Positions 1 through 64,000 of a DNA stretch of 64,000 bases are shown here, piece after piece; within the stretch, counting starts at the first letter, position 1; the number at the start of each line of letters is the position of its first letter. Origin of the DNA: Oligoflexia bacterium (GTDB lineage: Bacteria; Bdellovibrionota_G; JANQFH01); contig JANQFH010000021.1 of the NCBI GenBank assembly GCA_028277945.1, forward strand, positions 186,001-250,000, in the 5' to 3' direction. Position numbers and translations under genes: made by a program. The notes below the pieces were generated by a model. The model made no database searches and had not been told where the DNA came from. It saw only the letters and a program-made list of their open reading frames with translations.

Positions 1-231
1 TAGCTCATTGGTGGCTATGAGAATTCTGTCAAGCATCTCTGGTTCTAGGTCTGCCGTTATGTTATAAATGTTTTCTGCTAACAGCTGTGTTAGTTGGTCT
101 GCCTTTCTCTCAAAGTCCCCGCGAAAATTCTCCTCAAAAAAACGCGAAAATAGAAACCAGCCAATCAGCATGGCAATAGCGCTTAGAACCCAAAAGAAGA
201 GAATAATTTTTGTCCATAACCGATTGAGCAT
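1..231 (-). CDS. Membrane protein N-terminus, probably sensor kinase (partial)
   Basis: The first 77 codons of a minus-strand gene that runs off the left edge. It starts with ATG at 231, two bases after the TAA of the upstream cytochrome-like gene, so the two are probably co-transcribed. The N-terminus begins MLNRLWTKIILFFWVLSAIA: a short basic stretch, then one hydrophobic segment (about residues 8-27), then a polar, probably periplasmic region rich in charged residues. This is the usual layout of a two-component sensor histidine kinase or other single-pass sensor. The catalytic part is outside the window, so the kinase assignment is inference. Confidence 0.55.
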   Translation of the reverse strand, partial: MLNRLWTKIILFFWVLSAIAMLIGWFLFSRFFEENFRGDFERKADQLTQLLAENIYNITADLEPEMLDRILIATNEL

Positions 232-233
232 GT

Positions 234-950
234 TTAACTCACCGCTTGCGATGGGTGCCGTCCTGACTTTATCAGTGTAATAATGCCCATGGATAGCGTA
301 GATAGAGCCAATAAGGCGTGTCCCAGCGCTCTTCCATAGGCAAACTCTAACGACCAGTGCATAGCCCACCAGCTGGCAAAGTCAATCAATAGGCCACCAT
401 AAGCGGTGGCTGAGAGTAGGTATTTGCACCAGCAGGGCACATCAGCTTGAAAGAAGAGGTATGAGATAACGAACAACAGTAACCCAATCGTAACAATGTG
501 TATTTTCGTAAAGTTTAACTGCTCAGGTAGGCTCGGTGCAGGGGGATGGTTTACCATTTCCAACAGCTGTTCATAGTTTGTCAAAGGACGAAATGAGGCT
601 TTGCCGCCATGACGATGGCAGCCCATACAGGAGTTCTTGAGAATGGGCATGATAGAGTGGTCAAATTCACTCTTTGTTGCGCCATGAACTATCCATTCGT
701 GAATCTCATCCAGCGCCTTTACTGAAGGAAGATAAGGACGCATGGTTCCATAGATTTTGTTTTCCAACTGATTATCGTATCCGCCAGTAAAACTGATCTG
801 CAAATCGCGTACGCTCAATGCCGGTCGGCCATCGGCAAGATGCATGGTTTTCCACAGTAAGGCTTCACCGAGGAGGAAGCCCACCATCAGGATAGTGAGG
901 AGAAGCTTGGCGGGCAAGCTGGTTAGGTGGTTGGCCTTACCGTCTAGCAT
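234..950 (-). CDS. Integral membrane protein with one c-type haem motif
   Basis: A 238-residue protein with a transmembrane segment near residues 15-34, a soluble loop, and three or so hydrophobic segments in the C-terminal half (about 150-168, 178-200, 203-225). The loop carries a single CxxCH motif (C108, C111, H112) in the context NSCMGCHRHGG, a covalent haem c attachment site, so the loop should face the periplasm. I do not recognise a named family. It sits between a probable sensor kinase and a secreted cupredoxin, which suggests envelope electron transfer or redox/metal sensing. The start is ATG at 950 with only a weak ribosome binding site. Confidence 0.7.
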   Translation of the reverse strand: MLDGKANHLTSLPAKLLLTILMVGFLLGEALLWKTMHLADGRPALSVRDLQISFTGGYDNQLENKIYGTMRPYLPSVKALDEIHEWIVHGATKSEFDHSIMPILKNSCMGCHRHGGKASFRPLTNYEQLLEMVNHPPAPSLPEQLNFTKIHIVTIGLLLFVISYLFFQADVPCWCKYLLSATAYGGLLIDFASWWAMHWSLEFAYGRALGHALLALSTLSMGIITLIKSGRHPSQAVS

Positions 951-1078
951 TGAGTACTACACTTAACTAGTAAAATTAACATGACTCTTTAGCAGGACAA
1001 AAGATAAAGGCATGGGTAGCGACGCAGACAACCCAGCGTCACCGTTTGCGGCCTCGCAGAAAAACACAGTATAATCAA

Positions 1079-1738
1079 CTACTTATAGCGTCCGTAGGGC
1101 AGCCGGTCTTTGTTTAAATGACGTTTTGGTAGCTTTGGTGCTGGCAGAGTAAAGTCCAGCTTCAAGCGCTGGCCTGGTTGCAGTTCAACGCTTTTCTCAA
1201 CAGCGCGGTGTCCTGGTATCCATCCAGCCACCTTATATTTGCCGGGTGGCAGTTCCGTAATTTCATAGGTTCCGTTTGAGGTTGGTTTGGCAAAAAAGTT
1301 GTTGTCAACAACGAGAATATTGGCCTGCATCCGCTCATGTACATTGCAATAGATCTCCACAGCTCCGGGTTTCTTTAGCTTGATGGAACGGGACTCACCC
1401 TTACGATATAGACCTAAATCAAATGCATTTCCAGGACTCAGAGAAAAGACGTTATGAAAAACTCGGTCAAGGTTTGGAAATGCGATGTTTGTACCATTAG
1501 TAACGACCATATGATTCGGGATAAACTTTTTATTTTTTTGTTCTATGGTCTTAGCAGGCATGGGCGCAGCCTTGGGCAGATTGCCTGTGACGTACACGAC
1601 CGATGTCTGTAGATGTGCTGCTGTCTTGACATGTACGGATCCTGTTACCGTGGCATTTTGTGCCGCGGCGTCGATGGACAAAATAGCTGTAGCCCAAACT
1701 ATTAGAGTAAGATGGATTAATCTTTTGTTTCGTAACAT
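1079..1738 (-). CDS. Secreted cupredoxin-domain protein
   Basis: A 219-residue exported protein with a signal peptide (about residues 1-26, ending near AAAQ). The middle is a cupredoxin fold with a visible type 1 copper site: H95 (FHNVFS), C131 (YCNVH), H134 and M137. The C-terminal 60-70 residues look like a carboxypeptidase-regulatory or PEGA-like beta-sandwich (YEITELPPGKYKVAGWIPGH). Such proteins are often annotated as methylamine-utilisation or plastocyanin-like. The ATG at 1738 follows a strong AAGGAGGG site and lies 15 bp after the porin-like gene, so the two form an operon. A periplasmic electron-transfer or copper-binding role is likely; the partner is unknown. Confidence 0.8.
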   Translation of the reverse strand: MLRNKRLIHLTLIVWATAILSIDAAAQNATVTGSVHVKTAAHLQTSVVYVTGNLPKAAPMPAKTIEQKNKKFIPNHMVVTNGTNIAFPNLDRVFHNVFSLSPGNAFDLGLYRKGESRSIKLKKPGAVEIYCNVHERMQANILVVDNNFFAKPTSNGTYEITELPPGKYKVAGWIPGHRAVEKSVELQPGQRLKLDFTLPAPKLPKRHLNKDRLPYGRYK

Positions 1739-1753
1739 CAGCAGAAACCCTCC

Positions 1754-3037
1754 TTAGAACTTAAAGACAGCTGAGGTCAATATGAGGTCATTGGCCAGGT
1801 TCGGTGATGGGTCTAGCTCTAGGTTATGTAGATACTCTGCTTTAGCAATGACACGCGACGTGATGTCGAATCGGGCCCCGTAGGTCAAGCGCATAATGTC
1901 TACTTCGTAAACAAAGATGCTCGGAGACAAATGGGTCGCGTCTCGGAAGCCCCAACGGAAGTATGGAGTAAACCAATTTAGCAGCTGATAGTGGAGCTCG
2001 GCATAGGCACCTTCGAAATCGAGCGATGGTGCACCCGAGGAACCGCCTCCGGGAGCCTCACCATTGACATACTCGCCAACAAACTCCAGATCACGCCACA
2101 CCACCAGTAGGTCTCCACCAACCTGCCATTGAAAGATGCTGTTATCAGGCTGCTGCGACTGTGGACCCCACTCTCCAGAGCCGCCAATATCGAAATGCAC
2201 TTCGCCAATGTCGAAGCTGTATGAAATGCGGCCGCTCAGAGAGGGATAAGAGTTTGAATCGATCTCTTCAGAAAAGTTGAAGCTTTCAGTATGGCTAGAA
2301 CCGGTATTCACCGCAAAGTTGATGATGAATGCCTGACTGAAAAATTTGGCGCGTGCCTTAATGCCCAAGGGATGACCGCCGACATAACGAAAGATTAGCG
2401 ATGGGCTGATGCCCGTGCGGTCAGGGGACTCTTGGAAGCGATACTCGCGGCCAAAGGCCGAGTCATATTTGCCAAAATAGAAGGTGACGATTGGATCATC
2501 TGAAAAGGGGACCCACTCCATGTAGGCCAAGTCTAATTCGAGAGAGTCATCGACGATACCACTCAATCCCCTACGAGGATAGAAGTCGATACTGGCAATG
2601 ACATAAAGATCTGGGTGCACCACTCCCAGCAGGTCAAGGTTCACTTCGTTGATGATCGCTGATGGCCTGCCGCCAGAGTTGATAGGGTCGCCGGGAAAGG
2701 CTAGAGAGCCCGAAGTATCTGCGGGGTCTCCACGTGAGTTTACGGGGGTTGCCCAGGGATCACCAATAAATCGGCCCGCGGTTGGAATAGAAGGAAAGTC
2801 GGCAGCAATGATGCCTCCCGTATCAATAACAAAGCCGGTTCCATCACCATCAGGCCAAAAATAACCAATGTCAGCATATCCAGAAAATTTCAAGCGTGGA
2901 AATTTGGGAGACGAAATGCCCGTATCGATTGCTTCTGACTCGACTTGAGCGTGCAGAACATGGTTGCAGCAGATGCAGGCGTAAAGCAGGCATACAACAG
3001 AAGCAAAGGTTTTGAACGTTACAGCAATTTTTTTCAT
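1754..3037 (-). CDS. Outer-membrane porin-like beta-barrel protein
   Basis: About 427 residues with a signal peptide (residues 1-32, ending near HAQVES). After that come alternating amphipathic strands rich in Tyr, Phe, Trp and Asp/Gly turns, with motifs such as LKFSGYADIGYFWPDG, and a C-terminal aromatic residue (SAVFKF), all typical of an outer-membrane barrel. Length and pattern fit phosphate-selective or OprB-like porins without pointing to one family. The ATG at 3037 is preferred over the GTG at 3040 because GGAG lies 7 bp upstream of it. It leads a run with the cupredoxin and haem genes, so it may serve the same metal or redox function. Confidence 0.7.
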   Translation of the reverse strand: MKKIAVTFKTFASVVCLLYACICCNHVLHAQVESEAIDTGISSPKFPRLKFSGYADIGYFWPDGDGTGFVIDTGGIIAADFPSIPTAGRFIGDPWATPVNSRGDPADTSGSLAFPGDPINSGGRPSAIINEVNLDLLGVVHPDLYVIASIDFYPRRGLSGIVDDSLELDLAYMEWVPFSDDPIVTFYFGKYDSAFGREYRFQESPDRTGISPSLIFRYVGGHPLGIKARAKFFSQAFIINFAVNTGSSHTESFNFSEEIDSNSYPSLSGRISYSFDIGEVHFDIGGSGEWGPQSQQPDNSIFQWQVGGDLLVVWRDLEFVGEYVNGEAPGGGSSGAPSLDFEGAYAELHYQLLNWFTPYFRWGFRDATHLSPSIFVYEVDIMRLTYGARFDITSRVIAKAEYLHNLELDPSPNLANDLILTSAVFKF

Positions 3038-3161
3038 CACCGATCTCCGTGGCTACAGGCCTTATGCAGCTGATCTACCATGTAGAAGATCCATACGTAA
3101 AGCGAGTACTTTTTGACTCTTCTCGCTTAGATAACTTGTATAACAGAGGGATTTGTTTTGT

Positions 3162-4220
3162 TCAACATCGAAAGAGCTCAACAATCTCTCCGAGTGGCAA
3201 GAGATGTGAGACGGCGCCGCTTAGGTATGCAGCCTGGGGCATGCCATAGACCACACAACTCTCTTCGTTCTCGGCGATGGTCAATCCGCCTTGCTGATGC
3301 ACAGCGCTCATACCCTTAGCTCCGTCATTTCCCATGCCCGTGAGCAGTATGGCGCATGTATTGGCGCCAGCGACGCTGACAGCCGACTCCATAAGTATGT
3401 CGATGCTGGGTATGTGCTTTGCATCGGTTGGTCTCGTTGTCAGCCTTGTTGTAAAATCGGCAGTGATCCGTAGGTGTTTTTTGGCTGGGGCAATGAGCGC
3501 CAGTCCCGGCTCAATCCTAGTACCGTGTTTCGCCTCTTCAACCGTCAGCGCCGACAGGCGATTGAGGCGCTGTGCAAAAGGGGCAACGAAACCCGCTGGC
3601 ATATGTTGTACGACTAAAATAGGGATGGGAAAATTTGCCGGTGTTTGCGTAAGTATTTGCTGGATTGCCGGCGGCCCGCCAGTGGATGCGCCGACAAGAC
3701 ACATTTTGAAGTCGTTCCAGTCTATATTTACAAGTGCTGGAGTTTTACTGGGTGCCACTGATGCAGCCTTGTTTTTCTGAGACAAAGCAGCTTTCTGTGG
3801 GGGGAATGTTTCTTTAATCTTTCCTGGAAACCACGTTCTTATCTTTTCTCGCAGTTCGTAAGAGAGTTGATTGAAATCCATAACATTTAAGGTTGATTTG
3901 TCGATAAAGTCGACCGCACCAGTCGTTAAGATATCCAAAATCGAATCAACCCCTATCTTACTTTTGTCTACCGCTGACAGTACGATTACCGGTAAATTCA
4001 AGTTTTTGTTCCTAAGTTCTTTAAGAGTCAGCAAACCTTCCATGCCGGGCGTGTCGATGCTTATGGTGACTAGGTCTGGCGACGACGCGAGAATTTTTTT
4101 CACGGTTCCCGGTTCATTGGGAACGGCTTCGATGATCTGGATCATTGGATCTGCAGAGAGGACCTTCGCAAGTGCCTTACGAAAGAATGTGGAATCATCA
4201 ACGACGAAAATACGAATCAT
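3162..4220 (-). CDS. cheB: Chemotaxis protein-glutamate methylesterase with degenerate receiver
   Basis: A 352-residue CheB. Residues 1-120 form a receiver domain; residues about 165-350 form the methylesterase, with the catalytic Ser in GASTGG, His in VVQHMPAGF and Asp in GMGNDGAKGM. The enzyme removes methyl groups from receptor glutamates and deamidates glutamines. The receiver keeps the acidic pair D8/D9 and a Lys in FIDKS, but the phosphoacceptor position is Ser (S54 in VTISIDTPGMEG; families usually have Asp four residues before the Pro). CheA phosphorylation at the canonical site should therefore be impossible. It overlaps cheR by 4 bp and is last in the che operon. Confidence 0.93.
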   Translation of the reverse strand: MIRIFVVDDSTFFRKALAKVLSADPMIQIIEAVPNEPGTVKKILASSPDLVTISIDTPGMEGLLTLKELRNKNLNLPVIVLSAVDKSKIGVDSILDILTTGAVDFIDKSTLNVMDFNQLSYELREKIRTWFPGKIKETFPPQKAALSQKNKAASVAPSKTPALVNIDWNDFKMCLVGASTGGPPAIQQILTQTPANFPIPILVVQHMPAGFVAPFAQRLNRLSALTVEEAKHGTRIEPGLALIAPAKKHLRITADFTTRLTTRPTDAKHIPSIDILMESAVSVAGANTCAILLTGMGNDGAKGMSAVHQQGGLTIAENEESCVVYGMPQAAYLSGAVSHLLPLGEIVELFRC

Positions 4221-5062
4221 GTTTTTCGATCACTCCGTCGATAAATAATCGTTTTTTCCAAGCAGACAGGTTCAAAGTCCTTCCTCTTGTCGATAAGCGA
4301 TTCTGCATGCCCTAAGAAGAGGTAGCGCCCTGGTTTTAGGCAGCGGGCAAAGAGCGAAAGCGCACGATGGAAAGCGCGTTCGCTGAAATAGATCAGTACG
4401 TTGCGACAGAAAATGACATCATAGCTTTTGAATTCGAGATTTTCTTTCTCTGCAGCCAGATTAGCTTCAAAAAACCTTACATTCCTTCGATACTTTTTCT
4501 TAAGGGCATAGTCCTTTTCGGAGATCTTATTAAAGTATCGTTGAATGGTCTGCTCATCACAGATCCGCAATGAATTCTTCCCGTAAACGGCGTTTTTTGC
4601 CTTGGCAATACAGCGTGGGTTAATGTCGCAGGCGTCTATTTCAAAGCTGTAACCCGTTTCTTCCAGCTTTGCGTTGTGCAAGGCAATAGCCAGTGAATAG
4701 GCCTCCTCGCCGCTAGAGCAGGCTGCTGATAGTATTCGTAGAGGGTGCGATGCGATCAATGGTTTGAGTTCATCTAGAATCTTAGAGGTCAAAATTTCTA
4801 TCTGTTGGTTCTCACGAAAAAAGTAGGTTTCGTTGTTAGTGATCGTTTTTGACAGCTCTACATACTCTGTGGCTCGATCTGGGTGTAAAAGGAGGTAGCG
4901 GTAATATTGCGAAAAGCTATGCAGTCGTAGATGGTCGATACGAGTTTTCAGGCGATTCGTTAGGATTTCCTTCCTAGATGTTTGAAAGCGAAGCCCGAAT
5001 TGTGCTTCAATAAAGTCAGAGAGTAATTTCCATTCGGCATCAGTTATTTCAAGGTTGATCAT
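4217..5062 (-). CDS. cheR: Chemotaxis protein methyltransferase
   Basis: A 281-residue CheR, which transfers methyl groups from S-adenosylmethionine to glutamates of chemoreceptors. An N-terminal helical CheR domain (about 1-75) is followed by the SAM-binding fold with motif I ILSAACSSGEEAYS and the later DVIFCRNVLIYF motif. Length is normal for the family. It overlaps the HEAT-repeat gene upstream and cheB downstream by 4 bp each, so translational coupling is likely. No extra TPR domain is attached, unlike many CheR proteins of alternative chemosensory systems. Confidence 0.95.
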   Translation of the reverse strand: MINLEITDAEWKLLSDFIEAQFGLRFQTSRKEILTNRLKTRIDHLRLHSFSQYYRYLLLHPDRATEYVELSKTITNNETYFFRENQQIEILTSKILDELKPLIASHPLRILSAACSSGEEAYSLAIALHNAKLEETGYSFEIDACDINPRCIAKAKNAVYGKNSLRICDEQTIQRYFNKISEKDYALKKKYRRNVRFFEANLAAEKENLEFKSYDVIFCRNVLIYFSERAFHRALSLFARCLKPGRYLFLGHAESLIDKRKDFEPVCLEKTIIYRRSDRKT

Positions 5063-7125
5063 TGGGTCTTGTGAGTGCCTGGAATCTTCTTAAGAGCGGC
5101 ACGCGCGGTTCGCGCGACAACACTTTCGACATCACGGGCCAACGTCAGCAGAACCTCACCAAACTCCGCCAACGCCAGTCTTCCCATGCCCCAGGCAGCT
5201 TCGTTGCGCACATACCAATCGGCATCACCTGCGAGTGAAATCAGTAAATCCCGCTCGTCCTCGCGAATCAGCCGTGCTAAACCATGAGCAGCCTCTCTCT
5301 TTATTTCGATGTTAGACGAGGCTATCTGTTGTTTAAGAAATGGAATAATCTCCGTTGAGGATGTTTGAATCAAGGTAGCAAGAATCTCAATCTGTTCATG
5401 CGCCGGCGCCTTGGTGTACAATTTGATTAGAGGCTTGATAATACAGTCGTCTTGGAAGGTTCCGAGGGCACGTATAATACGGTATCTGATAGGCAACTCT
5501 CTTTCCAGAAGCGACATAAGTTCCGGAAGTGTCTCATTGCGTCCCAGCTCTACCAACTGCTCTATGGCTTCAGTCTGCACGTCGACATCGTCGTCCTGTA
5601 GGCTGGCAGTAATGGTTTGTAATGACTTTTTTTCCGGATAGCCTGCCAACACTCTCAGGGCAGCCCTACGTATGCTTGGGTCATCACACTCCATCAGCTT
5701 CCATACGTCTTCCTTAAACAGCGTTGATTTTGTAGCTTCGAGGATGCCGAGTACGGCCTTGACTACAGTTTTATCTTTCGACAGATCTAGGAAGCTGTGT
5801 AGAGCTTGCAAGCTCTCTGGGGGCATGTTGCCAAGAGCACTCACTGCGGCATTTTTTTCGATTTCATTTTCGCTAACGAGCCGCTTAGACAGCACGTCGA
5901 TGCTCGCCACGTCTTTTAGAGAGCCGAGCGCACTGCAGGCCTGGGCTCTTATCTCTGGGAGCTCATCTTCTAGGCACTGTCTTACCAAAGCCGCTGTACT
6001 CTGATCGTATGCGCCAATCATCAATGCGGCACGCCTTATCTCCGCATCTTCATGTGTTAATAGCTTGGGTGCGACACCAATAAACTGGTTTAAATAGGAT
6101 TTGCAGGTTTTTTTAATCCATTCCGACATACCTCTGTTAGTGCTCAGCACCAAAACTGTCGGGTAAAGAGACTCCAGGTTTGCTGCCATGGTTAAGACGA
6201 CTGCCGATCTTAGCAATTCACTTCCTGTTCGATCTGCTGAGCGGTCATCGTAATTTGGATAGACTATATCCGTAGCAGGTTCATGTTTTGACCCAGAAAG
6301 TTCCATAATGGGTTCGAGATAGTTAAGCAGGCTACCATTTTTCACAGCCTCGGTTAGTTTTTTCTGCGAGTCCTTGCCGATATCATGGCCGTTCTGAAGG
6401 ATTGCTGCTACGGAACAGAGTAGGTGATCACGTAACGGCAACCTTTCTTCATTGCACAGTAGTTCGATGAGTCTATCGAGTGCCTTGGGAGATGCAATTT
6501 GTCCCAAGGCCGAAAGTGCCGATTCACTGAGTATTTGATGGCCGACCAGCCCGAGAAGGGGGTCAACAGCTCTTTCATCACCTATACCGCTGAGAGCCGT
6601 GACAGCAGCAATTTGCAGCCAGAGGTCGGCCTTTAAGAATGGTAGCAACTTGGGCACGGCCTCTCGAGACTTCAAGCCGCCGAGCGCCTCAATAGTTACC
6701 TGTTGCAGATTAGGGTCCTGATGATCAAGTAATGGTAGTAATAGCTGAACAGCAGACGGGTCGTTTGTCGATGCCAAGATTCCTACGACGAACATTATTA
6801 ACTCAAGATTGTCACCCCGTAAGACTTTTTGCAGGTAGGGTAGGGCATAGGGTCCTTGACGTCTCATTGCAGTAATGGCGGCGTTGCGCATCAATGCGTC
6901 TTCATCGCTATCTATCATCTTTCCAATGACTTCAGGCTCGAGATAGCGTGCTGCCAAAGAGATAGCCCCTTCCCTGACGAGACTCGTCTCGTCACGGAAG
7001 CCTTTTACGATAAGATCGCGCAGCTCCTCTTGCTTTGTAGGGGCGGTTTTAACCAATTCTTCAACCGCTTCGCGGATCGCATCAGATCGCTCTTCGGGGT
7101 CTTCTGGTAAGGTGTCAATAGACAA
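5059..7125 (-). CDS. HEAT-repeat protein of the chemosensory operon
   Basis: A 688-residue all-helical solenoid made almost wholly of HEAT/PBS-lyase type repeats (units such as EIRAQACSALGSLKDVASID and DWYVRNEAAWGMGRLALAEF recur roughly every 30 residues). No catalytic motif, signal peptide or membrane segment is seen, so it should be a cytoplasmic scaffold or protein-binding adaptor. It starts with TTG at 7125 preceded by TAGGAG, 17 bp after cheW, and overlaps cheR by 4 bp. HEAT-repeat proteins do occur in chemosensory clusters of deltaproteobacteria, for example next to cheW/cheR in Myxococcus-type systems. The partner is unknown; CheR, CheB or a receptor cluster would be reasonable. Confidence 0.85.
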   Translation of the reverse strand: MSIDTLPEDPEERSDAIREAVEELVKTAPTKQEELRDLIVKGFRDETSLVREGAISLAARYLEPEVIGKMIDSDEDALMRNAAITAMRRQGPYALPYLQKVLRGDNLELIMFVVGILASTNDPSAVQLLLPLLDHQDPNLQQVTIEALGGLKSREAVPKLLPFLKADLWLQIAAVTALSGIGDERAVDPLLGLVGHQILSESALSALGQIASPKALDRLIELLCNEERLPLRDHLLCSVAAILQNGHDIGKDSQKKLTEAVKNGSLLNYLEPIMELSGSKHEPATDIVYPNYDDRSADRTGSELLRSAVVLTMAANLESLYPTVLVLSTNRGMSEWIKKTCKSYLNQFIGVAPKLLTHEDAEIRRAALMIGAYDQSTAALVRQCLEDELPEIRAQACSALGSLKDVASIDVLSKRLVSENEIEKNAAVSALGNMPPESLQALHSFLDLSKDKTVVKAVLGILEATKSTLFKEDVWKLMECDDPSIRRAALRVLAGYPEKKSLQTITASLQDDDVDVQTEAIEQLVELGRNETLPELMSLLERELPIRYRIIRALGTFQDDCIIKPLIKLYTKAPAHEQIEILATLIQTSSTEIIPFLKQQIASSNIEIKREAAHGLARLIREDERDLLISLAGDADWYVRNEAAWGMGRLALAEFGEVLLTLARDVESVVARTARAALKKIPGTHKTQ

Positions 7126-7142
7126 GGTTAACTCCTAAACGG

Positions 7143-7691
7143 TCATTTTTTGTTGTCCGTATTGTATAGTAAAGCACGGTCTAAGTTAAGCAATATCACC
7201 AACCTCTTGTCTAGACGTGCTACCCCGCTGATAAATTCAGTCTGTGTGGAAACCACTTCCTCAGGTGGTTTGGTTATGATTGAAATCGGAATTTTTAGCA
7301 CCTGGTTTACCATATCGACAAGAATGCCCAATGACCGGTCATGAATCTCAATAATGATAATTCGTGAATGCTCACTCAACTTACTGGCTTGGAGTCCTAA
7401 CAGAGTTCGCAACTCTACAACCGGGATGACGCGCCCACGAAGGTTTGTGACTCCACGCACATGTTTGGGAGTCTGGGGTACACGTGTAATGTCGGGTACT
7501 TTAATTATCTCCCGGGCTTTGGAAATGGTAATACCGTATTCCTCCTTATCCAGTAAGAATGTGACAATTTGCAGCTCCGGTGTTCTCTCTTTATCCTTTT
7601 CTGCGACCTCTTGCTGTTTGTTAACGACATCGGCAAAATCCAAGAGGTTCTCTTCGGGAGCGGTTTCTTTGACTGTGGAATCTTTTGCCAT
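7143..7691 (-). CDS. cheW: Chemotaxis coupling protein
   Basis: A 182-residue CheW, the adaptor linking CheA to chemoreceptors. A polar N-terminal extension of about 40 residues precedes the SH3-like CheW domain, which starts at LQIVTFLLDKEEYGITISKA and includes the conserved ITRVPQTPKHVRGVTNLRG and GLQ/VVELR region. Family members are usually about 150-170 residues; the extra length is the N-terminal tail. It is transcribed between cheA (24 bp upstream) and the HEAT-repeat gene. Confidence 0.95.
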   Translation of the reverse strand: MAKDSTVKETAPEENLLDFADVVNKQQEVAEKDKERTPELQIVTFLLDKEEYGITISKAREIIKVPDITRVPQTPKHVRGVTNLRGRVIPVVELRTLLGLQASKLSEHSRIIIIEIHDRSLGILVDMVNQVLKIPISIITKPPEEVVSTQTEFISGVARLDKRLVILLNLDRALLYNTDNKK

Positions 7692-7715
7692 CGCTTTCTA
7701 CTTACAATAGCGCCT

Positions 7716-9449
7716 TTACTGTAGCGGTGTAACAGGCGGGCTCGTAAACGTCTTCTTCTCCGCTACGCTTTCGTCGATAATTCTAGCGACGTCGAGGATG
7801 AACACGACCTGACCGTTCCCCAGTATGGTTGCGCCAAAAATTGTGTACGAATCCGCAAATATACTGTCCAACCCTTTGACTACTATGTCCTGATGGCTCA
7901 CCAAACGATCTGCGAGAATAGCCTTCGATCTAGATCCAGAGGAGACGATAACACAGAATGTTCTCTTTTTGCTTTTTGACTCGGTGTCCAATAAATTGCC
8001 GCCATCGACAACATGGAGCATTTTGCCGCGCCAATTTAACATGCCAAAGTCTTTTATCTCATGAATCCGCATCTCTTCTAATTTCACACTTTCTACAACA
8101 TGACTTAGTGGTATGGCATATAACTCCTTATCTACTTCAATTAGAAGAGAGCGAATGACCGTCAGAGTCAGAGGCAAGTTGATCTCAAATTCGGTACCAC
8201 ATTTGATTTCGCTATGGACTTCAATACTACCCCCTAAACTCTGTATGGTTTCGGCAACAACGTCCATACCAACACCGCGACCTGAAAGTTCCGATACTTC
8301 AGCAGATGTTGAGAAACCAGGAAGAAAGATTAATCGTTTCACTTCCTCGGCACTTAGGTTTGTCGTCTCAAGACCCATGGACTGCGCTTTCTGACGAACC
8401 TTTTCAACGTCAATGCCTCCGCCGTCATCACCTACTGAAATCACTACTCGATCTGAAAGATTTTTTGCCTGCAGGGTAATCTTTGCCTCCGCCTTCTTGT
8501 CTCTTTTCTTGCGTTCTTCCTGGTCTTCAATGCCGTGGCTAAACGCGTTGCGTATGAGGTGTAGAAGCGGTTCGCCAAGGCGATCTATAATTCTCTTATC
8601 GATACGCGTCTCTTCACCTAGGGTTACAAGGGTTGCTGGCGTTCCTTTCTGACGCGAAAGGTCACGCACAAGTCGAGGAAAACGTCCAAACAGGGTTGAT
8701 ATCGGTAGTAGCCTCGTATCCATCAGTGTATCTTCAAGTCGCTTCATGATTTTGTCGAGAGAGAGGATGGCTCGGCCAAGCATATCGACCTCTGCGCTAT
8801 CTCTAAAGGCTAGTGACATGCGTTGGTGCACTTCAGACAAAACCGATTGCACGATAACGCCCTCACCAACAGCTTCAAGCAGTTCATCTAAGCGTTTAAA
8901 ATCAACCCGAATCGTGTCACTGACTTTTCCAATTGCTGGTTGTTGACCTTTTGCCGCCGGCTCTTGTCGACGCTCTTTTCCCTGTCTACGATCGTCACCG
9001 CTACGCCATTCTTGGTCTGAACGTCGGTCTGTGCCGCTACGTCTCTCTCTTGCTGTCTCGACATAGTCTTGTAATTTAAGAATGTACTCCTCTGCCGGGC
9101 CAGCCTGTACATTTTCGGATTCAGCCTGTTGCAACATGCGTACCAGTAGATCGCCGCCTTCCATAAGCAGTTCCGCCGCTTGCTCGTCGCGAAGTTCGGG
9201 CCGCTTTATCAATAGAGCACAGACATCTTCAAGAGCGTGCGCAGTGCGTTCAATAGGGGTAAACCCCATCATTGCCGAGTTGCCTTTGATGGTGTGAAGA
9301 TCGCTCTTTATTGGCTGGAACAGTTCGTCAGCCGGGTCACCAAACTTCCAACGCCTTTCAAAATTGAAAAAGAGGTCTGCCAACTTTTCGGCCATAGGCA
9401 TACACTCTTCGATGAATGCGTTGATTAACGAACGATAGGCGTTATCCAC
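7716..9449 (-). CDS. cheA: Chemotaxis histidine kinase
   Basis: A 577-residue CheA. Order of domains: P1 phosphotransfer domain with the phosphorylated H52 in LHTIKGNSAMMGF; a hydrophilic linker (about 135-175) with repeated RRSGxDRR-type motifs; P3 dimerisation helices; P4 kinase domain with N box LIRNAFSHGIED, G1 box VGDDGGGID and G2 box GRGVGMDVV; P5 CheW-like domain at the C-terminus. A P2 domain for CheY/CheB docking is not visible, and the protein is shorter than the usual 650-700 residues. GTG start at 9449 is supported by AGAGGA upstream. It lies 9 bp after the CheY-like gene. Confidence 0.95.
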   Translation of the reverse strand: MDNAYRSLINAFIEECMPMAEKLADLFFNFERRWKFGDPADELFQPIKSDLHTIKGNSAMMGFTPIERTAHALEDVCALLIKRPELRDEQAAELLMEGGDLLVRMLQQAESENVQAGPAEEYILKLQDYVETARERRSGTDRRSDQEWRSGDDRRQGKERRQEPAAKGQQPAIGKVSDTIRVDFKRLDELLEAVGEGVIVQSVLSEVHQRMSLAFRDSAEVDMLGRAILSLDKIMKRLEDTLMDTRLLPISTLFGRFPRLVRDLSRQKGTPATLVTLGEETRIDKRIIDRLGEPLLHLIRNAFSHGIEDQEERKKRDKKAEAKITLQAKNLSDRVVISVGDDGGGIDVEKVRQKAQSMGLETTNLSAEEVKRLIFLPGFSTSAEVSELSGRGVGMDVVAETIQSLGGSIEVHSEIKCGTEFEINLPLTLTVIRSLLIEVDKELYAIPLSHVVESVKLEEMRIHEIKDFGMLNWRGKMLHVVDGGNLLDTESKSKKRTFCVIVSSGSRSKAILADRLVSHQDIVVKGLDSIFADSYTIFGATILGNGQVVFILDVARIIDESVAEKKTFTSPPVTPLQ

Positions 9450-9458
9450 GCGGGTCCT

Positions 9459-9854
9459 CTAATCGCTCTGTTTTAGAAACTTGCTGGCAGTTTTTTCAAG
9501 ATCTTCGGGTGAAAAGGGCTTACACAGGTAGTCATCAGCGCCGGCAGAGAGGCCTCGGGCCTTGTCCTGTTCAGTACTCTCTGTCGTAACCAAGACAACC
9601 GGGACATTGAGACGTACCTTTTCCGCCTGTCTTTTTTTTAGGAACTCTAGTCCGTTCATTATGGGCATGTTGATGTCAAGAAATATAAGAGAGATATCCG
9701 GTTCTGAAACGAGAATCGCATACCCTTCTCTGCCATCCATAGCGTGGATGACTCTGCTATTTGCAAACTTTCCAGATGAAAGCACAAGGTCGTAAATACG
9801 GTGATGGAGTTTTGAATCGTCTATGATCAAAAAAGTATTTCTCTTTGTTGCCAA
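9459..9854 (-). CDS. Single-domain CheY-like response regulator
   Basis: A 131-residue stand-alone receiver. It has the acidic pair in FLIIDDSKLHHR, the phosphoacceptor Asp in LIFLDINMPIMNG, a Thr in LVTTEST and the Lys in DDYLCKPFSP. It is the first gene of the che operon and should take phosphate from CheA. It starts with TTG at 9854, preceded by GAGG at good spacing; no closer ATG fits. Whether it binds a flagellar motor or another output cannot be told: no flagellar genes are in the window, while a Tad pilus locus is, so a non-flagellar role is possible. Confidence 0.9.
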   Translation of the reverse strand: MATKRNTFLIIDDSKLHHRIYDLVLSSGKFANSRVIHAMDGREGYAILVSEPDISLIFLDINMPIMNGLEFLKKRQAEKVRLNVPVVLVTTESTEQDKARGLSAGADDYLCKPFSPEDLEKTASKFLKQSD

Positions 9855-10163
9855 GCTTACCTCACTAAAAAAGCTCTGTATAAATTACAACTTACTAGGT
9901 TCATTAGGAATCTTGAGTGAAAATAGCATAGAAAGAGATGGTGAGGGTAGCCTTTTGTGTTGCTGGTTGGGTCGTCAAGTCTGAGAGTTTACGTTGTTGA
10001 TGCTGAGTACAAAACTACTACAACCCCTCTGGCCTAACAGGTTTATTTCTTTGATATCAAATAGTTGATTGTATTCATGGCAGCTGGGGCAACCCCCGAT
10101 TCAGCGATACAGACAAACGCCAGTTGGCTAGATTTCTGAGGTCACGGTCTTATGACAGAGGTG
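9855..10163. other. Intergenic region upstream of the che operon
   Basis: About 309 bp with no convincing gene. It should hold the promoter for the minus-strand che operon near its left end and the 3' flank of the ABC transporter operon near its right end. A perfect 12-bp palindrome TTTGATATCAAA lies at 10050-10061, about 100 bp beyond the ATPase stop codon; its role is unknown. No clear intrinsic terminator was seen. Confidence 0.5.
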
Positions 10164-10958
10164 TCAGCTTAGTAACAGGTCGTCATCAGCAAGCTCAACG
10201 CCACGTGCCTTCTCAAACAGAGCCAGCAGGTCTTGAATTTTTAATCCCTGACGTTCCTTGCCAGAGACGTCAAAGGCTATTTGTCCTTCGTGTAGCATAA
10301 CGGTACGGCTGCCAACATCCAAGGCCTGTCGCATACTGTGCGTGACCATCAGGGTTGTGAGGTGGTTCTCTTTGACGATGTCGTTGGTGATATGCAAAAT
10401 AAGCGTTGCAGTCTTTGGGTCTAGTGAGGCAGTATGTTCATCAAGTAGCAGAATCTTCATCGGTTGAAGCGTAACCATAAACAGACTCACGGCCTGACGC
10501 TGGCCACCGGATAGCAGGCCCATACTGTCTTGAAGACGGTTTTCTAGGCCGATGCCGAGGCGAGTAAGCGCCTCTTGAAATCTCATGCGTTGCTGCTTAG
10601 AGAGCGCTGGCCGCAGCTGCCTTCTTCTGCCGCGTGCTGAAGCAAGTGCCAGGTTTTCTTCAACCGTCAGCTTTTCACAGGTGCCGGTCATGGGATCTTG
10701 AAAAACGCGGGCAATGAGATTGGTCCGTCGTTCAGTTGGCTGGTAAGTGACGTTCATGCCATCGAACTTTACTGTGCCGCTGTCTGGTTTAATCTCTCCG
10801 GCGAGGATGTTTAACAGCGTGGTCTTTCCAGCACCGTTGCTGCCAATCAAAGAGACAAACTCGCCCTCGGAGATGTCGAGGTCAATGCCGCGCAGGGCGA
10901 TGGTTTCTAGTGGCGTTCCTCTGTCATAGGTGAGGTTCAGCTCTTTGATGGCAATCAT
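10164..10958 (-). CDS. ABC transporter ATP-binding protein, TrpXYZ-like importer
   Basis: A 264-residue ABC ATPase with Walker A GSNGAGKTT, signature LLSGGQRQAVSLF, Walker B ILLLDEHTASLD and switch His in VTHSMRQAL. The DEHTASLDPKTA version of the Walker B/D-loop is characteristic of the ABC family encoded with COG2984-type binding proteins and COG4120-type permeases. It energises import by the permease encoded 3 bp upstream. The three-gene order binding protein, permease, ATPase matches known aromatic amino acid (TrpXYZ-like) and related importers; substrate cannot be read from the sequence. Confidence 0.92.
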   Translation of the reverse strand: MIAIKELNLTYDRGTPLETIALRGIDLDISEGEFVSLIGSNGAGKTTLLNILAGEIKPDSGTVKFDGMNVTYQPTERRTNLIARVFQDPMTGTCEKLTVEENLALASARGRRRQLRPALSKQQRMRFQEALTRLGIGLENRLQDSMGLLSGGQRQAVSLFMVTLQPMKILLLDEHTASLDPKTATLILHITNDIVKENHLTTLMVTHSMRQALDVGSRTVMLHEGQIAFDVSGKERQGLKIQDLLALFEKARGVELADDDLLLS

Positions 10959-10961
10959 GTG

Positions 10962-11855
10962 TTAGTTTCTCCGTACCCGTACTTTGAAGGAAGCTCTGGT
11001 CCTAGGCAGACAGATGGCAATCGTCACCAGAACGGCTGTAATAAGATTGAGATCTTGCGCATGCAGCCCGAGAAAGTCCGCGTTCAGAGCCAGCGCAACA
11101 GCGAAGCGGTAAACGATAGAGCCAAGCAGGCAGGCTATAAAAGCAAGCGTCATGCTCCGGCCTGGCAAGATCGACTCACCACCAATGACCGAGGCAAGAC
11201 CGACGATAATGGTACCGACACCCATGGTGACATCGGCACTGCCCTGACTCTGCGCAAACATGCTGCCAGCTAGAGCCACCAACGCATTGGATATCGCCAT
11301 GCCAAGAACAATCATGGTTGAGGTGGAAACACCTTGGGAACGTGCCATGCGTGGGTTTGCCCCAGTTGCCCGCATTGCCAGGCCGGTCTCCGAGTTAAAA
11401 AAGGCGATGAGTAACAGCATCGTTATAGTTACAATTACCGCAAACGCAATCGGTGTCGAAACGTAATAAGGCAGGCCAAGAGTTTCTAGCGGTGTCAGCA
11501 AGGTCCTCTCACCTAGCAAGGCTACATTTGGCCGTCCCATGATGCGTAGATTGATCGAGTAGAGTGCGATCATGGTGAGGATCGACGCGAGTAGATGTAA
11601 GATTTTAAGACGTACGTTGAGCCAGGCGGTGATCACCCCGGCTAAACCACCAGAGAGCATGGCTGCTAATGTGGCAGTCAAGGGATGTACGTCGGCAACG
11701 ATCAAGCTGGCAGTGACAGCCGCGCCTAGTGGAAAGCTCCCATCTACGGTTAAATCGGGAAAGTCCAAAATACGAAATGAAATGTAGACACCAAATGCGA
11801 CAAGACCAAAGACCAAGCCGATTTCAAATGCACCAAGGAACGCCAGTGAGCTCAT
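10962..11855 (-). CDS. ABC transporter permease, TrpXYZ-like importer
   Basis: A 297-residue polytopic membrane protein with about eight or nine hydrophobic segments and the BPD_transp_2 pattern of branched-chain amino acid/sugar-type permeases. Landmarks include ISFRILDFPDLTVDGSFPLG near the N-terminus and AMRATGANPRMARSQGV, the cytoplasmic loop that contacts the ATPase. It is followed after 3 bp by the ATPase gene and preceded after 22 bp by the binding protein, so the three form one operon. Confidence 0.92.
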   Translation of the reverse strand: MSSLAFLGAFEIGLVFGLVAFGVYISFRILDFPDLTVDGSFPLGAAVTASLIVADVHPLTATLAAMLSGGLAGVITAWLNVRLKILHLLASILTMIALYSINLRIMGRPNVALLGERTLLTPLETLGLPYYVSTPIAFAVIVTITMLLLIAFFNSETGLAMRATGANPRMARSQGVSTSTMIVLGMAISNALVALAGSMFAQSQGSADVTMGVGTIIVGLASVIGGESILPGRSMTLAFIACLLGSIVYRFAVALALNADFLGLHAQDLNLITAVLVTIAICLPRTRASFKVRVRRN

Positions 11856-11877
11856 TGTTGAAGTTTAGCTATGCCGG

Positions 11878-12852
11878 TTACCGGATAACTTTATCAGCCT
11901 CACTAAGAATGGATTTTGACAGCGACAGTCCCATCTGTTTAGCGCTCTTGGGATTGACGTGGAGTTCCAGCTTATCAACGCTTTCCACAGAGATGTCTCC
12001 CGGCTTTTCCCCTTTGAGAACTCGCACGACAATATGGCCTGCCTGACGACCAACATCGTAGTAACTAAAACCGAGCGAGGCGACAGTGCCTCGGCTTACC
12101 GACTCGGCGTCGCCGCTAAAGATGGGAATCTTTGCCTCAATGCCTACCTTAACCACCGCCTCGATTGCCGAAACCACCGTGTTATCGGTAGGCACGTAGA
12201 TAGCATCCACCTTGCCCACGAGAGATCGGGCAGCTGTCAATACCTCTGCTGACTTTGTTGCCCCAGCTTCCTTAACCTGCATGCCTTGATCAGGGGCATA
12301 CTTTTTTACTAGGTTGACTAGAGTTATGGAGTTGGCTTCACCGGGGTTGTAGATCACGCCGACGCTCTTAGCCTTTGGGAGAAGGCGTTTGATCAACTCC
12401 ATGTGCCGATCGATGGGGGTGAGGTCAGATACTCCAGTGATGAGGCCACCGGGTCGCTTCATACTCTTGACCAGCTTGGCACCCACGGGGTCGGTAACCG
12501 CAGTGAAGACCAAGGCGGTATTGCGTGCGGCTGCAGCAGCGGTCTGTGCTGATGGAGTTGAGATGGCGACGATCACATCAGGATTTTGCGCAACAAACTT
12601 TTTGGCAATCTGAGCTGCAGTTGTGGCGTTGCCTTGGGCATTTTCAAAGGTCCAGCTGAGGTTTTTGCCAACTTCAAATCCCTGTGCCTGAAGTTCATCA
12701 CGCACACCCTTGCGGCAGTCGTCTAATGATGGGTGTTCAACAATCTGGGTGATGGCAACGCTTTTTTGTGCTGCTTCTGTGTAAGCGGTGTAAAGAAAGA
12801 GTATGGAAAAAATGCTAATCGTCGTCCATAGTTGAATTTGGAGTTTAGTCAT
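11878..12852 (-). CDS. ABC transporter substrate-binding protein
   Basis: A 324-residue periplasmic binding protein of the ABC_sub_bind family (PF04392 type). It has a signal peptide (about residues 1-28, ending near TEAA) and typical motifs such as QIVEHPSLDDCRKGVRDEL, NPDVIVAISTPSAQTAAAA and GVIYNPGEANS. The Cys at DDCRKG is unlikely to be a lipobox, so the protein is probably soluble. The family includes TrpX-like tryptophan/tyrosine binding proteins, but specificity is not visible. It is the first gene of the operon, with AGGAGG-like bases just before the ATG. Confidence 0.92.
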   Translation of the reverse strand: MTKLQIQLWTTISIFSILFLYTAYTEAAQKSVAITQIVEHPSLDDCRKGVRDELQAQGFEVGKNLSWTFENAQGNATTAAQIAKKFVAQNPDVIVAISTPSAQTAAAAARNTALVFTAVTDPVGAKLVKSMKRPGGLITGVSDLTPIDRHMELIKRLLPKAKSVGVIYNPGEANSITLVNLVKKYAPDQGMQVKEAGATKSAEVLTAARSLVGKVDAIYVPTDNTVVSAIEAVVKVGIEAKIPIFSGDAESVSRGTVASLGFSYYDVGRQAGHIVVRVLKGEKPGDISVESVDKLELHVNPKSAKQMGLSLSKSILSEADKVIR

Positions 12853-13022
12853 GTTTGACCTCCTGGGCTGCCGTTGATGAGCAAATCTGCCCGCAGAGGC
12901 ATCGATTACCCCGCAATGCCGTGAGAATCAAGTTTTGATAAGGCTTGCGAGTCATCGTTGCTGTGGTGACGGGCTGTTGACAACGCGATTTTCTGCTAAT
13001 AGAAAATAGTCAATTAATTCAT

Positions 13023-13838
13023 ATGGTTAAAATTACAACACAGATTATAGCGGAGCACTATCGCAGTCGCCATCAGGAACTGACGCTCACCTGGAGCAAG
13101 TACTTCCACTACGGCCTCTTTCAAGGGGTTGCGGAAAAACTCCTGACGGGCCAGGAGCGCACATTGGATACCATGGCGGAACTGGCCGTTATTGGCTCAC
13201 GCACCAAGTTACTAGATGTTGGTAGTGGTATAGGCAGTAGTTGTCTCTACCTTGCTAGGAAGTATGAATGTCATGCAGTTGGAGTGGATTTGGTTGGGTC
13301 TCTGACGAGGGTCGGGATAGGCCGAGTGAAACGACTGGGTTTGGAGAAGAGGGTGGCGTTTGAGATTGGCGAGGCAGGTTCTCTGCCCTTTGCAGATGAG
13401 AGCTTTGACGTGGTTATAAGTAATGAAGTCTTGTGCCATGTGGTTGATAGAGCTAAGGCGATTGCAGAGATGTGGCGGGTGCTTAAACAAAAGGGACGGC
13501 TGGTGTTCACCGATCTGCTCGACGATCAGCAGCGGATTACTGCGGAGACGCAGCAGTTCTACGACTACCTCAAACAACCAGTTGTCTGCGAGAGCCTGCA
13601 GAGTTACCAACAGCTGCTTACAGCTGTTGGCTTTCAAGTAAGACAGATAAGGGACTACAGCGCTGAAATAGTCAGCAACTATGAGGCGGCATTGAAGCAT
13701 CTGCAAGAGGTGCGGTCCGATGTGCTAGACCTCTTTGGGCTCGAGGCCTACTCAACAACCAAGGCTTTTTATGAGTACTGTCTTTCCGCACCCATCCGCG
13801 AGCACATTGGTTGGGGCATGTTCTTTGTCATCAAGTAG
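13023..13838 (+). CDS. SAM-dependent class I methyltransferase
   Basis: A 271-residue soluble enzyme with motif I LLDVGSGIGSSCLYLA, an acidic end of strand 2 (VGVDL) and the post-motif LPFADESFDVVISNEVLCHV. The N-terminal SRHQELTLTWSKYFHYGLF resembles small-molecule methyltransferases acting on tocopherol, sarcosine/glycine or sterol-like substrates. The substrate cannot be set from sequence. It is divergent from the ABC operon (170 bp shared upstream region) and convergent with the FG-GAP gene, only 5 bp away. Confidence 0.85.
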   Translation: MVKITTQIIAEHYRSRHQELTLTWSKYFHYGLFQGVAEKLLTGQERTLDTMAELAVIGSRTKLLDVGSGIGSSCLYLARKYECHAVGVDLVGSLTRVGIGRVKRLGLEKRVAFEIGEAGSLPFADESFDVVISNEVLCHVVDRAKAIAEMWRVLKQKGRLVFTDLLDDQQRITAETQQFYDYLKQPVVCESLQSYQQLLTAVGFQVRQIRDYSAEIVSNYEAALKHLQEVRSDVLDLFGLEAYSTTKAFYEYCLSAPIREHIGWGMFFVIK

Positions 13839-13843
13839 AGACA

Positions 13844-15139
13844 TTACGAATCTGGGTCCGCATAAATGAGCTTGAGTTCACGGCGTTCACGGTCGACCAC
13901 TATCAGGTCGTCGCTGCCATCTCCATTTAGATCTTTGGCGACCGGGGGCATGTAACTTCCAAAGGTGTCTTGGAATCTAGCAATATCAGCCAGTCGCCGG
14001 GCGAGATTTTTGAAGAAACCTCGAGAGTCATCAAAGCTCACCTTGGTGACCTGCAGTTCGCTGACAAAATCAGCTAGATTCGGAAGATGAAAACTAAATC
14101 TGAGGCCGTGCTGACTGACATAAGTAGTGTTACTCAGTGTAAAGTCTTGCGGTAAGATGGTTGCATACTCGCGGATCGGCGCTAAAGGAAGAATCACCAC
14201 CGCTCCTACGTCATCTTTTAACAGTGCGAGATCTAAACTGCCATCACCATTGAAATCACCAAAACCTACAGCGTGGATTAGATAGCTGCCAACGCGGGTC
14301 AGCATCAGAAGGTTCAAAAGGGCGATAAACTTTCGATCGTCGTTGTTCACTTTAATACGGTATCCGCCATCATCCCGAAAACCAGGCTGGAGATCGAAAT
14401 AGACGTGGCTATCATTTTGCTCACGCATCCGGACAAGAAATCGATCTGGAGTACCATCGTTGGTAATGTCTACAAAGGTAATCGAGTTGTTTGGCTGGTC
14501 CTCTGATAGGGTGGCAATGTGATCATATCCTCCATCGTCTTTGCCGCGCAAACCAATTTGAAAGTCAGAGCCGGTGTGTAGGATATCGACAACACCATCG
14601 CCTGAAAAATCCTCTACAAAGAATTCTTCTGGTGCAGCGTCAATCCCGTAGCCCACAGACGGCCGGTTAAGATCAAGTGAGGCTATTGGCCCATGAAAGA
14701 CATTGACCAGGTGTATGGCCCCCTCTCCATCGGCTTGGTGTTTAGGATCTAGAGAGCGGTAGTAACTCAATAGTAGGTCGTCATAGTCATCACTATTGAC
14801 ATCTGCAATACCTACTCCAATGGCACAAAAACCAGTTGATTGCGTTACTGGAGAGTCGAATTCACCGTTTGCTGTGCCAACAAAAAGCAACAGTTTGCAG
14901 CCTCTATCTTCTACACGGTTAAATGAGTCTTCATCAGATATCTGAGAGGCCACCACATCCATAATACCGTCACCATTGAGATCACCAGCTGCTGCGCGTA
15001 CCGGCACTCCACTGAAACTATGCAACAGCTCCTTTTCGGAGAAGGAGAATTTTGCTTCAGTTCCTGCCGTAGCGGAGAACGCAATCAATACCAAGATCAG
15101 AAGTGTCAAAGTGTGAAATAGGGGCAGCGTGGGTTTCAT
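13844..15139 (-). CDS. Secreted FG-GAP/VCBS repeat protein
   Basis: A 431-residue exported protein with a signal peptide (residues 1-26, ending SATAGTEA). At least six calcium-binding-like D-x-[ND]-x-D-G repeats can be seen: GDLNGDGIMDVV, ADVNSDDYDDLL, EDFSGDGVVDIL, VDITNDGTPDRF, GDFNGDGSLDLA and KDLNGDGSDDLI. This is the integrin-alpha-like FG-GAP beta-propeller pattern, usually a surface or periplasmic ligand-binding protein. No enzymatic motif or membrane anchor was seen. Confidence 0.85.
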   Translation of the reverse strand: MKPTLPLFHTLTLLILVLIAFSATAGTEAKFSFSEKELLHSFSGVPVRAAAGDLNGDGIMDVVASQISDEDSFNRVEDRGCKLLLFVGTANGEFDSPVTQSTGFCAIGVGIADVNSDDYDDLLLSYYRSLDPKHQADGEGAIHLVNVFHGPIASLDLNRPSVGYGIDAAPEEFFVEDFSGDGVVDILHTGSDFQIGLRGKDDGGYDHIATLSEDQPNNSITFVDITNDGTPDRFLVRMREQNDSHVYFDLQPGFRDDGGYRIKVNNDDRKFIALLNLLMLTRVGSYLIHAVGFGDFNGDGSLDLALLKDDVGAVVILPLAPIREYATILPQDFTLSNTTYVSQHGLRFSFHLPNLADFVSELQVTKVSFDDSRGFFKNLARRLADIARFQDTFGSYMPPVAKDLNGDGSDDLIVVDRERRELKLIYADPDS

Positions 15140-15358
15140 GGTGAAGCTCCTTATGGCAGAGAAACCTCTAATAACAGCTAACAGTGTGAGCTACAAGCAA
15201 TCCGTGCCAAGAAGAAACCACGGTGCTGCCGAAGATTTTCCAGTAATATCAAAACGTTTTCAGTGACTGCATGACTAGTGGTCCTATTGGTGCTTGCAGC
15301 GATTCCCTTGGCCAGTTTGAAAATTAGTGATATCACTCCGAATAAGGAGCCGGGGTGT

Positions 15359-16702
15359 ATGCAGTGCTTCTCGTTTCAATATGACAAACAGCTATATCTA
15401 TTTACACGGGTCTTCGCACTGATCTGTTGCATCGTTCTAGGGTGGAATACGGCGCTGGGTTCTGCAAATGATCTGGATGAGTACAAACAGATCTTGCTTG
15501 ATCGTCAAAGTAATAGTCAAGGCGCACGCCAACAAGCGCTCGATGACTATCAGAAACGGGCCCCAGATTTTTGGCTGGCTACATCGGAGCAAAAGTTCAA
15601 AGCAGAAGTTAGTTTTTACTTGGATTTAATTGCCCATGAATCTGGCGAACAAGCAGTAGCGCCTTTGCAATTTGAAGAGGTTTGGACCTATGACTACTAT
15701 CATGATAGTAGCGTCATAATTATTCCATCGCAGCCATTTTACATTTTTGAACTACGAGAAACATCGCAGGGTTATTTGCAGGATGTCTTTCAACGATTGG
15801 ACGCTATCCGCAAGCTGCCAAGAGCGAATGCGCATCGCGCTCTAATAGAATCGTTAGCCGGTGAGGTTACATTGAGAATAGCAGAATATGCTAACGATCG
15901 TGCTGAGGAATTCATTCTAGAAATTCGTGCCAAAGAGCAACAAGACTCTGCTGTATATGCTTCCAGCACTCAAGCGTTGGCAACATTGTATCGCAAACGT
16001 TGTATGAGCGGTGACTTAGAATTGTCAGCAGCTTACCATGAGTTTGAAGCGGAATTTTGGCGTCTTTTCGAAACAGCCAATGACAACGGCCCAACGAGAG
16101 ATCTTAATTTAGATACGTTGTTTACATTAGGCCCCTGTTTGCAAGAAAGATGGCCCATTTTATTCGAACAGCTCATTGTTGATCCTCGTTATCATCTTGA
16201 GTTGCGTATACAAGTTGTCCGTGCAATGCAAGAAGATGGTATGGACGATAGAGAGTTTGCATTCTTAATTGAACGGTTGTCATCTTTGCCAGAAAGAGTT
16301 CATGAAACAAACGGGTTAGAACTAGATGAAGTTATTGAAGAAGTCTCTCTTGCAGGCAAGATCATATATTTCGTGGCTGTCGATACAACATTTAAGATAG
16401 CTGATCCTGAGTATGACCACTGTCCCAGAGTAGTGCGTTTTATGCATGTACTAATGACTCTGATGTCGCAAATTCTCGCTGAGCATGCAAAGATATATTA
16501 CAGTATACACAATGCCGTAAAAGAGATTTTAGCCGCCTATCTCGCCTGTCAAAATGCTACGCAAGCGCAGTGTTCTTTAGTGAATGGGTCTTGGCAATCG
16601 GTGTCTGATGGTAGTCAAGTAGTTGATTGCACCCTAAGACCTCCAGGACCCGAACCCGTCGATGAGTTTCTCAGACTCATGGAGGGGTTCGACATAAACT
16701 GA
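15359..16702 (+). CDS. Secreted protein of unknown function
   Basis: A 447-residue protein I do not recognise. The ATG at 15359 is preferred over an upstream GTG at 15278 because AAGGAG lies 9 bp before it and the resulting N-terminus is a good signal peptide (basic start, hydrophobic LFTRVFALICCIVLGW, cleavage near LGSA). The mature part is mostly helical and acidic, with eight or nine scattered Cys in the second half (for example KRCMSG, LGPCLQ, CPRV, LACQN, QCSL), so disulfides are possible. It ends next to an ompA 3'-end remnant. Confidence 0.65.
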   Translation: MQCFSFQYDKQLYLFTRVFALICCIVLGWNTALGSANDLDEYKQILLDRQSNSQGARQQALDDYQKRAPDFWLATSEQKFKAEVSFYLDLIAHESGEQAVAPLQFEEVWTYDYYHDSSVIIIPSQPFYIFELRETSQGYLQDVFQRLDAIRKLPRANAHRALIESLAGEVTLRIAEYANDRAEEFILEIRAKEQQDSAVYASSTQALATLYRKRCMSGDLELSAAYHEFEAEFWRLFETANDNGPTRDLNLDTLFTLGPCLQERWPILFEQLIVDPRYHLELRIQVVRAMQEDGMDDREFAFLIERLSSLPERVHETNGLELDEVIEEVSLAGKIIYFVAVDTTFKIADPEYDHCPRVVRFMHVLMTLMSQILAEHAKIYYSIHNAVKEILAAYLACQNATQAQCSLVNGSWQSVSDGSQVVDCTLRPPGPEPVDEFLRLMEGFDIN

Positions 16703-16759
16703 GATTTTGATACATCTTCAAGAGTAGTCAAACTAAAATCTATTTCGCATCACTTTTAC

Positions 16760-16845
16760 CAATGCCTATTGTGAAGCTTTCTCAATAATGTGGAATTCAA
16801 CTCGGCGGTTCTTTGCTCGACCCTCTTTGGTACTGTTATCTGCAA
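16760..16845 (-). pseudogene. ompA 3'-end fragment, left copy of 86-bp direct repeat
   Basis: On the minus strand these bases encode [20 protein letters not shown] followed by EKASQ and a stop: the last 25 residues of the OmpA-domain protein encoded at 22689-25379. The copy differs from 22683-22768 at only two positions over 86 bp. No in-frame upstream part of the gene is present (a stop lies close beyond 16845), so it is a non-functional remnant. Both copies have the same orientation and enclose about 5.8 kb. Confidence 0.85.
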
Positions 16846-17059
16846 AGCGTGGGCATTATCCTAGAAGAGGGTTTTGCTCTGGGTGACCTCAGGAAGGTCG
16901 TCCAGAGTATGCGAAAAGAGACTGGGAAGGCTGCCGCGGATTTGTTAGATCCGCCAAAGCCGCCTAGGAAATACCACAGGAGCAAGAAGATTTCAGAACG
17001 CTCATCTATGATTGATCATCATCATTTGTTTCTGCCGGGATAAGTTTATAGTTGTTACA
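16846..17059. other. Region upstream of phosphoribosyltransferase gene; doubtful ORF
   Basis: No secure gene. The plus strand is open to a stop at 17041-17043 and would read VVQSMRKETGKAAADLLDPP plus a basic tail; this has some coding character but no recognisable start, since its only nearby codon for initiation falls inside the ompA repeat. It may be the 3' remnant of a gene cut by the insertion. An FNR-like box lies near its end. Confidence 0.35.
17012..17025. promoter_or_regulatory. FNR/CRP-family-like box upstream of phosphoribosyltransferase
   Basis: TTGATCATCATCAT matches the FNR-type consensus TTGAT-N4-ATCAA at 9 of 10 specified positions. Its centre is about 41 bp before the ATG at 17060, which is close for a class II promoter unless the transcript has almost no leader. 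Sequence match only. Confidence 0.35.
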
Positions 17060-17716
17060 ATGAAGTTTTTGTTTTCGAGCCGTTCAGAAGCTGCCTATCT
17101 TCTGGCCGCAAAGCTTGTCCTCTATAAGGAGCAACACCCGATAATTCTTGCCATCCCGCGAGGAGCAGTACCTATGGCCAGAATTATTGCTGAGGCACTT
17201 GACGCGGAGCTTGATGTGATTCTCGTCCACAAAATAGGCGCTCCCTTCCAGCCGGAATTTGCCATTGGGGCCGTTGGTGAACGGAGTGAAGTCTACTTAA
17301 ACCCTGAAGTAGGCGCTATGGACATCCCTCAAGGTTATCTTGAAGAAGAAGCCAAACGTCAACGGGAACTGTTGAAGAAACGTCGACAAATGTATACACC
17401 TACCTCTGGTCCAAAAGACCTTAGAGATCGTACTGTCATTATTGTTGATGACGGCATTGCCACCGGCTCGACGATGATTGCAGCAATCCGAGAAGTTCGG
17501 ACGCACGATCCCAGACAAGTAATCGTGGCTGCTGCCGTGGCACCGCCTCCCACAGCAGTACGCCTGAGCAAGGAGGCTGATAGAGTCATACTGTTAGATG
17601 AACCCGCTGGCTTTTATGCGGTTGGCCAGTTCTTTCAGAATTTTGAGCAGGTAACAGACAGAGACATCGTAGAGCTTCTAGTTAAGACTCAGCGGGATGA
17701 CAAGGCTAGGCGTTAG
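17060..17716 (+). CDS. Phosphoribosyltransferase-domain protein
   Basis: About 218 residues with a type I PRTase fold. The PRPP-binding loop is VIIVDDGIATGSTM and the N-terminal PPi-loop region is ILAIPRGAVPMARII. A flexible hood region (VGERSEVYLNPEVG) matches the family often found beside CBS, universal stress and alternative ATPase genes. True substrate is unknown for this group; it is not a housekeeping apt/hpt/upp. ATG at 17060 is chosen because MKFLFSSRSEAAYLLA is the family-like N-terminus; an in-frame start at 17012 would add 16 unlikely residues. Convergent with the CBS gene. Confidence 0.8.
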   Translation: MKFLFSSRSEAAYLLAAKLVLYKEQHPIILAIPRGAVPMARIIAEALDAELDVILVHKIGAPFQPEFAIGAVGERSEVYLNPEVGAMDIPQGYLEEEAKRQRELLKKRRQMYTPTSGPKDLRDRTVIIVDDGIATGSTMIAAIREVRTHDPRQVIVAAAVAPPPTAVRLSKEADRVILLDEPAGFYAVGQFFQNFEQVTDRDIVELLVKTQRDDKARR

Positions 17717-17771
17717 CGTGCTCAAAATTGCGTCTATCTCCAGCAAAGTTTTACAAGATCTGCTCTGCCTT

Positions 17772-18254
17772 CTAATCTTCAAGCTTGGCTATGAGATTGA
17801 GCAAATCCAAGCTGGTGATCAAGCCAACCATTTTGTCGTCTTGTGTCACCAAGAGACGGTGGATGCGGCTGGCGACCATGGTCTTTGCCATGTCGACTGC
17901 TGTGGCATCTCCACCCACACTAAAAACCACCGGATTCATGATCTCTCGAACCGGTAATCCCTCAGTTTCCACATGCATTTGTGGCACCTGATCAATATAA
18001 GCTAGTTCATCCCAGGTCCGCTCGTAGAATTCCGGCACATTTTTGGCCTCGGACTTTGTGCTTATTTGCGCACCCTGTGTTCGAACAATATCAGCCAAAG
18101 AGATCACACCTACCGCCTTGCCCCTCTGGTCGACAACAGGAGCGCCAGAAATCTCATTCTCCAGGAGGAATCTGGCACATTCCTGTGTCGTCATGTCATC
18201 ACGCACACTAATGACGTTCTTTCTCATAATATTTCTCGCTACCACGGTTTCCAT
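17772..18254 (-). CDS. CBS-domain pair protein
   Basis: A 160-residue cytoplasmic protein consisting of two CBS motifs forming one Bateman module. CBS1 spans about residues 6-60 (MRKNVISVRDDMTTQECARF) and CBS2 about 100-155 (REIMNPVVFSVGGDATAVDM). Between them is an insert of about 35 residues. Bateman modules bind adenine nucleotides and sense energy status. No catalytic domain is attached. Its neighbours (PRTase, YbaK, AMP ligase, BaeRF-like protein) suggest a low-energy stress role; this is inference. Confidence 0.88.
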   Translation of the reverse strand: METVVARNIMRKNVISVRDDMTTQECARFLLENEISGAPVVDQRGKAVGVISLADIVRTQGAQISTKSEAKNVPEFYERTWDELAYIDQVPQMHVETEGLPVREIMNPVVFSVGGDATAVDMAKTMVASRIHRLLVTQDDKMVGLITSLDLLNLIAKLED

Positions 18255-18576
18255 AGCCTTTCTCCCTATTGTCTCAAGATGAAGATACTGAAACGAGCTG
18301 TGGCACAGCCATGTTTATCCATTTAGATAAACCAGAGATTTTAACCATGATGGACATCAACTTTTTTACATGGCAACGTCAAAAACGGATCGAGGTCCGT
18401 CAATTTGAACCCTAGTCTGGAGATTAGATGAATCTCAGAGGCGGCGTAAGCAACCTGCTCTGCACCTTTATGCTTCATTGCGGCACGCGGTCCGTACGGC
18501 TGTAACTCTTGATCTAGATCATTTCCTTTAGCCACCAGTAGGATATTAGTAAATCCCTTTTTCAAGGAGAAAAGCT
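18255..18576. promoter_or_regulatory. Divergent regulatory region between CBS and YbaK genes
   Basis: About 322 bp between divergent genes. It holds an FNR-like box (18509-18522) and a perfect 7-bp inverted repeat GTTTATC-N6-GATAAAC (18311-18330). A minus-strand open frame of 74 codons (18341-18565) would begin with TTG, has no ribosome binding site and overlaps the FNR-like box, so I regard it as non-coding. Confidence 0.5.
18509..18522. promoter_or_regulatory. FNR/NNR-family-like box upstream of ybaK-type gene
   Basis: TTGATCTAGATCAT matches TTGAT-N4-ATCAA at 9 of 10 positions and is almost a full palindrome. A TATTAG -10-like hexamer lies at 18544-18549. If the box is centred at -41.5, transcription would start near 18557, 20 bp before the ATG at 18577 and its AAGGAG site, a sound class II activation layout. 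Oxygen- or redox-dependent control of the downstream genes is therefore plausible but not proven. Confidence 0.5.
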
Positions 18577-19053
18577 ATGGCAATCGCAAAGCGACTAAGA
18601 GAGATCCTCGACGACAAGAAGGTCCAGTACCTGGTGATCAGCCATTCACCTGCATACTCGGCCTTAGAGCTGGCGCAGGCCCTACATGTCTCAGGGAAGA
18701 TGTTTGCGAAATCCGTGATTTGCAAGACTCCGGATGGTTTTCTGATGGCGGTGCTGGAAGCTCCCCATCGCGTCGATCTGCAGCAGTTAAAAGAACTTAC
18801 CGGTGAGCCAAAATTGCGGCTGGCTACGGAAGATGAGTTCAAAGATGCTTTTTCAGACTGCGAGCTTGGCGCTATGCCTCCCTTTGGCAACCTCTATGGT
18901 CTTCAAGTGTATGTGGACCAAAAACTGGAAGAGGATGAGGAGATTGTCTTTAACGCTGGCACTTTCCGAGAAGCCATTCGTATGTGTTACGCTGACTTTA
19001 AAAAGCTCGTCGAACCAACTGTGGGCAGCTTTGCCGACGTTGATCGCTACTAG
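18577..19053 (+). CDS. YbaK/ProX-type aminoacyl-tRNA deacylase
   Basis: A 158-residue single-domain protein of the YbaK/EbsC/ProX editing family. Members hydrolyse mischarged aminoacyl-tRNA. Visible family features: HSPAYSALELAQALHVSGK at the N-terminus, the conserved Lys in MFAKSVICKTPDGF, and the GAMPPFGNLYGLQVYVD segment lining the active site. Length is normal. Strong AAGGAG ribosome site 8 bp before the ATG. It leads a run with the ligase gene (9 bp gap), the dehydrogenase and the BaeRF-like gene. Confidence 0.88.
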   Translation: MAIAKRLREILDDKKVQYLVISHSPAYSALELAQALHVSGKMFAKSVICKTPDGFLMAVLEAPHRVDLQQLKELTGEPKLRLATEDEFKDAFSDCELGAMPPFGNLYGLQVYVDQKLEEDEEIVFNAGTFREAIRMCYADFKKLVEPTVGSFADVDRY

Positions 19054-19062
19054 CTTGCTTCT

Positions 19063-20766
19063 ATGGCACTAATCAACACAACCGTTGGGAACCTCTTACA
19101 TCAACAAGCCATCGAACTTAAGGAGAAAGAGGCTGCTATTTTTGTTCACGCTTGTCGACGATTCACTTGGATAGCACTTGATCACGAAGTCAATCGTATT
19201 GCCAAGGGGCTCATTGGTCTTGGAATCAAAAAAAGAGACCATGTAGGGATGTGGGGGGTCAATCAACCCGAATGGCTCCTTACCCAGCTGGCAGTGGCTC
19301 GAATTGGCGCGGTTTTGGTTACGATCAACCCGGAGTGGCAGGCGGATGAGTTAGCTTATGCGCTGAAACAGTCGGACTGCGTACTGTTGATCATGATTGC
19401 CGGTGTCATTAAAGGGCATGGGGAAAAGCGGTTTACTTATGACTACGTCAAAACATTGGAAAAAGCTTCTCCCGATATCATAGATTATCAAGATCCAGCG
19501 TGTCGTCTCAATCATCTTCCCAGGCTCCGTCACATAGTGGTGATTGGCAACCGCACCCCTTCTTATGCCATTGCATGGTCTGATTTTGTAGAACGTGGTC
19601 AAAGTGTTTCAAATGGGTTGCTAGCCAGTCGTGCTGAAGAGGTTAAACCCACCGATACCGTGCTTCTTCAGTACACCTCAGGTACAACCGGTTATCCTAA
19701 AGGTGCCATGCTCACACACTATAACGTTCTGAATAATGCGAAATGTGCTGCTGAGAATCTTAGAATTGGGCCTGGAGATCGTCTGTGCGGGCCAGTACCT
19801 TTTTATCACTGTTTTGGGTCCATCCTGGTCAATCTTCTCGGTCTGGTCAGTGGGATGACATTGGTGATTCCAGAGCCGCTTTTTGATGCGAAAAAGACAC
19901 TGGCGGCTATTGAAAAGGAGCGCTGCACAGTTTTGCATGGAGTGCCTTCCATGTTCCAATCAGAACTTACGGCTGAAATGGTTGCACGTCACGATCTTAG
20001 CTCCCTGCGAACTGGTATCATGGCAGGCTCACACTGTCCTGTGCCACTTTTGCAAGCGGTCATACAACAGATGGGAGTTAAAGAAATGAGTGTTGGCTAT
20101 GGTCTCACAGAGGCGTCGCCTCTTACCCATCAAACCGTCGCCACCGATCCACTTGAGAAGCGCCTACAAACTGTAGGGCGACCCATTCAACATACACAGG
20201 CCAGGATAGTTGATCCCGAATCTCACCGAAGCTTAGTCGATGGTGCGGTCGGTGAAATTTGGGTTAAGGGTTTCCATGTGATGCAGGGATACTACAAAAA
20301 TGCGGCGGATACGAAGTCGACGATAGTCGATGGCTGGCTGCGGACAGGTGATCTTGGAATTCGTGACAGGGAGGGATACTTGCGGGTTGTAGGTCGTCTT
20401 AAAGAGATGTTTATTGTTGGTGGTCACAATGTTTATCCCGCGGAGGTAGAAAAACAGCTCTACAGGCTCTTTGCGGCTGACATTGAGAGTTTGCAGGTTG
20501 TTGGCTTGCCCGATGCGGTGCTTCAGGAGGTAACAGCCTTGGTCGTTCAGCTCAAGCAAGGCGTCCACCTAACCGCTGAGGAGATTCAACAACGTTGTCG
20601 GGGCAAAATGGAATGGCCGAAGATTCCACGCTACGTGCATTTTGTGGCTGACTTTTCACAATTTTTGACCGTAACCGGAAAGGTGCAAAAGTACAGGCTT
20701 CGGGATTATTTGATTGAGAAGTACAGATTAGAACTAGGAGGAAAGAGTGAGTCAAAGGGAGCTTGA
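19063..20766 (+). CDS. AMP-forming acyl-CoA synthetase
   Basis: A 567-residue ANL-superfamily enzyme that adenylates a carboxylic acid and transfers it to CoA. Motifs: P-loop YTSGTTGYPKGAM, A5 region GYGLTEASPLTHQT, A7 WLRTGDLGIRD, A8 hinge GRLKEMFIVGGHNVYPAE and the catalytic Lys in TGKVQKYRLR. Length and the A8 sequence fit fatty acyl-CoA or medium-chain acyl-CoA synthetases; chain length cannot be assigned. Its 3' end overlaps the dehydrogenase gene by 20 bp, so translation is probably coupled. Confidence 0.92.
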   Translation: MALINTTVGNLLHQQAIELKEKEAAIFVHACRRFTWIALDHEVNRIAKGLIGLGIKKRDHVGMWGVNQPEWLLTQLAVARIGAVLVTINPEWQADELAYALKQSDCVLLIMIAGVIKGHGEKRFTYDYVKTLEKASPDIIDYQDPACRLNHLPRLRHIVVIGNRTPSYAIAWSDFVERGQSVSNGLLASRAEEVKPTDTVLLQYTSGTTGYPKGAMLTHYNVLNNAKCAAENLRIGPGDRLCGPVPFYHCFGSILVNLLGLVSGMTLVIPEPLFDAKKTLAAIEKERCTVLHGVPSMFQSELTAEMVARHDLSSLRTGIMAGSHCPVPLLQAVIQQMGVKEMSVGYGLTEASPLTHQTVATDPLEKRLQTVGRPIQHTQARIVDPESHRSLVDGAVGEIWVKGFHVMQGYYKNAADTKSTIVDGWLRTGDLGIRDREGYLRVVGRLKEMFIVGGHNVYPAEVEKQLYRLFAADIESLQVVGLPDAVLQEVTALVVQLKQGVHLTAEEIQQRCRGKMEWPKIPRYVHFVADFSQFLTVTGKVQKYRLRDYLIEKYRLELGGKSESKGA

Positions 20767-21850
20767 GTTTACAGATGAGCTAGGTCCAGAAAAGATAGTC
20801 TACATTTATGAGCCACGTACCACGCTACGGGCTATCTTGGTTATTGACAACGTGGCTGCTGGGCCATCCATTGGTGGGATCCGCATGGTTGAAGATGGAT
20901 CGAGTGAAGAGACCTTTCGTTTAGCACGAGCGATGACACTGAAAAATGCGGCCGCGGGTCTGGCGCATGGCGGTGGTAAATCCATCATCTTGGCAGATCC
21001 CAAGATGGCTAAGGCCGACAAAGAGGTGCTGATAAGAGCTTTTGCCTGCGCTATTGCGGATATCAAAGACTATATTCCTGGGCCAGACATGGGAACGAAC
21101 GAGGAGTGTATGGCGTGGATACGGGATGAGATTGATCGGGTTGTTGGCTTGCCTCGCGAAGTTGGAGGTATTCCGCTCGATGAAATTGGTGCCACCGGCT
21201 TTGGCCTGGCCGTCGCTTGTAAGGTGGTCAGCGAAGAGAGTGGCATGCCGCTCAAAGGTGCCCGTGTGGCTGTACAAGGTTTTGGCGCTGTCGGTAAACA
21301 CGCGGCTCGCTTTTTAGCAGAACAAGGTAGTCTGTTGGTTGCAGCTGCAGACTCCTCAGGTACGTTGATAGATGGCCGTGGCTTTGATGTGCAAGCACTT
21401 ATTGAGTACAAGAATCAAGGCAAGCCTCTTTGTGAGTACCCTCATGGTGAAAAGCACGATATCGATGCCATCATCGATGTTGAGTGTGATATTTGGATAC
21501 CAGCTGCCAGACCAGATGTGGTGCGAGATGATAATGTCAATCGACTCAAGACTCGGATCATAGCGGAGGGTGCTAACATACCGATAGCGCCAAGCGCTGA
21601 GGAGGTGCTTTGGAAAAGGGGCATTCATGTGATCCCCGACTTCATTGCTAACGCCGGTGGCGTAATCTGCGCAGCTGTTGAATACCACCACGGTAACCAG
21701 TCCATGGCCATGGAAACGATTAAAGAGACGATTTCTCGAAATACCAAACAGGTCTTCAAAGCTTCACAGGAAGCTAATGTCTCACCGAGAAGTGCAGCTA
21801 TTAAGCTGGCCACAGAAAGGGTAAAGCAAGTCATGACATTTCGTCGTTAA
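20747..21850 (+). CDS. Glu/Leu/Phe/Val-type amino acid dehydrogenase
   Basis: A 367-residue ELFV dehydrogenase, catalysing NAD(P)-linked oxidative deamination. Visible: glycine-rich substrate loop with the active-site Lys (AAAGLAHGGGKSIILADP), GPDMGTNEECMAW, and the Rossmann motif VAVQGFGAVGKHAA. At 367 residues it is closer to leucine/phenylalanine dehydrogenases than to hexameric glutamate dehydrogenases (410-450). GTG start at 20747 has an excellent AGGAGG at 6-7 bp spacing, although it lies inside the ligase gene. Specificity remains open. Confidence 0.9.
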   Translation: MSQRELEFTDELGPEKIVYIYEPRTTLRAILVIDNVAAGPSIGGIRMVEDGSSEETFRLARAMTLKNAAAGLAHGGGKSIILADPKMAKADKEVLIRAFACAIADIKDYIPGPDMGTNEECMAWIRDEIDRVVGLPREVGGIPLDEIGATGFGLAVACKVVSEESGMPLKGARVAVQGFGAVGKHAARFLAEQGSLLVAAADSSGTLIDGRGFDVQALIEYKNQGKPLCEYPHGEKHDIDAIIDVECDIWIPAARPDVVRDDNVNRLKTRIIAEGANIPIAPSAEEVLWKRGIHVIPDFIANAGGVICAAVEYHHGNQSMAMETIKETISRNTKQVFKASQEANVSPRSAAIKLATERVKQVMTFRR

Positions 21851-21932
21851 CATATAGGTATTTCGGATTAACTTTTAAGCCAGATAGCTCAATCTCGGCA
21901 TTGAACTGCCTGGCACTCTGGAGGGAAAAGAC

Positions 21933-22352
21933 TTGGCAGGCTACAGAGGCGTATGGATTGATCGTAAAGAGGCGTGGATCGCTGAACCCAATAGCGACCA
22001 GATTAAAAAACTGGCTTCACAGATTACGCCGTATCACAGATCAACAGGAGGAGGTCGTCACAGAATCATCCATGGGCTTGCGGGACAGATCAACGACAAA
22101 TCGCTCAAGCGCAAACACGAACAGCAAAAACAGAGGTTCTATGATCGAATACGTAATCGATTGTCAGACTCAGATGAGATCTTTATCGTTGGACCCGGCA
22201 GTGCAAAAAAAGAATTGCTGCAAGCTTTAGAGGCAGACCCTAGCTTTTCAAAAAAGAAGATTGCCTGGCAAACGAGTGAGCGGTTAACCGAAAGGCAGTT
22301 TCTAGCTCTGCTTAGCAAACATTTTGGCAAAGCGGCCTACTTTGAGACTTGA
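21933..22352 (+). CDS. BaeRF/eRF1-domain-like small protein
   Basis: A 139-residue protein resembling the small bacterial Pelota/eRF1 domain 3-like (BaeRF) group. The start YRGVWIDRKEAWIAEPNSDQ and the end IFIVGPGSAKKELLQALEAD with a later LTERQFLALLSKHFG fit this family, which often has VWIDH-x-EA at the N-terminus and VGPxxAKxEL near the C-terminus. Members are thought to act near ribosomes during stress or dormancy; biochemical evidence is thin. TTG at 21933 is chosen because GGAGGG lies 7 bp upstream; no ATG fits. Confidence 0.75.
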   Translation: MAGYRGVWIDRKEAWIAEPNSDQIKKLASQITPYHRSTGGGRHRIIHGLAGQINDKSLKRKHEQQKQRFYDRIRNRLSDSDEIFIVGPGSAKKELLQALEADPSFSKKKIAWQTSERLTERQFLALLSKHFGKAAYFET

Positions 22353-22425
22353 GCCCTGGAAAAAGGAGGGCCTAGTGTTTCCTTAGAGATTGTATAACTT
22401 GCGTAGAAAAAAGAAGTCTTTGCCC

Positions 22426-22682
22426 ATGACAGGCACGGTTTGCGATCAACCAGCTGCTACCGAGAGACAGGGTGAAGTGGTGTCGGTTCGTGGCAGTGTG
22501 GTGGATGTGAGCTTCAAACACAGGCTTCCACCTATAACGCACCTGCTCAAAACCTTCCAAGGGATCATGCTTGAAGTGGTTGAGCACCTAGATCTACGCA
22601 CCGTAGGGCGCGTCTTTAATCTCTTTGGCGACACTATTGATGGCCTCCGTGCACGTTTACTGTTGCTTCGCGTCCGTTTCGT
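22426..22682 (+). pseudogene. atpD: Truncated ATP synthase beta subunit fragment
   Basis: The plus-strand frame from ATG 22426 reads GEVVSVRGSVVDVSFKHRLP followed by PITHLLKTFQGIMLEVVEHL, the N-terminal beta-barrel of an F-type ATP synthase beta subunit, closest in style to the alternative (N-type, archaeal-like cluster) AtpD. Only about 70 residues remain; the P-loop, Walker B and catalytic parts are missing, and the similarity ends where the ompA 3'-end repeat begins (22683). It is a relic, perhaps of an N-ATPase operon. An upstream ATG at 22390 is in the same frame. Confidence 0.75.
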
Positions 22683-22768
22683 CAATGCCTATTGTGAAGC
22701 TTTCTCAATAATGTGGAATTCAACTCGGCGGTTCTTTGCTCGACCTTCTTTGGTCCTGTTATCTGCAA
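22683..22768 (-). repeat. Right copy of 86-bp ompA 3'-end direct repeat
   Basis: This stretch is the functional 3' end, including the TAG stop (22689-22691) and six bases beyond, of the OmpA-domain gene. It is 84/86 identical to 16760-16845 and in the same orientation. The pair brackets the PRTase-to-atpD block like the duplicated gene end left by an integrating element or a recombination event. Confidence 0.85.
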
Positions 22769-25379
22769 CAGGTCGGCTTGGTCCGTAGCCTACAGCTTCA
22801 AGTCGTTGGGCGGCGATGCTTTGATCGATTAGATAGCGTCTAACACTGTTAGCCCGTCTTTCAGAAAGGCTGACATTGTAGGTTTCGCTGCCAATACTAT
22901 CGGTATGCCCTTCGATGCGTACACGACGAATTTCTGCATGAGCCTTCAAGACAGCGGCGACATCGTTCAGGACAGACTGTGAGGATACTTTGATGATGTC
23001 ACTGTTCGTATCAAAAAATACTGGAGCTATGACGATACGGTCTTCAACAAGCTGTGCTTCAGCTGGCTCCAGCACAAAACCAACGCTTTTTTCGCTCTCA
23101 GCGCCCACGTTAATTTGCTGTTTTTGTGCCTTATAGCCATCGGCGAACACGGTGACATCGAAAATGCCGGGATCAAGTTCTTGATGTAACGAGCTGTCTT
23201 CTACAGTGCTCATCCTTTGACCATAGACACTGTGTATGGAAATGTTGGCAGTTACGGGGTTGCCCGTTGTATCAGTCACGGACACGTGCACTCTAGACTT
23301 TTCAATATCGGCAGGTAAGGTTCTCTTGTGGAAAGGGTAGCTTAGACCAGAAAAAAAGCGAATATCCGGAGCGCCGTAGCCATTTGTTAAGCCGCGGCCG
23401 ACACCTATTGTCCAAACCCACCTTTGCTCCTGCCAGCTCTTGCGAACTCCGAGGAGTATTTCACCGGGCCCGGTGGTCTCATCGGTAAAAAATTCGCGAA
23501 AGGTCACAGATCCAAAAAATTCACCAAAAACCCGCCATTCGCCAGCCTCATCCACGAGGCGTTGATAGCCTAGGTTTGTAATGAGTTCATCTTCTAATAC
23601 TAGGTTTAGCAATTGTTCACGTGCGCGGATATGCACACCGACGTTCCCAACAATGTAATCCCTTTCGCTTAACCAGCGATCAACAACGATGCGACCACCA
23701 CCAGTTACTTTTGAATTGCCGACAAAGTTGCTGAGTGCTCCACTCGGTACTGTAAGAAAGGGAACAATAGCAACGCCAAAGCGCCGTTCACCATACAACA
23801 CATTGCTACGAATTTGCCATGGGGTGCTGATTAGAATATCCCCAAGGCTCGTATCTCGGACCGCGGTGGTCTGCACAAGGGGTTCAATGTTGCTCAAAAA
23901 ATGAATCGGCACATCGACATGTAAATCCAGCCAATCCGTGACGCCAACGGCGATCTGTACATCACTGGTCAGCAGCCATTTAACAATGTGATCTAAACGA
24001 TCGTCATTGGGAAGCAGGCTAAACTCAAGCGGATTAATACTAAAGTTCGCGTAAAGACCGGCCTGCCAGGCCAACCTGGGCAGCGAGTCGCTCCCATAGG
24101 CGCTAAGCAAACCGGTGTAATCGGGGCTCGGACGCAAACGTTGTACGTTGAAGGCCAGGGCCAATTGGCTTGTCAGTAGGGTGCCGGTAGTCAGCAGCAG
24201 CACTAATGATAAGCGCTTAAAGCCTCGACGAATAAACAGCAAAGCGGCAACGAGCACGACAATCAAGAGGCACGTAGCAGTCATACTCTCTGACTGGTTG
24301 ATGCGACCACAGCCTATACCGGGGAAGGTGCCGGAGCCTTGTATTTCGACATCGACAACAAGAGGATCGGTGCCAAACTCCACCTCCTCGCCGTCCGTCA
24401 AGCCATCACCGTCGGTATCTGGATCATTGGGGTCGGTACCGAAGGTGTTGACCTCTTCGCTATCGGTTAGACCATCATCGTCACTATCTGCGTCAGTTGG
24501 GTCGGTAGCATGGATGTTCACTTCGTCGCCATCAATAAGGCCATCATCGTCTGTATCGGCATCGTTGGGATCGGTGCCAAGGTCATCTTCATCCGTATCG
24601 GTGAGGCCGTCACCATCGGTATCGATACTGGCAGAAGCGGCCAAATCAGTGGCGAGGTCGTTTACCGGATGGGCGGCGACCACACTGATTAACGAGGCAG
24701 CGGCGGTTGCAGTATTGATTGAGTAAAACCTGCTGGCGCCGCCAGAATCAAGCGAGGTTGCATACAGGGCACCGTTCATATCAAAGGCCAGTCCAGTAAA
24801 AAATTCTGAGCCCGCAAGACTGGCACCAACCAACGTACCTGCAAGGGTTGTCAAATCGATCGTTACTACCGCAACCGAGGCCGCAGCAAACAGGATGCCA
24901 GATGGAGAAAACGCGATGTCACCACCAGATACCATGCCGATTCCAGTGACTGCTCCTACGAGTGTGTCTTCACCCGTAATGAGGTTATAGGTATAAAGGT
25001 TCGCCGTGTTGGACATGCCGTAGAGGATGCCATCTGCATTAAATGCTAATCTCGGCACAGATTCTGTCGTACCCGTTGGGTTGATGATGGTGTTGGTACC
25101 GGTAGATGGATCAAAAGTGGCAACCCGAAACGGCGAGAGATTTTCTACGTAATAGAGGAGGTTGTTTCCTGGATTGCGTGCAAGGGCAACAGAGCCAAAA
25201 CTCAGATTGCCAATGGGTGTAGCGACACCCGTAGTGAGATTGATTTCAGAGACTTCAAATGGTGTCGCACCGTTGATACCATAAACAAAACCATTTGGTG
25301 CACCGTGAACCGTCGAAAAGCCCACCGGGATTGAAAAGAGAACGGCGACCAAGCCTAGCAGACTTTTTAGACGATACAT
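22689..25379 (-). CDS. Fused beta-propeller/TSP3/CTERM/porin/OmpA envelope protein
   Basis: 896 residues. Order: signal peptide (1-27); a beta-propeller-like region (about 28-250, repeats such as [19 protein letters not shown]); thrombospondin type 3 calcium repeats (about 253-341, DTDGDGLTD-type units); a MYXO/GlyGly-CTERM-like stretch (about 355-390: Cys-Gly, hydrophobic helix [13 protein letters not shown], then RRGFKR); a second signal-like segment ending [15 protein letters not shown]; a beta-barrel-like region (about 410-690); a PEGA-like domain; an OmpA peptidoglycan-binding domain (about 780-896, [20 protein letters not shown]). Two proteins seem joined in one frame; M366 (at 24284) could start the second. 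Its 3' end is duplicated at 16760. Confidence 0.85.
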
Positions 25380-25752
25380 TTATTTGTCCCCCTACTGGAT
25401 TTCCTAAGACGTAAAACAGATTAGAATTAAAATCAGTTAAGTTATTGGAACGCAAGAGAAGAAAGTGGCCGCCAACGGATGGTATTAATTACAAATACTT
25501 ATCTCTTTTTCATAAACTCATTGTTGCCGATCGTAGAGCAAAGCCAGAAACTGCTGAACAAAACAGGCGTGACGCTGAGGAAGTGCTTTATGCGCTTCAA
25601 GATGCAAGCGGAACGTATCTCACACAATCCGATGTGTGTCGCTCCAGCAGAAATCGTGACCTAATTGCACATAGCTCAAATTGTTCTTACCTGCTTAGGT
25701 CTAAGAGACTGTTTTTATTAGTCTTGCACTTGGCTCACTTTTTGCTTAATTT
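25380..25752. other. Intergenic region between divergent envelope genes
   Basis: About 373 bp between the minus-strand OmpA fusion gene and the plus-strand papain-like gene. A 114-codon open frame (25445-25789) begins with TTG, lacks a ribosome site, has no family-like features and overlaps the next gene's start, so I do not accept it. Presumably holds both promoters; I see no clear motif. Confidence 0.45.
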
Positions 25753-27546
25753 ATGGCAGTCATGGGCTGGCAAAAAAAGTACCCGTTAATTTTACTGATT
25801 TCTCTATTTGGACCACTGCCTTTTGCGCTACAGAGCTATTCCCAAACCCATGGAGAGAAGGTCGAGATCCGTAATGTTTATGTTCGACCGACTGAGAGAT
25901 ATTCTGACGAAGGCTCAAAAGCTGCCACGTTCAAACATAAACAAGAGTTACCATCCTGCGCCTCTTTTAGTCCTTGTAGGGCTTTAGAAATTCAATTGCA
26001 AGGTGCTGGTGTAGAACGGCTCGCACCACTGGCGCTTTATATGTACGCACAGGCCTGGGACAACGATTTTTATGCAAGAGTACCAATTCTCGGTTACGTA
26101 GGTGGAAATCCTATCGATGACATTGTTTCTATTATTCAAGATTATGGAGTGCCGTTGTTACCTGATAAGTTTGACTTAAACAATATTACCCAAACATGCG
26201 TTCAACTCTTTGGCGATGGAAGTGAGCACGTGCAGTTTTATGCTTTTGACGACGTCGAATACTTCGATGACCCACAGCAGGCCACCCTCACCGACTATCT
26301 ACCAACAGTTTCTGATTTCTTACAAAGAGATGGTCCACAGTGGACGGCAATCGTTACTATAAATGACCATTTCAGATACAGTAGGGATCGCAATTGGCTA
26401 GTTTTGCCTGGTGACAAACGAATTCGAGTCAGCGAAACATCGATCGGTGGTTACCATGCGATTTCAATCTTTGCCTACAGCAAGAAGGACGAACAGGTTA
26501 CTTTCTATGTTTCTGACTCAAATTATGAGGACCCACTACTTCTAACAGCTGCCGAATACGATCAACTGGTTGATGATGTCATTCTCGTACGTGGCGCAGT
26601 TGAGCTTGTTGACCAGACATCAAGGGAACGATCATTAAAAGCTTATCAGGGAGCATATTTTTGCCATGACCCAAAAGAGTTCGAAATTTTTAGTGAAGAT
26701 GCTTTAGCTGAATTCGGATTAACTAGGCCCGACACGTATATGCCATTAAGGGATCGCCTACAAGTAATGACACCCAGAAGCCTTAGAAGCATGCTACAAC
26801 ATTATGACGGTAGCCTAGATCGCAATGCCATTGGGACAGATACAGAAATTGAAGCAAACTTTAAAGACCTGTGTCATTTTCCAGATGTTGATTCGCGAGA
26901 ATTTAGACGTTGGCGAGAGTCATTACCTGGAAAGATGTTCTTCGAGTTTTGCCTGCATCCAGAGGTGGTTACGAGCAATTTCCCGAGTATCGAAGAACAA
27001 GCTAGGTGGTATCTAGATGTTTTCAATCAATTGCCACTGGGCCTGTTAGTAGATCGATTGCGTACACATGATTTTTTTGGTGCAGTTACTGCTGTGACTA
27101 GATGTCGCAGAGAACACACGGCGTTTACAAACACTTCTGTTGTTGCTTGTCTTGACTCAGACCCTTTGCCTATAAGAGGAATCATCCAAGAAAGAGAATC
27201 TTTGTGGGACAAAGTTTCGTTTGTAGATGGTGTAATTGAATACGGGCTTCAACATCCTGACGCGATGGCTCGACTTTACGTATTGGTACCACGGCCGGAA
27301 CTTGATCGCATGATTGCACAAGTTTGCAAAAAGCGATTCGACTATGGCGATGACAGTATATACCTCTTTAGTTACAATATCGCTCGGATGATGGAATACT
27401 TCGCTTCGTCCCCAGTGAAGGTGAGTGATATCTTCGATCCAGATCATTTACGACGAGCTTTAGAGATATATAAGAAACATCGATCAGAATACCCTAAACC
27501 GGAATTAGAACGCAAAGTTTATACAGCGTTTGGTAGTGATACCTGA
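25753..27546 (+). CDS. Secreted protein with papain-like (C1A) signature
   Basis: 597 residues with a signal peptide (about 1-30, hydrophobic YPLILLISLFGPLPFAL). Not a clear family member, but residues about 70-280 follow the order of a papain-fold peptidase: Cys in ELPSCASFSPCRALE (compare CWAFS with a following Glu), then a GG-containing segment YVGGNPIDDIVSIIQDYGVP, then a His in GGYHAISIFAYSKK and an Asn in VSDSNYEDP. If right, the catalytic triad is present. The C-terminal 300 residues are helical and unknown. Start could also be ATG at 25762. Base composition is lower in G+C than neighbours. Function inferred only. Confidence 0.5.
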   Translation: MAVMGWQKKYPLILLISLFGPLPFALQSYSQTHGEKVEIRNVYVRPTERYSDEGSKAATFKHKQELPSCASFSPCRALEIQLQGAGVERLAPLALYMYAQAWDNDFYARVPILGYVGGNPIDDIVSIIQDYGVPLLPDKFDLNNITQTCVQLFGDGSEHVQFYAFDDVEYFDDPQQATLTDYLPTVSDFLQRDGPQWTAIVTINDHFRYSRDRNWLVLPGDKRIRVSETSIGGYHAISIFAYSKKDEQVTFYVSDSNYEDPLLLTAAEYDQLVDDVILVRGAVELVDQTSRERSLKAYQGAYFCHDPKEFEIFSEDALAEFGLTRPDTYMPLRDRLQVMTPRSLRSMLQHYDGSLDRNAIGTDTEIEANFKDLCHFPDVDSREFRRWRESLPGKMFFEFCLHPEVVTSNFPSIEEQARWYLDVFNQLPLGLLVDRLRTHDFFGAVTAVTRCRREHTAFTNTSVVACLDSDPLPIRGIIQERESLWDKVSFVDGVIEYGLQHPDAMARLYVLVPRPELDRMIAQVCKKRFDYGDDSIYLFSYNIARMMEYFASSPVKVSDIFDPDHLRRALEIYKKHRSEYPKPELERKVYTAFGSDT

Positions 27547-27695
27547 TCAAAACGAATATTTTCGTTACGCTCGTTCGGCCAAAAATTCCGTAGCAATCTG
27601 TTTTGTTGAAGGCCCATTGTTACGAAGCGTTTAAATCTTTTTATCGTTTACTTTTTGGGTGATCGAGTTTAGCGACGACGGTTATGATTATACGG

Positions 27696-27738
27696 CTCCT
27701 CCGTTCTAGCATCTCTTCGAGATGCTAGAACGGAGGAG
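27696..27738. repeat. Perfect hairpin, unit 1 of twin element
   Basis: A 20-bp perfect stem (27696-27715 pairing with 27719-27738) and a TTC loop. The outer arms are CTCCTCCG/CGGAGGAG and the inner 12 bp differ completely from unit 2 while remaining fully paired. It is preceded by GTTATGATTATA (27681-27692) and runs into AACGGAGGAGGAGGGAT (27729-27745), identical over 17 bp to 36018-36034 at the tRNA-Ser 3' end. Confidence 0.85.
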
Positions 27739-27816
27739 GAGGGATGTCGACCACCTACGGTGTCGGATCCCTAGGGTTATTAATCGCAGCGAAGCTGCGA
27801 TTGTTACGATTATAAG

Positions 27817-27857
27817 TCCTCCGATATGGACATTCTACGAATGTCCATATCGGAGGA
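27817..27857. repeat. Perfect hairpin, unit 2 of twin element
   Basis: A 19-bp perfect stem (27817-27835 pairing with 27839-27857) and a TAC loop. The outer TCCTCCG/CGGAGGA is shared with unit 1; the inner 12 bp differ but still pair. Preceded by GTTACGATTATA (27803-27814). No T-run follows, so it is not an ordinary intrinsic terminator. Confidence 0.85.
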
Positions 27858-27867
27858 GGAGGGATTC
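27851..27867. repeat. Putative attachment site (distal end of island)
   Basis: CGGAGGAGGAGGGATTC is identical over 17 bp and in the same orientation to 36020-36036, which is the 3' end of tRNA-Ser on its minus strand. With an integrase next to the tRNA end, these are best read as the two att cores of an integrated element of about 8.2 kb. The site is partly inside the arm of hairpin unit 2. Confidence 0.65.
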
Positions 27868-27994
27868 TCGGCACCCTTTCTCCAACCCCTCGAAATGCCG
27901 TGATAATTCAATAAACTCAAACCGCTAACCCATTTTACGCTTACCGAGGATTACCGCCAATTACTGATCTTTACTGACCACCTGTCCCGCAGGA

Positions 27995-28034
27995 ATACAC
28001 TACAAAATAAAAAATATGCTATTATGTAGTGTAT
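27995..28034. promoter_or_regulatory. Inverted repeat overlapping start of small island gene
   Basis: ATACACTACA (27995-28004) and TGTAGTGTAT (28025-28034) form a perfect 10-bp inverted repeat with a 20-bp AT-rich spacer. The right arm covers the first two bases of the ATG at 28033. A TATGCT -10-like hexamer lies between the arms. This looks like an operator, possibly for autoregulation; no ribosome site precedes the ATG. Confidence 0.5.
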
Positions 28035-28389
28035 GAAACGGTCTCGGCCATTGCTTGTTCATCTTCTTCGTGAAGAACAAAAGCGCAATGCTTCCTTGTC
28101 GAAGCGTTACGAAAAAGCCTTGGGGCAACTGCCTAAAGGCAGACTATATGTGCGTAGGGTTGAGAAGGGAAGAAAGATCAAACGCTACGTCTATCTGAGT
28201 CGGCGTCTTCCTGGTCAAAGGCATCCTGAGTCCAAATACATCGGTTCTGCTGGCTCAGACGAAGTCCATAAGGTCAAGCTACAGCTCAAAGACCGAGAAC
28301 AGCTAGAAGCCCAATTAGCTCACCTGGCTATTGAGAAACAGATGATCGAAAAGGCTCTAGCCGAGTACCGCCGGTTAAGCTGCATTTAA
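28033..28389 (+). CDS. Small basic protein, DUF6788-like
   Basis: 118 residues, strongly basic, with a central beta-rich segment (KGRLYVRRVEKGRKIKRYVY followed by LSRR and HPESKYIGS) and a C-terminal coiled coil (about 75-115). This layout resembles DUF6788-type proteins, which are common on mobile elements and have no known function. Its last codons overlap the convergent AbiEii gene by 4 bp. The 5' end sits under an inverted repeat and has no ribosome site, so translation may be leaderless. Confidence 0.65.
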   Translation: MKRSRPLLVHLLREEQKRNASLSKRYEKALGQLPKGRLYVRRVEKGRKIKRYVYLSRRLPGQRHPESKYIGSAGSDEVHKVKLQLKDREQLEAQLAHLAIEKQMIEKALAEYRRLSCI

Positions 28390-29396
28390 AGGCTGTTAAA
28401 TTCCTTTTCAAATTGTTCGATGGTTCTAAGTATTAAATCCCAAGCGGGAGGCTCTTCAAACATCATCGGTTGCATGAGGTCGTAATCCTTTTTTAAAGCT
28501 GCGGCAACGCGGTCCGGGGGCATCAGTCTGAGGGTTCCTTTGCGGGCCGTATCATAGTTTGCCCATCCGGAAGCAAAGTAGACTTTCTTGTGGTTTGCAA
28601 CTCGGTCAAGAAGAGCCACTTCAGCAAGGGATTTCGATTTGATATTCGAGTTTAACAACTTGAAGAAATCGTACCAATGCCTGGAAAGTCGGGCTGGCAG
28701 CGCCTTCTCCTCTGGCAGGTGCGCATATTGATGAAGAATAGTTGCCTTTTCCCAAAAAGTCCGTTCTGCATTGAGAACACGAACGGTTACTTTGGGTTCT
28801 TGAATTTTGTCCTTAAGAGCTGTTTTAGCGTAACTTTCGATTAGATGATCGCTGACGGGCCAGTGCTCAGCTCGTGCTCCCATTTCAATCTTCACAATAG
28901 GGCGAATGTATTTGTCTTTTGAGGAAATGCTCGGATAGTGAAAAAGAAGCGTTTGGGAATCATCCGGATCACAAATGATTTCCCAGTTCTGATCCGTCCC
29001 AAGCTTGGCAGCGATGTGCCTTTTGAGATTATCAAGCATCTCCCCTTGGATGTATTTGGAACAGGCTTGAGAAAGTGTATCGAGAGCGGCTTTCTGTTTA
29101 CTGCGAGATGGTAACTTTTCCGGTGCCTGCTTTTCATCGAATCCCAAAAAACTTCTTTCGATGGAAACATCGATATCTTCTGAAAAGCGCTCTATTAAAC
29201 CAAATATTTTGGCAAGAGACGTACCTCCTTTGAAGGTTAAATGAGCTTGCAACTTGGGTAGGGTAAAAAGTCGTTCTAGCGTCCATACCACCCAATAATC
29301 CTTTTCAATAACTTCAAAGGATTTCTGGCTTTCGTAGGCAGCCACTTCAAAATGACTTTTTCTTTCATCTGACGAAACAAGGCAAAGTTCGTTCAT
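28386..29396 (-). CDS. AbiEii-type nucleotidyltransferase toxin
   Basis: 336 residues of the AbiEii/AbiGii family: toxins of type IV toxin-antitoxin systems with abortive phage infection activity. The nucleotidyltransferase motifs are visible in LTFKGGTSLAKIFGLIERFS and the following EDIDVSIE (GGTSL, then S-x-D-x-D). Later conserved parts include VRVLNAERTFWEKATILHQY and LSRHWYDFFKL. AbiEii-like enzymes have been shown to modify tRNA acceptor ends with nucleotides. The gene overlaps its antitoxin by 4 bp. Confidence 0.9.
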   Translation of the reverse strand: MNELCLVSSDERKSHFEVAAYESQKSFEVIEKDYWVVWTLERLFTLPKLQAHLTFKGGTSLAKIFGLIERFSEDIDVSIERSFLGFDEKQAPEKLPSRSKQKAALDTLSQACSKYIQGEMLDNLKRHIAAKLGTDQNWEIICDPDDSQTLLFHYPSISSKDKYIRPIVKIEMGARAEHWPVSDHLIESYAKTALKDKIQEPKVTVRVLNAERTFWEKATILHQYAHLPEEKALPARLSRHWYDFFKLLNSNIKSKSLAEVALLDRVANHKKVYFASGWANYDTARKGTLRLMPPDRVAAALKKDYDLMQPMMFEEPPAWDLILRTIEQFEKEFNSL

Positions 29397-30001
29397 TGCG
29401 CGCCCCCAACTACTTCTAAAATAAGGCTACGAATCCATTGCGGTGCGTATTTCAAATTTTTTTTGAGCTCCTTTTGGCTAATACCTGCCAATGCCATACG
29501 TATACGCGCCCGCATAGCGGTATCTATATTTTGTTTACCGATATTTTTAAGAGCTTGAATGACGAGACCGACCTTTCCGGTAGCGGCGTGCAATGTCTTT
29601 TCACTCGCAGTCCGAAAAATGATTTCAAACTTACCAATCTTGAGTTTTTTGCTGGGACCGTTGGTAAGAAAGATTACTTTGGCGGGAACCTGCTCAGTAA
29701 GCCCAACGAGATTGGCGGCATAGGCGCCTGAAGGTAGCACTTTGGTGCCATTTTTTTCGGCAACAGCTTTTACAACCTCATCAATTTGTGGCGGCAATAT
29801 GCCAAGCTCCTTATGCTCGCGTGGGTATTCATAGATCCCCTGGGCAAGGCGCCTAATCATTTTGTCCTTTTGAAGACGAGAGAGGGCACTACGAACGCCC
29901 GTATCGCTATCAAGGTCCAAAAAGTGTTTGGGCGTAAAACACCAGCCCCGACCATGGGCGACGATTCTTTTTTTAACGGCATCTACGACACTTTTTCGCA
30001 T
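29393..30001 (-). CDS. AbiEi-type antitoxin (DUF6088 group)
   Basis: 202 residues from the ATG at 30001 (a longer frame reaching 30187 has no family-like N-terminus and would run through the operator). The N-terminal winged-helix region (RGWCFTPKHFLDLDSDTGVR, then ALSRLQKDKMIRRLAQGIYE) binds DNA; the rest is the AbiEi antitoxin domain (VLPSGAYAANLVGLTEQVPA). It should neutralise the AbiEii toxin and repress the operon, in keeping with the two inverted repeats just upstream. Confidence 0.88.
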   Translation of the reverse strand: MRKSVVDAVKKRIVAHGRGWCFTPKHFLDLDSDTGVRSALSRLQKDKMIRRLAQGIYEYPREHKELGILPPQIDEVVKAVAEKNGTKVLPSGAYAANLVGLTEQVPAKVIFLTNGPSKKLKIGKFEIIFRTASEKTLHAATGKVGLVIQALKNIGKQNIDTAMRARIRMALAGISQKELKKNLKYAPQWIRSLILEVVGGAQ

Positions 30002-30015
30002 TATCAGAAACCCTC

Positions 30016-30047
30016 TTGCCACAAAATATACTACGATTTTGTGGCAA
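30016..30047. promoter_or_regulatory. AbiE operator 1 (inverted repeat)
   Basis: TTGCCACAAAAT (30016-30027) and ATTTTGTGGCAA (30036-30047) form a perfect 12-bp inverted repeat with an 8-bp spacer, 14 bp upstream of the antitoxin ATG. AbiEi-type antitoxins are known to bind such repeats for negative autoregulation. Confidence 0.75.
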
Positions 30048-30062
30048 AAAGCAATGACAATT

Positions 30063-30091
30063 TGCCACAAAAAATACAATAAATTGTGGCA
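30063..30091. promoter_or_regulatory. AbiE operator 2 (inverted repeat)
   Basis: TGCCACAA (30063-30070) and TTGTGGCA (30084-30091) repeat the core of operator 1 with a 13-bp spacer. The two operators lie in tandem upstream of the AbiE genes, so cooperative repression is likely. Confidence 0.7.
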
Positions 30092-30248
30092 GATAATCTG
30101 ATAAACCGCGTATTTACAAATAGTTATAAAAATTTTACTCAATTGGATAGGATTCGGGGTTTCTTTAACATCCAAAAACACGCCCATTTACAGCCATTTC
30201 GGCAAGTTTGCTCCGGAAGTTGGTCAAGGCGCTTGCTTTAAAAGTAAA

Positions 30249-30270
30249 ATAGCTGTATATATACAGCTAT
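30249..30270. promoter_or_regulatory. 22-bp perfect palindrome across XRE start codon
   Basis: ATAGCTGTATATATACAGCTAT is a perfect 22-bp palindrome whose last two bases are the first two of the ATG at 30269. TAAAAT at 30245-30250 could be a -10 element, giving a leader of only about a dozen bases and no ribosome site. It is most likely the operator of the XRE repressor encoded downstream, acting on its own, nearly leaderless, transcript. Confidence 0.7.
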
Positions 30271-31237
30271 GGCTAAGTTTTATCTCAATAAGGTTCTAGA
30301 ACAGAGAGGCGTCACACAATATAACCTATCGCAATTGCTTGGGGTTTCGACCGGAGTTGTCTCTAGGTGGTGTTCTGAGGGCTACAACCCAACCTTAAAA
30401 ACTCTCAATAAGCTGGCGAAAGCCTTAGGAGTTCGAATAGCGGATCTGATGGAGCCGGAAGTGACGGATTCTGAAAGAGTTCATCCCCTTAAGGTTCAGC
30501 AATCTGTACTAGAAGCCCATAGGAAGAAGGGGAAGAAGTTTATACCACCACTTATTGATAAGCTGGATTTAAGCTTCATTGGGTGGGTTCACAACATACT
30601 CCCTGAGTTGGTTTGGTTAGCAATAGTGGAAAAGCAACTAGGTTTCCATCGCAGCGCTGAGATAGCAGCAGAGTTCGCCAAGATAGGTCAAAGTTTTCCG
30701 TCAGATAGACGATGGATTGCATGCCTCTCAAGTTTCGCTCATCTTCAGGAGCAATCCAAGGAGGCATTGCTTCATGGCTTAACGGATGCTGGGGTTATTA
30801 GTGATCTTAGGTATGCCCTGGGTGATTTTTATTACTATTACCCGAAGTTGCCCCTCGATTTTCTATTGGGCGATGTTCCAAAAGAACAAGAGGAAAAGAA
30901 ATTTCTTGATCAATATAAGGGTTGGTTATCGGACCTCTTTGATAAAACGAGTATTACAGCAACTAGGATGTTGGCTAATGCGGTCTACATGGATTTTGTA
31001 TGCGGGCGCCTAAAAGTATTTAAAGGATTGTCGCTAGCCAGATTTCCGGAAATCCAAGACTACCCTAATACCGATATCGCTAAGCAAATCGCAAGTTCTC
31101 TTAGAGCAATGATTAACACTAGTGTAAGTCACGAACTCGGTAAATTAAAGGATACAATATGGAGTAGTTATTTCTGGCGTCGAGGTTTCGAAATAGAACC
31201 GGTTGATTTTTCCCACCTGAAAGGCGTTGACCAATGA
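30269..31237 (+). CDS. XRE-family regulator with unknown C-terminal domain
   Basis: 322 residues. Residues about 5-60 are a Cro/C1-type helix-turn-helix (QYNLSQLLGVSTGVVSRWCS and KTLNKLAKALGVRIADLMEP). The remaining 250 residues form an uncharacterised helical domain (LSFIGWVHNILPELVWLAIV at its start) that I do not recognise. It probably represses its own operon through the 22-bp palindrome and may sense a phage or stress signal through the large domain. It overlaps the DUF5677-like gene by 4 bp (ATGA). Confidence 0.75.
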   Translation: MAKFYLNKVLEQRGVTQYNLSQLLGVSTGVVSRWCSEGYNPTLKTLNKLAKALGVRIADLMEPEVTDSERVHPLKVQQSVLEAHRKKGKKFIPPLIDKLDLSFIGWVHNILPELVWLAIVEKQLGFHRSAEIAAEFAKIGQSFPSDRRWIACLSSFAHLQEQSKEALLHGLTDAGVISDLRYALGDFYYYYPKLPLDFLLGDVPKEQEEKKFLDQYKGWLSDLFDKTSITATRMLANAVYMDFVCGRLKVFKGLSLARFPEIQDYPNTDIAKQIASSLRAMINTSVSHELGKLKDTIWSSYFWRRGFEIEPVDFSHLKGVDQ

Positions 31238-32058
31238 CGAACAGTCAGGAACGGTTTTGGGACATTTTGGAAAATTACTCTGCTAGGGTTAAGGCAGAAG
31301 CAGCAACTCGTATTGAAAAATGGGGATTCGATATTGAAAATGAGCACCAATTTGTCGTGGTAGGGGGACTCTTGGCGAGACAGGCCACCTTAGCGTCAGA
31401 GATTTCAGCCGCACCCAGCATATGGAATGAACATATGGCGCCAATCTTTTTGAGAGTAATGGTGGATTTACATATTAATTTGGCCTGGATTCTCAAGGAT
31501 CCGGAAACAAGAGCGAAGTCTTATATCGAGTATGGATTGGGTCAAGCCAAACTAATGGTTGAGCACAGAAAAGTCGATATGGTATCAAAAGGATTGGATC
31601 CTCAAAATGATCAAGCGATACAGGCAACCGAGGCTTGGTTAAACAGTCAGCGACTAGAATTCCTTGTAGAAGTTAATGTAGGTAACTGGGCTGACTCTAC
31701 CATCCGTAATCTTGCAATCGAAGCCGACCAAAAATCGCTATACGACTTGTCTTATGTTCCCTTTAGCAATGCCGTTCACAATACCTGGTGGCATGTAGGA
31801 AGGTTTAATTCGCGGCGTAGTCCAAACCCATTGCATAGATTTCATTTTATACCCACAATGGATCATTGTGAACCCCACCCCCACTACCTTAAGGTGGCGG
31901 CTAAGTATGCCGACAAGTCCTTTCAACTGTTTGATGACAAAATTGGAATAGCTCATGAAGCGGAATCAGCGTTTCTATGGCTAGATGCTGCCATTGCAGA
32001 TTTGGAAGATGCCAATAATTCTGAAAACTCAGAGGAAAAAGCCAGTGGTCAAACGTGA
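31234..32058 (+). CDS. DUF5677-like protein
   Basis: 274 residues, mostly helical. The core HQFVVVGGLLARQATLASEI and APIFLRVMVDLHINLAWILK, then the RAKSYIEYGLGQAKLMVEHR segment, resemble DUF5677, a family of unknown function found often in mobile and defence-rich regions. No nucleic-acid or enzymatic motif can be named with certainty; conserved-looking His and Glu in HNTWWHVGRFN could be functional. Translationally coupled to the XRE gene and followed after 48 bp by a membrane protein gene. Confidence 0.65.
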   Translation: MTNSQERFWDILENYSARVKAEAATRIEKWGFDIENEHQFVVVGGLLARQATLASEISAAPSIWNEHMAPIFLRVMVDLHINLAWILKDPETRAKSYIEYGLGQAKLMVEHRKVDMVSKGLDPQNDQAIQATEAWLNSQRLEFLVEVNVGNWADSTIRNLAIEADQKSLYDLSYVPFSNAVHNTWWHVGRFNSRRSPNPLHRFHFIPTMDHCEPHPHYLKVAAKYADKSFQLFDDKIGIAHEAESAFLWLDAAIADLEDANNSENSEEKASGQT

Positions 32059-32106
32059 GAAAGCGGTATTAGTTTTCCTGTCTGTTCCTGGGATGGATTG
32101 GATTAA

Positions 32107-32553
32107 GTGAAGTCTGATATCGTACAAGTTTTATTTTCGTCTTTAACCCTGCTTGGTGTAGGCGGCATTATCGGCGGCTATGTTACATATTTTCTCAATA
32201 GAAAAAAGGAGCTTGAATTCAAACAGCTGGAGCAGAAAGAGAGGAGATATAGGTCTTGTTTGCTTTTTATGGATGTCTATTTTGAGCCTGAAAACATTAA
32301 ATATCTTTCAAGCCGTCACCCAGATATTCACAATGCTCAAGATGTCATAGGGTATCTCAAGGCTGAATATCACGAGATGTTACTGTATGCTTCGAAAGGT
32401 GTAATTTTAAATTTAAAAAAGTTCATAGAGGCACCAACAAGAGAACATTTTCTTAATGCCATTTTGAGTATGAGACATGATTTGTGGCTTAAGAAGTATG
32501 ATTTAGATTTAGAGCAAATTCGCATAGATTTCGATATTGCTCATCCAAGGTAA
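32107..32553 (+). CDS. Small single-pass membrane protein
   Basis: 148 residues starting with GTG at 32107. One N-terminal transmembrane segment (about residues 8-27, SSLTLLGVGGIIGGYVTYFL), then a charged coiled-coil-like stretch (NRKKELEFKQLEQKERRYRS) and a helical cytoplasmic domain. The arrangement is common for small membrane effectors in phage-defence systems, but there is no direct evidence of that here. It closes the XRE-DUF5677 unit. Confidence 0.6.
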   Translation: MKSDIVQVLFSSLTLLGVGGIIGGYVTYFLNRKKELEFKQLEQKERRYRSCLLFMDVYFEPENIKYLSSRHPDIHNAQDVIGYLKAEYHEMLLYASKGVILNLKKFIEAPTREHFLNAILSMRHDLWLKKYDLDLEQIRIDFDIAHPR

Positions 32554-32563
32554 GGTTCATAAA

Positions 32564-33640
32564 TCAACCATTTGATCTTAATGAGTTGAGGCCAGTTTCA
32601 AGAGATTTTCCAGCGTCGGAATTAGAAAGCATAAACAGCTCGTCAAGGCCAGACTTTGATTTTAAGCGGATTTCGCCATATCGCATGATTGGAATTTCAT
32701 AATTACCCTTGAACCTTTTATCTGGGCCGCCCTTTTTATTTACGTATTTCCATGTTGTGCCTACCTGTTTAGCATCGCGAGGAATAGAATCTTCCTCTAA
32801 AAAGTTAGATTCAGATAGTTCGATTTCTAGGTCGGAGTAGGTGACTGCGCCAAATTTGCCTTTTTGAAACACCAAGATTCGATCGGGGAAAAGGTACAAG
32901 GTTTCGTCTCCGGCAGGCAGAGTGGGCACATTTAAGTTGCACTTTACTCTCGCGGGGACCGAAAGAGAAGGCTTAATTAATTTTCTGTCAAAGGAAGTAG
33001 AGGCGCCACCACTTCGTTTTAAATCCTCGGTCGTACCGTAGGCATTAATATTCCAAACTCGCTCTGAATTAGCGAAGGTTTTAAAATCGTCTATTGTGCG
33101 AGTAAAGGCTTGACCGAGAAAGTCCTCAAGTTCGTATTGAAGGTAAAACTTGTTGAGACGCATATCGCGCCTCAACAATAGAAGCCAAATTACCAATACG
33201 GATATACTTCCAACGGCTAATAAATAGTTAGGAACCCCATTGAAAACCATGACTCCTATTCCGACAATCCCCAACATCAGAAATATGGTAGCCTTGTTCT
33301 TATACTTGATCACTGAGTTGAGCTCATTGAGAAAGTCCTTAGTTGATTCGCCAGCCATCTCGCTTACATCGGCACTTTGTATTTTTTGAAGATTGTTACC
33401 AACTTGTGGCTGGTCTGGGAGTCGCGGCTGTTGTGAATCGGTGTTAGGTGCCTGTTCCGGTGACTTGCCGTGTAGTTGCTTTCGATAGTAGACGCCACCG
33501 CGTCCAGCATGCACATATGCGCCCTTAGGGCCTAAGCCTACCCTTGCGCCCTTGACTCCAAATGAAGTGCCGATACCGGATTTGGAAACGTTAAATCTGA
33601 AAGGTCCAATTTTGATTCCTTTACGAATGTACATTCCCAT
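32564..33640 (-). CDS. DUF4236-domain membrane protein
   Basis: 358 residues. The N-terminal 55 residues are DUF4236 (IRKGIKIGPFRFNVSKSGIG followed by TSFGVKGARVGLGPKGAYVH), a short beta-rich module of unknown role. Two adjacent hydrophobic segments follow at about 118-155, then a soluble C-terminal domain of about 190 residues. Start may be ATG at 33640 or 33634. It faces the neighbouring membrane protein gene tail to tail with 10 bp between. Confidence 0.75.
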   Translation of the reverse strand: MGMYIRKGIKIGPFRFNVSKSGIGTSFGVKGARVGLGPKGAYVHAGRGGVYYRKQLHGKSPEQAPNTDSQQPRLPDQPQVGNNLQKIQSADVSEMAGESTKDFLNELNSVIKYKNKATIFLMLGIVGIGVMVFNGVPNYLLAVGSISVLVIWLLLLRRDMRLNKFYLQYELEDFLGQAFTRTIDDFKTFANSERVWNINAYGTTEDLKRSGGASTSFDRKLIKPSLSVPARVKCNLNVPTLPAGDETLYLFPDRILVFQKGKFGAVTYSDLEIELSESNFLEEDSIPRDAKQVGTTWKYVNKKGGPDKRFKGNYEIPIMRYGEIRLKSKSGLDELFMLSNSDAGKSLETGLNSLRSNG

Positions 33641-33819
33641 TTAGGTGCCTTTACTTTCTTTTGATCTCCCAGTCCCGCAAACCGTGCAAGCACAATCGCC
33701 GCATAAGACTGTTGATACTACCATCGCCCTGATCTTTTGCCATGGCCTCCAGTCGCCTTAGTAGTTGCTTATTGAACTTGATGGGGCTCGGAGCGTCAAG
33801 TATGGCTGGAGGTACAGAG

Positions 33820-34014
33820 TTACCAGTAACCCTGGTCCTTGAGGTCCTGGATGATGAGGCGGCGGAGGTAGGTGGAGTTGGTTTCGCCGGTCTCTGCGAG
33901 CATATCTTCCATCTTCTGGCGAATTTTGGGTGGTACTCTGGCTTCTATACGTTCGGTCACCCTACTGGGCTTTGGGCGACATTTACGTTTCTTTTTGCTC
34001 TTGGCTCTTGGCAT
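33820..34014 (-). CDS. Small ribbon-helix-helix DNA-binding protein
   Basis: 64 residues. A very basic tail (RAKSKKKRKCRPKPSR) precedes a ribbon-helix-helix motif: a short strand VTERIEARVP, then two helices KIRQKMEDMLAE and NSTYLRRLIIQDLKDQ. This is the MetJ/Arc/CopG fold used by repressors, antitoxins and relaxosome accessory proteins. No partner toxin is adjacent. It may regulate the island or act as a recombination directionality factor; inference only. Confidence 0.65.
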   Translation of the reverse strand: MPRAKSKKKRKCRPKPSRVTERIEARVPPKIRQKMEDMLAETGETNSTYLRRLIIQDLKDQGYW

Positions 34015-34477
34015 TTTTTGGCTTCTCTTTGAGTCCGTTTTTTGTACTACCGATTACGACCTTGAGCAAGCAAGACCGCCTAATTTAATACTAAAGAGGT
34101 TGGTATGGTTCCCCCTTGGCGCGAAGCACCCCCCGACCCCTGCCCACCATCAAGACCATTCATGGTAGGGGGGTAGGGGTCGGGGGGTGAAAAGCGCCGA
34201 TTTATGCTTTGTAACAGGTTTGGATGTTCCTGAAATTTAATGGCGGTCGGCCATTTAATCCCCACTTTTCAGGGTGGGGGATCATTCCCACTTTTTTCCC
34301 ACGCTGTCGCGCGTTATTTTGGCTGCTTTGAAGTGGGAAAGAGTTTTGTATGTTGCCTTTAGTGTAACCTTTGTACCCGTGCTTGCTACTGCCCAGATTT
34401 AAGTGATTGACCTATATCGTTACTTGTCATACAAATAACGTCATAAGTCTTAGGATGATGGCGAAGCGAGGTGCAAC
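34015..34477. other. Non-coding region upstream of integrase with long inverted repeat
   Basis: 463 bp without a credible gene. It contains the G/C-run inverted repeat at 34118-34198 and several CCCACTTTT-type repeats between about 34262 and 34345 (including one in reverse orientation, AAGTGGGAAAG). These could be integrase arm-type sites, an origin, or operator sites. Confidence 0.5.
34118..34198. repeat. Long imperfect inverted repeat with C/G runs
   Basis: Arms 34118-34150 and 34162-34198 pair over most of their length, including CCCCCCGACCCCT against AGGGGTCGGGGGG, around a loop of about 11 nt. The left arm is interrupted by a few mismatches and small bulges. No coding function; a cruciform or G-quadruplex-capable structure is possible. 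Confidence 0.7.
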
Positions 34478-34678
34478 ATGGGAGCACAGCTCAAGATTTG
34501 CTTCGCGCAATCCACTCCCAGTGATAGAGATTTAACAGGCAGGCAAGACGGCACCAATGCGTTTTGCTTCTGCAAGGTCTTTGACAACCGAATAGAGGTT
34601 TTTAACGGTCAGGAAATTGGCGGTTTGTCCTCTGGTAAGCGTTTGTTGGTTGGCAGAAAGGCAGGCGATTTGCCATGA
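34478..34678 (+). CDS. Small ORF preceding the integrase
   Basis: 66 residues, ending in an ATGA overlap with the integrase gene, which is the main reason to accept it. AGGTGCAAC before the ATG gives a weak ribosome site. The protein has two beta-like segments (LKICFAQST and RIEVFNGQEIGG) and no recognisable family. The position is one where excisionases or small regulatory partners of integrases are often found; this protein shows no obvious helix-turn-helix. Confidence 0.45.
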   Translation: MGAQLKICFAQSTPSDRDLTGRQDGTNAFCFCKVFDNRIEVFNGQEIGGLSSGKRLLVGRKAGDLP

Positions 34679-35991
34679 CAACCAAACCAAAAAGATTGCG
34701 CCAGGAGGTAGCCGTCAGAGGTTACCCAGGCATCTTCAAAACCCTATACTGGAGTGAAACGAAGGGTCGCTATGTAGATCCAAGATCGATTCGGGGCTGT
34801 AGGGCCAAACCCTTTCGAGTGGTTAAGCGCGTGAAGGTGCTTGGCCGCTGGAAAAAGGTGCAGGCGATGTTTGATACCATTGATGCGGCTCGCGCGTGGC
34901 GAGACAAGACCACGAAGACGCCGCAAGCGAGAGTAACGCACACCTATACACTCGGCGATCTCATCGAAGAGTGGCAGCGCTGGTCCATTGGTCGGTATCG
35001 TGAGAGCACACGCGAGCAGTACGCCAAGGAGGTCAAACACATGGCCTTGTTGATGCGAGTTCCGGTGGAAGCGCTTACCGCTTACGATATTGACTGCTGG
35101 TTGCAGCAGTTGATCGATCCTGGTTATCCGAAGCCAAAGAGTCGGACCTCGTTTCGGCGCGAGGTGACCAGCCTTAAAACCATTCTCAACTGGTATCGTG
35201 AGCGCAAAAACTCTCGTTTTCAACCACCGATTCTCAAACGTCACAAACAAGATGCGGTGTTTACGAGAAGAGCGCAGGCGAGGAAACTCCCCTTAACTGA
35301 GGAGCAGCTTGAAGATGTACTTGATTGGTTGAAAGTTCACTCGAAAAAGCCGGTCTACTACTATCTGGCAGCGCTGCAGGCGCTCTCCGGCCCACGCATT
35401 GGTGAAGCGTGTGGTTTGATGTGGAAGGATATGGACTGGCAAAATCAGCGTTACACGATTCAGCGGATTGTCTGGTGGTCGACCAAGACCTCCAAGCCAA
35501 AACTTCGAGAGGGAACCAAGACCGATGAGATCCGTGTGGTGAAGATCTGTCCGCGGTTGCTGGAGTTACTTAACGAGTGGCAAGAGCACGGCAAGCGTTG
35601 TGAGTTTGTCTTTCACAGCGACGGTAAACTGCTCACGCGTACCGCCATTCAAAATGCCTACAACCAGGCGTTTGAACGTTTGGGTTTACCTCAGCGAGCA
35701 ACGCATGTGTTTCGTCACACCTTTGCGACGATCCATGCCGATCAAACGAAAGACATACGTGCAACCCAAGGGGCCCTCGGGCACAAGGATCTTAGAACCA
35801 CACAACACTACGCTAGTGTGTCGGAGCGAACGCAAGCGCAAGCGTTGGGGGATTTTCGTTTGGGCCAAAGTCGAAAGCAGCAGCCAACACCGCCAGGTGG
35901 AAATGTCATTCCACTGAAGCCAAGGGAGGCAAGAGACAAGGAGCTGTCCCGCATTGTCCCGCAGAATTTGGGGCCGAAGGAGAGCTCTTAG
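34675..35991 (+). CDS. Tyrosine site-specific integrase
   Basis: 438 residues. An N-terminal arm-type region, then a core-binding SAM-like domain (about 90-170, TYTLGDLIEEWQRWSIGRYR), then the catalytic domain with Arg in SGPRIGEACGL, the H-x-x-R in THVFRHTFATIH, the second His in ALGHKDLRTTQHYA and the nucleophile Tyr in QHYASVS. It catalyses integration and excision of the island. The gene ends 28 bp from the 3' end of tRNA-Ser, the likely target. Confidence 0.93.
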   Translation: MTTKPKRLRQEVAVRGYPGIFKTLYWSETKGRYVDPRSIRGCRAKPFRVVKRVKVLGRWKKVQAMFDTIDAARAWRDKTTKTPQARVTHTYTLGDLIEEWQRWSIGRYRESTREQYAKEVKHMALLMRVPVEALTAYDIDCWLQQLIDPGYPKPKSRTSFRREVTSLKTILNWYRERKNSRFQPPILKRHKQDAVFTRRAQARKLPLTEEQLEDVLDWLKVHSKKPVYYYLAALQALSGPRIGEACGLMWKDMDWQNQRYTIQRIVWWSTKTSKPKLREGTKTDEIRVVKICPRLLELLNEWQEHGKRCEFVFHSDGKLLTRTAIQNAYNQAFERLGLPQRATHVFRHTFATIHADQTKDIRATQGALGHKDLRTTQHYASVSERTQAQALGDFRLGQSRKQQPTPPGGNVIPLKPREARDKELSRIVPQNLGPKESS

Positions 35992-36019
35992 TGATTCAGA
36001 GTGGTTACGAAGAAAAAAA

Positions 36020-36107
36020 CGGAGGAGGAGGGATTCGAACCCCCGGAGCGCTCATCACGCTCAACGGTTTTCAAGACCGCCGCCTTCAACCACTCGGCCA
36101 CTCCTCC
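36020..36107 (-). tRNA. tRNA-Ser (anticodon TGA)
   Basis: 88 nt on the minus strand. Acceptor GGAGGAG pairs with CTCCTCC and the discriminator is G; the anticodon arm is CGGT-CTTGAAA-ACCG with anticodon TGA; a long variable arm of class II type follows (GAGCGTGATGAGCGCTC); the T arm is GGGGGTTCGAATCCC (with a slightly altered pairing). CCA is not encoded. Its 3' 17 bp (36020-36036) are the att core of the island. Confidence 0.95.
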
Positions 36108-36140
36108 ATGAATCAGACAGGCTATACCACAAGATCAGAG

Positions 36141-36602
36141 CTATTTCCCGGATTTTGCTACGTTTTTGCTCAGGGTTCGCTGCAACCGTTCATGCATGCT
36201 GAGCAGATTGATGGAGAGAGCGAGAAAGTCTGAAGAGGTGATGATGCCGGCCAGCCGCTTGCCCTGCAATACTGGTAGGCAGCCCCACTTGTTGGTTTTC
36301 ATGAGGCGCGCTACCTCACGCAGATCGGCTTTGGGCGTTGTTGTTTGAATCTTTCGGTGCATCAACTGCTTGAGGGGAATCTGCCAGATGCTCTGGCGAT
36401 TTTTGGTGTACTCTTTGGTGAGATAAGAGGCGCTGGCCGCAAGCAGATCGCGATGGGTGATCAAGCCAAGAAAGGTACCCTTTTTGTCAACAACTGGGAT
36501 GTGACGGATACGTTTACTCTTCATCACTTTCATCGCGCTGCCAAAACTGTCGTTGGCTAGCATGGCAACTACATTTTCCGTCATCAGCGTCTCAACTTGC
36601 AT
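36141..36602 (-). CDS. CBS-domain pair protein
   Basis: 153 residues made of two CBS motifs (VETLMTENVVAMLANDSFGS, and LMHRKIQTTTPKADLREVAR). It resembles an adenine-nucleotide-sensing Bateman module without effector domain. It starts 9 bp after the asd stop codon and so may be the last gene of the psd-pssA-asd operon. A Lys/Ser-rich tail follows the second motif. Not closely alike the CBS protein at 17772. Confidence 0.88.
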   Translation of the reverse strand: MQVETLMTENVVAMLANDSFGSAMKVMKSKRIRHIPVVDKKGTFLGLITHRDLLAASASYLTKEYTKNRQSIWQIPLKQLMHRKIQTTTPKADLREVARLMKTNKWGCLPVLQGKRLAGIITSSDFLALSINLLSMHERLQRTLSKNVAKSGK

Positions 36603-36611
36603 TGCTTCCTC

Positions 36612-37637
36612 TCAGTGTTTTGTTGCAATCAAAGTCTCGGCTATCTGTACTGCATTCAGCGCCGCCCCTTTTCGTAGGTTGTCAGCGACCACCCACAAGT
36701 GCAAGCCGTGCGGGTTGTGTAGGTCTTTGCGAATCCTGCCGACAAAAACCTCATCCTTACTAATGGCATTAAAGGGCAGAGGATAGAGCTCTTCCTTGGG
36801 ATCGTCTAGAACTTTGATTCCCGGAGCAGCAGCCAGCAGCTGTTTGACATCGTCAACCTCTGTCGGCGATTCCGTCTCAAGATAGATCGACTCACTGTGG
36901 GAACAGAAGGTCGGTACGCGCACGGTTGTTGCTGAGACCGGCAGCGATGGCAGGTGGAGAATCTTTCTCGTCTCATTAGCCACCTTCATCTCTTCACGAG
37001 TATAGCCACTAGGTTCAAAGCTATCTACCTGCGGAATACAGTTAAAAGCGATTTGGTGCGGAAAGACCTCTTGAGAAAATTCACGGTTGTTCAATAGCGC
37101 CACCACCTGCGACGAGAGTTCTTGCATGGCACGGCGACCTGCTCCGGAGACAGACTGATAGGTGGAGACGATGACCCTGGTCAACTCGTACTTTACGTGA
37201 ATAGGCGCCAAGGCGACGACCATCTGAATGGTTGAGCAGTTGGGGTTGGCAACGATGTTTTGCTTGTCGACCATCTGCAGATCTCCAGGGTTCACCTCAG
37301 GTACTACCAGCGGCACATCCTCCTGCATGCGAAACGCGCTCGAATTATCAATGACAATGCATCCTTGCCGGCCACAGAGCGGGGCATACTCCCTACTAAC
37401 AGCGCCGCCAGCCGTAAAAATAGCGAAGTCTAAATCGTTGAAGCTCTCCTCATCGAGACAGCTGGTTTTTAAGCGCTCGCCGCGAAAGGTCTGTTCACAC
37501 CCTTCTGAGCGTTGGGATGAAAAGAGGTGTAGTTCACCCAGCGGAAACGGCCGCTCCTCGAGGATGGCAAGCACGGTTTCACCCACAGCGCCGGTACTAC
37601 CGACGATACCAACGTTGTATCTCCTTTGCGAACTCAT
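36612..37637 (-). CDS. asd: Aspartate-semialdehyde dehydrogenase
   Basis: 341 residues. Reduces aspartyl phosphate to aspartate semialdehyde, the branch step to lysine/diaminopimelate, threonine and methionine. The NADP-binding VGIVGSTGAVGETVLAIL is at the N-terminus, the catalytic Cys in NPNCSTIQMV, and the family VPTFCSHSESIYLE motif with the active-site His is in the C-terminal half. Length matches the bacterial enzyme. It overlaps the M28 peptidase gene by 4 bp. Confidence 0.95.
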   Translation of the reverse strand: MSSQRRYNVGIVGSTGAVGETVLAILEERPFPLGELHLFSSQRSEGCEQTFRGERLKTSCLDEESFNDLDFAIFTAGGAVSREYAPLCGRQGCIVIDNSSAFRMQEDVPLVVPEVNPGDLQMVDKQNIVANPNCSTIQMVVALAPIHVKYELTRVIVSTYQSVSGAGRRAMQELSSQVVALLNNREFSQEVFPHQIAFNCIPQVDSFEPSGYTREEMKVANETRKILHLPSLPVSATTVRVPTFCSHSESIYLETESPTEVDDVKQLLAAAPGIKVLDDPKEELYPLPFNAISKDEVFVGRIRKDLHNPHGLHLWVVADNLRKGAALNAVQIAETLIATKH

Positions 37638-38557
37638 TGGCTCATTCGTTCCTGGTCTAGCTGCTTGAGCAGCTCCAAAGTCACTTCTCCTACTATCTGT
37701 AGGCTCTTTGGCGAAATTTTGTCAATGGTGTCTTTGCTGCTGTGGAAAAATGAGCCTGCACCCGTAGGGGTAGGGCGGCCATAACGAAAATCAATCAGGT
37801 CTATAGCTGGAATATGGAGTCTTCGAAAAGGAATGTGATCATCAAGAATGTTTACCGAGTATTGAAAGAAGTGACGGCTCCACCCCTTACGCCTGGCGAT
37901 TTCGGTGACAGCAGCTATGAGCTCTGGATCAGAGTTGCTATCCCGCGCTACATCCAATTCCTTATCACCAATCATATCCAGCAGTACCATGGCCCGCACG
38001 CTTGCGTGCAGGCCACTCTGCTTGAGCTCAGCCGCAAGGTGGCGACTACCGTAGAGACCATCCGTTGCCGACCAGCTCTCAAAGGCCTCTTCACCGTCAA
38101 AGAAGACAAACCAGTAGGTGTGTTGTGAACCGCGGCCAATCAAGTGCGGAATAAGTTCGACCACTAAGGCACATGCCGCTGCCGCGTCGTTGGCGCCGAC
38201 AAATTTCATGGATGCTGGCATTAGTTTTGTCTCAAGATGACAAGCGAGCATGAGAATACGGTTGTGAGGTGAGGCGTGGATGCCAATGAGATTTTGCATG
38301 GCCACTTTTCCCTTTGGAGTTGATGCTGTGAATGAATCTTCTTTGATGGTTAAACCGTAACTCTGCAAACGATTTTTCATGAACTTCCTGGTCTGTCGCA
38401 GTGCTGTAGACCCACTTGGTCTTGGACCATAGGCGAGTATTTTTTCTGTAGTGCTCAAGGCACGTTGTCCTAAATTTTCTATAGGAGGTTCTTGGGTCGC
38501 TGAACCTGATGCCGACATCAACACCAAAACTGCAACAGGCAGCAGGAGCCAGGGCAT
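37634..38557 (-). CDS. Exported M28-family zinc peptidase or glutaminyl cyclase-like protein
   Basis: 307 residues with a signal peptide (about 1-20, LLLPVAVLVLMSASG). M28 fold: zinc ligands expected in LACHLETKLM (His), GANDAAAACALV (Asp), VFFDGEEAFE (Glu) and VLLDMIGDKEL (Asp), with a later His in SFFHSSKDTIDKIS. The spacing and FFDGEEAF context resemble glutaminyl-peptide cyclotransferases as much as aminopeptidases. It overlaps pssA by one base and asd by 4 bp. Activity cannot be told apart from sequence alone. Confidence 0.82.
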   Translation of the reverse strand: MPWLLLPVAVLVLMSASGSATQEPPIENLGQRALSTTEKILAYGPRPSGSTALRQTRKFMKNRLQSYGLTIKEDSFTASTPKGKVAMQNLIGIHASPHNRILMLACHLETKLMPASMKFVGANDAAAACALVVELIPHLIGRGSQHTYWFVFFDGEEAFESWSATDGLYGSRHLAAELKQSGLHASVRAMVLLDMIGDKELDVARDSNSDPELIAAVTEIARRKGWSRHFFQYSVNILDDHIPFRRLHIPAIDLIDFRYGRPTPTGAGSFFHSSKDTIDKISPKSLQIVGEVTLELLKQLDQERMSQ

Positions 38558-39384
38558 TACAAGCCTGTAGAGGGTTTAATCGCCGGTTTGCTCTCGTCGT
38601 CGTGATTGCTGTTCTTATCAAACACGGTTTGTCCCAGCCACTGTTGTAGGCGTTTACGTGTTTCAGCCGGCAAAAAGGTCTCAACAACCCCGAGCAGAGT
38701 GTAACCAGCCGAGAACAAGAGCAATGTTAAGACCGGTTTGGCAACGATGACAATGAGGGAAACCAGCAGTAAGATCATAACGCTGAACGACCGCTGTTTT
38801 TTGAAATCGATCTCTTTAAAGCTGCGAAAATGGATGTTACTAACCATGAGCAGTGCCAAAAAATAAACCAGAAAGACAAGGTAGACCCTTTCCGGCTTGA
38901 TGGCAGCATCGAGATCTGGATGCAGCATGACCGTCGTAGTGATCAAGCAGGCGGCAATAGGCGTTGGCAGACCGTGGAAAAACGTTTTGTCTCTGGTTGT
39001 GGTCTGGGCATTGAAGCGCGCCAGTCGTAGTGCGCCGCAACCAAAGTAAAGGAAGGCTGCAAGCCAACCGATCCTACCAAAGGAGTTTAAACCCCAAGTG
39101 TAGACGAGCAGGGCTGGAGCCATGCAAAAGGAGGTGAGATCCGCCAAGGAGTCATACTCAATGCCAAAGATGCTGGTCTTTTTCATCAGCCGGGCAATAC
39201 GGCCATCGAGGCCGTCGAAAATCGCGGCAATGAGAATGGCGGCACCGGCTTTAGAAAATTCTACCCTATCGGTGGAAACCGACTGGATGATTTTGACAAT
39301 GGCAAAGTAACCGCAAAAGAGGTTTAGCGTCGTAAAGATATTCGGTAGTATGTAGATTCCTCTAGAAAAGCCTCTTGGTCTCAC
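38557..39384 (-). CDS. pssA: CDP-diacylglycerol-serine O-phosphatidyltransferase
   Basis: 275-residue integral membrane enzyme making phosphatidylserine from CDP-diacylglycerol and serine. The CDP-alcohol phosphatidyltransferase motif is clear (DGLDGRIAR followed by G and YDSLAD). About six to eight hydrophobic segments. It overlaps psd by 4 bp. The presence of both enzymes shows that the cell makes phosphatidylethanolamine. Confidence 0.95.
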   Translation of the reverse strand: MRPRGFSRGIYILPNIFTTLNLFCGYFAIVKIIQSVSTDRVEFSKAGAAILIAAIFDGLDGRIARLMKKTSIFGIEYDSLADLTSFCMAPALLVYTWGLNSFGRIGWLAAFLYFGCGALRLARFNAQTTTRDKTFFHGLPTPIAACLITTTVMLHPDLDAAIKPERVYLVFLVYFLALLMVSNIHFRSFKEIDFKKQRSFSVMILLLVSLIVIVAKPVLTLLLFSAGYTLLGVVETFLPAETRKRLQQWLGQTVFDKNSNHDDESKPAIKPSTGL

Positions 39385-40049
39385 GATCTATCTTCCTTGA
39401 GCGCTATGATCGACTCGCCGCCCTTGAGATTTTGTCCGGGCTTAGCAAATACAGTCCATTCAGCCGGTATCCATAGATCCACACGAGAACCGAAGCGGAT
39501 GAGACCCATCAGCTCACCTCGTTTCACTTCATCGCCCGTTTTAGCATAGCAGACAATCCTACGAGCCATAGGCGAGGCGATTTGGGTGACGAGAACCTTC
39601 TGGCCCTCTGGTGTAATCAGCAGTGTAGCATTTCGTTCGTTATGAAGCGAAGCCTTTTCCAAAAAGGCCCAAAAGAACCTTCCTGGGGTATACTTTACTG
39701 AGTCTACTTTGCCGTAGCAGGGGTAGCGGTTTACATGCACATTGAGGACAGAGAGGAAAATCGACACGCGCCGACTTTTCTGTTGACCTAGATCTGCATT
39801 CTCTTCAGCAGCACCGATGTTGAGCACTTTACCATCCGCAGGTGCGACAATCGTACGTGGGTCGTCAGGGATCCATCTTCTTGGGTTGCGGAAGAAAAAC
39901 GCTGCACCTATGGCTAGCAGCATCAGGATGATGGACGTCGTTTGCCAACCGAGCCAATAGGTGACTATGGCAGTGACTACCGGTGTGAAAACGAAAGGCC
40001 AGCCTTCACGGGCTAGGAGAGGCTCCTTCGACAACGTAGGTTCTTTCAT
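39381..40049 (-). CDS. psd: Phosphatidylserine decarboxylase proenzyme
   Basis: 222 residues, the short archaeal-type Psd. Converts phosphatidylserine to phosphatidylethanolamine. Two N-terminal hydrophobic segments, then the catalytic region with conserved VNRYPCYGKVDSVKYTPGRF and RNATLLIT. The self-cleavage site is Gly-Ser in LIRFGSRVDLW; the Ser becomes the pyruvoyl group. The 5' end overlaps the DUF465 gene by 44 bp. Confidence 0.95.
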   Translation of the reverse strand: MKEPTLSKEPLLAREGWPFVFTPVVTAIVTYWLGWQTTSIILMLLAIGAAFFFRNPRRWIPDDPRTIVAPADGKVLNIGAAEENADLGQQKSRRVSIFLSVLNVHVNRYPCYGKVDSVKYTPGRFFWAFLEKASLHNERNATLLITPEGQKVLVTQIASPMARRIVCYAKTGDEVKRGELMGLIRFGSRVDLWIPAEWTVFAKPGQNLKGGESIIALKEDRS

Positions 40050-40260
40050 GTTGAACGAGGATCTCCTCCATGCGGTCTTTGTTCTTCAACTTCAGCTTCT
40101 TAAGTTTGGTTACCTCTAGTTGCTGTTCAGTCGTTAGGTAAAGCCTCTTGTCTAATTCTTTGAGTTGATGGTCGAGAGCGCGGTGCTCTTCGTAGAGCTG
40201 GCGGAAGTGTTCATCCGTCTTCAGTAGCTGGCCGACCAGGGCAGGGCGATTCTTTAGCAT
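40006..40260 (-). CDS. DUF465 (YdcH-like) small coiled-coil protein
   Basis: 84 residues, almost wholly a helical hairpin rich in charged residues, as in DUF465/YdcH. Family landmarks such as LLKTDEHFRQLYEEHRALDH and the LKKLKLKNKDRMEEIL end (Leu-Lys-x-Lys-Asp-x-Met) are present. Function is unknown. Its 3' end overlaps psd by 44 bp, so it is probably co-translated with the phospholipid genes. Divergent from pgk. Confidence 0.85.
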   Translation of the reverse strand: MLKNRPALVGQLLKTDEHFRQLYEEHRALDHQLKELDKRLYLTTEQQLEVTKLKKLKLKNKDRMEEILVQHERTYVVEGASPSP

Positions 40261-40496
40261 GGTCTTTTCTCCTTACTGAAAGGTGGCAGAGTGGGTTGAT
40301 GGGATTTACGGTAGGGTTGTGGCTGATGGAACAGAGGCTAGTTGACGCGGTTTTCCAAACCATTGCTGTTAAAATATTGCAAACCCTGGTGGCTGTCAAA
40401 TGGCTGTTGCCGATCTAGGCCCTTGACAAAGCCGTGGCTCACTCTATAACCATTCTAGATTATTGGTTTTTAGCCCAGTCAGCGGTTTCAAAAGAG

Positions 40497-41675
40497 ATGT
40501 TGGATTTAGCCCAGCTGCGTCGGCTCGACTCGATTGCTTGTGAAAAGCGTAAGGTTTTCTTGCGCTTAGATCTAAACGTGCCCATGCGGCCGGACGCGAC
40601 CATTGCCGACGACAGCCGTATTCGGGCGGCGCTACCAACCATCTCCTTGCTGCAACAGAGTCAGGCGCAGCTAGTGGTCGCTTCACATCTTGGTCGTCCC
40701 GCTGCTGGCGAGGTGGCAGGGTATAGTCTGCGACCGGTGGCAGATCGTTTGCGCGAGCTGCTCGGCAGCCGTGTGCATTTTGTTACCGACTGTGTAGGTC
40801 CTGTCAGGCAAAAAGCCATGGCGACCCTTGCGCCTGGTGAGGTGTTGCTTTTAGAGAATACGCGATTCTATGCTGAGGAGAGCGCCAATGAACCGCAATT
40901 TGCGGCAGCCTTGGCAGAGGGTATGGAGGTGTATATAAATGATGCCTTTGCAACCCTGCACCGCCAGCATGCTTCAACCGCTGGTATGGCCGGTTACTTT
41001 TCTCATAAGGCCATTGGCTTGCTCGTGGGCTCAGAGCTTGCTGCGCTCACCCCTTTGTTGAGTTCGCCGCATAAGCCCTTTACGCTAATTCTCGGTGGCG
41101 CAAAGGTCAGTGGTAAGATTGAATTGGTCCGCAACTTGCTGAGCAACATTGATCGACTGCTGATAGGTGGTGGCATGGCTTTTACCTTTTTGAGGGCAGA
41201 GGGAAAGGCGATTGGCAGCTCCCTGGTTGAGGCGGGTAAGGTGCGTGAGAGTGAGGAGATTCTTAAGGAGGCCGCCAGGAGTGGAGTTGAAGTCTACCTA
41301 CCAGAGGATTTTTGCATCCGTAGAGAGGGTGGCGAAGTAGAAATGGTCGACACGCTCGGCGCGACCGACCAGGGGCTTGATATAGGCCCCAAGACCACAG
41401 CCGCCTTTGTCAAGGCGATTGCCGGTTCTGCCACGCTCTTTTGGAATGGCCCTCTTGGTGTTTTTGAGCAGGCGGCCTTTAGAGGCGGTACGTTGGCAGT
41501 GGCTAAGGAGGTTGTTGCATCTAAAGCCCACAGTGTTATCGGTGGTGGGGATACGCTGGCTGCCTTTAAGCAGCTCAACCTTTTGCACAAGGTGCAACAC
41601 GCCTCTACCGGTGGCGGAGCCACCTTAGCGTTTTTAGCGGGTAAGAGATTGCCTGGGCTGCAAGCTCTGTTATAG
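40497..41675 (+). CDS. pgk: Phosphoglycerate kinase
   Basis: 392 residues from the ATG at 40497, a typical length; an in-frame ATG at 40434 would add 21 unusual residues. Catalyses 1,3-bisphosphoglycerate plus ADP to 3-phosphoglycerate plus ATP. N-domain motifs VFLRLDLNVPM, SHLGRP and LLLENTRFYAEE, C-domain GGAKVSGKIEL, FWNGPLGVFE and VIGGGDTLA are clear. The first gene of a long plus-strand run with tpiA (30 bp gap) and secG. Confidence 0.95.
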   Translation: MLDLAQLRRLDSIACEKRKVFLRLDLNVPMRPDATIADDSRIRAALPTISLLQQSQAQLVVASHLGRPAAGEVAGYSLRPVADRLRELLGSRVHFVTDCVGPVRQKAMATLAPGEVLLLENTRFYAEESANEPQFAAALAEGMEVYINDAFATLHRQHASTAGMAGYFSHKAIGLLVGSELAALTPLLSSPHKPFTLILGGAKVSGKIELVRNLLSNIDRLLIGGGMAFTFLRAEGKAIGSSLVEAGKVRESEEILKEAARSGVEVYLPEDFCIRREGGEVEMVDTLGATDQGLDIGPKTTAAFVKAIAGSATLFWNGPLGVFEQAAFRGGTLAVAKEVVASKAHSVIGGGDTLAAFKQLNLLHKVQHASTGGGATLAFLAGKRLPGLQALL

Positions 41676-41705
41676 CATGAATAGTTTGAGGCAAGCAGGA
41701 AGCAA

Positions 41706-42467
41706 ATGAGAAAGCCGATCGCCATTGGTAATTGGAAAATGCACAAGACGGTTAAGGAGTCGATCCGTCTGGTGACAGAGCTCAAGAATCGGCTATCGGG
41801 AAAACAGGAGGTGGAGGTGGTGGTGGCCCCAACCTCGGTTGCTCTCGAGACCGTGCGGATTGCTCTGCAAGATGTGCAGATTGGTGTGGCCGCGCAAAAT
41901 GTGCATTGGGAAGAGAGCGGCGCTTTTACCGGGGAAGTTTCTGCTGCGATGCTAGCCGATATTGGCTGTACCTATGTTATTATTGGACATTCGGAAAGGC
42001 GGCAACAGTGGCATGAGACCGATGCGCAGGTTCAGTTGAAGTTCAAGGCTGCCATAGAACAGGATCTGGTTCCTATCGTCTGTATTGGCGAAACTTGGCA
42101 GCAGCGCCAAGACAACGAGACAGAGAAAGTTATCGACAAGCAACTCAATGAGATACTTGTTGCAGGAAATATTTTTCATGGTAGCGATTTTCTCATTGCC
42201 TATGAGCCTATTTGGGCAATTGGCACTGGCAACAACGCTACACCAGAGCAGGCACAAAAGGTTCATGAGCACATTCGTGAATACCTAGCGCGAATGTTTC
42301 GTGGTGATGTTGCCGAACAGGTACGTATTGTTTACGGTGGCTCAGTCACTGCGAAGAACTCTGCCGAGCTGTGGCGTATGCCAGATGTAGATGGTCTGTT
42401 GGTTGGTACAGCCTCTTTAGAAGCCGAGAGCTTCAGTAAGATTGTGCTGAATCAAGGAGAGAGGTGA
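41706..42467 (+). CDS. tpiA: Triosephosphate isomerase
   Basis: 253 residues. Interconverts dihydroxyacetone phosphate and glyceraldehyde 3-phosphate. Catalytic Lys in GNWKMHKT, His in VIIGHSERRQQW, Glu in AYEPIWAIGTG, and the C-terminal phosphate loop YGGSVTAKNS are all present. The terminal codons overlap the possible GTG start of secG by 4 bp. Confidence 0.97.
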   Translation: MRKPIAIGNWKMHKTVKESIRLVTELKNRLSGKQEVEVVVAPTSVALETVRIALQDVQIGVAAQNVHWEESGAFTGEVSAAMLADIGCTYVIIGHSERRQQWHETDAQVQLKFKAAIEQDLVPIVCIGETWQQRQDNETEKVIDKQLNEILVAGNIFHGSDFLIAYEPIWAIGTGNNATPEQAQKVHEHIREYLARMFRGDVAEQVRIVYGGSVTAKNSAELWRMPDVDGLLVGTASLEAESFSKIVLNQGER

Positions 42468-42871
42468 GCAAAATGATTTGGTTTGTTACAACGATTCATG
42501 TCACGCTGTGTATTATTTTGATGATCGTCATCTTGTTGCAGGCAGGCAAGGGTGCTGAGATTGGCGCGGTGTTTGGCGGTTCGAGCCAGACGATTTTTGG
42601 CAGCCGTGGTGCAGCAACGTTTCTCAGCAAGGTTACCAGCTTTTGTGCCATTGGTTTTATGATCACATCTTTGGCTTTGGTCTACCTGCACTCGCGTTCG
42701 GCGTCGCAATCGCTTATGGATACGCCTGTAACGACAACAGGCGAGAGTGAGACAACAGGCGGCAAAACCGAGAGCGATGCTACTGAAACAACCGGGGTGG
42801 TGCCGCAAGAGGAGCCAGCCACGAGCGACACCGCTGCCAATCAAGAGAGCCCGCGGCCGACATCACCTTAG
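42464..42871 (+). CDS. secG: Preprotein translocase subunit SecG
   Basis: About 132-135 residues. Two transmembrane segments (about 4-24 and 55-78) around the conserved loop LLQAGKGAEIGAVFGGSSQT, the SecG signature. A Ser/Thr/Glu-rich C-terminal tail of 50 residues follows. The start may be GTG at 42464 or ATG at 42473; AAGGAGAGAGG upstream could serve either. Part of the pgk-tpiA-secG run that is common in Desulfobacterota-like genomes. Confidence 0.93.
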   Translation: MSKMIWFVTTIHVTLCIILMIVILLQAGKGAEIGAVFGGSSQTIFGSRGAATFLSKVTSFCAIGFMITSLALVYLHSRSASQSLMDTPVTTTGESETTGGKTESDATETTGVVPQEEPATSDTAANQESPRPTSP

Positions 42872-42986
42872 TAAGGTAAAGAAGATAATTATTTCATTGC
42901 CTTAAAGCATTTTGACCCTGGCTCAGTGGGCGTGGTAATATTTTTTAGAGTCGCGGATTCTAGCAAGGGGGGCAGATTTCAGGGCG

Positions 42987-43832
42987 ATGGCATACTCAGC
43001 AGATAGGCCAGCACGGGAGAGCTCACGGCGTGATCTGACGCTAACGTTGTTGGCATCGTTGTTACTGCACCTGTTGTTTTTGCCACTGCTACCGTGGCTG
43101 CTGCTGCACAAACAAGATAAACAGGCGGAGCAGGAAGCCGTTGTCTACATTCTGGAAGATCCGCTTGTCGATGGTCAAATCGTCGATTTGCAAGAGGCTC
43201 TCTCTACAGAGCTGCCACCTGAAGCCGCACGTTTTTTCAGTGAGCGCAATCGTCGCGTTGAGCGTGAGTCGAAAGCAAGGAATACAGGACCGCGCCTACC
43301 AACTAGGCAAGCGCAACGGCGCAAATCCCCCTCAACAGAGCAAGAGGAGCAAAGGAGCGAACTCTTCGAGTCGCTGGAAGGGCCGCGCCACTATCGTTTG
43401 AATACCGAACTACCCCCTGAGTGGTTGGCCAGCCTTGCTCCCGAGGCTCCAAGTAACTACCTGCCGAACATTGAATTTGGTGAGCAGACCTTACTCAACA
43501 CCCGTGAGTATGCTTATGCGCACTTTTTTATCCGGATGAAACGGCAAATGGAACTGGTATGGAATCCTCAACGCATCCTGCAATCAACCAAGCGGGCGTT
43601 TCGGCCGGAATACCGTACCGTGTTGCGCATTGTCCTCAACCGTGATGGGTCGATACATCGAGTAGAGATGCGGCGCGGTTCATCCATCAAGAGTTTGGAT
43701 CAAGAGGCTATCCGCGCGGTTCACAAAGCATCCCCCTATCTCAACCCACCAGGTGGTCTGATTGGCGGCGATGGTAAAATCAGTATCGACGAATGGCACT
43801 TTATTGTAAATCAGCAGCAAACGCTGTTTTAA
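42987..43832 (+). CDS. TonB-family energy-transducer-like protein
   Basis: 281 residues. A short basic N-terminus, one transmembrane helix (about 15-38, LTLLASLLLHLLFLPLLPWL), a charged periplasmic linker rich in Arg and Glu (about 75-135), and a TonB C-terminal domain (about 190-275, VLRIVLNRDGSIHRVEMRRG and AVHKASPYLNPPGG). TonB passes the ion gradient energy of an ExbB/ExbD complex to outer-membrane receptors; here no exbBD is present, and these xerC-linked TonB-like proteins may have another role. Gap of 3 bp to xerC. Confidence 0.82.
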   Translation: MAYSADRPARESSRRDLTLTLLASLLLHLLFLPLLPWLLLHKQDKQAEQEAVVYILEDPLVDGQIVDLQEALSTELPPEAARFFSERNRRVERESKARNTGPRLPTRQAQRRKSPSTEQEEQRSELFESLEGPRHYRLNTELPPEWLASLAPEAPSNYLPNIEFGEQTLLNTREYAYAHFFIRMKRQMELVWNPQRILQSTKRAFRPEYRTVLRIVLNRDGSIHRVEMRRGSSIKSLDQEAIRAVHKASPYLNPPGGLIGGDGKISIDEWHFIVNQQQTLF

Positions 43833-43835
43833 GCA

Positions 43836-44786
43836 ATGGGGTTTGACTTTACAGAGGTTCTTCGGCGCTACTCTCGGTTTCTTGCCAACGTTAGACGGCT
43901 GTCACCCTACACGGTAAGCGCGTATTTAACGGACGTACAGCAGTTTGTTGCCTATATTGCTGGAGCTGAGCCCTGCAAAATAGGCCAGCTTAAGGCAGTC
44001 GATCGTTATAAACTGCGAGGTTTTTTAGCACACTTAGTAGATGCCCAACTGCAAACGCGTAGTATTGGTAGAAAGTTGGCAGCGTTGCGCAGTTTCTTTC
44101 GCTTTCTCCAAGACGAAGGAGTTGTCGAACACGATCCAACTGCACTGTTGCATGCACCCAAGCAGGGTAGCAGCATACCTGCCGTTTTAAGCGTTGATGC
44201 CGCGTTTCAACTTTTGCAGGCAGTGCCAGGTGACACCGTCGAACAGTTGCGTGACCGCGCCATTCTCGAGCTGCTCTATTCCTCGGGCTTGCGCGTTGGC
44301 GAGCTTACCCGCCTCAATTTAGCAGACCTTGATATCGCTCGGCAGCAGTTACGGGTCTTGGGTAAAGGCAACAAGGAGCGCTTGGTGCCCTTTGGCAACC
44401 ATGCGGCAACCGCTGTCCGCGCTTACATCAAACAGCGACCGCAACCGAATCCAGGGCGAAGCGGCGAGCGCGATGGCAAGGCGCTCTTTCTCAACCGTCG
44501 CGGCGGCCGGCTTACCAACCGCAGCATCCAGCGAATGATGCAACGCATTCTAAACAGCCTCGCGCAACGGCTGCACGCGACACCGCACGCCTTGCGTCAT
44601 TCGTTCGCCACCCACCTTCTCGAGTCTGGTGCCGATCTTCGCTCCATTCAGGAGCTCCTCGGCCATTCCAGCCTCTCGACCACACGACGCTATCTGCATG
44701 TCGACCTTGACAGATTAACGCGAGTCTATGATGAATGTCACCCGAGATCGCGGATGACCCCGGGTTCTTCGACGGAGGCTGAATGA
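43836..44786 (+). CDS. xerC: Tyrosine recombinase XerC
   Basis: 316 residues. N-terminal SAM-like core-binding domain ([20 protein letters not shown]), catalytic domain with Arg in [10 protein letters not shown], Lys in [13 protein letters not shown]-x-x-R in [12 protein letters not shown], second His in [10 protein letters not shown] and nucleophile Tyr in RRYLHVD. Chromosome dimer resolution at dif with XerD is the usual role. It precedes hslV with a 4-bp overlap, an order seen in Deltaproteobacteria and Firmicutes. Confidence 0.95.
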
Positions 44787-45322
44787 ACAGAGTCCTACGG
44801 GCAACGACCATTGTTTGTGTGCGCCGTGAAGCTAGTGTGGCTATGGCTGGTGATGGTCAGGTGAGTATGGGTGATGTGGTGATGAAGTCCCAGGCAAAGA
44901 AGGTGCGCCGCCTCTTCCATGATCAGATTCTTGCCGGCTTTGCTGGAAGTACAGCGGACGCCATCACCCTGTTTGGAAAATTTGAAGAAAAGGTGGAGCA
45001 GTTTAAGGGTAATATCACTCGGGCTTCTGTAGAGTTGGCCAAGGAGTGGCGTACCGATCGTATACTGCGTCGCTTGGAAGCGCTGATGATAGTTGCTAAC
45101 AGTGAGAAGTCACTGCTGATTTCAGGCAGTGGCGATATCATTGAACCCGATGATGGAGTTCTTGCCATAGGGAGTGGTGGTAATTATGCGTTGGCTGCGG
45201 CAAGAGCCCTGCTGCAACATACGCAGTTAAGTGCTGCTGAAACCGCGAAACTCTCACTGCACTATGCTGCGCAAATATGCGTCTATACCAACGATGCCAT
45301 TCTCGTTGAGGAACTGGCATGA
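44783..45322 (+). CDS. hslV: ATP-dependent protease peptidase subunit HslV
   Basis: 179 residues. The threonine peptidase core of the HslUV protease. The catalytic N-terminal Thr is expected at [20 protein letters not shown]; seven residues (MNRVLRA) precede it, so processing must remove a short propeptide rather than just Met. Overlaps xerC and hslU by 4 bp each. Confidence 0.96.
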
Positions 45323-46686
45323 AGGATCTCAAACCCAAGGAAATTGTTGCGGAGCTCGACCGCTACATCATAGGACAGAAAGAGGCTAAACGCAGCGTTG
45401 CCATCGCATTGCGCAACCGTTGGCGGCGCCAACAGGTGCCTGATGAGTTGCGCGATGAAATCCTGCCAAAGAACATCATTATGATTGGCTCTACAGGAGT
45501 TGGCAAAACCGAAATTGCCCGAAGGCTGGCGCGGCTTGCCGATGCGCCTTTTCTAAAGGTCGAGGCTACCAAGTTTACTGAGGTCGGCTATGTTGGCAAG
45601 GATGTTGAGTCGATGGTACGCGACCTCATGGAACTCAGTGTTAACATGGTTCGCGAACAGGAACGCGCAAAGGTCTTGCGCAAAGCCAAAAGCAATGCAG
45701 AAGAGAGGCTGTTAGATCTGCTGCTGCCGAAACCAACCTCTCCAGTAACCTCACCGCTATTACCCAAGACACCTACTCCCTCAGAGACGGTCAATGACAC
45801 CGCTCATGGACATACGCGCGAAAAGCTCCGACAGATGCTGCATGACGGTAAGCTCGATGATCGTATCGTAGAGCTTGAGACGCGGCATCGTATGCTGCCC
45901 ATGGTTGAGATTTTCTCCAGTTCTGGGCTCGAGGACATGGACATCAATCTCAAAGATCTTTTTGGTAACATGTTGCCGCAGCAGTCGCGTCGACGTCGAG
46001 TCAAAGTTCCTGAGGCCAACGAAATTCTCGTCCAGGAAGAATCTCAAAAGCTTGTTGATATGGACAAGGTAACAGCGCTTGCCAAGGAGAGGGCCGAGCA
46101 GGCTGGTATAATTTTTCTCGACGAAATTGATAAGATCGTCGCTGGAGATCAAAGACATGGTCCGGATGTCTCTCGAGAGGGGGTACAACGGGATATCCTG
46201 CCGATTGTTGAAGGCAGCACAGTAACAACCAAATACGGTGTGATTTGTACGGATCACATCCTCTTCATTGCTGCCGGTGCCTTTCATGGTTGTAAACCTT
46301 CGGATCTGATTCCAGAACTTCAGGGACGTTTCCCTATCAGGGTTGAACTCAACAGTTTAGGGCAAGAGGACTTTGCCCGCATTCTGAGAGAACCACAGAA
46401 CTCACTGACGCGCCAGTACAGAGAGTTACTCAAAACCGAAGGTGTTGAAGTCGAGTTTACCGACGATGCAATCGAAAAGATCTCGCAGATTGCGACGGTA
46501 GTCAATGAGCGTACCGAGGATATTGGTGCTAGGCGCCTTTATACAATAATGGAGCAGGTGTTTGATGAGATCTCTTATCACGCCTCTGAGATGCAGGGTC
46601 AGCATGTCCATGTCGATGCAAAGTATGTCGAGCAGCGTCTCGATGCTATTATTACCGACGACGATCTGAGCCGTTACATCCTTTGA
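45319..46686 (+). CDS. hslU: HslU ATPase of the HslUV protease
   Basis: 455-residue AAA+ unfoldase. N-terminal [20 protein letters not shown], Walker [14 protein letters not shown], the I domain in the middle (about 110-240), Walker [14 protein letters not shown], sensor II near [14 protein letters not shown], and a C-terminal -RYIL tail that inserts into HslV. Translationally coupled to hslV. Confidence 0.97.
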
Positions 46687-47864
46687 TGGCTAAACTGAAT
46701 AAAGACTCCATTCTCGCATTGAAGAACTCACAGGAGCTCAATGGTCTTAACCTGTCTCCAGAGGCTGCCTTTATCCTGTCACGCATAGACGGTAAGACTT
46801 CCCTAGAGATCATCGGTTTTATGTCCGATATGCAAGTCGACAAAGCCATAGAAATTCTCGGGCCTCTTGTTGATGCGGGTGTCGTTACCGTTGAGCAAGG
46901 CGAAGCAGGAGCTAAGAAAGAAGTAGGGTCCATACTCGATCTTCTAGATCATGAAGACCGTGATCGTCGATATTCGCAGATTCCACGTGAGTTTCGTCGC
47001 GAGGTGTTGTTGCTGTTTAGTAGACTTGGAGAGCTAGACCATTTCGCGCTTTACAACCTCAAGAGAAACGCATCGGACGATAAGGTAAAAACCAGCTATT
47101 TTGAACTGGCAAAAAAGTTTCATCCAGATCGGTTTTTTGCCAAGGATATAGGGCATTACAAGGGTAAAATCACCCGTATTTACGAAAAGATAAATACCGC
47201 CTATCAAATTCTTAGCAACCCACGACGTCGGCAAAGCTACCTCGACAGTTTGGAAGAGATGGAGGGTAAGGGTAAAGCTGACTCAACCATACAGAGTACG
47301 ATCAAAAAGGCCGTTGTTGAAAACATGAATCGGGCAAGACGATATTTTCAGTGGGGCGAAGAGGACTATATTAAAGGCAACTACGCATCTGCCGCTAGTA
47401 ACTATCTTCTTGCTATAAACTTCGACAAGTCGAATGAGGAGTATAAACGAGCCTATGATAGAGTTGCTCCTTTTGTGCAACGAAAAAAGGCAAGAGAGCT
47501 TGCAGAGATGGCAGAGGAGAAATTTGTCATAGGTGAGTTCGGCCAGGCTTATGAGAACATGAAAACCGCAGTAGAGAAATATCCACGTGAGGGTAATTTT
47601 CTACTTAAATTGGCTCGATTTGCTCTGGCAGCGAATGTGGACGTTGCCAAAGCAGCCGAGTATAATAAACGAGCTTTAGGTATCTTAGGCGAAACCGCCT
47701 ATGGTTTGGTCACGGAAGCCCTGCTTCAAGAGAATCGTCGTAAGCTCGAGGATGCGCTCGCTCTCTATCAGCGGGCTGCTGAGATAGACCCAGCGGATAA
47801 GGATATTAAAGCAGCGGTGAAGAGACTTAAGAAGTCGACCAAAGGACGCAAATCGCATGGCTGA
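46686..47864 (+). CDS. PATAN-like/DnaJ/TPR co-chaperone-like protein
   Basis: 392 residues. An N-terminal DUF4388/PATAN-like or winged region (about 1-75, LNLSPEAAFILSRIDGKTSL), a J domain (about 115-185) with the essential HPD in FELAKKFHPDRFF, then TPR-like repeats (about 205-385). It should stimulate the Hsp70 encoded directly downstream (8-bp overlap). No Gly/Phe region or zinc fingers, so it is a type III J protein. ATG at 46686 overlaps the hslU stop by one base. Confidence 0.88.
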   Translation: MAKLNKDSILALKNSQELNGLNLSPEAAFILSRIDGKTSLEIIGFMSDMQVDKAIEILGPLVDAGVVTVEQGEAGAKKEVGSILDLLDHEDRDRRYSQIPREFRREVLLLFSRLGELDHFALYNLKRNASDDKVKTSYFELAKKFHPDRFFAKDIGHYKGKITRIYEKINTAYQILSNPRRRQSYLDSLEEMEGKGKADSTIQSTIKKAVVENMNRARRYFQWGEEDYIKGNYASAASNYLLAINFDKSNEEYKRAYDRVAPFVQRKKARELAEMAEEKFVIGEFGQAYENMKTAVEKYPREGNFLLKLARFALAANVDVAKAAEYNKRALGILGETAYGLVTEALLQENRRKLEDALALYQRAAEIDPADKDIKAAVKRLKKSTKGRKSHG

Positions 47865-49644
47865 TATAAGGCGAGTTATTGGTATTGACCTGGGGACTAC
47901 AAATAGCTGCGTTGCTGCTGTGGTTGGTGGTTATCCACAGGTGATACCCAACGCGCATGGGTATAAAACTACCCCTTCGGTCGTCGCGTTCATGGAGGAT
48001 GGTAAGCTCTTGATTGGTCAGCACGCAAAACGGCAAGCGTTGATCAACCCGAGCAACACGATCTACAGCGCCAAGCGGCTCATTGGTCGCAAATGGGACT
48101 CAGCAGAGACCAAACGCGCTCGTAGTGTGTATCCCTTTACCATTGAGGCGGGCGAAGCCGGTGAGGTGCTCATTCGCCAAGGTGATCGCTTGCTGCCGGT
48201 GCAGCAGGTGAGCGCGAAAATTCTCGAGGAGCTAAGAAAGGTAGCATGTGCTTTTCTTGTAGATGATGTTTGGGATGCGGTGATTACCGTGCCCGCCTAC
48301 TTTAATGATTCGCAACGGCAGGCAACCAAGGAGGCAGGAGAGCTTGCTGGTTTAAACGTCTTGCGTATCATCAATGAACCCACAGCAGCTGCATTGGCCT
48401 ACGGTCATGCGCAAAAACGTAATGCCACCATTGCTGTATACGATCTGGGTGGCGGTACTTTTGATATCTCCGTACTTGAGATTAAAGATGGTGTCTTCAA
48501 GGTGCTTGCCACAGCCGGCGACACTTTTCTTGGTGGTGATGATTTTGATAACCGTATCATCGATCATCTAGCAGAGCAGTTTCTCGAGGAAAATGACATC
48601 GATCTCCGTCGTGATCGCACTTCTCTGCAACGTCTGAAAGATGCAGCAGAGCAAGCGAAGTGTGAGCTTTCACTGCTGAAGCAGGTAAGGATCACTCTGC
48701 CGTTCATTACTCAGGGCAAGAAAGGCGCTAGCCATCTGGAGATGACGCTGACACGCGATGACCTCGATCGTCTCTGCATGGATCTGATCGAACGCACTCT
48801 CAAGACCTGCAAATCGGTTCTGGACGACGCGAAGATTGATAAGGCTGATATTGATGACGTGCTACTGGTTGGTGGTCAAACGCGTATGCCGAGAATCAGC
48901 GATAGCGTTTCAAATTTCTTCGGTCGTTCTGCGAGCAAACAGATTCACCCTGAGGAAGCGGTTGCCATTGGTGCTGCCATTCATGCGGATTCGCTTGTCG
49001 AAGCGTCAAGCGAGACCTTGCTGTTGGATGTGACACCGTTGTCTTTAGGTATTAGGACTGCCGGTGGTGTCTTTACACCACTTATTGCCAAAAACAGCAC
49101 GGTACCCATAAGTCAAGCACACACCTTTACAACGGTTAGCGATCAGCAGAAGTCCGCCAACATCCAGGTCTATCAGGGCGAGAGCCCATTTGCCGTAGAG
49201 AACGAACTTTTAGGAGAGTTTCTACTCTCTGGAGTGCGTCAGGCCAAAGCTGGGGAGCCAGAGATTGAAGTAGAGTTCAGTATTGATGCCAATGGCATCG
49301 TCCACGTTTCTGCGACTGACTTAGATACAGGCCTTGAACAGTCGATTACCTTGACAACAGGTGAAGATGCGGACGAGGTTGGCTATGCGCATGCCGATAA
49401 CGAAGCCTTTGAAGTCAAGCTAGCGCATCAGTCCAAAACCGATGAGCTGAAACAAGAACTGCGTTTGTCCTTGCATCGTCTGCGCAAGCAGTATGAAGCC
49501 AAAGGGCAGAATTTAGCAAACGATCTGCAAAAACGCATTCTCAGCATTCTCGATCACGGACCAGGCTTCATTCAAGGTGATGATGGCAACGCCATGACCA
49601 AGCTCAAACGAGAGATCCAACGCGTCCTGCAACGCTTTGACTAG
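47857..49644 (+). CDS. Hsp70-family chaperone
   Basis: 595 residues, somewhat shorter than DnaK (about 640), with the shortening in the C-terminal lid. Nucleotide-binding motifs [38 protein letters not shown] and VGGQTRMP are intact, and the substrate-binding domain follows ([17 protein letters not shown]). The C-terminal EEVD-like end is missing. Probably a second, co-chaperone-dedicated Hsp70 rather than the housekeeping DnaK, because it is paired with a J/TPR protein and no grpE is present. Confidence 0.93.
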
Positions 49645-49752
49645 GCCTCAGTTCATCTACACCTAAAAAGAAAGTGGTGAAACAAGCCGACATTTTGGTC
49701 ATTATTGACGCGGTGAGCAAGATACATTAAGGTAGGTCGCGAGGACCATCTA

Positions 49753-51942
49753 ATGTTCAGGCAACTTGGCATCGACTCTTCGCTCCTTTTGCTCCTAATG
49801 GTTGTCTTGGGCGTTCTGCTCCAGGCAGAGCCTGCTGCTGCAGCCGGCAGATGCGAGCGAGAGCTCTTTGAGGAGGTTAACGTCGATGGCCGGCCTAAGT
49901 ACTGGGCGCAGATGATGATGCGCGGTCGCAGCCCTGAAACTTACCTCACCAAGGCGGAGATGACACGACCACGCGCTTTTGCAGCTTACGACTTAAGCCA
50001 GGATGTGAACTTTGACAGGCTGGGTCTGCAATCTTGTCTTAAGCCGGAGCAAACCTTTGCTTATGACGGCGTAGATAACCATGTGAACAAAGTTGTCTCA
50101 CTGGTGTGCAGTTCGTCTCTGTACTGCTCGATCACCTCCTCGGGTAACGGAAGCTTTCTCAGCGAACAGCCTAGGGTGGATAACACAGTAGAGGGCCTCT
50201 ATTTAGCACTCAAACAGGTAGCTGACTATAATACAGTGGCGGATATGGATGGTAAGATTCGCGTCGTCAACATTAGTTTGCCAGGAGAATACTATGGTAT
50301 TGACCCCCGTGATGTCTACAGCATTGATCGTAACCCCTTCGTCGATAAACTTGTAGGGCTACTTGATAGTTTTAATGAGATGCGCGAGCTCAATATTATT
50401 TGGGCCGCAGGTAACGACTATGGCAATGAGGATCGTGTTCTCGTTTATATGACAGGGCGTTGGCCGATGATTCTTCCAGTCTCAGCCATAAGCTTATTGA
50501 AGTACTCGCTTGCCGTCTACAGTAACTTTGGCCATTCTACCCGTTTTGCTGCGCCCGTGGGTGGAGGAATTAGCAGTGTGGATGAAGCTTCGCAGCCAGA
50601 GGGAACGAGCTTTGCGGCACCCCTTGTGGCTGGCAGCCTGCTTACTTTGCATCAGGTTGCGCCCTATCTCGATGCACTTGCAGCGCGCGCCATTTTAAGG
50701 GCAACCGCCTTTGATCTTGGTGCTAAGGGCTTTGATCCCTACTTTGGCTTTGGCATGCCCAATGTTCCCTTAGCCACAGCGGTAGCGCGTCGGCTCGGAG
50801 CTCAAGATCTTACAGATAAGAGCGAAGAAGACATTGTCTGCTTGGCTGGTGAAGAGGCTGAAAGAGTTGCAGAGAGATCCGCGACATTGCAACTCATTGC
50901 CAGCAAAGATTCTGCTATCAGAGAGAAGGCGACGAGCGATTGGGTGACCTACGATCATATTGAGGTGGCCCATGACTGTACGGATTACGGTGATCGCTTT
51001 GATCAGCTCATGTTGCAGTACTTCTATACTGGGGGTGCACCTGAGGTGGAGGCTGAGCTCTGCCGCTTTTACCGGTCGCAACAGATGTACTGGGGGGTTG
51101 CCAACTACTGTCCTCTGGCAACGTTATGGAGCTGGACTGCAGAAGAAGTTAGGGTAGCTGCCAGAGCCGGGGATGCAGCACCTTGGGTGCGATACAAAGA
51201 TTACCTCACAGACTGGCGTTCAGCTCCTAAAGTGGTGGCAGATGGGCATGAGGAGTTGGCTGCGGAGGAGGTAGCATACTATCTTGAGCACCTGGACTTC
51301 TCCTATGCCACCAGCCAATGGGGTTTTGTGCAGATGCTTGCCGACAGTAGGGTGAGCTCGCATGCAAAGTTTGAGAGCTGGTTAGAGAAAGCATCCCGAG
51401 GTGAGTTCACTGTTCGCATTTATGATGTACCGTATGATGACCGTATCATCCAGTCACTCTTTCACCGGGATGCGGTGCTGCAGACGGATATTTGGCGGAA
51501 GACCATAAAAGGGGAGCTCGAATCTAGACATAAGTATAGAATAAGGCGCGCTATTATTGGTGTCTTAGATCGTGTTAATGTCTTAGCGCACGAGGCTTGG
51601 GCAGAACTGGTAGAGCTAGCCATAGAAAACCTACCTGGGGCTGTTGAAGATAGCCAGCTTCTCAGTCTGCCAGCGGCGCTGGCACACCCCGAGTGGTTTG
51701 CGCTGGCTGAAAAGCTGTTGAAAGAACTGAAAACAAACAAACGGCAACCTGTGCCGCCCTCGTTTCTAGGTAACGAGATCGCAATGCAGCACCCCAAGTT
51801 TAGTGAGCTGGTCGTTAAGGCGATAGAGTTGCAGTATGATGTGTCCGCGTTGTTAACCACGGATGCTTATAGGGATCGCCCCGAATACGCCACATGGCAA
51901 AGCAAATTTGCGCAAGGTCCTGATGGCATAACCTCTTATTGA
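49753..51942 (+). CDS. Subtilisin-like (S8) exported protein
   Basis: 729 residues with a signal peptide (about 1-30, LLLLMVVLGVLLQAEPAAAA). Residues about 75-350 carry S8 features: oxyanion Asn in NIIWAAGNDYGN and nucleophile Ser in PEGTSFAAPLVAG. A catalytic His is plausible in VDNHVNKVVSLV (in place of HGTHVAG) and Asp in FAAYDLSQDV, but both contexts are unusual. The remaining 370 residues are helical and unknown, with a few Cys. It follows the chaperone operon after 108 bp and may be separately expressed. Confidence 0.75.
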   Translation: MFRQLGIDSSLLLLLMVVLGVLLQAEPAAAAGRCERELFEEVNVDGRPKYWAQMMMRGRSPETYLTKAEMTRPRAFAAYDLSQDVNFDRLGLQSCLKPEQTFAYDGVDNHVNKVVSLVCSSSLYCSITSSGNGSFLSEQPRVDNTVEGLYLALKQVADYNTVADMDGKIRVVNISLPGEYYGIDPRDVYSIDRNPFVDKLVGLLDSFNEMRELNIIWAAGNDYGNEDRVLVYMTGRWPMILPVSAISLLKYSLAVYSNFGHSTRFAAPVGGGISSVDEASQPEGTSFAAPLVAGSLLTLHQVAPYLDALAARAILRATAFDLGAKGFDPYFGFGMPNVPLATAVARRLGAQDLTDKSEEDIVCLAGEEAERVAERSATLQLIASKDSAIREKATSDWVTYDHIEVAHDCTDYGDRFDQLMLQYFYTGGAPEVEAELCRFYRSQQMYWGVANYCPLATLWSWTAEEVRVAARAGDAAPWVRYKDYLTDWRSAPKVVADGHEELAAEEVAYYLEHLDFSYATSQWGFVQMLADSRVSSHAKFESWLEKASRGEFTVRIYDVPYDDRIIQSLFHRDAVLQTDIWRKTIKGELESRHKYRIRRAIIGVLDRVNVLAHEAWAELVELAIENLPGAVEDSQLLSLPAALAHPEWFALAEKLLKELKTNKRQPVPPSFLGNEIAMQHPKFSELVVKAIELQYDVSALLTTDAYRDRPEYATWQSKFAQGPDGITSY

Positions 51943-52024
51943 AGAGCTCTGGACTGACTTAATGGAAAGGAATCAGGGTTGCGATTGCAGCGCCAATTAC
52001 ACACTAGTTTCTTAAGCTTCACAA

Positions 52025-52459
52025 TTAAGGCACGAGAACTAGTGGCTGTCGATAATAACGTCCGATCCGCAATGGCACAAAATCATCCCGATCAGTTGTG
52101 AGAACGCGGTAAACCTCACGCCGTTCAGCAATGGCTGCAACAGTGCCATCGACCAAACCCAGTTTCAGCTCTTTGAATTTTGCATCGAGTTCTAAGGCAC
52201 GAACTATGTCTTGCGGCAGCGCGGATTCGAATTCATATCGAGTTGCAGGGTCGAAAATTTCAGCCACAAGCTTACGCATGCTTTGACGTTCTACCCGGAG
52301 AAAGTAGTCTACCTCTGCCAGCACGAGTGATGGCACAATAACCGAGCTTGCAGACAATAGTGCTGCTTCATAGTCTGGCCATGTGGGTTTACCATCCACG
52401 GTAGAAGCTAGGGCTCGGAGCAATCCTCCGGTATCTGCAACCAGCTCGTTCTGTCTCAA
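52025..52459 (-). CDS. PIN-domain toxin (VapC-like)
   Basis: 144 residues of the PIN nuclease fold. Acidic residues expected for metal binding: Asp in ELVADTGGLLRAL, Glu in LVLAEVDYFLR, Asp in LGLVDGTVAAIAE and LTTDRDDFVPLR. VapC toxins cut tRNA or rRNA. It overlaps its antitoxin by 4 bp, so a type II toxin-antitoxin pair is likely. Confidence 0.87.
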   Translation of the reverse strand: MRQNELVADTGGLLRALASTVDGKPTWPDYEAALLSASSVIVPSLVLAEVDYFLRVERQSMRKLVAEIFDPATRYEFESALPQDIVRALELDAKFKELKLGLVDGTVAAIAERREVYRVLTTDRDDFVPLRIGRYYRQPLVLVP

Positions 52460-52683
52460 TCTTCAATGTCCTTAAAGAGCTCGGACTCGTCGCCAAGTTT
52501 GGGATTGGTGGATACAAAGAGATGGGTTGAGGGCGAACGGCGCTTTGGGTAGTACTTAGAAGCCACAATTCGCAATCCCTTGCGGATTAGTTCTGAAGTT
52601 GAAGCTCCATCCTTGCGAGCGCGTGCTAAGGCCTCGGCATCTTCCTTATCGAGTCGGACTGTCGTTGTGAACTTTGTTGACAT
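52456..52683 (-). CDS. Ribbon-helix-helix antitoxin
   Basis: 75 residues from the ATG at 52683; a GTG five codons upstream is also possible. Ribbon-helix-helix N-terminus (FTTTVRLDKEDAEALARARK then GASTSELIRKGLRIV), followed by a C-terminal acidic tail (DESELFKDIED) that should cover the toxin active site. It pairs with the PIN protein and probably represses the operon. Confidence 0.82.
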   Translation of the reverse strand: MSTKFTTTVRLDKEDAEALARARKDGASTSELIRKGLRIVASKYYPKRRSPSTHLFVSTNPKLGDESELFKDIED

Positions 52684-52776
52684 ACATATGATATACACCT
52701 ATGGGTGAGGCTACGTCAAGGTATATTTTCCAGCTATTCGAAATAAGTTATTTAATTTCAATAAGCTGTCTAATTT

Positions 52777-53394
52777 TTACGATTCTACTTTCTTCAGTGT
52801 CGTCTGCATTAGTTCAGCGAGAGCTAGTGGGGGATTAGGCGGTTCTTTCTTTAGTTGTTCGATCACAGCGTGGCGTTCAGCCAAACTCCGATGCTGGCTC
52901 AATTTAAATTTGGCCTCTACATCCACAACCGAGAATTCAAGGCCGACAATGGCTGGCAAAAACTGTTTAATGTAGGAGAGGTTTTTGTCGAAACCCCACT
53001 TTGGGTCATGGGTTTCCACGAGCTGCTGAAGCTGGTTCAGCAGCCATTCTCTGTCATGGACACACTTCACATTTGTTTTGCACTGTATGGTCACATAATT
53101 CCATGTGGGTACCTCTTTAGGATCAGGGTACCATGTGGGAGAGATATAGGAGTCTGGTCCGTAGAACAGTAGTGTGGCCTTGCCGATTTGTTCAAGAACA
53201 TGCCAATGTCTATTGGCTCGCGCCAAATGCCCTGCAAAGTTGATTCTGTCGCTGTCGTTTCGGGCCAGCAGCGGAGCCTGACTGACATTGATTTCGCCTT
53301 GTAATGAAGAAATAATGGTTGCAAAGGGATAGTTGTTGACGATAGAGAGTATTGCATCAAGATCCCGTTGGTTGAATTTGTCGGGTATGTACAT
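52777..53394 (-). CDS. PaiB-like FMN-binding protein
   Basis: 205 residues. Clear PaiB family motifs: FAGHLARANRHW, GPDSYISPTWYP and VPTWNYVTI. The fold binds FMN; PaiB was described as a negative regulator of sporulation and protease genes in Bacillus, but most members are of unknown function. Transcribed toward the antitoxin gene, 12 bp downstream of the Cys-rich gene. Confidence 0.9.
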   Translation of the reverse strand: MYIPDKFNQRDLDAILSIVNNYPFATIISSLQGEINVSQAPLLARNDSDRINFAGHLARANRHWHVLEQIGKATLLFYGPDSYISPTWYPDPKEVPTWNYVTIQCKTNVKCVHDREWLLNQLQQLVETHDPKWGFDKNLSYIKQFLPAIVGLEFSVVDVEAKFKLSQHRSLAERHAVIEQLKKEPPNPPLALAELMQTTLKKVES

Positions 53395-53406
53395 TTCTAT
53401 AGCAAC

Positions 53407-53721
53407 TCAGGGCTGCGATTGGAGTGCGGAACTGCAAACCGGATTGCTGGGACAGTTCAGTTGGCCGGTATTGAGATCGCAGCAACAGGCGCCTTGGATG
53501 TAGGCGGAATAGGCACTACAGTGGTCTGGGGGTACGCCGCCCTTGAGGCTTGATGCGGGCACAGTGGCCGAGCCTTGATGACCCACGGCACAGCCAGGGT
53601 CTGCGGCGTCGTTGACCACTGCTGTGTTCAGCGTCTGCTCAAGATCAGACTGGCTATAGGCCAAGGTGATGAGCGAGAGGGAAAAGAGAAAGGTGAAGAT
53701 CAGGAGCAGAGTTCGTTGCAT
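53407..53721 (-). CDS. Small secreted cysteine-rich protein
   Basis: 104 residues with a signal peptide (about 1-24, LLLIFTFLFSLSLITLAYSQ). The mature part has eight Cys, including a CCC run (GACCCDLNTGQLNC and PVCSSAL), suggesting several disulfides. No family recognised. It lies 33 bp downstream of tadB and may belong to the Tad operon, for instance as a pilus-associated or secreted product; no proof. Confidence 0.65.
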   Translation of the reverse strand: MQRTLLLIFTFLFSLSLITLAYSQSDLEQTLNTAVVNDAADPGCAVGHQGSATVPASSLKGGVPPDHCSAYSAYIQGACCCDLNTGQLNCPSNPVCSSALQSQP

Positions 53722-53754
53722 GTTTGTTTTCCTATCTTGATGATTATACCCAAT

Positions 53755-54672
53755 CTAAACGTCGATAGTTACCAATTTCTTGAGCCAAATGCCACCGACA
53801 AGCTGTAGGCCGAGCATCAACGTGATGAACAGGTAGCCCCATGTGTTTGAGAACAGAGGCTGGAGGTACTCGGGGTTGGTTAGGTGTATCAGTAAGGCTA
53901 TGCCAAAGGGCAAGAGAAAGAGAATTACCGACTGGGTGACTCCTTGAGCCGTAATTGCCTTGATCTTACCTTCAATCTTGCGGCGCTCGCGGATGGTGTT
54001 GGAGATAACCGCAAAGGTCTCACTGAGATCGCCACCGGTTTCACGCAAGATAAGGATAGCGTTGATTGCCATGGCAAGGTCTTCCGTAGGCACCCTCTCG
54101 AGCATCTTAGCCAGAGCCTCGTCCAGGCTCACGCCAAGGTGGTGTTGGTTAAGAACGAGTTGAAATTCTTGGGAAATAGGGTCAGGCATCTCTTGGACCA
54201 CGAGTTGGATGATCTGCAGCAGGTTGAGGCCGGACTTCACGCTGTTCGCCATCAACGCCAAACCATCAACCAGCTGCGTGTCAAAACTCCGCAGGCGTCT
54301 CTTCCAAAAGAAGCCAATCAGCAGACGCGGCAGCGACCAACCAATGTAAAGCGATGAAAAGGTCATGACAAAATTCAAAAAGCCACTACCAACAGTCATG
54401 ATGAAACCAAGCAGGCCAACCGTAAGCGTTGAGAAGATCAACAGCAGAAAACAGGTTCTTCGCGTGACTTTGATAAACATCCGATCCAAATGAGTCATCA
54501 TCCATTCGAGGTAGCCGCCTGTTTTGGTAACAATCTTGTCATCCAAGATCGGATAGACATAGAGAAAGAAGAATAACGCTGCCAGTCCAGCAATGAGCGG
54601 TACAAGCAGCGTGCCATAAGCAACAAACAGCTCACCGTATTTGTTTATTAACAGTTGCAGAGAACTACTCAT
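53755..54672 (-). CDS. tadB: Tad pilus inner-membrane protein TadB
   Basis: 305 residues from the ATG at 54672 (a longer frame to 54774 lies inside tadA and has no family-like N-terminus). Type II secretion F-domain with transmembrane segments at about 15-38, 65-105 and 265-300. The conserved LVDGLALMANSVKSGLNLLQ and FAVISNTIRERRKIEGKIKA segments are typical of TadB/CpaG. It forms the pilus assembly platform with TadC, which is absent here. Overlaps the TadZ-TadA gene by 8 bp. Confidence 0.9.
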   Translation of the reverse strand: MSSSLQLLINKYGELFVAYGTLLVPLIAGLAALFFFLYVYPILDDKIVTKTGGYLEWMMTHLDRMFIKVTRRTCFLLLIFSTLTVGLLGFIMTVGSGFLNFVMTFSSLYIGWSLPRLLIGFFWKRRLRSFDTQLVDGLALMANSVKSGLNLLQIIQLVVQEMPDPISQEFQLVLNQHHLGVSLDEALAKMLERVPTEDLAMAINAILILRETGGDLSETFAVISNTIRERRKIEGKIKAITAQGVTQSVILFLLPFGIALLIHLTNPEYLQPLFSNTWGYLFITLMLGLQLVGGIWLKKLVTIDV

Positions 54673-56833
54673 TTTTTGTGCCCTCGCCAAATAGAGCCGG
54701 GGAGACCTTGATGCCTCTCTCTTTGAAACGGTCCATGAACGTGGGTAGGAGACCCGTGGCCATAAAGTGGCCAACCACTCGACCCTGTTTATCCAAGCCC
54801 TTTTGCTTAAAACGAAAGATGTCCTGCAGAGTAATCGTCTGGCCCTCTAGCCCGGTAACTTCGGTGATGTGGGTGATCTTACGCGAGCCGTCGGAAAAGC
54901 GGTTCAGGTGGACGATGAGATCAATAGCTGAGGCAATCTGTTCGCGGATGGCACGAGAGGGCAACTCCATACCACTGAACATGACCAACGTCTCCAGCCT
55001 GGAGACACAGTCACGCGGGCTGTTGGCGTGGATGGTGGTAAGGGAGCCATCATGGCCGGTGTTCATTGCCTGCAACATATCGAGGGCCTCAGCACCACGA
55101 CACTCGCCGACGATAATGCGATCTGGGCGCATGCGTAGAGTATTACGTACCAACTCGCGGATTGGAATCGCACCTTCGCCTTGAAGATTGGGCGGCCTGG
55201 CTTCAAGCCGGCCCACGTGCTCTTGTGGTAGTTGCAGTTCCGCAGCATCTTCTACAGTGACGATTCTCTCACTGGCTGGAATGAATCCAGCGAGGATGTT
55301 GAGCAGAGTAGTCTTTCCGGTGCCGGTACCGCCAGCAATAATAATGTTGAGATGCGCCTGCACACAGCTGCGCAAAAAGAGCGCCACCTCTTGCGTCATG
55401 GCCCCTAGCTTGATGAGGTCTTTGTAGTTGACCACGTGCTGGCCAAACTTGCGGATGGTCAACATCGGTCCTTGGATCGCCAGCGGCGGAATAATGGCAT
55501 GGACCCGCGAGCCATCCTTGAGACGAGCATCGACCATCGGTGTCTTCTCATCGATACGCCGGCCAACCGGTGCGATGATGCGCTCGATGACCGCCAGCAG
55601 ATGTTTGTCGCTGGTAAAGCGGCTATCCGTAAGCATGATCTTGCCAGCCTTTTCAATGTAGATTTGGTCCTTACGGTTGACCATGATCTCACTGATATCG
55701 CCATCGGCAAGCAGGTCTTCAAGGGGACCGAGACCTAAGGCTTCATCCAAAACCTCTTTGCTGACCTTTTGCCGTTCTTCAATGGACTTAATGCCCGGTT
55801 GGTCTTGAACAATCTTGGCAACAGCATCGCGCGCCTTTTCTTTGAGTTCAGCAAGCTTTTCCGGTCGAGCTGCCAGTTCTGCGGTACGAACGCCTTTGAG
55901 ATTGAGGACCTCTATGAGCTGCGCATGGACTTTCATCTTAAGATCGGCAAGCCGGTCGTATTCCATGTCGCTCAGATTTTGCCTATAGGGCGCCGCTCCG
56001 ATTCTTGTCCCAGCACTCGTTGCTGGTGCTGCCTCTCCCAGGTGTAACAGGGGCAGGCCTTCGGGCTTAAGCCCCAGCCCTCTGATGGGGCGGAGCAAGC
56101 CATTAGAGAAGATAAGATGTGAGAGGTTCTCTATACTCTTGCTGTAAGCGCTACGCGGCTCGGTGAGTATCAACGGCATGTTTTGATGGATGGAATCGGT
56201 GACATATTCGCTCTCTTCGGGAAGCGTGCCAAGCACATTCTTGCGTAGTTTGCTTTGAATCACTGTCTTACTAATAGCGCTCTTTGGTCGGTAGCGGTTT
56301 ACTAGCAAATGAATCATCTCTTGTGGATACTGCAGGGTTACCAGGTCACGTATGTTATTGAGTGCATGGTTGATCACTAGGATTTCTGGGGTAACCACCA
56401 TGAGTAGGGAGGAAGAGACCTTTAATGTCTCAACGTTCAAACCACTGAGAGAGGAGCCTGCGTCTATGACTATAAATGGAAATGCCTTACGTAGTATGGG
56501 CAGCAACATGGCGAAGCGCTGCAGATCCATCTGGGCAAACTGTCTTTGATGGTTGATTGCTGGCAGTATCCAGATACCCGACTTATGTCGGGTAATGTAG
56601 CTCTCTACGGAGCGCTCATGGAGTTTGTGTACCACTGGAAGCAGTTCCATGACGGAGCGAATCTCTTTGGCTCCGAGCAGCAGGGGTAGGTCACCGGCGT
56701 TTATGAGGTCTAAGTCTAACAGCAGTGTCTTGCTTTTAGTGTCGCGGTAAAGCGTTGTCGCCAGATTGGTTGCAAACACCGAAGCGCCGACACCACTCTT
56801 GCCACCCATAACGGTGATGCAGTAGTTCGGCAT
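54665..56833 (-). CDS. tadA: TadZ-TadA (CpaE-CpaF) fusion ATPase
   Basis: 722 residues. Residues 1-250 are a MinD/ParA-like TadZ/CpaE domain with deviant Walker A GGKSGVGAS (10-18) and IVIDAGSSLSG. After a linker (260-285) comes a complete CpaF/TadA secretion ATPase: N-terminal helical domain (about 290-380), Walker A GGTGTGKTTLL (501-511), Asp box and RMRPDRIIVGECRGAEALDM with the Walker B, then HDGSLTTIHANSP. TadA powers pilus assembly; TadZ locates the machine. The two are normally separate genes. The 12-bp gap to rcpA shows one operon. Confidence 0.92.
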   Translation of the reverse strand: MPNYCITVMGGKSGVGASVFATNLATTLYRDTKSKTLLLDLDLINAGDLPLLLGAKEIRSVMELLPVVHKLHERSVESYITRHKSGIWILPAINHQRQFAQMDLQRFAMLLPILRKAFPFIVIDAGSSLSGLNVETLKVSSSLLMVVTPEILVINHALNNIRDLVTLQYPQEMIHLLVNRYRPKSAISKTVIQSKLRKNVLGTLPEESEYVTDSIHQNMPLILTEPRSAYSKSIENLSHLIFSNGLLRPIRGLGLKPEGLPLLHLGEAAPATSAGTRIGAAPYRQNLSDMEYDRLADLKMKVHAQLIEVLNLKGVRTAELAARPEKLAELKEKARDAVAKIVQDQPGIKSIEERQKVSKEVLDEALGLGPLEDLLADGDISEIMVNRKDQIYIEKAGKIMLTDSRFTSDKHLLAVIERIIAPVGRRIDEKTPMVDARLKDGSRVHAIIPPLAIQGPMLTIRKFGQHVVNYKDLIKLGAMTQEVALFLRSCVQAHLNIIIAGGTGTGKTTLLNILAGFIPASERIVTVEDAAELQLPQEHVGRLEARPPNLQGEGAIPIRELVRNTLRMRPDRIIVGECRGAEALDMLQAMNTGHDGSLTTIHANSPRDCVSRLETLVMFSGMELPSRAIREQIASAIDLIVHLNRFSDGSRKITHITEVTGLEGQTITLQDIFRFKQKGLDKQGRVVGHFMATGLLPTFMDRFKERGIKVSPALFGEGTKNE

Positions 56834-56845
56834 CGTCTTTGCCTC

Positions 56846-58393
56846 CTACCTCTCTAGGCCGCTAACCGGAATGGCGGGTGACGGCTCGATGTTGCTCGGA
56901 TAGACTTCGTAGAGATTGAAGTGATCCTTAATCTCTTGGTTGGCGTCTTTGGCGAACTTGAGAATCTTTGGCGTGATGAACACGAGAAACTGGGAACGTT
57001 GTTGGGCAAAGTCTTTGGATTTGAAGATGGTAAACAGGGAACCAAAGGGGAATGGGTCGTCTGGTGTAGCAGACTCCCCGTCAGAGGCCCCTGCTCCAGA
57101 TTGGCCTGCAGAGGGTGGTCTATCTACGATGTTGCGCGTACTGTGACGGACTAAACCGCCCACCACAACACTTTCACCGGCACGCACAAACTGCTCTGTG
57201 CTGATCTTGCTCTGCTCGATCGATATAGCGCCCTGCACATCAGGGGTTCCAAGCGCACTGATTTCGATCGAGAGGGACATATCAACATCGTTACCCTGGG
57301 CATAAGGACGAATCTCCAAAGTGACGCCAACATTTTGAAATTCAATGTTAGGGACGCCATTTTCAGAAAAAACCGGAAAACCAATGCGCGTACCACTTTG
57401 AATGGTAGCTGTGCCGCCACTCTTTACAGATACTGTGGGATTTTCAAGCACGCGAACGGCACCAAGAGACTTGAAGTAGTTGAGTTTTGGTAGCAGGTCA
57501 TCAAGGTTACCGGTGATGGCACCGCTGGTATTGCTGCTGGAGCTCAGTGGGTCAAAGGCCACTTGGAACGAGGCGCCAACTTTGGGAATGGGGTTCCAGC
57601 GGAAGTTGAAGTTTTTCGTAAAGTTTTTGTTTACCTCAACGAAATGCGCTATCACCTGAATCGTATTGGCTCTTCCAGGGGGACGAGGCACTTCGCGTAC
57701 CTCAATGGCATTGATGACGTTTTTCGCGCTGCCGTAGAGCGAAGCGATCTTGCCAGCTTTCTCTCTTGCCTTCTCTGAATAAACAGCACCTTCAAGAATG
57801 TAGCGTCCTTTAACCGTACGGACATTGACTTCATCTAAACCGATTTCTTTTTCAATGGTCTTGGCGACAATCTGGTCTTTCTGTGGCGATACGGTCGTAA
57901 GGTCGACAATCTGTCTGCTGTTGCCAATGACACGCCGGATCCTGCGCTTGTCTGAGGAGAGTAAGACTTGGCCATCGATGATGATCTTGTTGTTCATGCG
58001 GTTGATGGTGATGCCCTCGACATCAATCAGCAGTTTGCGGATCTGGGCTAACAGATCGTTGGGATCGGTGGGATAGACAGTGATGTCAATGGCTTGCCGC
58101 TGCTTGCCACTGCGGTCGTAGACCAACAGGATGGTATCTCCCGGAGCCTTGGGTAGCAGGGTGATGGTCTTTTTCTTACGGTTGGTACGAAAATTACATA
58201 CGTTAGGGTTACCTACGGTGACATTGCCAATACGAAATTTAAAGTACTTCACCTTCGGCTTGTTGACGACGAGATACTCTTCTGCGTCAGCCCTGCTGTT
58301 TGAGACGATCATCGACACACTTTGGAGGAGTAGAAGTACGCCCAGCAAACTGAGGAATCGCTTTGATTTAATCTTTGTCATCACCTTTTCCAT
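56846..58393 (-). CDS. rcpA: Tad pilus secretin
   Basis: 515 residues of the CpaC/RcpA secretin family. Signal peptide (about 1-36), a BON/N-terminal domain region (about 40-230), then the secretin core (about 280-480) with VRVLENPTVSVKSGGTATIQ, EIRPYAQGNDVDMSLSIEIS and VVVGGLVRHS; the last two are hallmarks of the secretin beta-domain. It makes the outer-membrane pore for the Flp pilus. Confidence 0.93.
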   Translation of the reverse strand: MEKVMTKIKSKRFLSLLGVLLLLQSVSMIVSNSRADAEEYLVVNKPKVKYFKFRIGNVTVGNPNVCNFRTNRKKKTITLLPKAPGDTILLVYDRSGKQRQAIDITVYPTDPNDLLAQIRKLLIDVEGITINRMNNKIIIDGQVLLSSDKRRIRRVIGNSRQIVDLTTVSPQKDQIVAKTIEKEIGLDEVNVRTVKGRYILEGAVYSEKAREKAGKIASLYGSAKNVINAIEVREVPRPPGRANTIQVIAHFVEVNKNFTKNFNFRWNPIPKVGASFQVAFDPLSSSSNTSGAITGNLDDLLPKLNYFKSLGAVRVLENPTVSVKSGGTATIQSGTRIGFPVFSENGVPNIEFQNVGVTLEIRPYAQGNDVDMSLSIEISALGTPDVQGAISIEQSKISTEQFVRAGESVVVGGLVRHSTRNIVDRPPSAGQSGAGASDGESATPDDPFPFGSLFTIFKSKDFAQQRSQFLVFITPKILKFAKDANQEIKDHFNLYEVYPSNIEPSPAIPVSGLER

Positions 58394-58409
58394 CTTGTCT
58401 GTTGCTATT

Positions 58410-59264
58410 TCAGGGTACTAGGACTGCCTGTTCCCCACGTAACTCGAGCCACTTTGGAACCGGTCCGATCTTGAGCGGTGCTTCAATACCGGTGACCGAA
58501 GCCGGCGTTGAGCGTCGTTTCTTCAACGATGGAATCTCTTTGCCCGGACGATCGTAATAAGAGCGTAACATGAGTGCTAGTACGCCCAACTGCTGTGCGA
58601 GGGAGAGGTCCATCGCCTGTCTCGGCGTCACCGATAGCGTGATGTTGCTGTAGCGCACCTTTTTTCTTGAGGCAGGTATGATGTTGGCGCTTAGAGAGCG
58701 TGAGCCACTGCCAGCAGCAGCAACCGATTCGAGGGCATAGTCGCGACCCACGGAGAGCACCTCAACATTTTGGAGCAGAGCAACGCTCTCAGCCCGTGAA
58801 ACGAGTCGCGTCTTTTTATCTGCGGTTTGAAAGGTGCCAATCACATCGACACGATCGCCTGGCCGTACTAGTCCAGCAACACCAGTCACCTCGTTGATTG
58901 CAATGGTGAAGGCACGTTTGTCGCGTGACACGAGAAGGCTGACCGCACGTTCACTTGGCCGGGCGAGCTTGGTATCGAGAATCTGTTCTCCGGCAAAGAT
59001 GTTGGCTGTAGCAATATAGCCCTCAACCGCCTCCGGGCTTTTGACCGCCTTGGGCTGGATGAAGGGTTTGGGTATTAAGCGTGTATCCAGCATGGTTGAA
59101 TCAATGGGTGTGTTCATCAAGATATCCTGCTTTGCCACGACCACCGGCTGCCGTTCAAAACCGCCAAAGAGACGTTTTTTAAGTTGGGCGATATAAAAAT
59201 AGGTCGCCATTGCGGCCAAAAGACCGAACATCAGCGAAAAGATCAGTGCCTTGCTACCTTTCAA
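58410..59264 (-). CDS. cpaB: Flp pilus assembly protein CpaB
   Basis: 284 residues. A single N-terminal membrane anchor (about 6-26, KALIFSLMFGLLAAMATYFY), then a SAF-like domain with VVVAKQDILMNTPIDSTMLD, and VRPGDRVDVIGTFQTADK, matching CpaB/RcpC. The protein is thought to connect the pilus machine with the periplasm and secretin. Overlaps the large TadE-like gene by 4 bp. Confidence 0.93.
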   Translation of the reverse strand: MKGSKALIFSLMFGLLAAMATYFYIAQLKKRLFGGFERQPVVVAKQDILMNTPIDSTMLDTRLIPKPFIQPKAVKSPEAVEGYIATANIFAGEQILDTKLARPSERAVSLLVSRDKRAFTIAINEVTGVAGLVRPGDRVDVIGTFQTADKKTRLVSRAESVALLQNVEVLSVGRDYALESVAAAGSGSRSLSANIIPASRKKVRYSNITLSVTPRQAMDLSLAQQLGVLALMLRSYYDRPGKEIPSLKKRRSTPASVTGIEAPLKIGPVPKWLELRGEQAVLVP

Positions 59265-61684
59265 ATGAGCTCTCCTAGTTTTTCATGTGCGGCGAGGATG
59301 CGTTCCCACAGCAGGGTCAAGAGCTGTTTTTTTTCTGGATCGCTGTAGATGTTCTCGGTTGATTTCTTCTGCCGCTCTAGCTCACGTTGGGCGAGCTGTA
59401 TGTAGAGTGCCAACTTGCGAATCTGCCGCGCCTTTGCCTCGTCGAGGTTGGCCTCGAGGTTTTCCTCTTCAAGGGCGGCTTGCAGTTTTTCTTCGATGGT
59501 TGCTTCAACGCGCGGATCATCAACGATTTCCTGCATGCGTTGAACGGTCTCTGGATCGCTGAGGAGGCTGTGGATTTGATTGGCCGGCAGGCCGCTGCTA
59601 CGTAGCTGCTGCCGATAGTTTGCCATCAAATCAAGGACTATACTTTGTTTTACCATATTTAGACCGATTTTTCCATGGCGCCTCAGCTGCTGCACCTGCT
59701 GGCTCTTTACCAGCTTGCCGCTGTTGACATCATGCGGCATCTGCCGGAGCCTCAGTGGGTTGCGTGCTACCGGGGTGTTGTTGGCACGCTTACTGGCAAA
59801 GCCTTTACTCGCTGGGCTGCTGCTGCCAATCTTCGCAGCCGTGCTGGTCTGAGAGAGGCTCTTGGTTGTTGCACTGTCCGTGGTCTTGGTTGCCAGTCCG
59901 GCACTGTTTGCACTGTTGGTACTGCTAAAGCTCTCCATGTTTTTTGTCGGGTTGTTGCTGCTCGGTGTTTTGCTGGGACCGCTGCTACTGGCCGGTGGCG
60001 CAGACGCGGCACTATTTTTTGCAGATTTAGCCTTAGGGTCTGCAAACATCGCATAACCCAACACAGCGGTGGCGATCAGCGTGTTCATATCAAAGTTCTC
60101 TATGGCCTTTTGTGTGCTCGCCACATTTGTAACCGGTAAGGTATTGGCGAGCTGCGAGGCGGTTGGTGGGCTGGTTGAGTTTGTTGTAGCATTCGTGGTT
60201 TTTCCAACACTCCCTGTCGCGGCAAACTGCGATGTAGTTGGCATGGCTGCGGCAACGTCCAATGCTGTTGCTGTCTCTTGCTTATCCGAGCACCAAAAGC
60301 AAAAGGTCTCTTTGACAAAACCACCAGTGGATGTTGCGGCGCTACTGACGCTATCACCAACCCTACTGAAACCAGCTTTCACTTTGTCGCCAACTGTATC
60401 AATGCCGCCTTTCACCTTGTCCTTGGCCGCATTGAAACGTGTAACCTCTCCTACCTCATGAAACATTTCGCGGGCGTCCTCTTTTCTGTCATCGACCCAC
60501 TGCCTTGCACCCGAGTGTTCATAACCGTAGCCAATGCCAGAACTAACCATCGAACCGGCGACAGCAGCATAGAGCAGTGCGGGATTATCGGGATTTTCGG
60601 CGTAGGCGATGCCGCCAGTGAGCGAGCTGTTTAAGCCGCTACCCAGAACCGTACGAAAAAATCCCGGCTCAGAATCTGGCAGGATGGTGCCATCTGCAGC
60701 ACGCTTCACACCAAAGATGCGATCCTGCACCGGTCGGCTTGCAGCTGCACCTAAAGCAGCACCACCGGCAATGGCGAAAATTGGATCTCTGTCGGTACCG
60801 GCAACTACGGTGAAACTGCCGTTCACACCACCATGCACCGCCCCAGACAGAACCTCACTGCCGATTTCTGTTGCTAACCAACTCTGAATCGGATCGATGG
60901 ACCAACCCTGTGACAGGCCGCCTGCCAGTGCTGCGCGCATATCTCCTTCGCTGGTGACATAACCGAGGAGAGCGCCTTGGCTAAAGCTGCCGGCAAAGTC
61001 AGCCCAGTTATTGAGAATACGTACGGCATCGCCGTAGCTGTCGACTACCGTGCTAGCACTGTCGATGAGGTAACCAGCCTCGTTGGTGGCATAACCCCAG
61101 TGCTCCTGATACTCTTGCCAAGCCAGGCCTTCCCCGTCGAACCCTCTGAAGGCATGGTCAAAGCTGCTATCGAGAAAACGGCCGAACTGCGCGCTAGCGA
61201 CAGCGCCGCGCAAGGCGCCACGCTTGGCCGCTTCAGGATCAAAACCCGAAGCGACGTAATCGATGCCGGCTTGATTGATGGCGTTACCAACAATGCCATC
61301 CTTAATCCCAAAGCCGAGCGCATCCATAAAGTCGGGAACCAGCCACTGCCACAGCAAGATGTCACCCAACCCTTGAAGCAGGTTATCGAAATCAAAGCCA
61401 GGTAGATCAGGTAGCAGGTCGCTGAGATCCAACGGGGGTAAGAAGACCCCCTCCATGTCAAAGGCGTTGAGCTGATTACCATGGTCAAAGTGCAGATAGG
61501 CTTGTACACGTGCATGCACATCACTATCTTTTTGTTTGAAGGTCTCTTTAATCCCGCCTTCCATTTTAATAATGACAAAGAGTGTGAGCACAGCAAAGGT
61601 CAACACTAGAGCAAATTCAAGTGCTGCTTGCCCTAACTGTGGTTGGCGAGTCCTATGGTTTGGTCTGCGTCGTATCATCGCCAT
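59261..61684 (-). CDS. Very large TadE-type pseudopilin-like protein
   Basis: 807 residues. The N-terminus (QLGQAALEFALVLTFAVLTL) is a TadE/pseudopilin-type signal with cleavage expected after Gly of LGQ. The long middle region (about 80-420) is rich in Gly-Ala clusters (GALRGAVASAQF, GAVHGGVNGSF, AGGAALGAAAS), reminiscent of the hydrophobic repeats of surface adhesins and toxin-delivery proteins. A Ser/Thr/Ala low-complexity part (about 480-650) and a charged coiled-coil C-terminus follow. TadE normally has about 150-200 residues. Possible tip adhesin of the Tad pilus. Confidence 0.75.
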   Translation of the reverse strand: MAMIRRRPNHRTRQPQLGQAALEFALVLTFAVLTLFVIIKMEGGIKETFKQKDSDVHARVQAYLHFDHGNQLNAFDMEGVFLPPLDLSDLLPDLPGFDFDNLLQGLGDILLWQWLVPDFMDALGFGIKDGIVGNAINQAGIDYVASGFDPEAAKRGALRGAVASAQFGRFLDSSFDHAFRGFDGEGLAWQEYQEHWGYATNEAGYLIDSASTVVDSYGDAVRILNNWADFAGSFSQGALLGYVTSEGDMRAALAGGLSQGWSIDPIQSWLATEIGSEVLSGAVHGGVNGSFTVVAGTDRDPIFAIAGGAALGAAASRPVQDRIFGVKRAADGTILPDSEPGFFRTVLGSGLNSSLTGGIAYAENPDNPALLYAAVAGSMVSSGIGYGYEHSGARQWVDDRKEDAREMFHEVGEVTRFNAAKDKVKGGIDTVGDKVKAGFSRVGDSVSSAATSTGGFVKETFCFWCSDKQETATALDVAAAMPTTSQFAATGSVGKTTNATTNSTSPPTASQLANTLPVTNVASTQKAIENFDMNTLIATAVLGYAMFADPKAKSAKNSAASAPPASSSGPSKTPSSNNPTKNMESFSSTNSANSAGLATKTTDSATTKSLSQTSTAAKIGSSSPASKGFASKRANNTPVARNPLRLRQMPHDVNSGKLVKSQQVQQLRRHGKIGLNMVKQSIVLDLMANYRQQLRSSGLPANQIHSLLSDPETVQRMQEIVDDPRVEATIEEKLQAALEEENLEANLDEAKARQIRKLALYIQLAQRELERQKKSTENIYSDPEKKQLLTLLWERILAAHEKLGELI

Positions 61685-61686
61685 GC

Positions 61687-62913
61687 CTAGTGCAAGAAGT
61701 CTCGTTCCGTAAAGGTGTGGCTTGCACCGGTCTCGGGTGAGACCATGTCAAAGCCGATGTTCCAGTCATGGACAACTTCGCCGATGCTTTTACTCGCGAG
61801 GCCAATCAACTTGGCGCCTTCATAACTGCCTCTGCTTGGGCTGCCGCCATAAGCACGGCTAGCAGACCAGGCAGTCATAAACTGCCGATTAAACAGTGAG
61901 CTGCCAAAGGGTTGCGTGCCCAGTAGTAGATCGAACAGTTGCGCCTCTTTTCCAGTGGTGTTGACAACCACCTCGCCTGCTTTGAAGGGGCCACGGCTGC
62001 TGGCTAGTCGGCGTATGGGCGCTTTAAAGAGGTTGAAGTTGAACTGTGGGCTGTAGGCAAGCGACACCATAAAGGCAGGGGTGATGCTACCTTTATCTTC
62101 GATGGTTTTGGGAACCGGAATCGGTAATATTGGCGCCCAATTACCAATGAAACAGGGAGAGGCGTCCAAGACAACGAGGGGCCCACTAGCACAGGGATTG
62201 TATATACCGATATAGCCAATCAGCACTCCCTGATCGACATCGGCTTCAAACAGGGGTTGGCTGTCATTAGCTGCGACCGTGTAGATAGCGTTGAGCGGAC
62301 TCACATCGCCGGTGCCACTGTAGTCAAACTGTAGGCCGCTGCGGTCGTACTGGCGTACCATATCGGTGGCGCTGGGAAAGTTGCCACCATACCTTTTGCG
62401 GATGGCACGGCGGATGTCGACTGGCAGATTGGGTCCGGCCAGTGCAGTCCGTTTGGCAAGATCGTAGGCAATAGCGTTAGCGCCGCTAACAATGGCGCCG
62501 ATCTGAGAAGCCGCATAACTGTGGTGCGCCAAATAACCTTCAATGATTAAAGCACGGGCAATATTGTCTTGCGAGCGACAGACAAGGTTACAAGCGCCTG
62601 CTGTTGAATTACAAGTTGCGCCATTGTAGGTGCAGGGTGACGATGTAAAGGGGTTGGATAGAGCAGCCTGTGTGGCAATATAGGCGGTTTCAATACTGTC
62701 GTTGATCTTACCAACCTCGTTGAGGTTGATGCGTTGGACGTTGGCGCCGACTAAAGCCGCCAGGTCTGCGGAGTTTTGCAGCTTGATGCGATCGCGCGTT
62801 AGAATACCGGTGTTGATCAGCATCATCAACAGCACAAGAAAGAAACTGAAACTCAGGGCAAAAAAGGTGACAACCTGACCATGCTGCTTTTGTTGGTGTT
62901 GCCAGCGTATCAT
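61687..62913 (-). CDS. TadG-like pilus protein
   Basis: 408 residues. The N-terminal GQVVTFFALSFSFFLVLLMM and the following INTGILTRDRIKLQNSADLA match the TadG-type N-terminus, with an inner-membrane helix and the LQNAADLAAL signature. The rest is a large periplasmic domain containing a small Cys cluster at about 95-115. No von Willebrand A motif was seen, so it is only TadG-like. Overlaps the TadE gene by 4 bp. Confidence 0.82.
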   Translation of the reverse strand: MIRWQHQQKQHGQVVTFFALSFSFFLVLLMMLINTGILTRDRIKLQNSADLAALVGANVQRINLNEVGKINDSIETAYIATQAALSNPFTSSPCTYNGATCNSTAGACNLVCRSQDNIARALIIEGYLAHHSYAASQIGAIVSGANAIAYDLAKRTALAGPNLPVDIRRAIRKRYGGNFPSATDMVRQYDRSGLQFDYSGTGDVSPLNAIYTVAANDSQPLFEADVDQGVLIGYIGIYNPCASGPLVVLDASPCFIGNWAPILPIPVPKTIEDKGSITPAFMVSLAYSPQFNFNLFKAPIRRLASSRGPFKAGEVVVNTTGKEAQLFDLLLGTQPFGSSLFNRQFMTAWSASRAYGGSPSRGSYEGAKLIGLASKSIGEVVHDWNIGFDMVSPETGASHTFTERDFLH

Positions 62914-63569
62914 GGCTCTCTTCCTAAGTAGTAGGCGTATTGGATGGGAATACCCCGTGCAGGTTTTTCTAGACCGATCGAGCGGATTTGCTCACAGGGA
63001 TTGGGACTCTGCCAGAGGCTAAAAAATCTATCCAAACCGGTGAACAGAACCGGCATGCAGTAGGTGAGCTCTACACCAGGTACGTTGTGCAAAACAGGAT
63101 CGGTGCCAAACTGCACGCGTACGGCGCCACGATTCAAGCTGGCGCCACCACCATCAATACCATCGGCGTAGAGCCGTCGCATGTACCAGTCATTCTCATC
63201 GGTCACCGTAATGCGGTGGTGTTCCCACGGTAGGGACTCAAAGAGGATTTTTTCTGCAGTTGCTTCAGCAACGCTCTGTGAACCTCGTGTAAGAAGTCCG
63301 GCACCGCCACCGCTACCAAGCTTAGCTGCCGTGTAAGGGTAGTCGATGGTTTGTAGGGTTGCGGGACCATAGACGAGATAACTACGTGCCGCCATGTAGG
63401 CGGCATACTGAGTGAGCTGATGGCTGACAACAATGAAAGCGATTTGCAGAGCAAAGAGTAGAAAGAGAAAGACAAAGGGCATGAGTAGTGCCATTTCCAG
63501 CGAAGTCACGCCACGCGTCGTTGGTTGTGCGCAACTCCACTTCTCTATGCTGTGGCGGTGGCTGCGCAT
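62910..63569 (-). CDS. TadE-like pseudopilin
   Basis: 219 residues from the ATG at 63569, chosen because GGAAG lies 6 bp upstream; ATG at 63575 and a longer frame up to 63659 are also open, but the latter overlaps the Flp gene. The pseudopilin-like segment TSLEMALLMPFVFLFLLFAL with the Glu at position +5-like is typical of TadE. The rest is periplasmic. Confidence 0.83.
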   Translation of the reverse strand: MRSHRHSIEKWSCAQPTTRGVTSLEMALLMPFVFLFLLFALQIAFIVVSHQLTQYAAYMAARSYLVYGPATLQTIDYPYTAAKLGSGGGAGLLTRGSQSVAEATAEKILFESLPWEHHRITVTDENDWYMRRLYADGIDGGGASLNRGAVRVQFGTDPVLHNVPGVELTYCMPVLFTGLDRFFSLWQSPNPCEQIRSIGLEKPARGIPIQYAYYLGREP

Positions 63570-63591
63570 TCGCATGCTTCCAAATCTAGGT

Positions 63592-63795
63592 CTATTGACT
63601 CTGTTGGTTACCAGCAGCCTCAAGGATGTTGGCTTTAATCGCTTTGGCTGCATCGCCACCGTCTTGGAACATCGGTAAGATCAATCCCTTGACCGCACCG
63701 ATCAAGGCGATGGCAACCACTCCAGCAATCAGCGCATACTCGAGAGCGGTTTGGCCACGCCTACTTTGCTTTAGGCTTTTGATGAGTCGTTGCAT
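63592..63795 (-). CDS. flp: Flp-type pilin
   Basis: 67 residues. The prepilin-like GQTALEYALIAGVVAIALIG matches Flp pilins (cleavage after Gly, then the Glu at +5 and the Tyr), with a short basic leader (SLKQSRR). This is the main subunit of the Tad/Flp pilus. The ATG at 63795 has an excellent AGGAGG 8 bp upstream, in keeping with high expression. The prepilin peptidase (TadV) gene is not in the window. Confidence 0.93.
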   Translation of the reverse strand: MQRLIKSLKQSRRGQTALEYALIAGVVAIALIGAVKGLILPMFQDGGDAAKAIKANILEAAGNQQSQ

Positions 63796-63824
63796 GTCTT
63801 AAGCCTCCTTTATGTGGTTCGACT

Positions 63825-63995
63825 CTAGGGAATTGGCAGATACATCATGTCTCGTGTACCCAGGCCGTGATCCCTTATCATGATGGGACTGTTTTGATCG
63901 GGCTGATCCACGGCAGCAAAGACGCTGTAAACTAGCGGCTGGTAGACGATATAGAGTAGGGATGCTACCAAGGCCATGATTACCGTGGTGAGCAT
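63825..63995 (-). CDS. Small membrane protein at window edge (possibly partial)
   Basis: The minus strand from the right edge encodes MLTTVIMALVASLLYIVYQP and so on to a TAG at 63825-63827 (56 residues if it begins at the ATG at 63995). One hydrophobic helix at about 3-18, then a polar tail. The frame is also open to the edge, so it may be the end of a longer gene. Position 29 bp before the flp gene suggests a Tad component such as a small pseudopilin; unassigned. Confidence 0.5.
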   Translation of the reverse strand: MLTTVIMALVASLLYIVYQPLVYSVFAAVDQPDQNSPIMIRDHGLGTRDMMYLPIP

Positions 63996-64000
63996 ATACT

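Follow-up and report, generated by a model that had tools for sequence, protein, structure and literature searches.

CheB is the enzyme that resets chemoreceptors, and it is normally switched on through an aspartate of its receiver domain. Phosphorylation of CheB constitutes a second negative feedback in chemotaxis, the benefit of which has been studied with laboratory mutants. The two-domain CheB proteins of Salmonella (1A2O) and P. atrosepticum (6YMZ) have the same two domains in the same order as the CheB encoded in the window (the whole 64,000-nucleotide stretch of DNA analysed here), which is 35–36% identical to them and keeps the esterase triad; unlike them, the window CheB has no phosphoacceptor Asp and its receiver is unusually diverged. 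In E. coli, according to PMC5809149, CheB-D56E and CheBc lack the phosphorylation feedback and retain activity; the corresponding networks are described as able to adapt precisely via activity-dependent feedback, with larger, even bimodal, cell-to-cell variation. D56E is taken there as an unphosphorylated-like, low-rate CheB and CheBc as approximately phosphorylated-like. The window CheB resembles these mutants in being presumably unphosphorylatable, in its apparent retention of the esterase and in belonging to a network that would lack CheB feedback. The E. coli mutants are, however, engineered, carry Glu or have the receiver removed, and belong to a flagellated species, whereas the window CheB is natural, carries Ser and comes from a genome in which no FlhA was found.

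Asp-less receivers, a subset of the pseudo-receivers, are defined by a match to the receiver family without the phosphoacceptor Asp (PMC12632262), and the window CheB falls within this definition. The Asp is absent in about 4% of the general receiver family, and Ser makes up 15% of the replacements (PMC4395418). Unlike typical Asp-less receivers, the window CheB retains both acidic residues, the Ser/Thr and Lys positions and, at K-3, the aromatic residue. Among Asp-less receivers in general, only 29% have an acidic residue at the second acidic position, and 44.5% retain the Y/T pair (PMC4395418). The word CheB is absent from the main text of PMC4395418 and PMC12632262, as far as these sources were available, and an abstract-level literature search, with many subscription journals outside its scope, returned no description of a natural CheB with such an Asp loss, which does not imply that none has been published. 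Asp-less receivers are thus already known; here, judged from the residues, one is part of a CheB whose pocket is otherwise complete.

The cheB gene (3162..4220, minus strand) encodes 352 residues in a reading frame with no internal stops. The N-terminal receiver is recovered by PF00072 (54.4 bits, cut-off 30.2; residues 4–109) and the methylesterase domain by PF01339, the curated CheB_methylest family (209.9 bits, cut-off 24; residues 175–348). The protein scores 322.6 against the NCBIfam CheB subfamily NF001965 (cut-off 293) and falls below the cut-off of the second such subfamily, NF009206. The codon AGC at 4059..4061 (minus strand) places Ser54 where the phosphoacceptor Asp is expected, four residues ahead of Pro58; Asp56 (codon GAC, 4053..4055, minus strand) occupies position D+2. 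The segment PDLVTISIDTPGMEG aligns without gaps both with PDVVTLDVEMPxMDG, the consensus of the other CheB proteins, and with Salmonella CheB 1A2O. In the predicted model, strand beta-3 comprises residues 50–54, with residue 54 closing the strand at the location of the acceptor. Residues D8, D9, S82, K108, F105, P58 and G62 of the receiver are all present and the Y-T coupling pair is retained, while the esterase triad (S179, H206, D299) is invariant in an alignment of 51 sequences that includes the window CheB. A phosphorylatable receiver Asp, a trait of phospho-regulated CheB and not of the esterase family itself, is missing. The initial annotation had described Ser in place of the acceptor Asp four residues before the Pro, a preserved acidic pair and Lys, and an intact esterase triad, and all of this is borne out. 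It had further held that the usual site cannot be phosphorylated; with no Asp at the acceptor position, normal phospho-activation by CheA is indeed very unlikely. By sequence, the protein joins a genuine Asp-less receiver to an esterase that is intact.

An alignment with other CheB proteins, proposed earlier as a check, finds the substitution absent from the nearest relatives. The comparison set comprised 228 other CheB-like best matches, not drawn at random (29 + 80 loci, 100 fetched regions and 19 from a later search), and, among the matches listed, residue 54 corresponds to Asp in 226 of the 228, to Ser in one (L183) and to Glu in one (L194). Both exceptions also lack the equivalents of D8, D9, S82 and K108, that is, the entire pocket is gone; the window CheB has lost only the Asp of the five catalytic residues, and is the sole such case among the matches listed. 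Under a rule that asks for Asp or Glu at both acidic positions, Asp at 54, Ser or Thr, and Lys, 13 of 225 other CheB proteins miss at least one of the five residues; in two of them the sole difference is a Lys-to-Arg change, and in one (L167) it is a gap in the alignment. Pseudo-receiver CheB proteins are therefore not unique to this genome. More extreme ones are the CheB homologues L177 and L182, with two or more catalytic residues gone from the receiver, and L183 and L194, with all five gone; the esterase is kept in all four. Twenty late-starting matches (the first matched query residue being 135 or beyond in 19 cases and 40 in one) and one match from the later search lie outside the set; the late-starting ones may include CheB proteins with degenerate or absent receivers, and as they were left out, Asp loss in CheB is probably undercounted. 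The fragment L215 entered the residue-column counts and was excluded from the conservation and branch-length analyses, the latter also excluding two duplicates.

With conservation in at least 85% of the set as the threshold, the window CheB keeps 30 of 30 positions in the esterase and 13 of 18 in the receiver, where it departs at A33, D54, M57, P75 and A97; its own residue numbering served to define these positions and the alignment columns. Given its esterase identity, its mean receiver identity to the others is the fifth lowest of 209. When branch lengths were estimated per domain on one fixed topology, the window CheB had a receiver branch of 0.914 and an esterase branch of 0.361; the set holds no close relatives, so this distance is partly isolation, for which the esterase serves as the control. 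The receiver branch is thus 2.5 times the esterase branch, as compared with ratios of 0.90, 0.93 and 0.81 in L034, L035 and L036. As ranks within the sample, not a formal selection test, the receiver excess of the window CheB is 5th of 226, the four ahead (L183, L177, L194 and L182) all being pseudo-receivers, and its log ratio is 6th of 178 with an esterase branch above 0.15. The esterase is conserved while the receiver has diverged, which argues that CheB is not decaying as a whole and that the constraint changed in one domain.

The window CheB groups with L034, L035 and L036 with a support of 0.965 for both domains together and 0.08 within the group, which leaves the details of its nearest placement uncertain; the esterase alone gives a group of five that includes L225, with a support of 0.977, and L225 keeps the Asp. 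All three of the nearest relatives, L034–L036, keep the Asp, so the loss in the window CheB is derived. Ser54 is known from one genome, the search for an orthologous CheB in a second one having found none. Among four genomes of the same phylum, three had no CheB-domain match and one (G002) had a single match. This protein (L252, 1165-2055; 296 residues from the start codon), the only CheB-domain protein found in its genome, shows by eye a CheB esterase domain with histidine-kinase-like sequence behind it; nothing like a receiver lies ahead, and hence there is no residue to compare.

Structure models were compared with the two known proteins. The full-length CheB model superposed on Salmonella 1A2O with a Z of 38.2 and an rmsd of 2.8 over 315 residues (VIA-align), and on P. 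atrosepticum 6YMZ with a Z of 39.1 and an rmsd of 2.4 over 315 residues; Foldseek gave an rmsd of 6.0 over 359 columns for 1a2o. These agreements are to be read with the possibility that the AF2 model leans on known CheB structures. The pLDDT was 88.6, against 91.8 for the sister L034, and 80 against 95 for residues 51–60. The lower values would fit the divergence of the receiver, but a model that follows the alignment less well would produce them too. The pocket loop and alpha-4 are changed, and both are modelled less confidently than in L034.

The cheB gene lies in a cluster read on the minus strand, which begins with a CheY-like single receiver (9459..9854) that keeps its Asp (LDINMP in the translation). 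This is followed by cheA (7716..9449; Hpt, dimerisation, ATPase and CheW-like domains, no P2 match, and the sole dimerisation-family match of the genome), cheW (7143..7691), a gene for a 688-residue HEAT-repeat protein (5059..7125), cheR (4217..5062) and cheB. The stop codon of the HEAT gene overlaps the start of cheR, and that of cheR the start of cheB, in both cases as ATGA. Downstream of cheB, on the same strand, are genes for a 428-residue protein with no Pfam match at E 0.001 (1754-3040), a cupredoxin-like protein (1079-1738) and a 238-residue protein (234-950) that has hydrophobic stretches as well as CMGCH, a c-type haem motif. These three proteins could possibly provide a redox input to the receptor, the 5' end of an MCP gene (1..231) coming last. 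The MCP continues beyond the window (L114, ORF 3370-5370); its probable start at 231 is the ATG just past the stop of the preceding gene (234).

With moderate confidence, we favour a functional CheB whose receiver turned into an Asp-less pseudo-receiver in this lineage, with loss of the CheA-to-CheB feedback and with adaptation through receptor-state-dependent action of CheR and CheB. CheA would still phosphorylate the CheY-like receiver, and the second branch, from CheA phosphate to CheB, would be lost; from established CheB biology, an esterase whose receiver has no Asp phosphorylation should not be stimulable by CheA in the usual way. The esterase would run at a fixed basal rate, set by the seating of the receiver on the esterase, and adaptation would arise from CheR and CheB favouring different receptor states. 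The stop-start overlaps of HEAT, CheR and CheB may hold the CheR:CheB ratio steady, presumably the key quantity without phospho-feedback. The CheR/CheB overlap is also present in L034 and L035, both Asp-bearing, and is therefore no adaptation to the loss of the Asp. The neighbouring MCP has one strict methylation motif as compared with three in each of the MCPs of L034 and L035, which counts against this explanation.

The initial annotation had proposed that the methylesterase is constitutive or controlled in another way. The missing acceptor Asp and the complete esterase are in line with a departure from the usual control, but constitutive activity in the sense of a released enzyme does not follow from them: the D56E precedent is taken to be low-rate, and the model fits full-length 1A2O. 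The superposition on full-length 1A2O over 315 residues would favour an esterase that is held low; the changed and less confidently modelled pocket loop and alpha-4 would favour a released one. We lean tentatively towards a fixed, modest basal rate. If the favoured reading is true, the locus represents a natural loss of CheB feedback, with the esterase conserved and no backup CheB found, and it would show conditions that allow this feedback to be surrendered. The organism probably adapts without the feedback loop used by other bacteria, and a cheB annotation alone does not equal a closed feedback loop.

Against the favoured reading, the other catalytic residues and the Y-T pair are kept beyond what is usual for Asp-less receivers, and this could mean that some switching survives. 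Alternatively, an input other than CheA phosphate could now control the esterase: the co-translated HEAT protein, through the retained pocket and Y-T switch, or a Ser/Thr kinase that targets the receiver. The organism's only chemosensory system would then adapt through a new type of CheB switch; we regard such a transfer as unlikely. Marginally less likely still is the specific proposal that the HEAT protein, co-produced with CheR and CheB, takes the place of phosphorylation by binding to the pseudo-receiver and so switching the esterase. The HEAT gene lies directly ahead of cheR-cheB with ATGA overlaps, and a Halobacterium HEAT_PBS protein interacts with CheD and is needed for flagellar rotation switching (PMC2666748). 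Among the matches listed, however, a HEAT match was present in 10 of the 109 loci searched, nine of them in the order HEAT-CheR-CheB (long matches in L035, L036, L038 and L047; partial and weak ones, of 47 to 57 bits, in L055, L057, L061, L112 and L015). All ten CheB proteins, including these nine, keep the Asp in contrast to the window CheB, and L034, the best CheB match, keeps the Asp and has no HEAT match. Presence of the HEAT protein and loss of the Asp are thus uncoupled, and the HEAT protein did not arrive with the loss; as read from the gene orders, HEAT-CheR-CheB is much older than the loss. The earlier suggestion that the HEAT protein replaces phosphorylation as the control of CheB thereby loses its reason, although an action of this protein on CheB is compatible with the data.

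The best HEAT-CheR-CheB clusters, L035 and L036 (Gemmatimonadales records), share their gene order with the window, and L035 is 51, 44, 48 and 36% identical to it in CheY, CheA, CheW and HEAT, respectively. The HEAT genes ahead of CheR-CheB are at 7183-9168 in L035, 6760-8652 in L038 and 7348-9129 in L047 (5059-7125 in the window). The nine other loci span several phyla, with Gemmatimonadales, Deltaproteobacteria, Nitrospirae and Geobacter records among them. Overlapping junctions in the window (ATGA) and in L035 (GTGA) suggest a translationally coupled trio.

Phosphorylation at an alternative site has been reported for receivers without the Asp, and part of the catalytic pocket remains in the window CheB (D8, D9, S82 and K108), so that Asp56 might accept the phosphate in place of residue 54. 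An acidic residue at D+2 is, however, ordinary: among the matches listed, this column holds Glu in 159 and Asp in 5 CheB proteins (164 of 228), nearly all of which have the acceptor Asp too. Nor does the alignment shift by two residues, as would be needed for Asp56 to take the acceptor position; it is ungapped against 1A2O and beta-3 ends at residue 54. Of the two routes by which the initial annotation thought Asp56 might serve, the shift is rejected and Asp56 as a substitute acceptor is unsupported; we consider phosphorylation of Asp56 improbable. Comparably improbable is phosphorylation of Ser54 or a nearby Ser/Thr by a Hanks-type kinase, with control moved from His-Asp to Ser. The genome has 13 Pkinase-family matches, and Ser/Thr phosphorylation has been described for the atypical regulator GlnR (PMC12632262), but none of the 13 lies within the che cluster, residue 54 as the last of beta-3 in the model is in the pocket and probably poorly reachable for a kinase, and Ser is generally common among the replacements in Asp-less receivers (the 15% of PMC4395418). 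An equally improbable explanation is that Ser54 reflects an error in the sequencing or the assembly, or that the gene is decaying. In its favour, the genome is a single draft of 92 contigs with no second copy, but AGC differs from either Asp codon by at least two bases, so a single base-call error cannot account for Ser54 and two adjacent wrong bases would be needed, the receiver, whose branch is long, departs also at A33, M57, P75 and A97, and the frame is open with no conserved esterase position lost.

Searches of the genome returned one CheB, one CheA, two MCPs and two PilT-family proteins above the cut-off. Two candidates for a substitute, a second CheB as backup and CheD as alternative adaptation enzyme, were sought in the same way and rejected, as neither was found; FlhA was not found either. 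The draft is 95.58% complete, so these absences are likely and not certain. The genome apparently holds a single chemotaxis-type signalling system, whose output could be motility by type IV pili or something else. The neighbouring MCP carries one strict methylation-type motif and five loose ones and the other MCP two and three, with shuffled sequences giving about 0.17 and 1.4. At L115, 1496-4474, the second MCP gene has as neighbours a single receiver and, by eye, a gene resembling type IV pilins, a hint that this chemosensory system acts on a pilus. Beyond the window, at L114 418-3373 on the plus strand and convergent with the neighbouring MCP gene, are genes for a single receiver, a GAF-type family protein (by eye) and a 577-residue protein, the C-terminal half of which matches an ORF upstream of CheA in L034.

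Follow-up and report, generated by a model that had tools for sequence, protein, structure and literature searches.

A probable autoregulated, anti-phage DitA-type module, split into two genes, fused to an XRE HTH and without DitB, in a tRNA-Ser island of an Oligoflexia bacterium

Gene content and island setting

The 64,000-nucleotide stretch of Oligoflexia bacterium DNA analyzed here (hereafter, the window) contains, at positions 30249-32553, three genes on the plus strand, the arrangement described in an earlier note that was based on the sequence alone. The first gene (30269-31237) encodes a 322-aa protein, XRE-DitN, in which an HTH (residues 6-63) is fused to the N-terminal half of DitA (residues 75-309), the large subunit of the Aditi system. 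The second (31234-32058), which overlaps the first by an ATGA sequence, encodes a 274-aa DUF5677 protein that corresponds to the C-terminal half of DitA. The third (32107-32553), starting with GTG, encodes a 148-aa orphan protein that has a single hydrophobic segment near its N-terminus; its membership in the unit is doubtful.

The three genes are located between an AbiE pair and an integrase gene beside tRNA-Ser, in an island that extends from about 27.7 to 36.0 kb of the window; both the AbiE adjacency and the tRNA-Ser island, which had been noticed previously, were recovered. The AbiE pair (28386-30001, minus strand), divergent from the three genes and outside the unit, consists of AbiEii (28386-29396) and AbiEi/DUF6088 (29393-30001), detected by PADLOC with E-values of 2e-102 and 9e-64, respectively. 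The gene for the tyrosine integrase of the island (34675-35991, plus strand; Phage_integrase, 1.8e-25) abuts the 3' end of tRNA-Ser (36019-36108, minus strand), which forms the right end of the island. The G+C content is 42% in the unit vs 52% in the flank, that is, the unit is richer in A+T. Up to 17 nt of the tRNA-Ser 3' end are repeated at 27729 and 27851, and these copies are candidate attachment repeats. In the same region, two perfect hairpins (27696-27738 and 27817-27857, with arms of 20 and 19 bp and a 3-nt loop) each run into GGAGGAGGAGGGAT, which matches the tRNA-Ser 3' end at 36018-36034; these could be relics of attachment sites or copies of a repeated element. Direct and inverted repeats of TTGCCACAAAA lie at 30016-30077, upstream of the AbiEi gene (30001, minus strand), and probably represent its operator. 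Adjoining the unit on the opposite strand (32564-33640) is a gene for a DUF4236 protein with strong hydrophobic segments that resembles the phage family phrog_17982 (4e-51), and just beyond the left end of the island (25753-27546), a 597-aa protein with a probable signal sequence at its start and without a significant family match is encoded.

Two halves of DitA and their relatives

The HTH of XRE-DitN scored above the curated cut-offs for HTH_26 (1.3e-12, 48.2 bits against a cut-off of 22) and HTH_3 (2e-11, 44.1 bits against 23), and is similar to DicA/HipB-type regulators. Thus, the XRE portion of the earlier description stands, whereas the remaining 250 residues, described there as an unknown domain, are the N-terminal half of DitA: residues 78-305 match DitA positions 3-227 in PADLOC (E = 9e-9), and profile-profile comparison with this half yielded a probability of 98.7 and an E-value of 1.8e-16 over 226 columns. 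The second protein contains DUF5677 (PF18928; E = 2e-24, 86.9 bits against a curated cut-off of 27.1) and matches DitA positions 300-478 (PADLOC, E = 2e-12), with a profile-profile probability of 99.2 and an E-value of 1.1e-19 over 196 columns. The DitA profile employed in the profile-profile comparisons was derived from three proteins, namely, two genuine Aditi DitA proteins and a lone DitA from genome G088. In view of the PADLOC and profile-profile matches, the assessment that no known system comes to mind holds only in part, because this unit carries both halves of DitA in order.

Aditi, which consists of DitA and DitB (PADLOC PDLC03826 and PDLC03827), was reportedly validated against phages by Millman and colleagues in 2022. 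In the genuine Aditi loci, on plasmids of Streptococcus salivarius and Clostridioides difficile, a single 488-490-aa DitA overlaps a 354-356-aa DitB, whereas in the window, DitA is encoded in two genes, its front half carries an HTH, and DitB was not detected. The DitB model performs well, producing matches of 4e-119 and 3e-120 beside DitA on the two plasmids, but detected no DitB among the island proteins or in the entire genome that includes the window (a draft, 95.6% complete), nor in ten other genomes or plasmids with DitA-like relatives. Given that none of these ten members of the wider branch has a DitB match, the absence of DitB is the rule outside the Bacillota loci rather than the result of a recent loss in this genome.

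The halves of DitA form one chain in eight other genomes or plasmids and are split at the same point as in the window in two more; in all readable relatives, the C-terminal domain of the XRE protein is conserved together with DUF5677, the co-conservation on which the earlier note had made its proposal depend. The single-chain relatives can be aligned from one end to the other with XRE-DitN followed by the DUF5677 protein. For example, the 521-aa chain from the Rhizobium indicum plasmid pPR12A201 aligns first with residues 76-269 of the XRE protein, at 26%, and next with the DUF5677 protein, at 40%; it matches DitA over 9-498 (7e-22). Single chains are also present in R. multihospitium, Mesorhizobium, Rhodococcus, and genomes G088 and G1104. 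The lone DitA-like proteins of Rhizobium, Mesorhizobium and Rhodococcus (loci L005, L009, L010 and L006), of which the rhizobial ones belong to the same sub-branch as the window, resemble the unit in possessing both domains without DitB but differ from it in being single-chain and lacking the HTH. The G088 protein (L013 / L015), a lone DitA in one chain that covers almost the full profile (E = 1e-57), is encoded between purD and a tadA-like gene; this genome yielded no DitB match.

Of the two other split pairs, that of genome G1406 (L030), which was drawn from the order of R. multihospitium, includes the nearest relative of the N domain in the window, aligning to the whole of it (34%, E = 8e-47), whereas its DUF5677 portion shows 41%; in the pair of G403 (L020), an IS3-type insertion (6061-7298 of L020) disrupts the DitA-N gene but leaves the DUF5677 gene whole (45% over 201 residues). 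Both pairs share the fission point and overlapping reading frames with the window but lack the HTH, and their third genes are different, DUF2971 downstream in L030 and DUF3800 upstream in L020. A further locus, L032, is broken at another place and was excluded from the same-split count. A sequencing or assembly error was rejected as the cause of the split, given that this boundary recurs in two other genomes, with overlaps that differ. In the phylogenetic tree, the three split forms are compatible with one group, albeit weakly supported (47/11), and the split may have a single origin.

In four genome samples, all of which include the seed genome, the numbers of genomes with DitA-type matches were 2 of 385, 2 of 399, 1 of 368 and 5 of 398, the fifth match in the last sample being weak. 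Single-sequence scans with the DUF5677 protein detected no relatives in viral or genome contigs, unlike alignment queries, which yielded three genome loci; phage records and viral contigs gave no match. The HTH is found only in the window among the 12 loci with a readable N-terminus (window included); the scans, pattern-based and limited, covered a genome collection with only five members of the phylum of the window, and HTH fusions may exist elsewhere. None of the relatives found carries an HTH, so that the view of this part of the unit as a conserved component is not supported.

The DUF5677 half has 12 invariant residues (R74, G101, G103, K106, L107, R158, Y170, S178, H182, W185, H201 and H204), identical in all of the 13 compared sequences, which span the range from the branch of the window to the two genuine Aditi DitA proteins, and the window protein retains all 12. 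Such conservation fits a conserved, possibly enzymatic core. The HEPN ribonuclease was considered as a candidate and rejected because no HEPN family was detected at E-values up to 1, and the R-x4-6-H spacing is missing among the invariant residues. AlphaFold modelled the XRE protein poorly (pLDDT 44.6), below what can be used for a structure search; the model of the DUF5677 protein (pLDDT 67.4) matched no solved fold (the best Foldseek hit, with E = 0.66, was judged meaningless), and no match to solved structures was found by sequence. Given these models, no enzymatic activity can be named. A study of Salmonella severity is said to mention DUF5677.

The start-codon palindrome and the third gene

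The start codon of the XRE-DitN gene lies in a perfect 22-bp palindrome, ATAGCTGTATATATACAGCTAT (30249-30270), which covers the start of the ATG at 30269, exactly as noticed previously, and no Shine-Dalgarno sequence precedes this first ATG; an earlier start is excluded by the in-frame TAA at 30245. This is the longest palindrome of the window and, as established by a whole-genome search, is present in a single copy in the genome. A length of 22 bp was reached in only one of 60 simulated windows with the same dinucleotide make-up, so that a palindrome coinciding precisely with the start of an HTH gene is unlikely to have arisen by chance. Perfect, single-copy and beyond chance expectation, the palindrome is likely to be a self-operator, in agreement with the self-repressed switch that had been proposed, and we infer that the XRE protein binds to it. 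A scan also called the palindrome a minus-strand terminator; this was rejected, given that no gene on that side reads into it. By eye, a possible, weak promoter, TTGCTT-N17-TATATA (30233-30261, plus strand), can be discerned, with the start point near the ATG, which would suggest a near-leaderless XRE transcript. A promoter scan listed TGGTCA-N18-TAAAAT at 30221-30250 instead; promoter-like sites were fewer than in shuffled sequences, and no site was above chance.

The 148-aa product of the third gene is, as described previously, a single-pass membrane protein, with one hydrophobic stretch that starts at residue 5 (best 19-residue Kyte-Doolittle mean, 1.93). No significant family was identified for it in Pfam, NCBIfam or PHROGs, and no relatives in plasmids, phages or viral contigs; there is no counterpart at the other DitA loci. 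The proposal of a three-part, sensor-effector-membrane system is thus not borne out with respect to the membrane component, which has no relative beside other DitA genes and none was found elsewhere. The companions of DitA differ by locus, and include DUF3800 (PDC-M04A), DUF2971 (PDC-S31), a 216-aa membrane protein and a SEC-C protein. The 216-aa protein (L010, 5571-6221) contains a hydrophobic segment and matches no family; its gene overlaps the beginning of the DitA-like gene in Mesorhizobium. The conserved unit, then, is the DitA pair, and the third gene is accessory at best.

A probable DitA-type protein in two chains and the alternatives

We consider it fairly probable that the first two genes encode a DitA-type defence protein in two chains, in which the XRE HTH is attached to the front half, expression is autorepressed via the palindrome, and the DUF5677 half is the effector. 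The data support a defence-type unit; neighbours of defence type are AbiE in the window, and PDC-M04A/DUF3800, a PifA-like NTPase and PDC-S31/DUF2971 at the loci of the relatives. Aditi is listed without a known mechanism (PMC12926258), and our literature search on DitA/DitB found no mechanism paper. Because single-chain forms of the two halves exist elsewhere, it is very probable that the two proteins of the window associate in a complex. Most likely, the two chains would reassemble into a DitA-like complex, and the HTH would bind the 22-bp palindrome over the promoter and the start codon, keeping the expression of the operon low. An infection cue would either free the complex from the DNA or act on its DitA-N part, after which the DUF5677 half would function as the effector, via the G-x-G-x-x-K-L / R / S-x3-H-x2-W / H-x2-H residues.

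Alternatively, the two genes might represent a toxin-antitoxin-like pair, in which XRE-DitN, an antitoxin and autorepressor, would neutralize a toxic DUF5677 protein by contact, so that the pair maintains the island and perhaps causes abortive infection. The layout, with an HTH encoded by the first gene, an overlap with the second and an operator over the start codon, is the customary one for such pairs and is compatible with type II; the HTH is similar to DicA/HipB-type regulators, the neighbouring AbiE is itself a type IV toxin-antitoxin system, and the invariant His and Arg residues are compatible with an enzyme. In most relatives, however, the halves are one protein, which makes the first half a constitutive partner rather than a separable, labile antitoxin, and no HTH is present in the split pairs of L020 and L030, so that we regard this possibility as unlikely.

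More improbable, in our assessment, is that the unit is an ordinary Aditi system that has lost DitB, or in which the role of DitB is filled by the 148-aa membrane protein. The homology to DitA does extend across both halves, and the third gene comes next in the same direction, like DitB in the genuine Aditi loci. Yet, DitB is without a match in the ten other genomes and plasmids of the wider branch as well, and the third gene, where there is one, is never the same (DUF3800, DUF2971, a different membrane protein). The 148-aa protein itself was rejected as a DitB candidate, being less than half the length of DitB and showing no match to it by HMM or BLAST. Slightly less credible still is a non-defence transcription regulator of island genes, with DUF5677 as co-regulator: the HTH and the palindrome would suit such a role, but the HTH is the non-conserved part of the unit, the conserved part comes from a defence family, and a palindrome present once in the genome leaves no further targets of that sequence.

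Thus, judging from sequence comparisons, the two genes most plausibly form a split, HTH-tethered DitA module without DitB that is probably autoregulated and anti-phage. Lacking DitB, the unit falls outside Aditi proper, and the claim that it would work like a DitA protein stands. Regulators of defence loci are known, such as RptR, which represses a defence island and binds palindromic DNA (PMC12255303), and BrxR, which is tied to defence operons (PMC9122601), but these stand alone, whereas the HTH in the window belongs to the same chain as one of the system's own components. We tentatively entertain a more specific possibility, that the front half of DitA serves as its own operator-bound repressor, with HTH-DitN sitting on the promoter and the DUF5677 effector bound to HTH-DitN, such that the trigger of defence would also induce the operon. 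If so, sensor, repressor and partner would be united in one component, a regulated form of a family that is otherwise HTH-free in this set.

The split at one place common to three genomes marks a domain boundary of DitA, and the residues invariant in all 13 sequences point to its likely active or structural core. The existence of relatives that lack DitB suggests that genomes can carry a DitA-type protein without this partner. Finally, the fusion to an HTH, together with the candidate operator over the start codon of the fusion gene, would join sensing to the control of expression in one chain.
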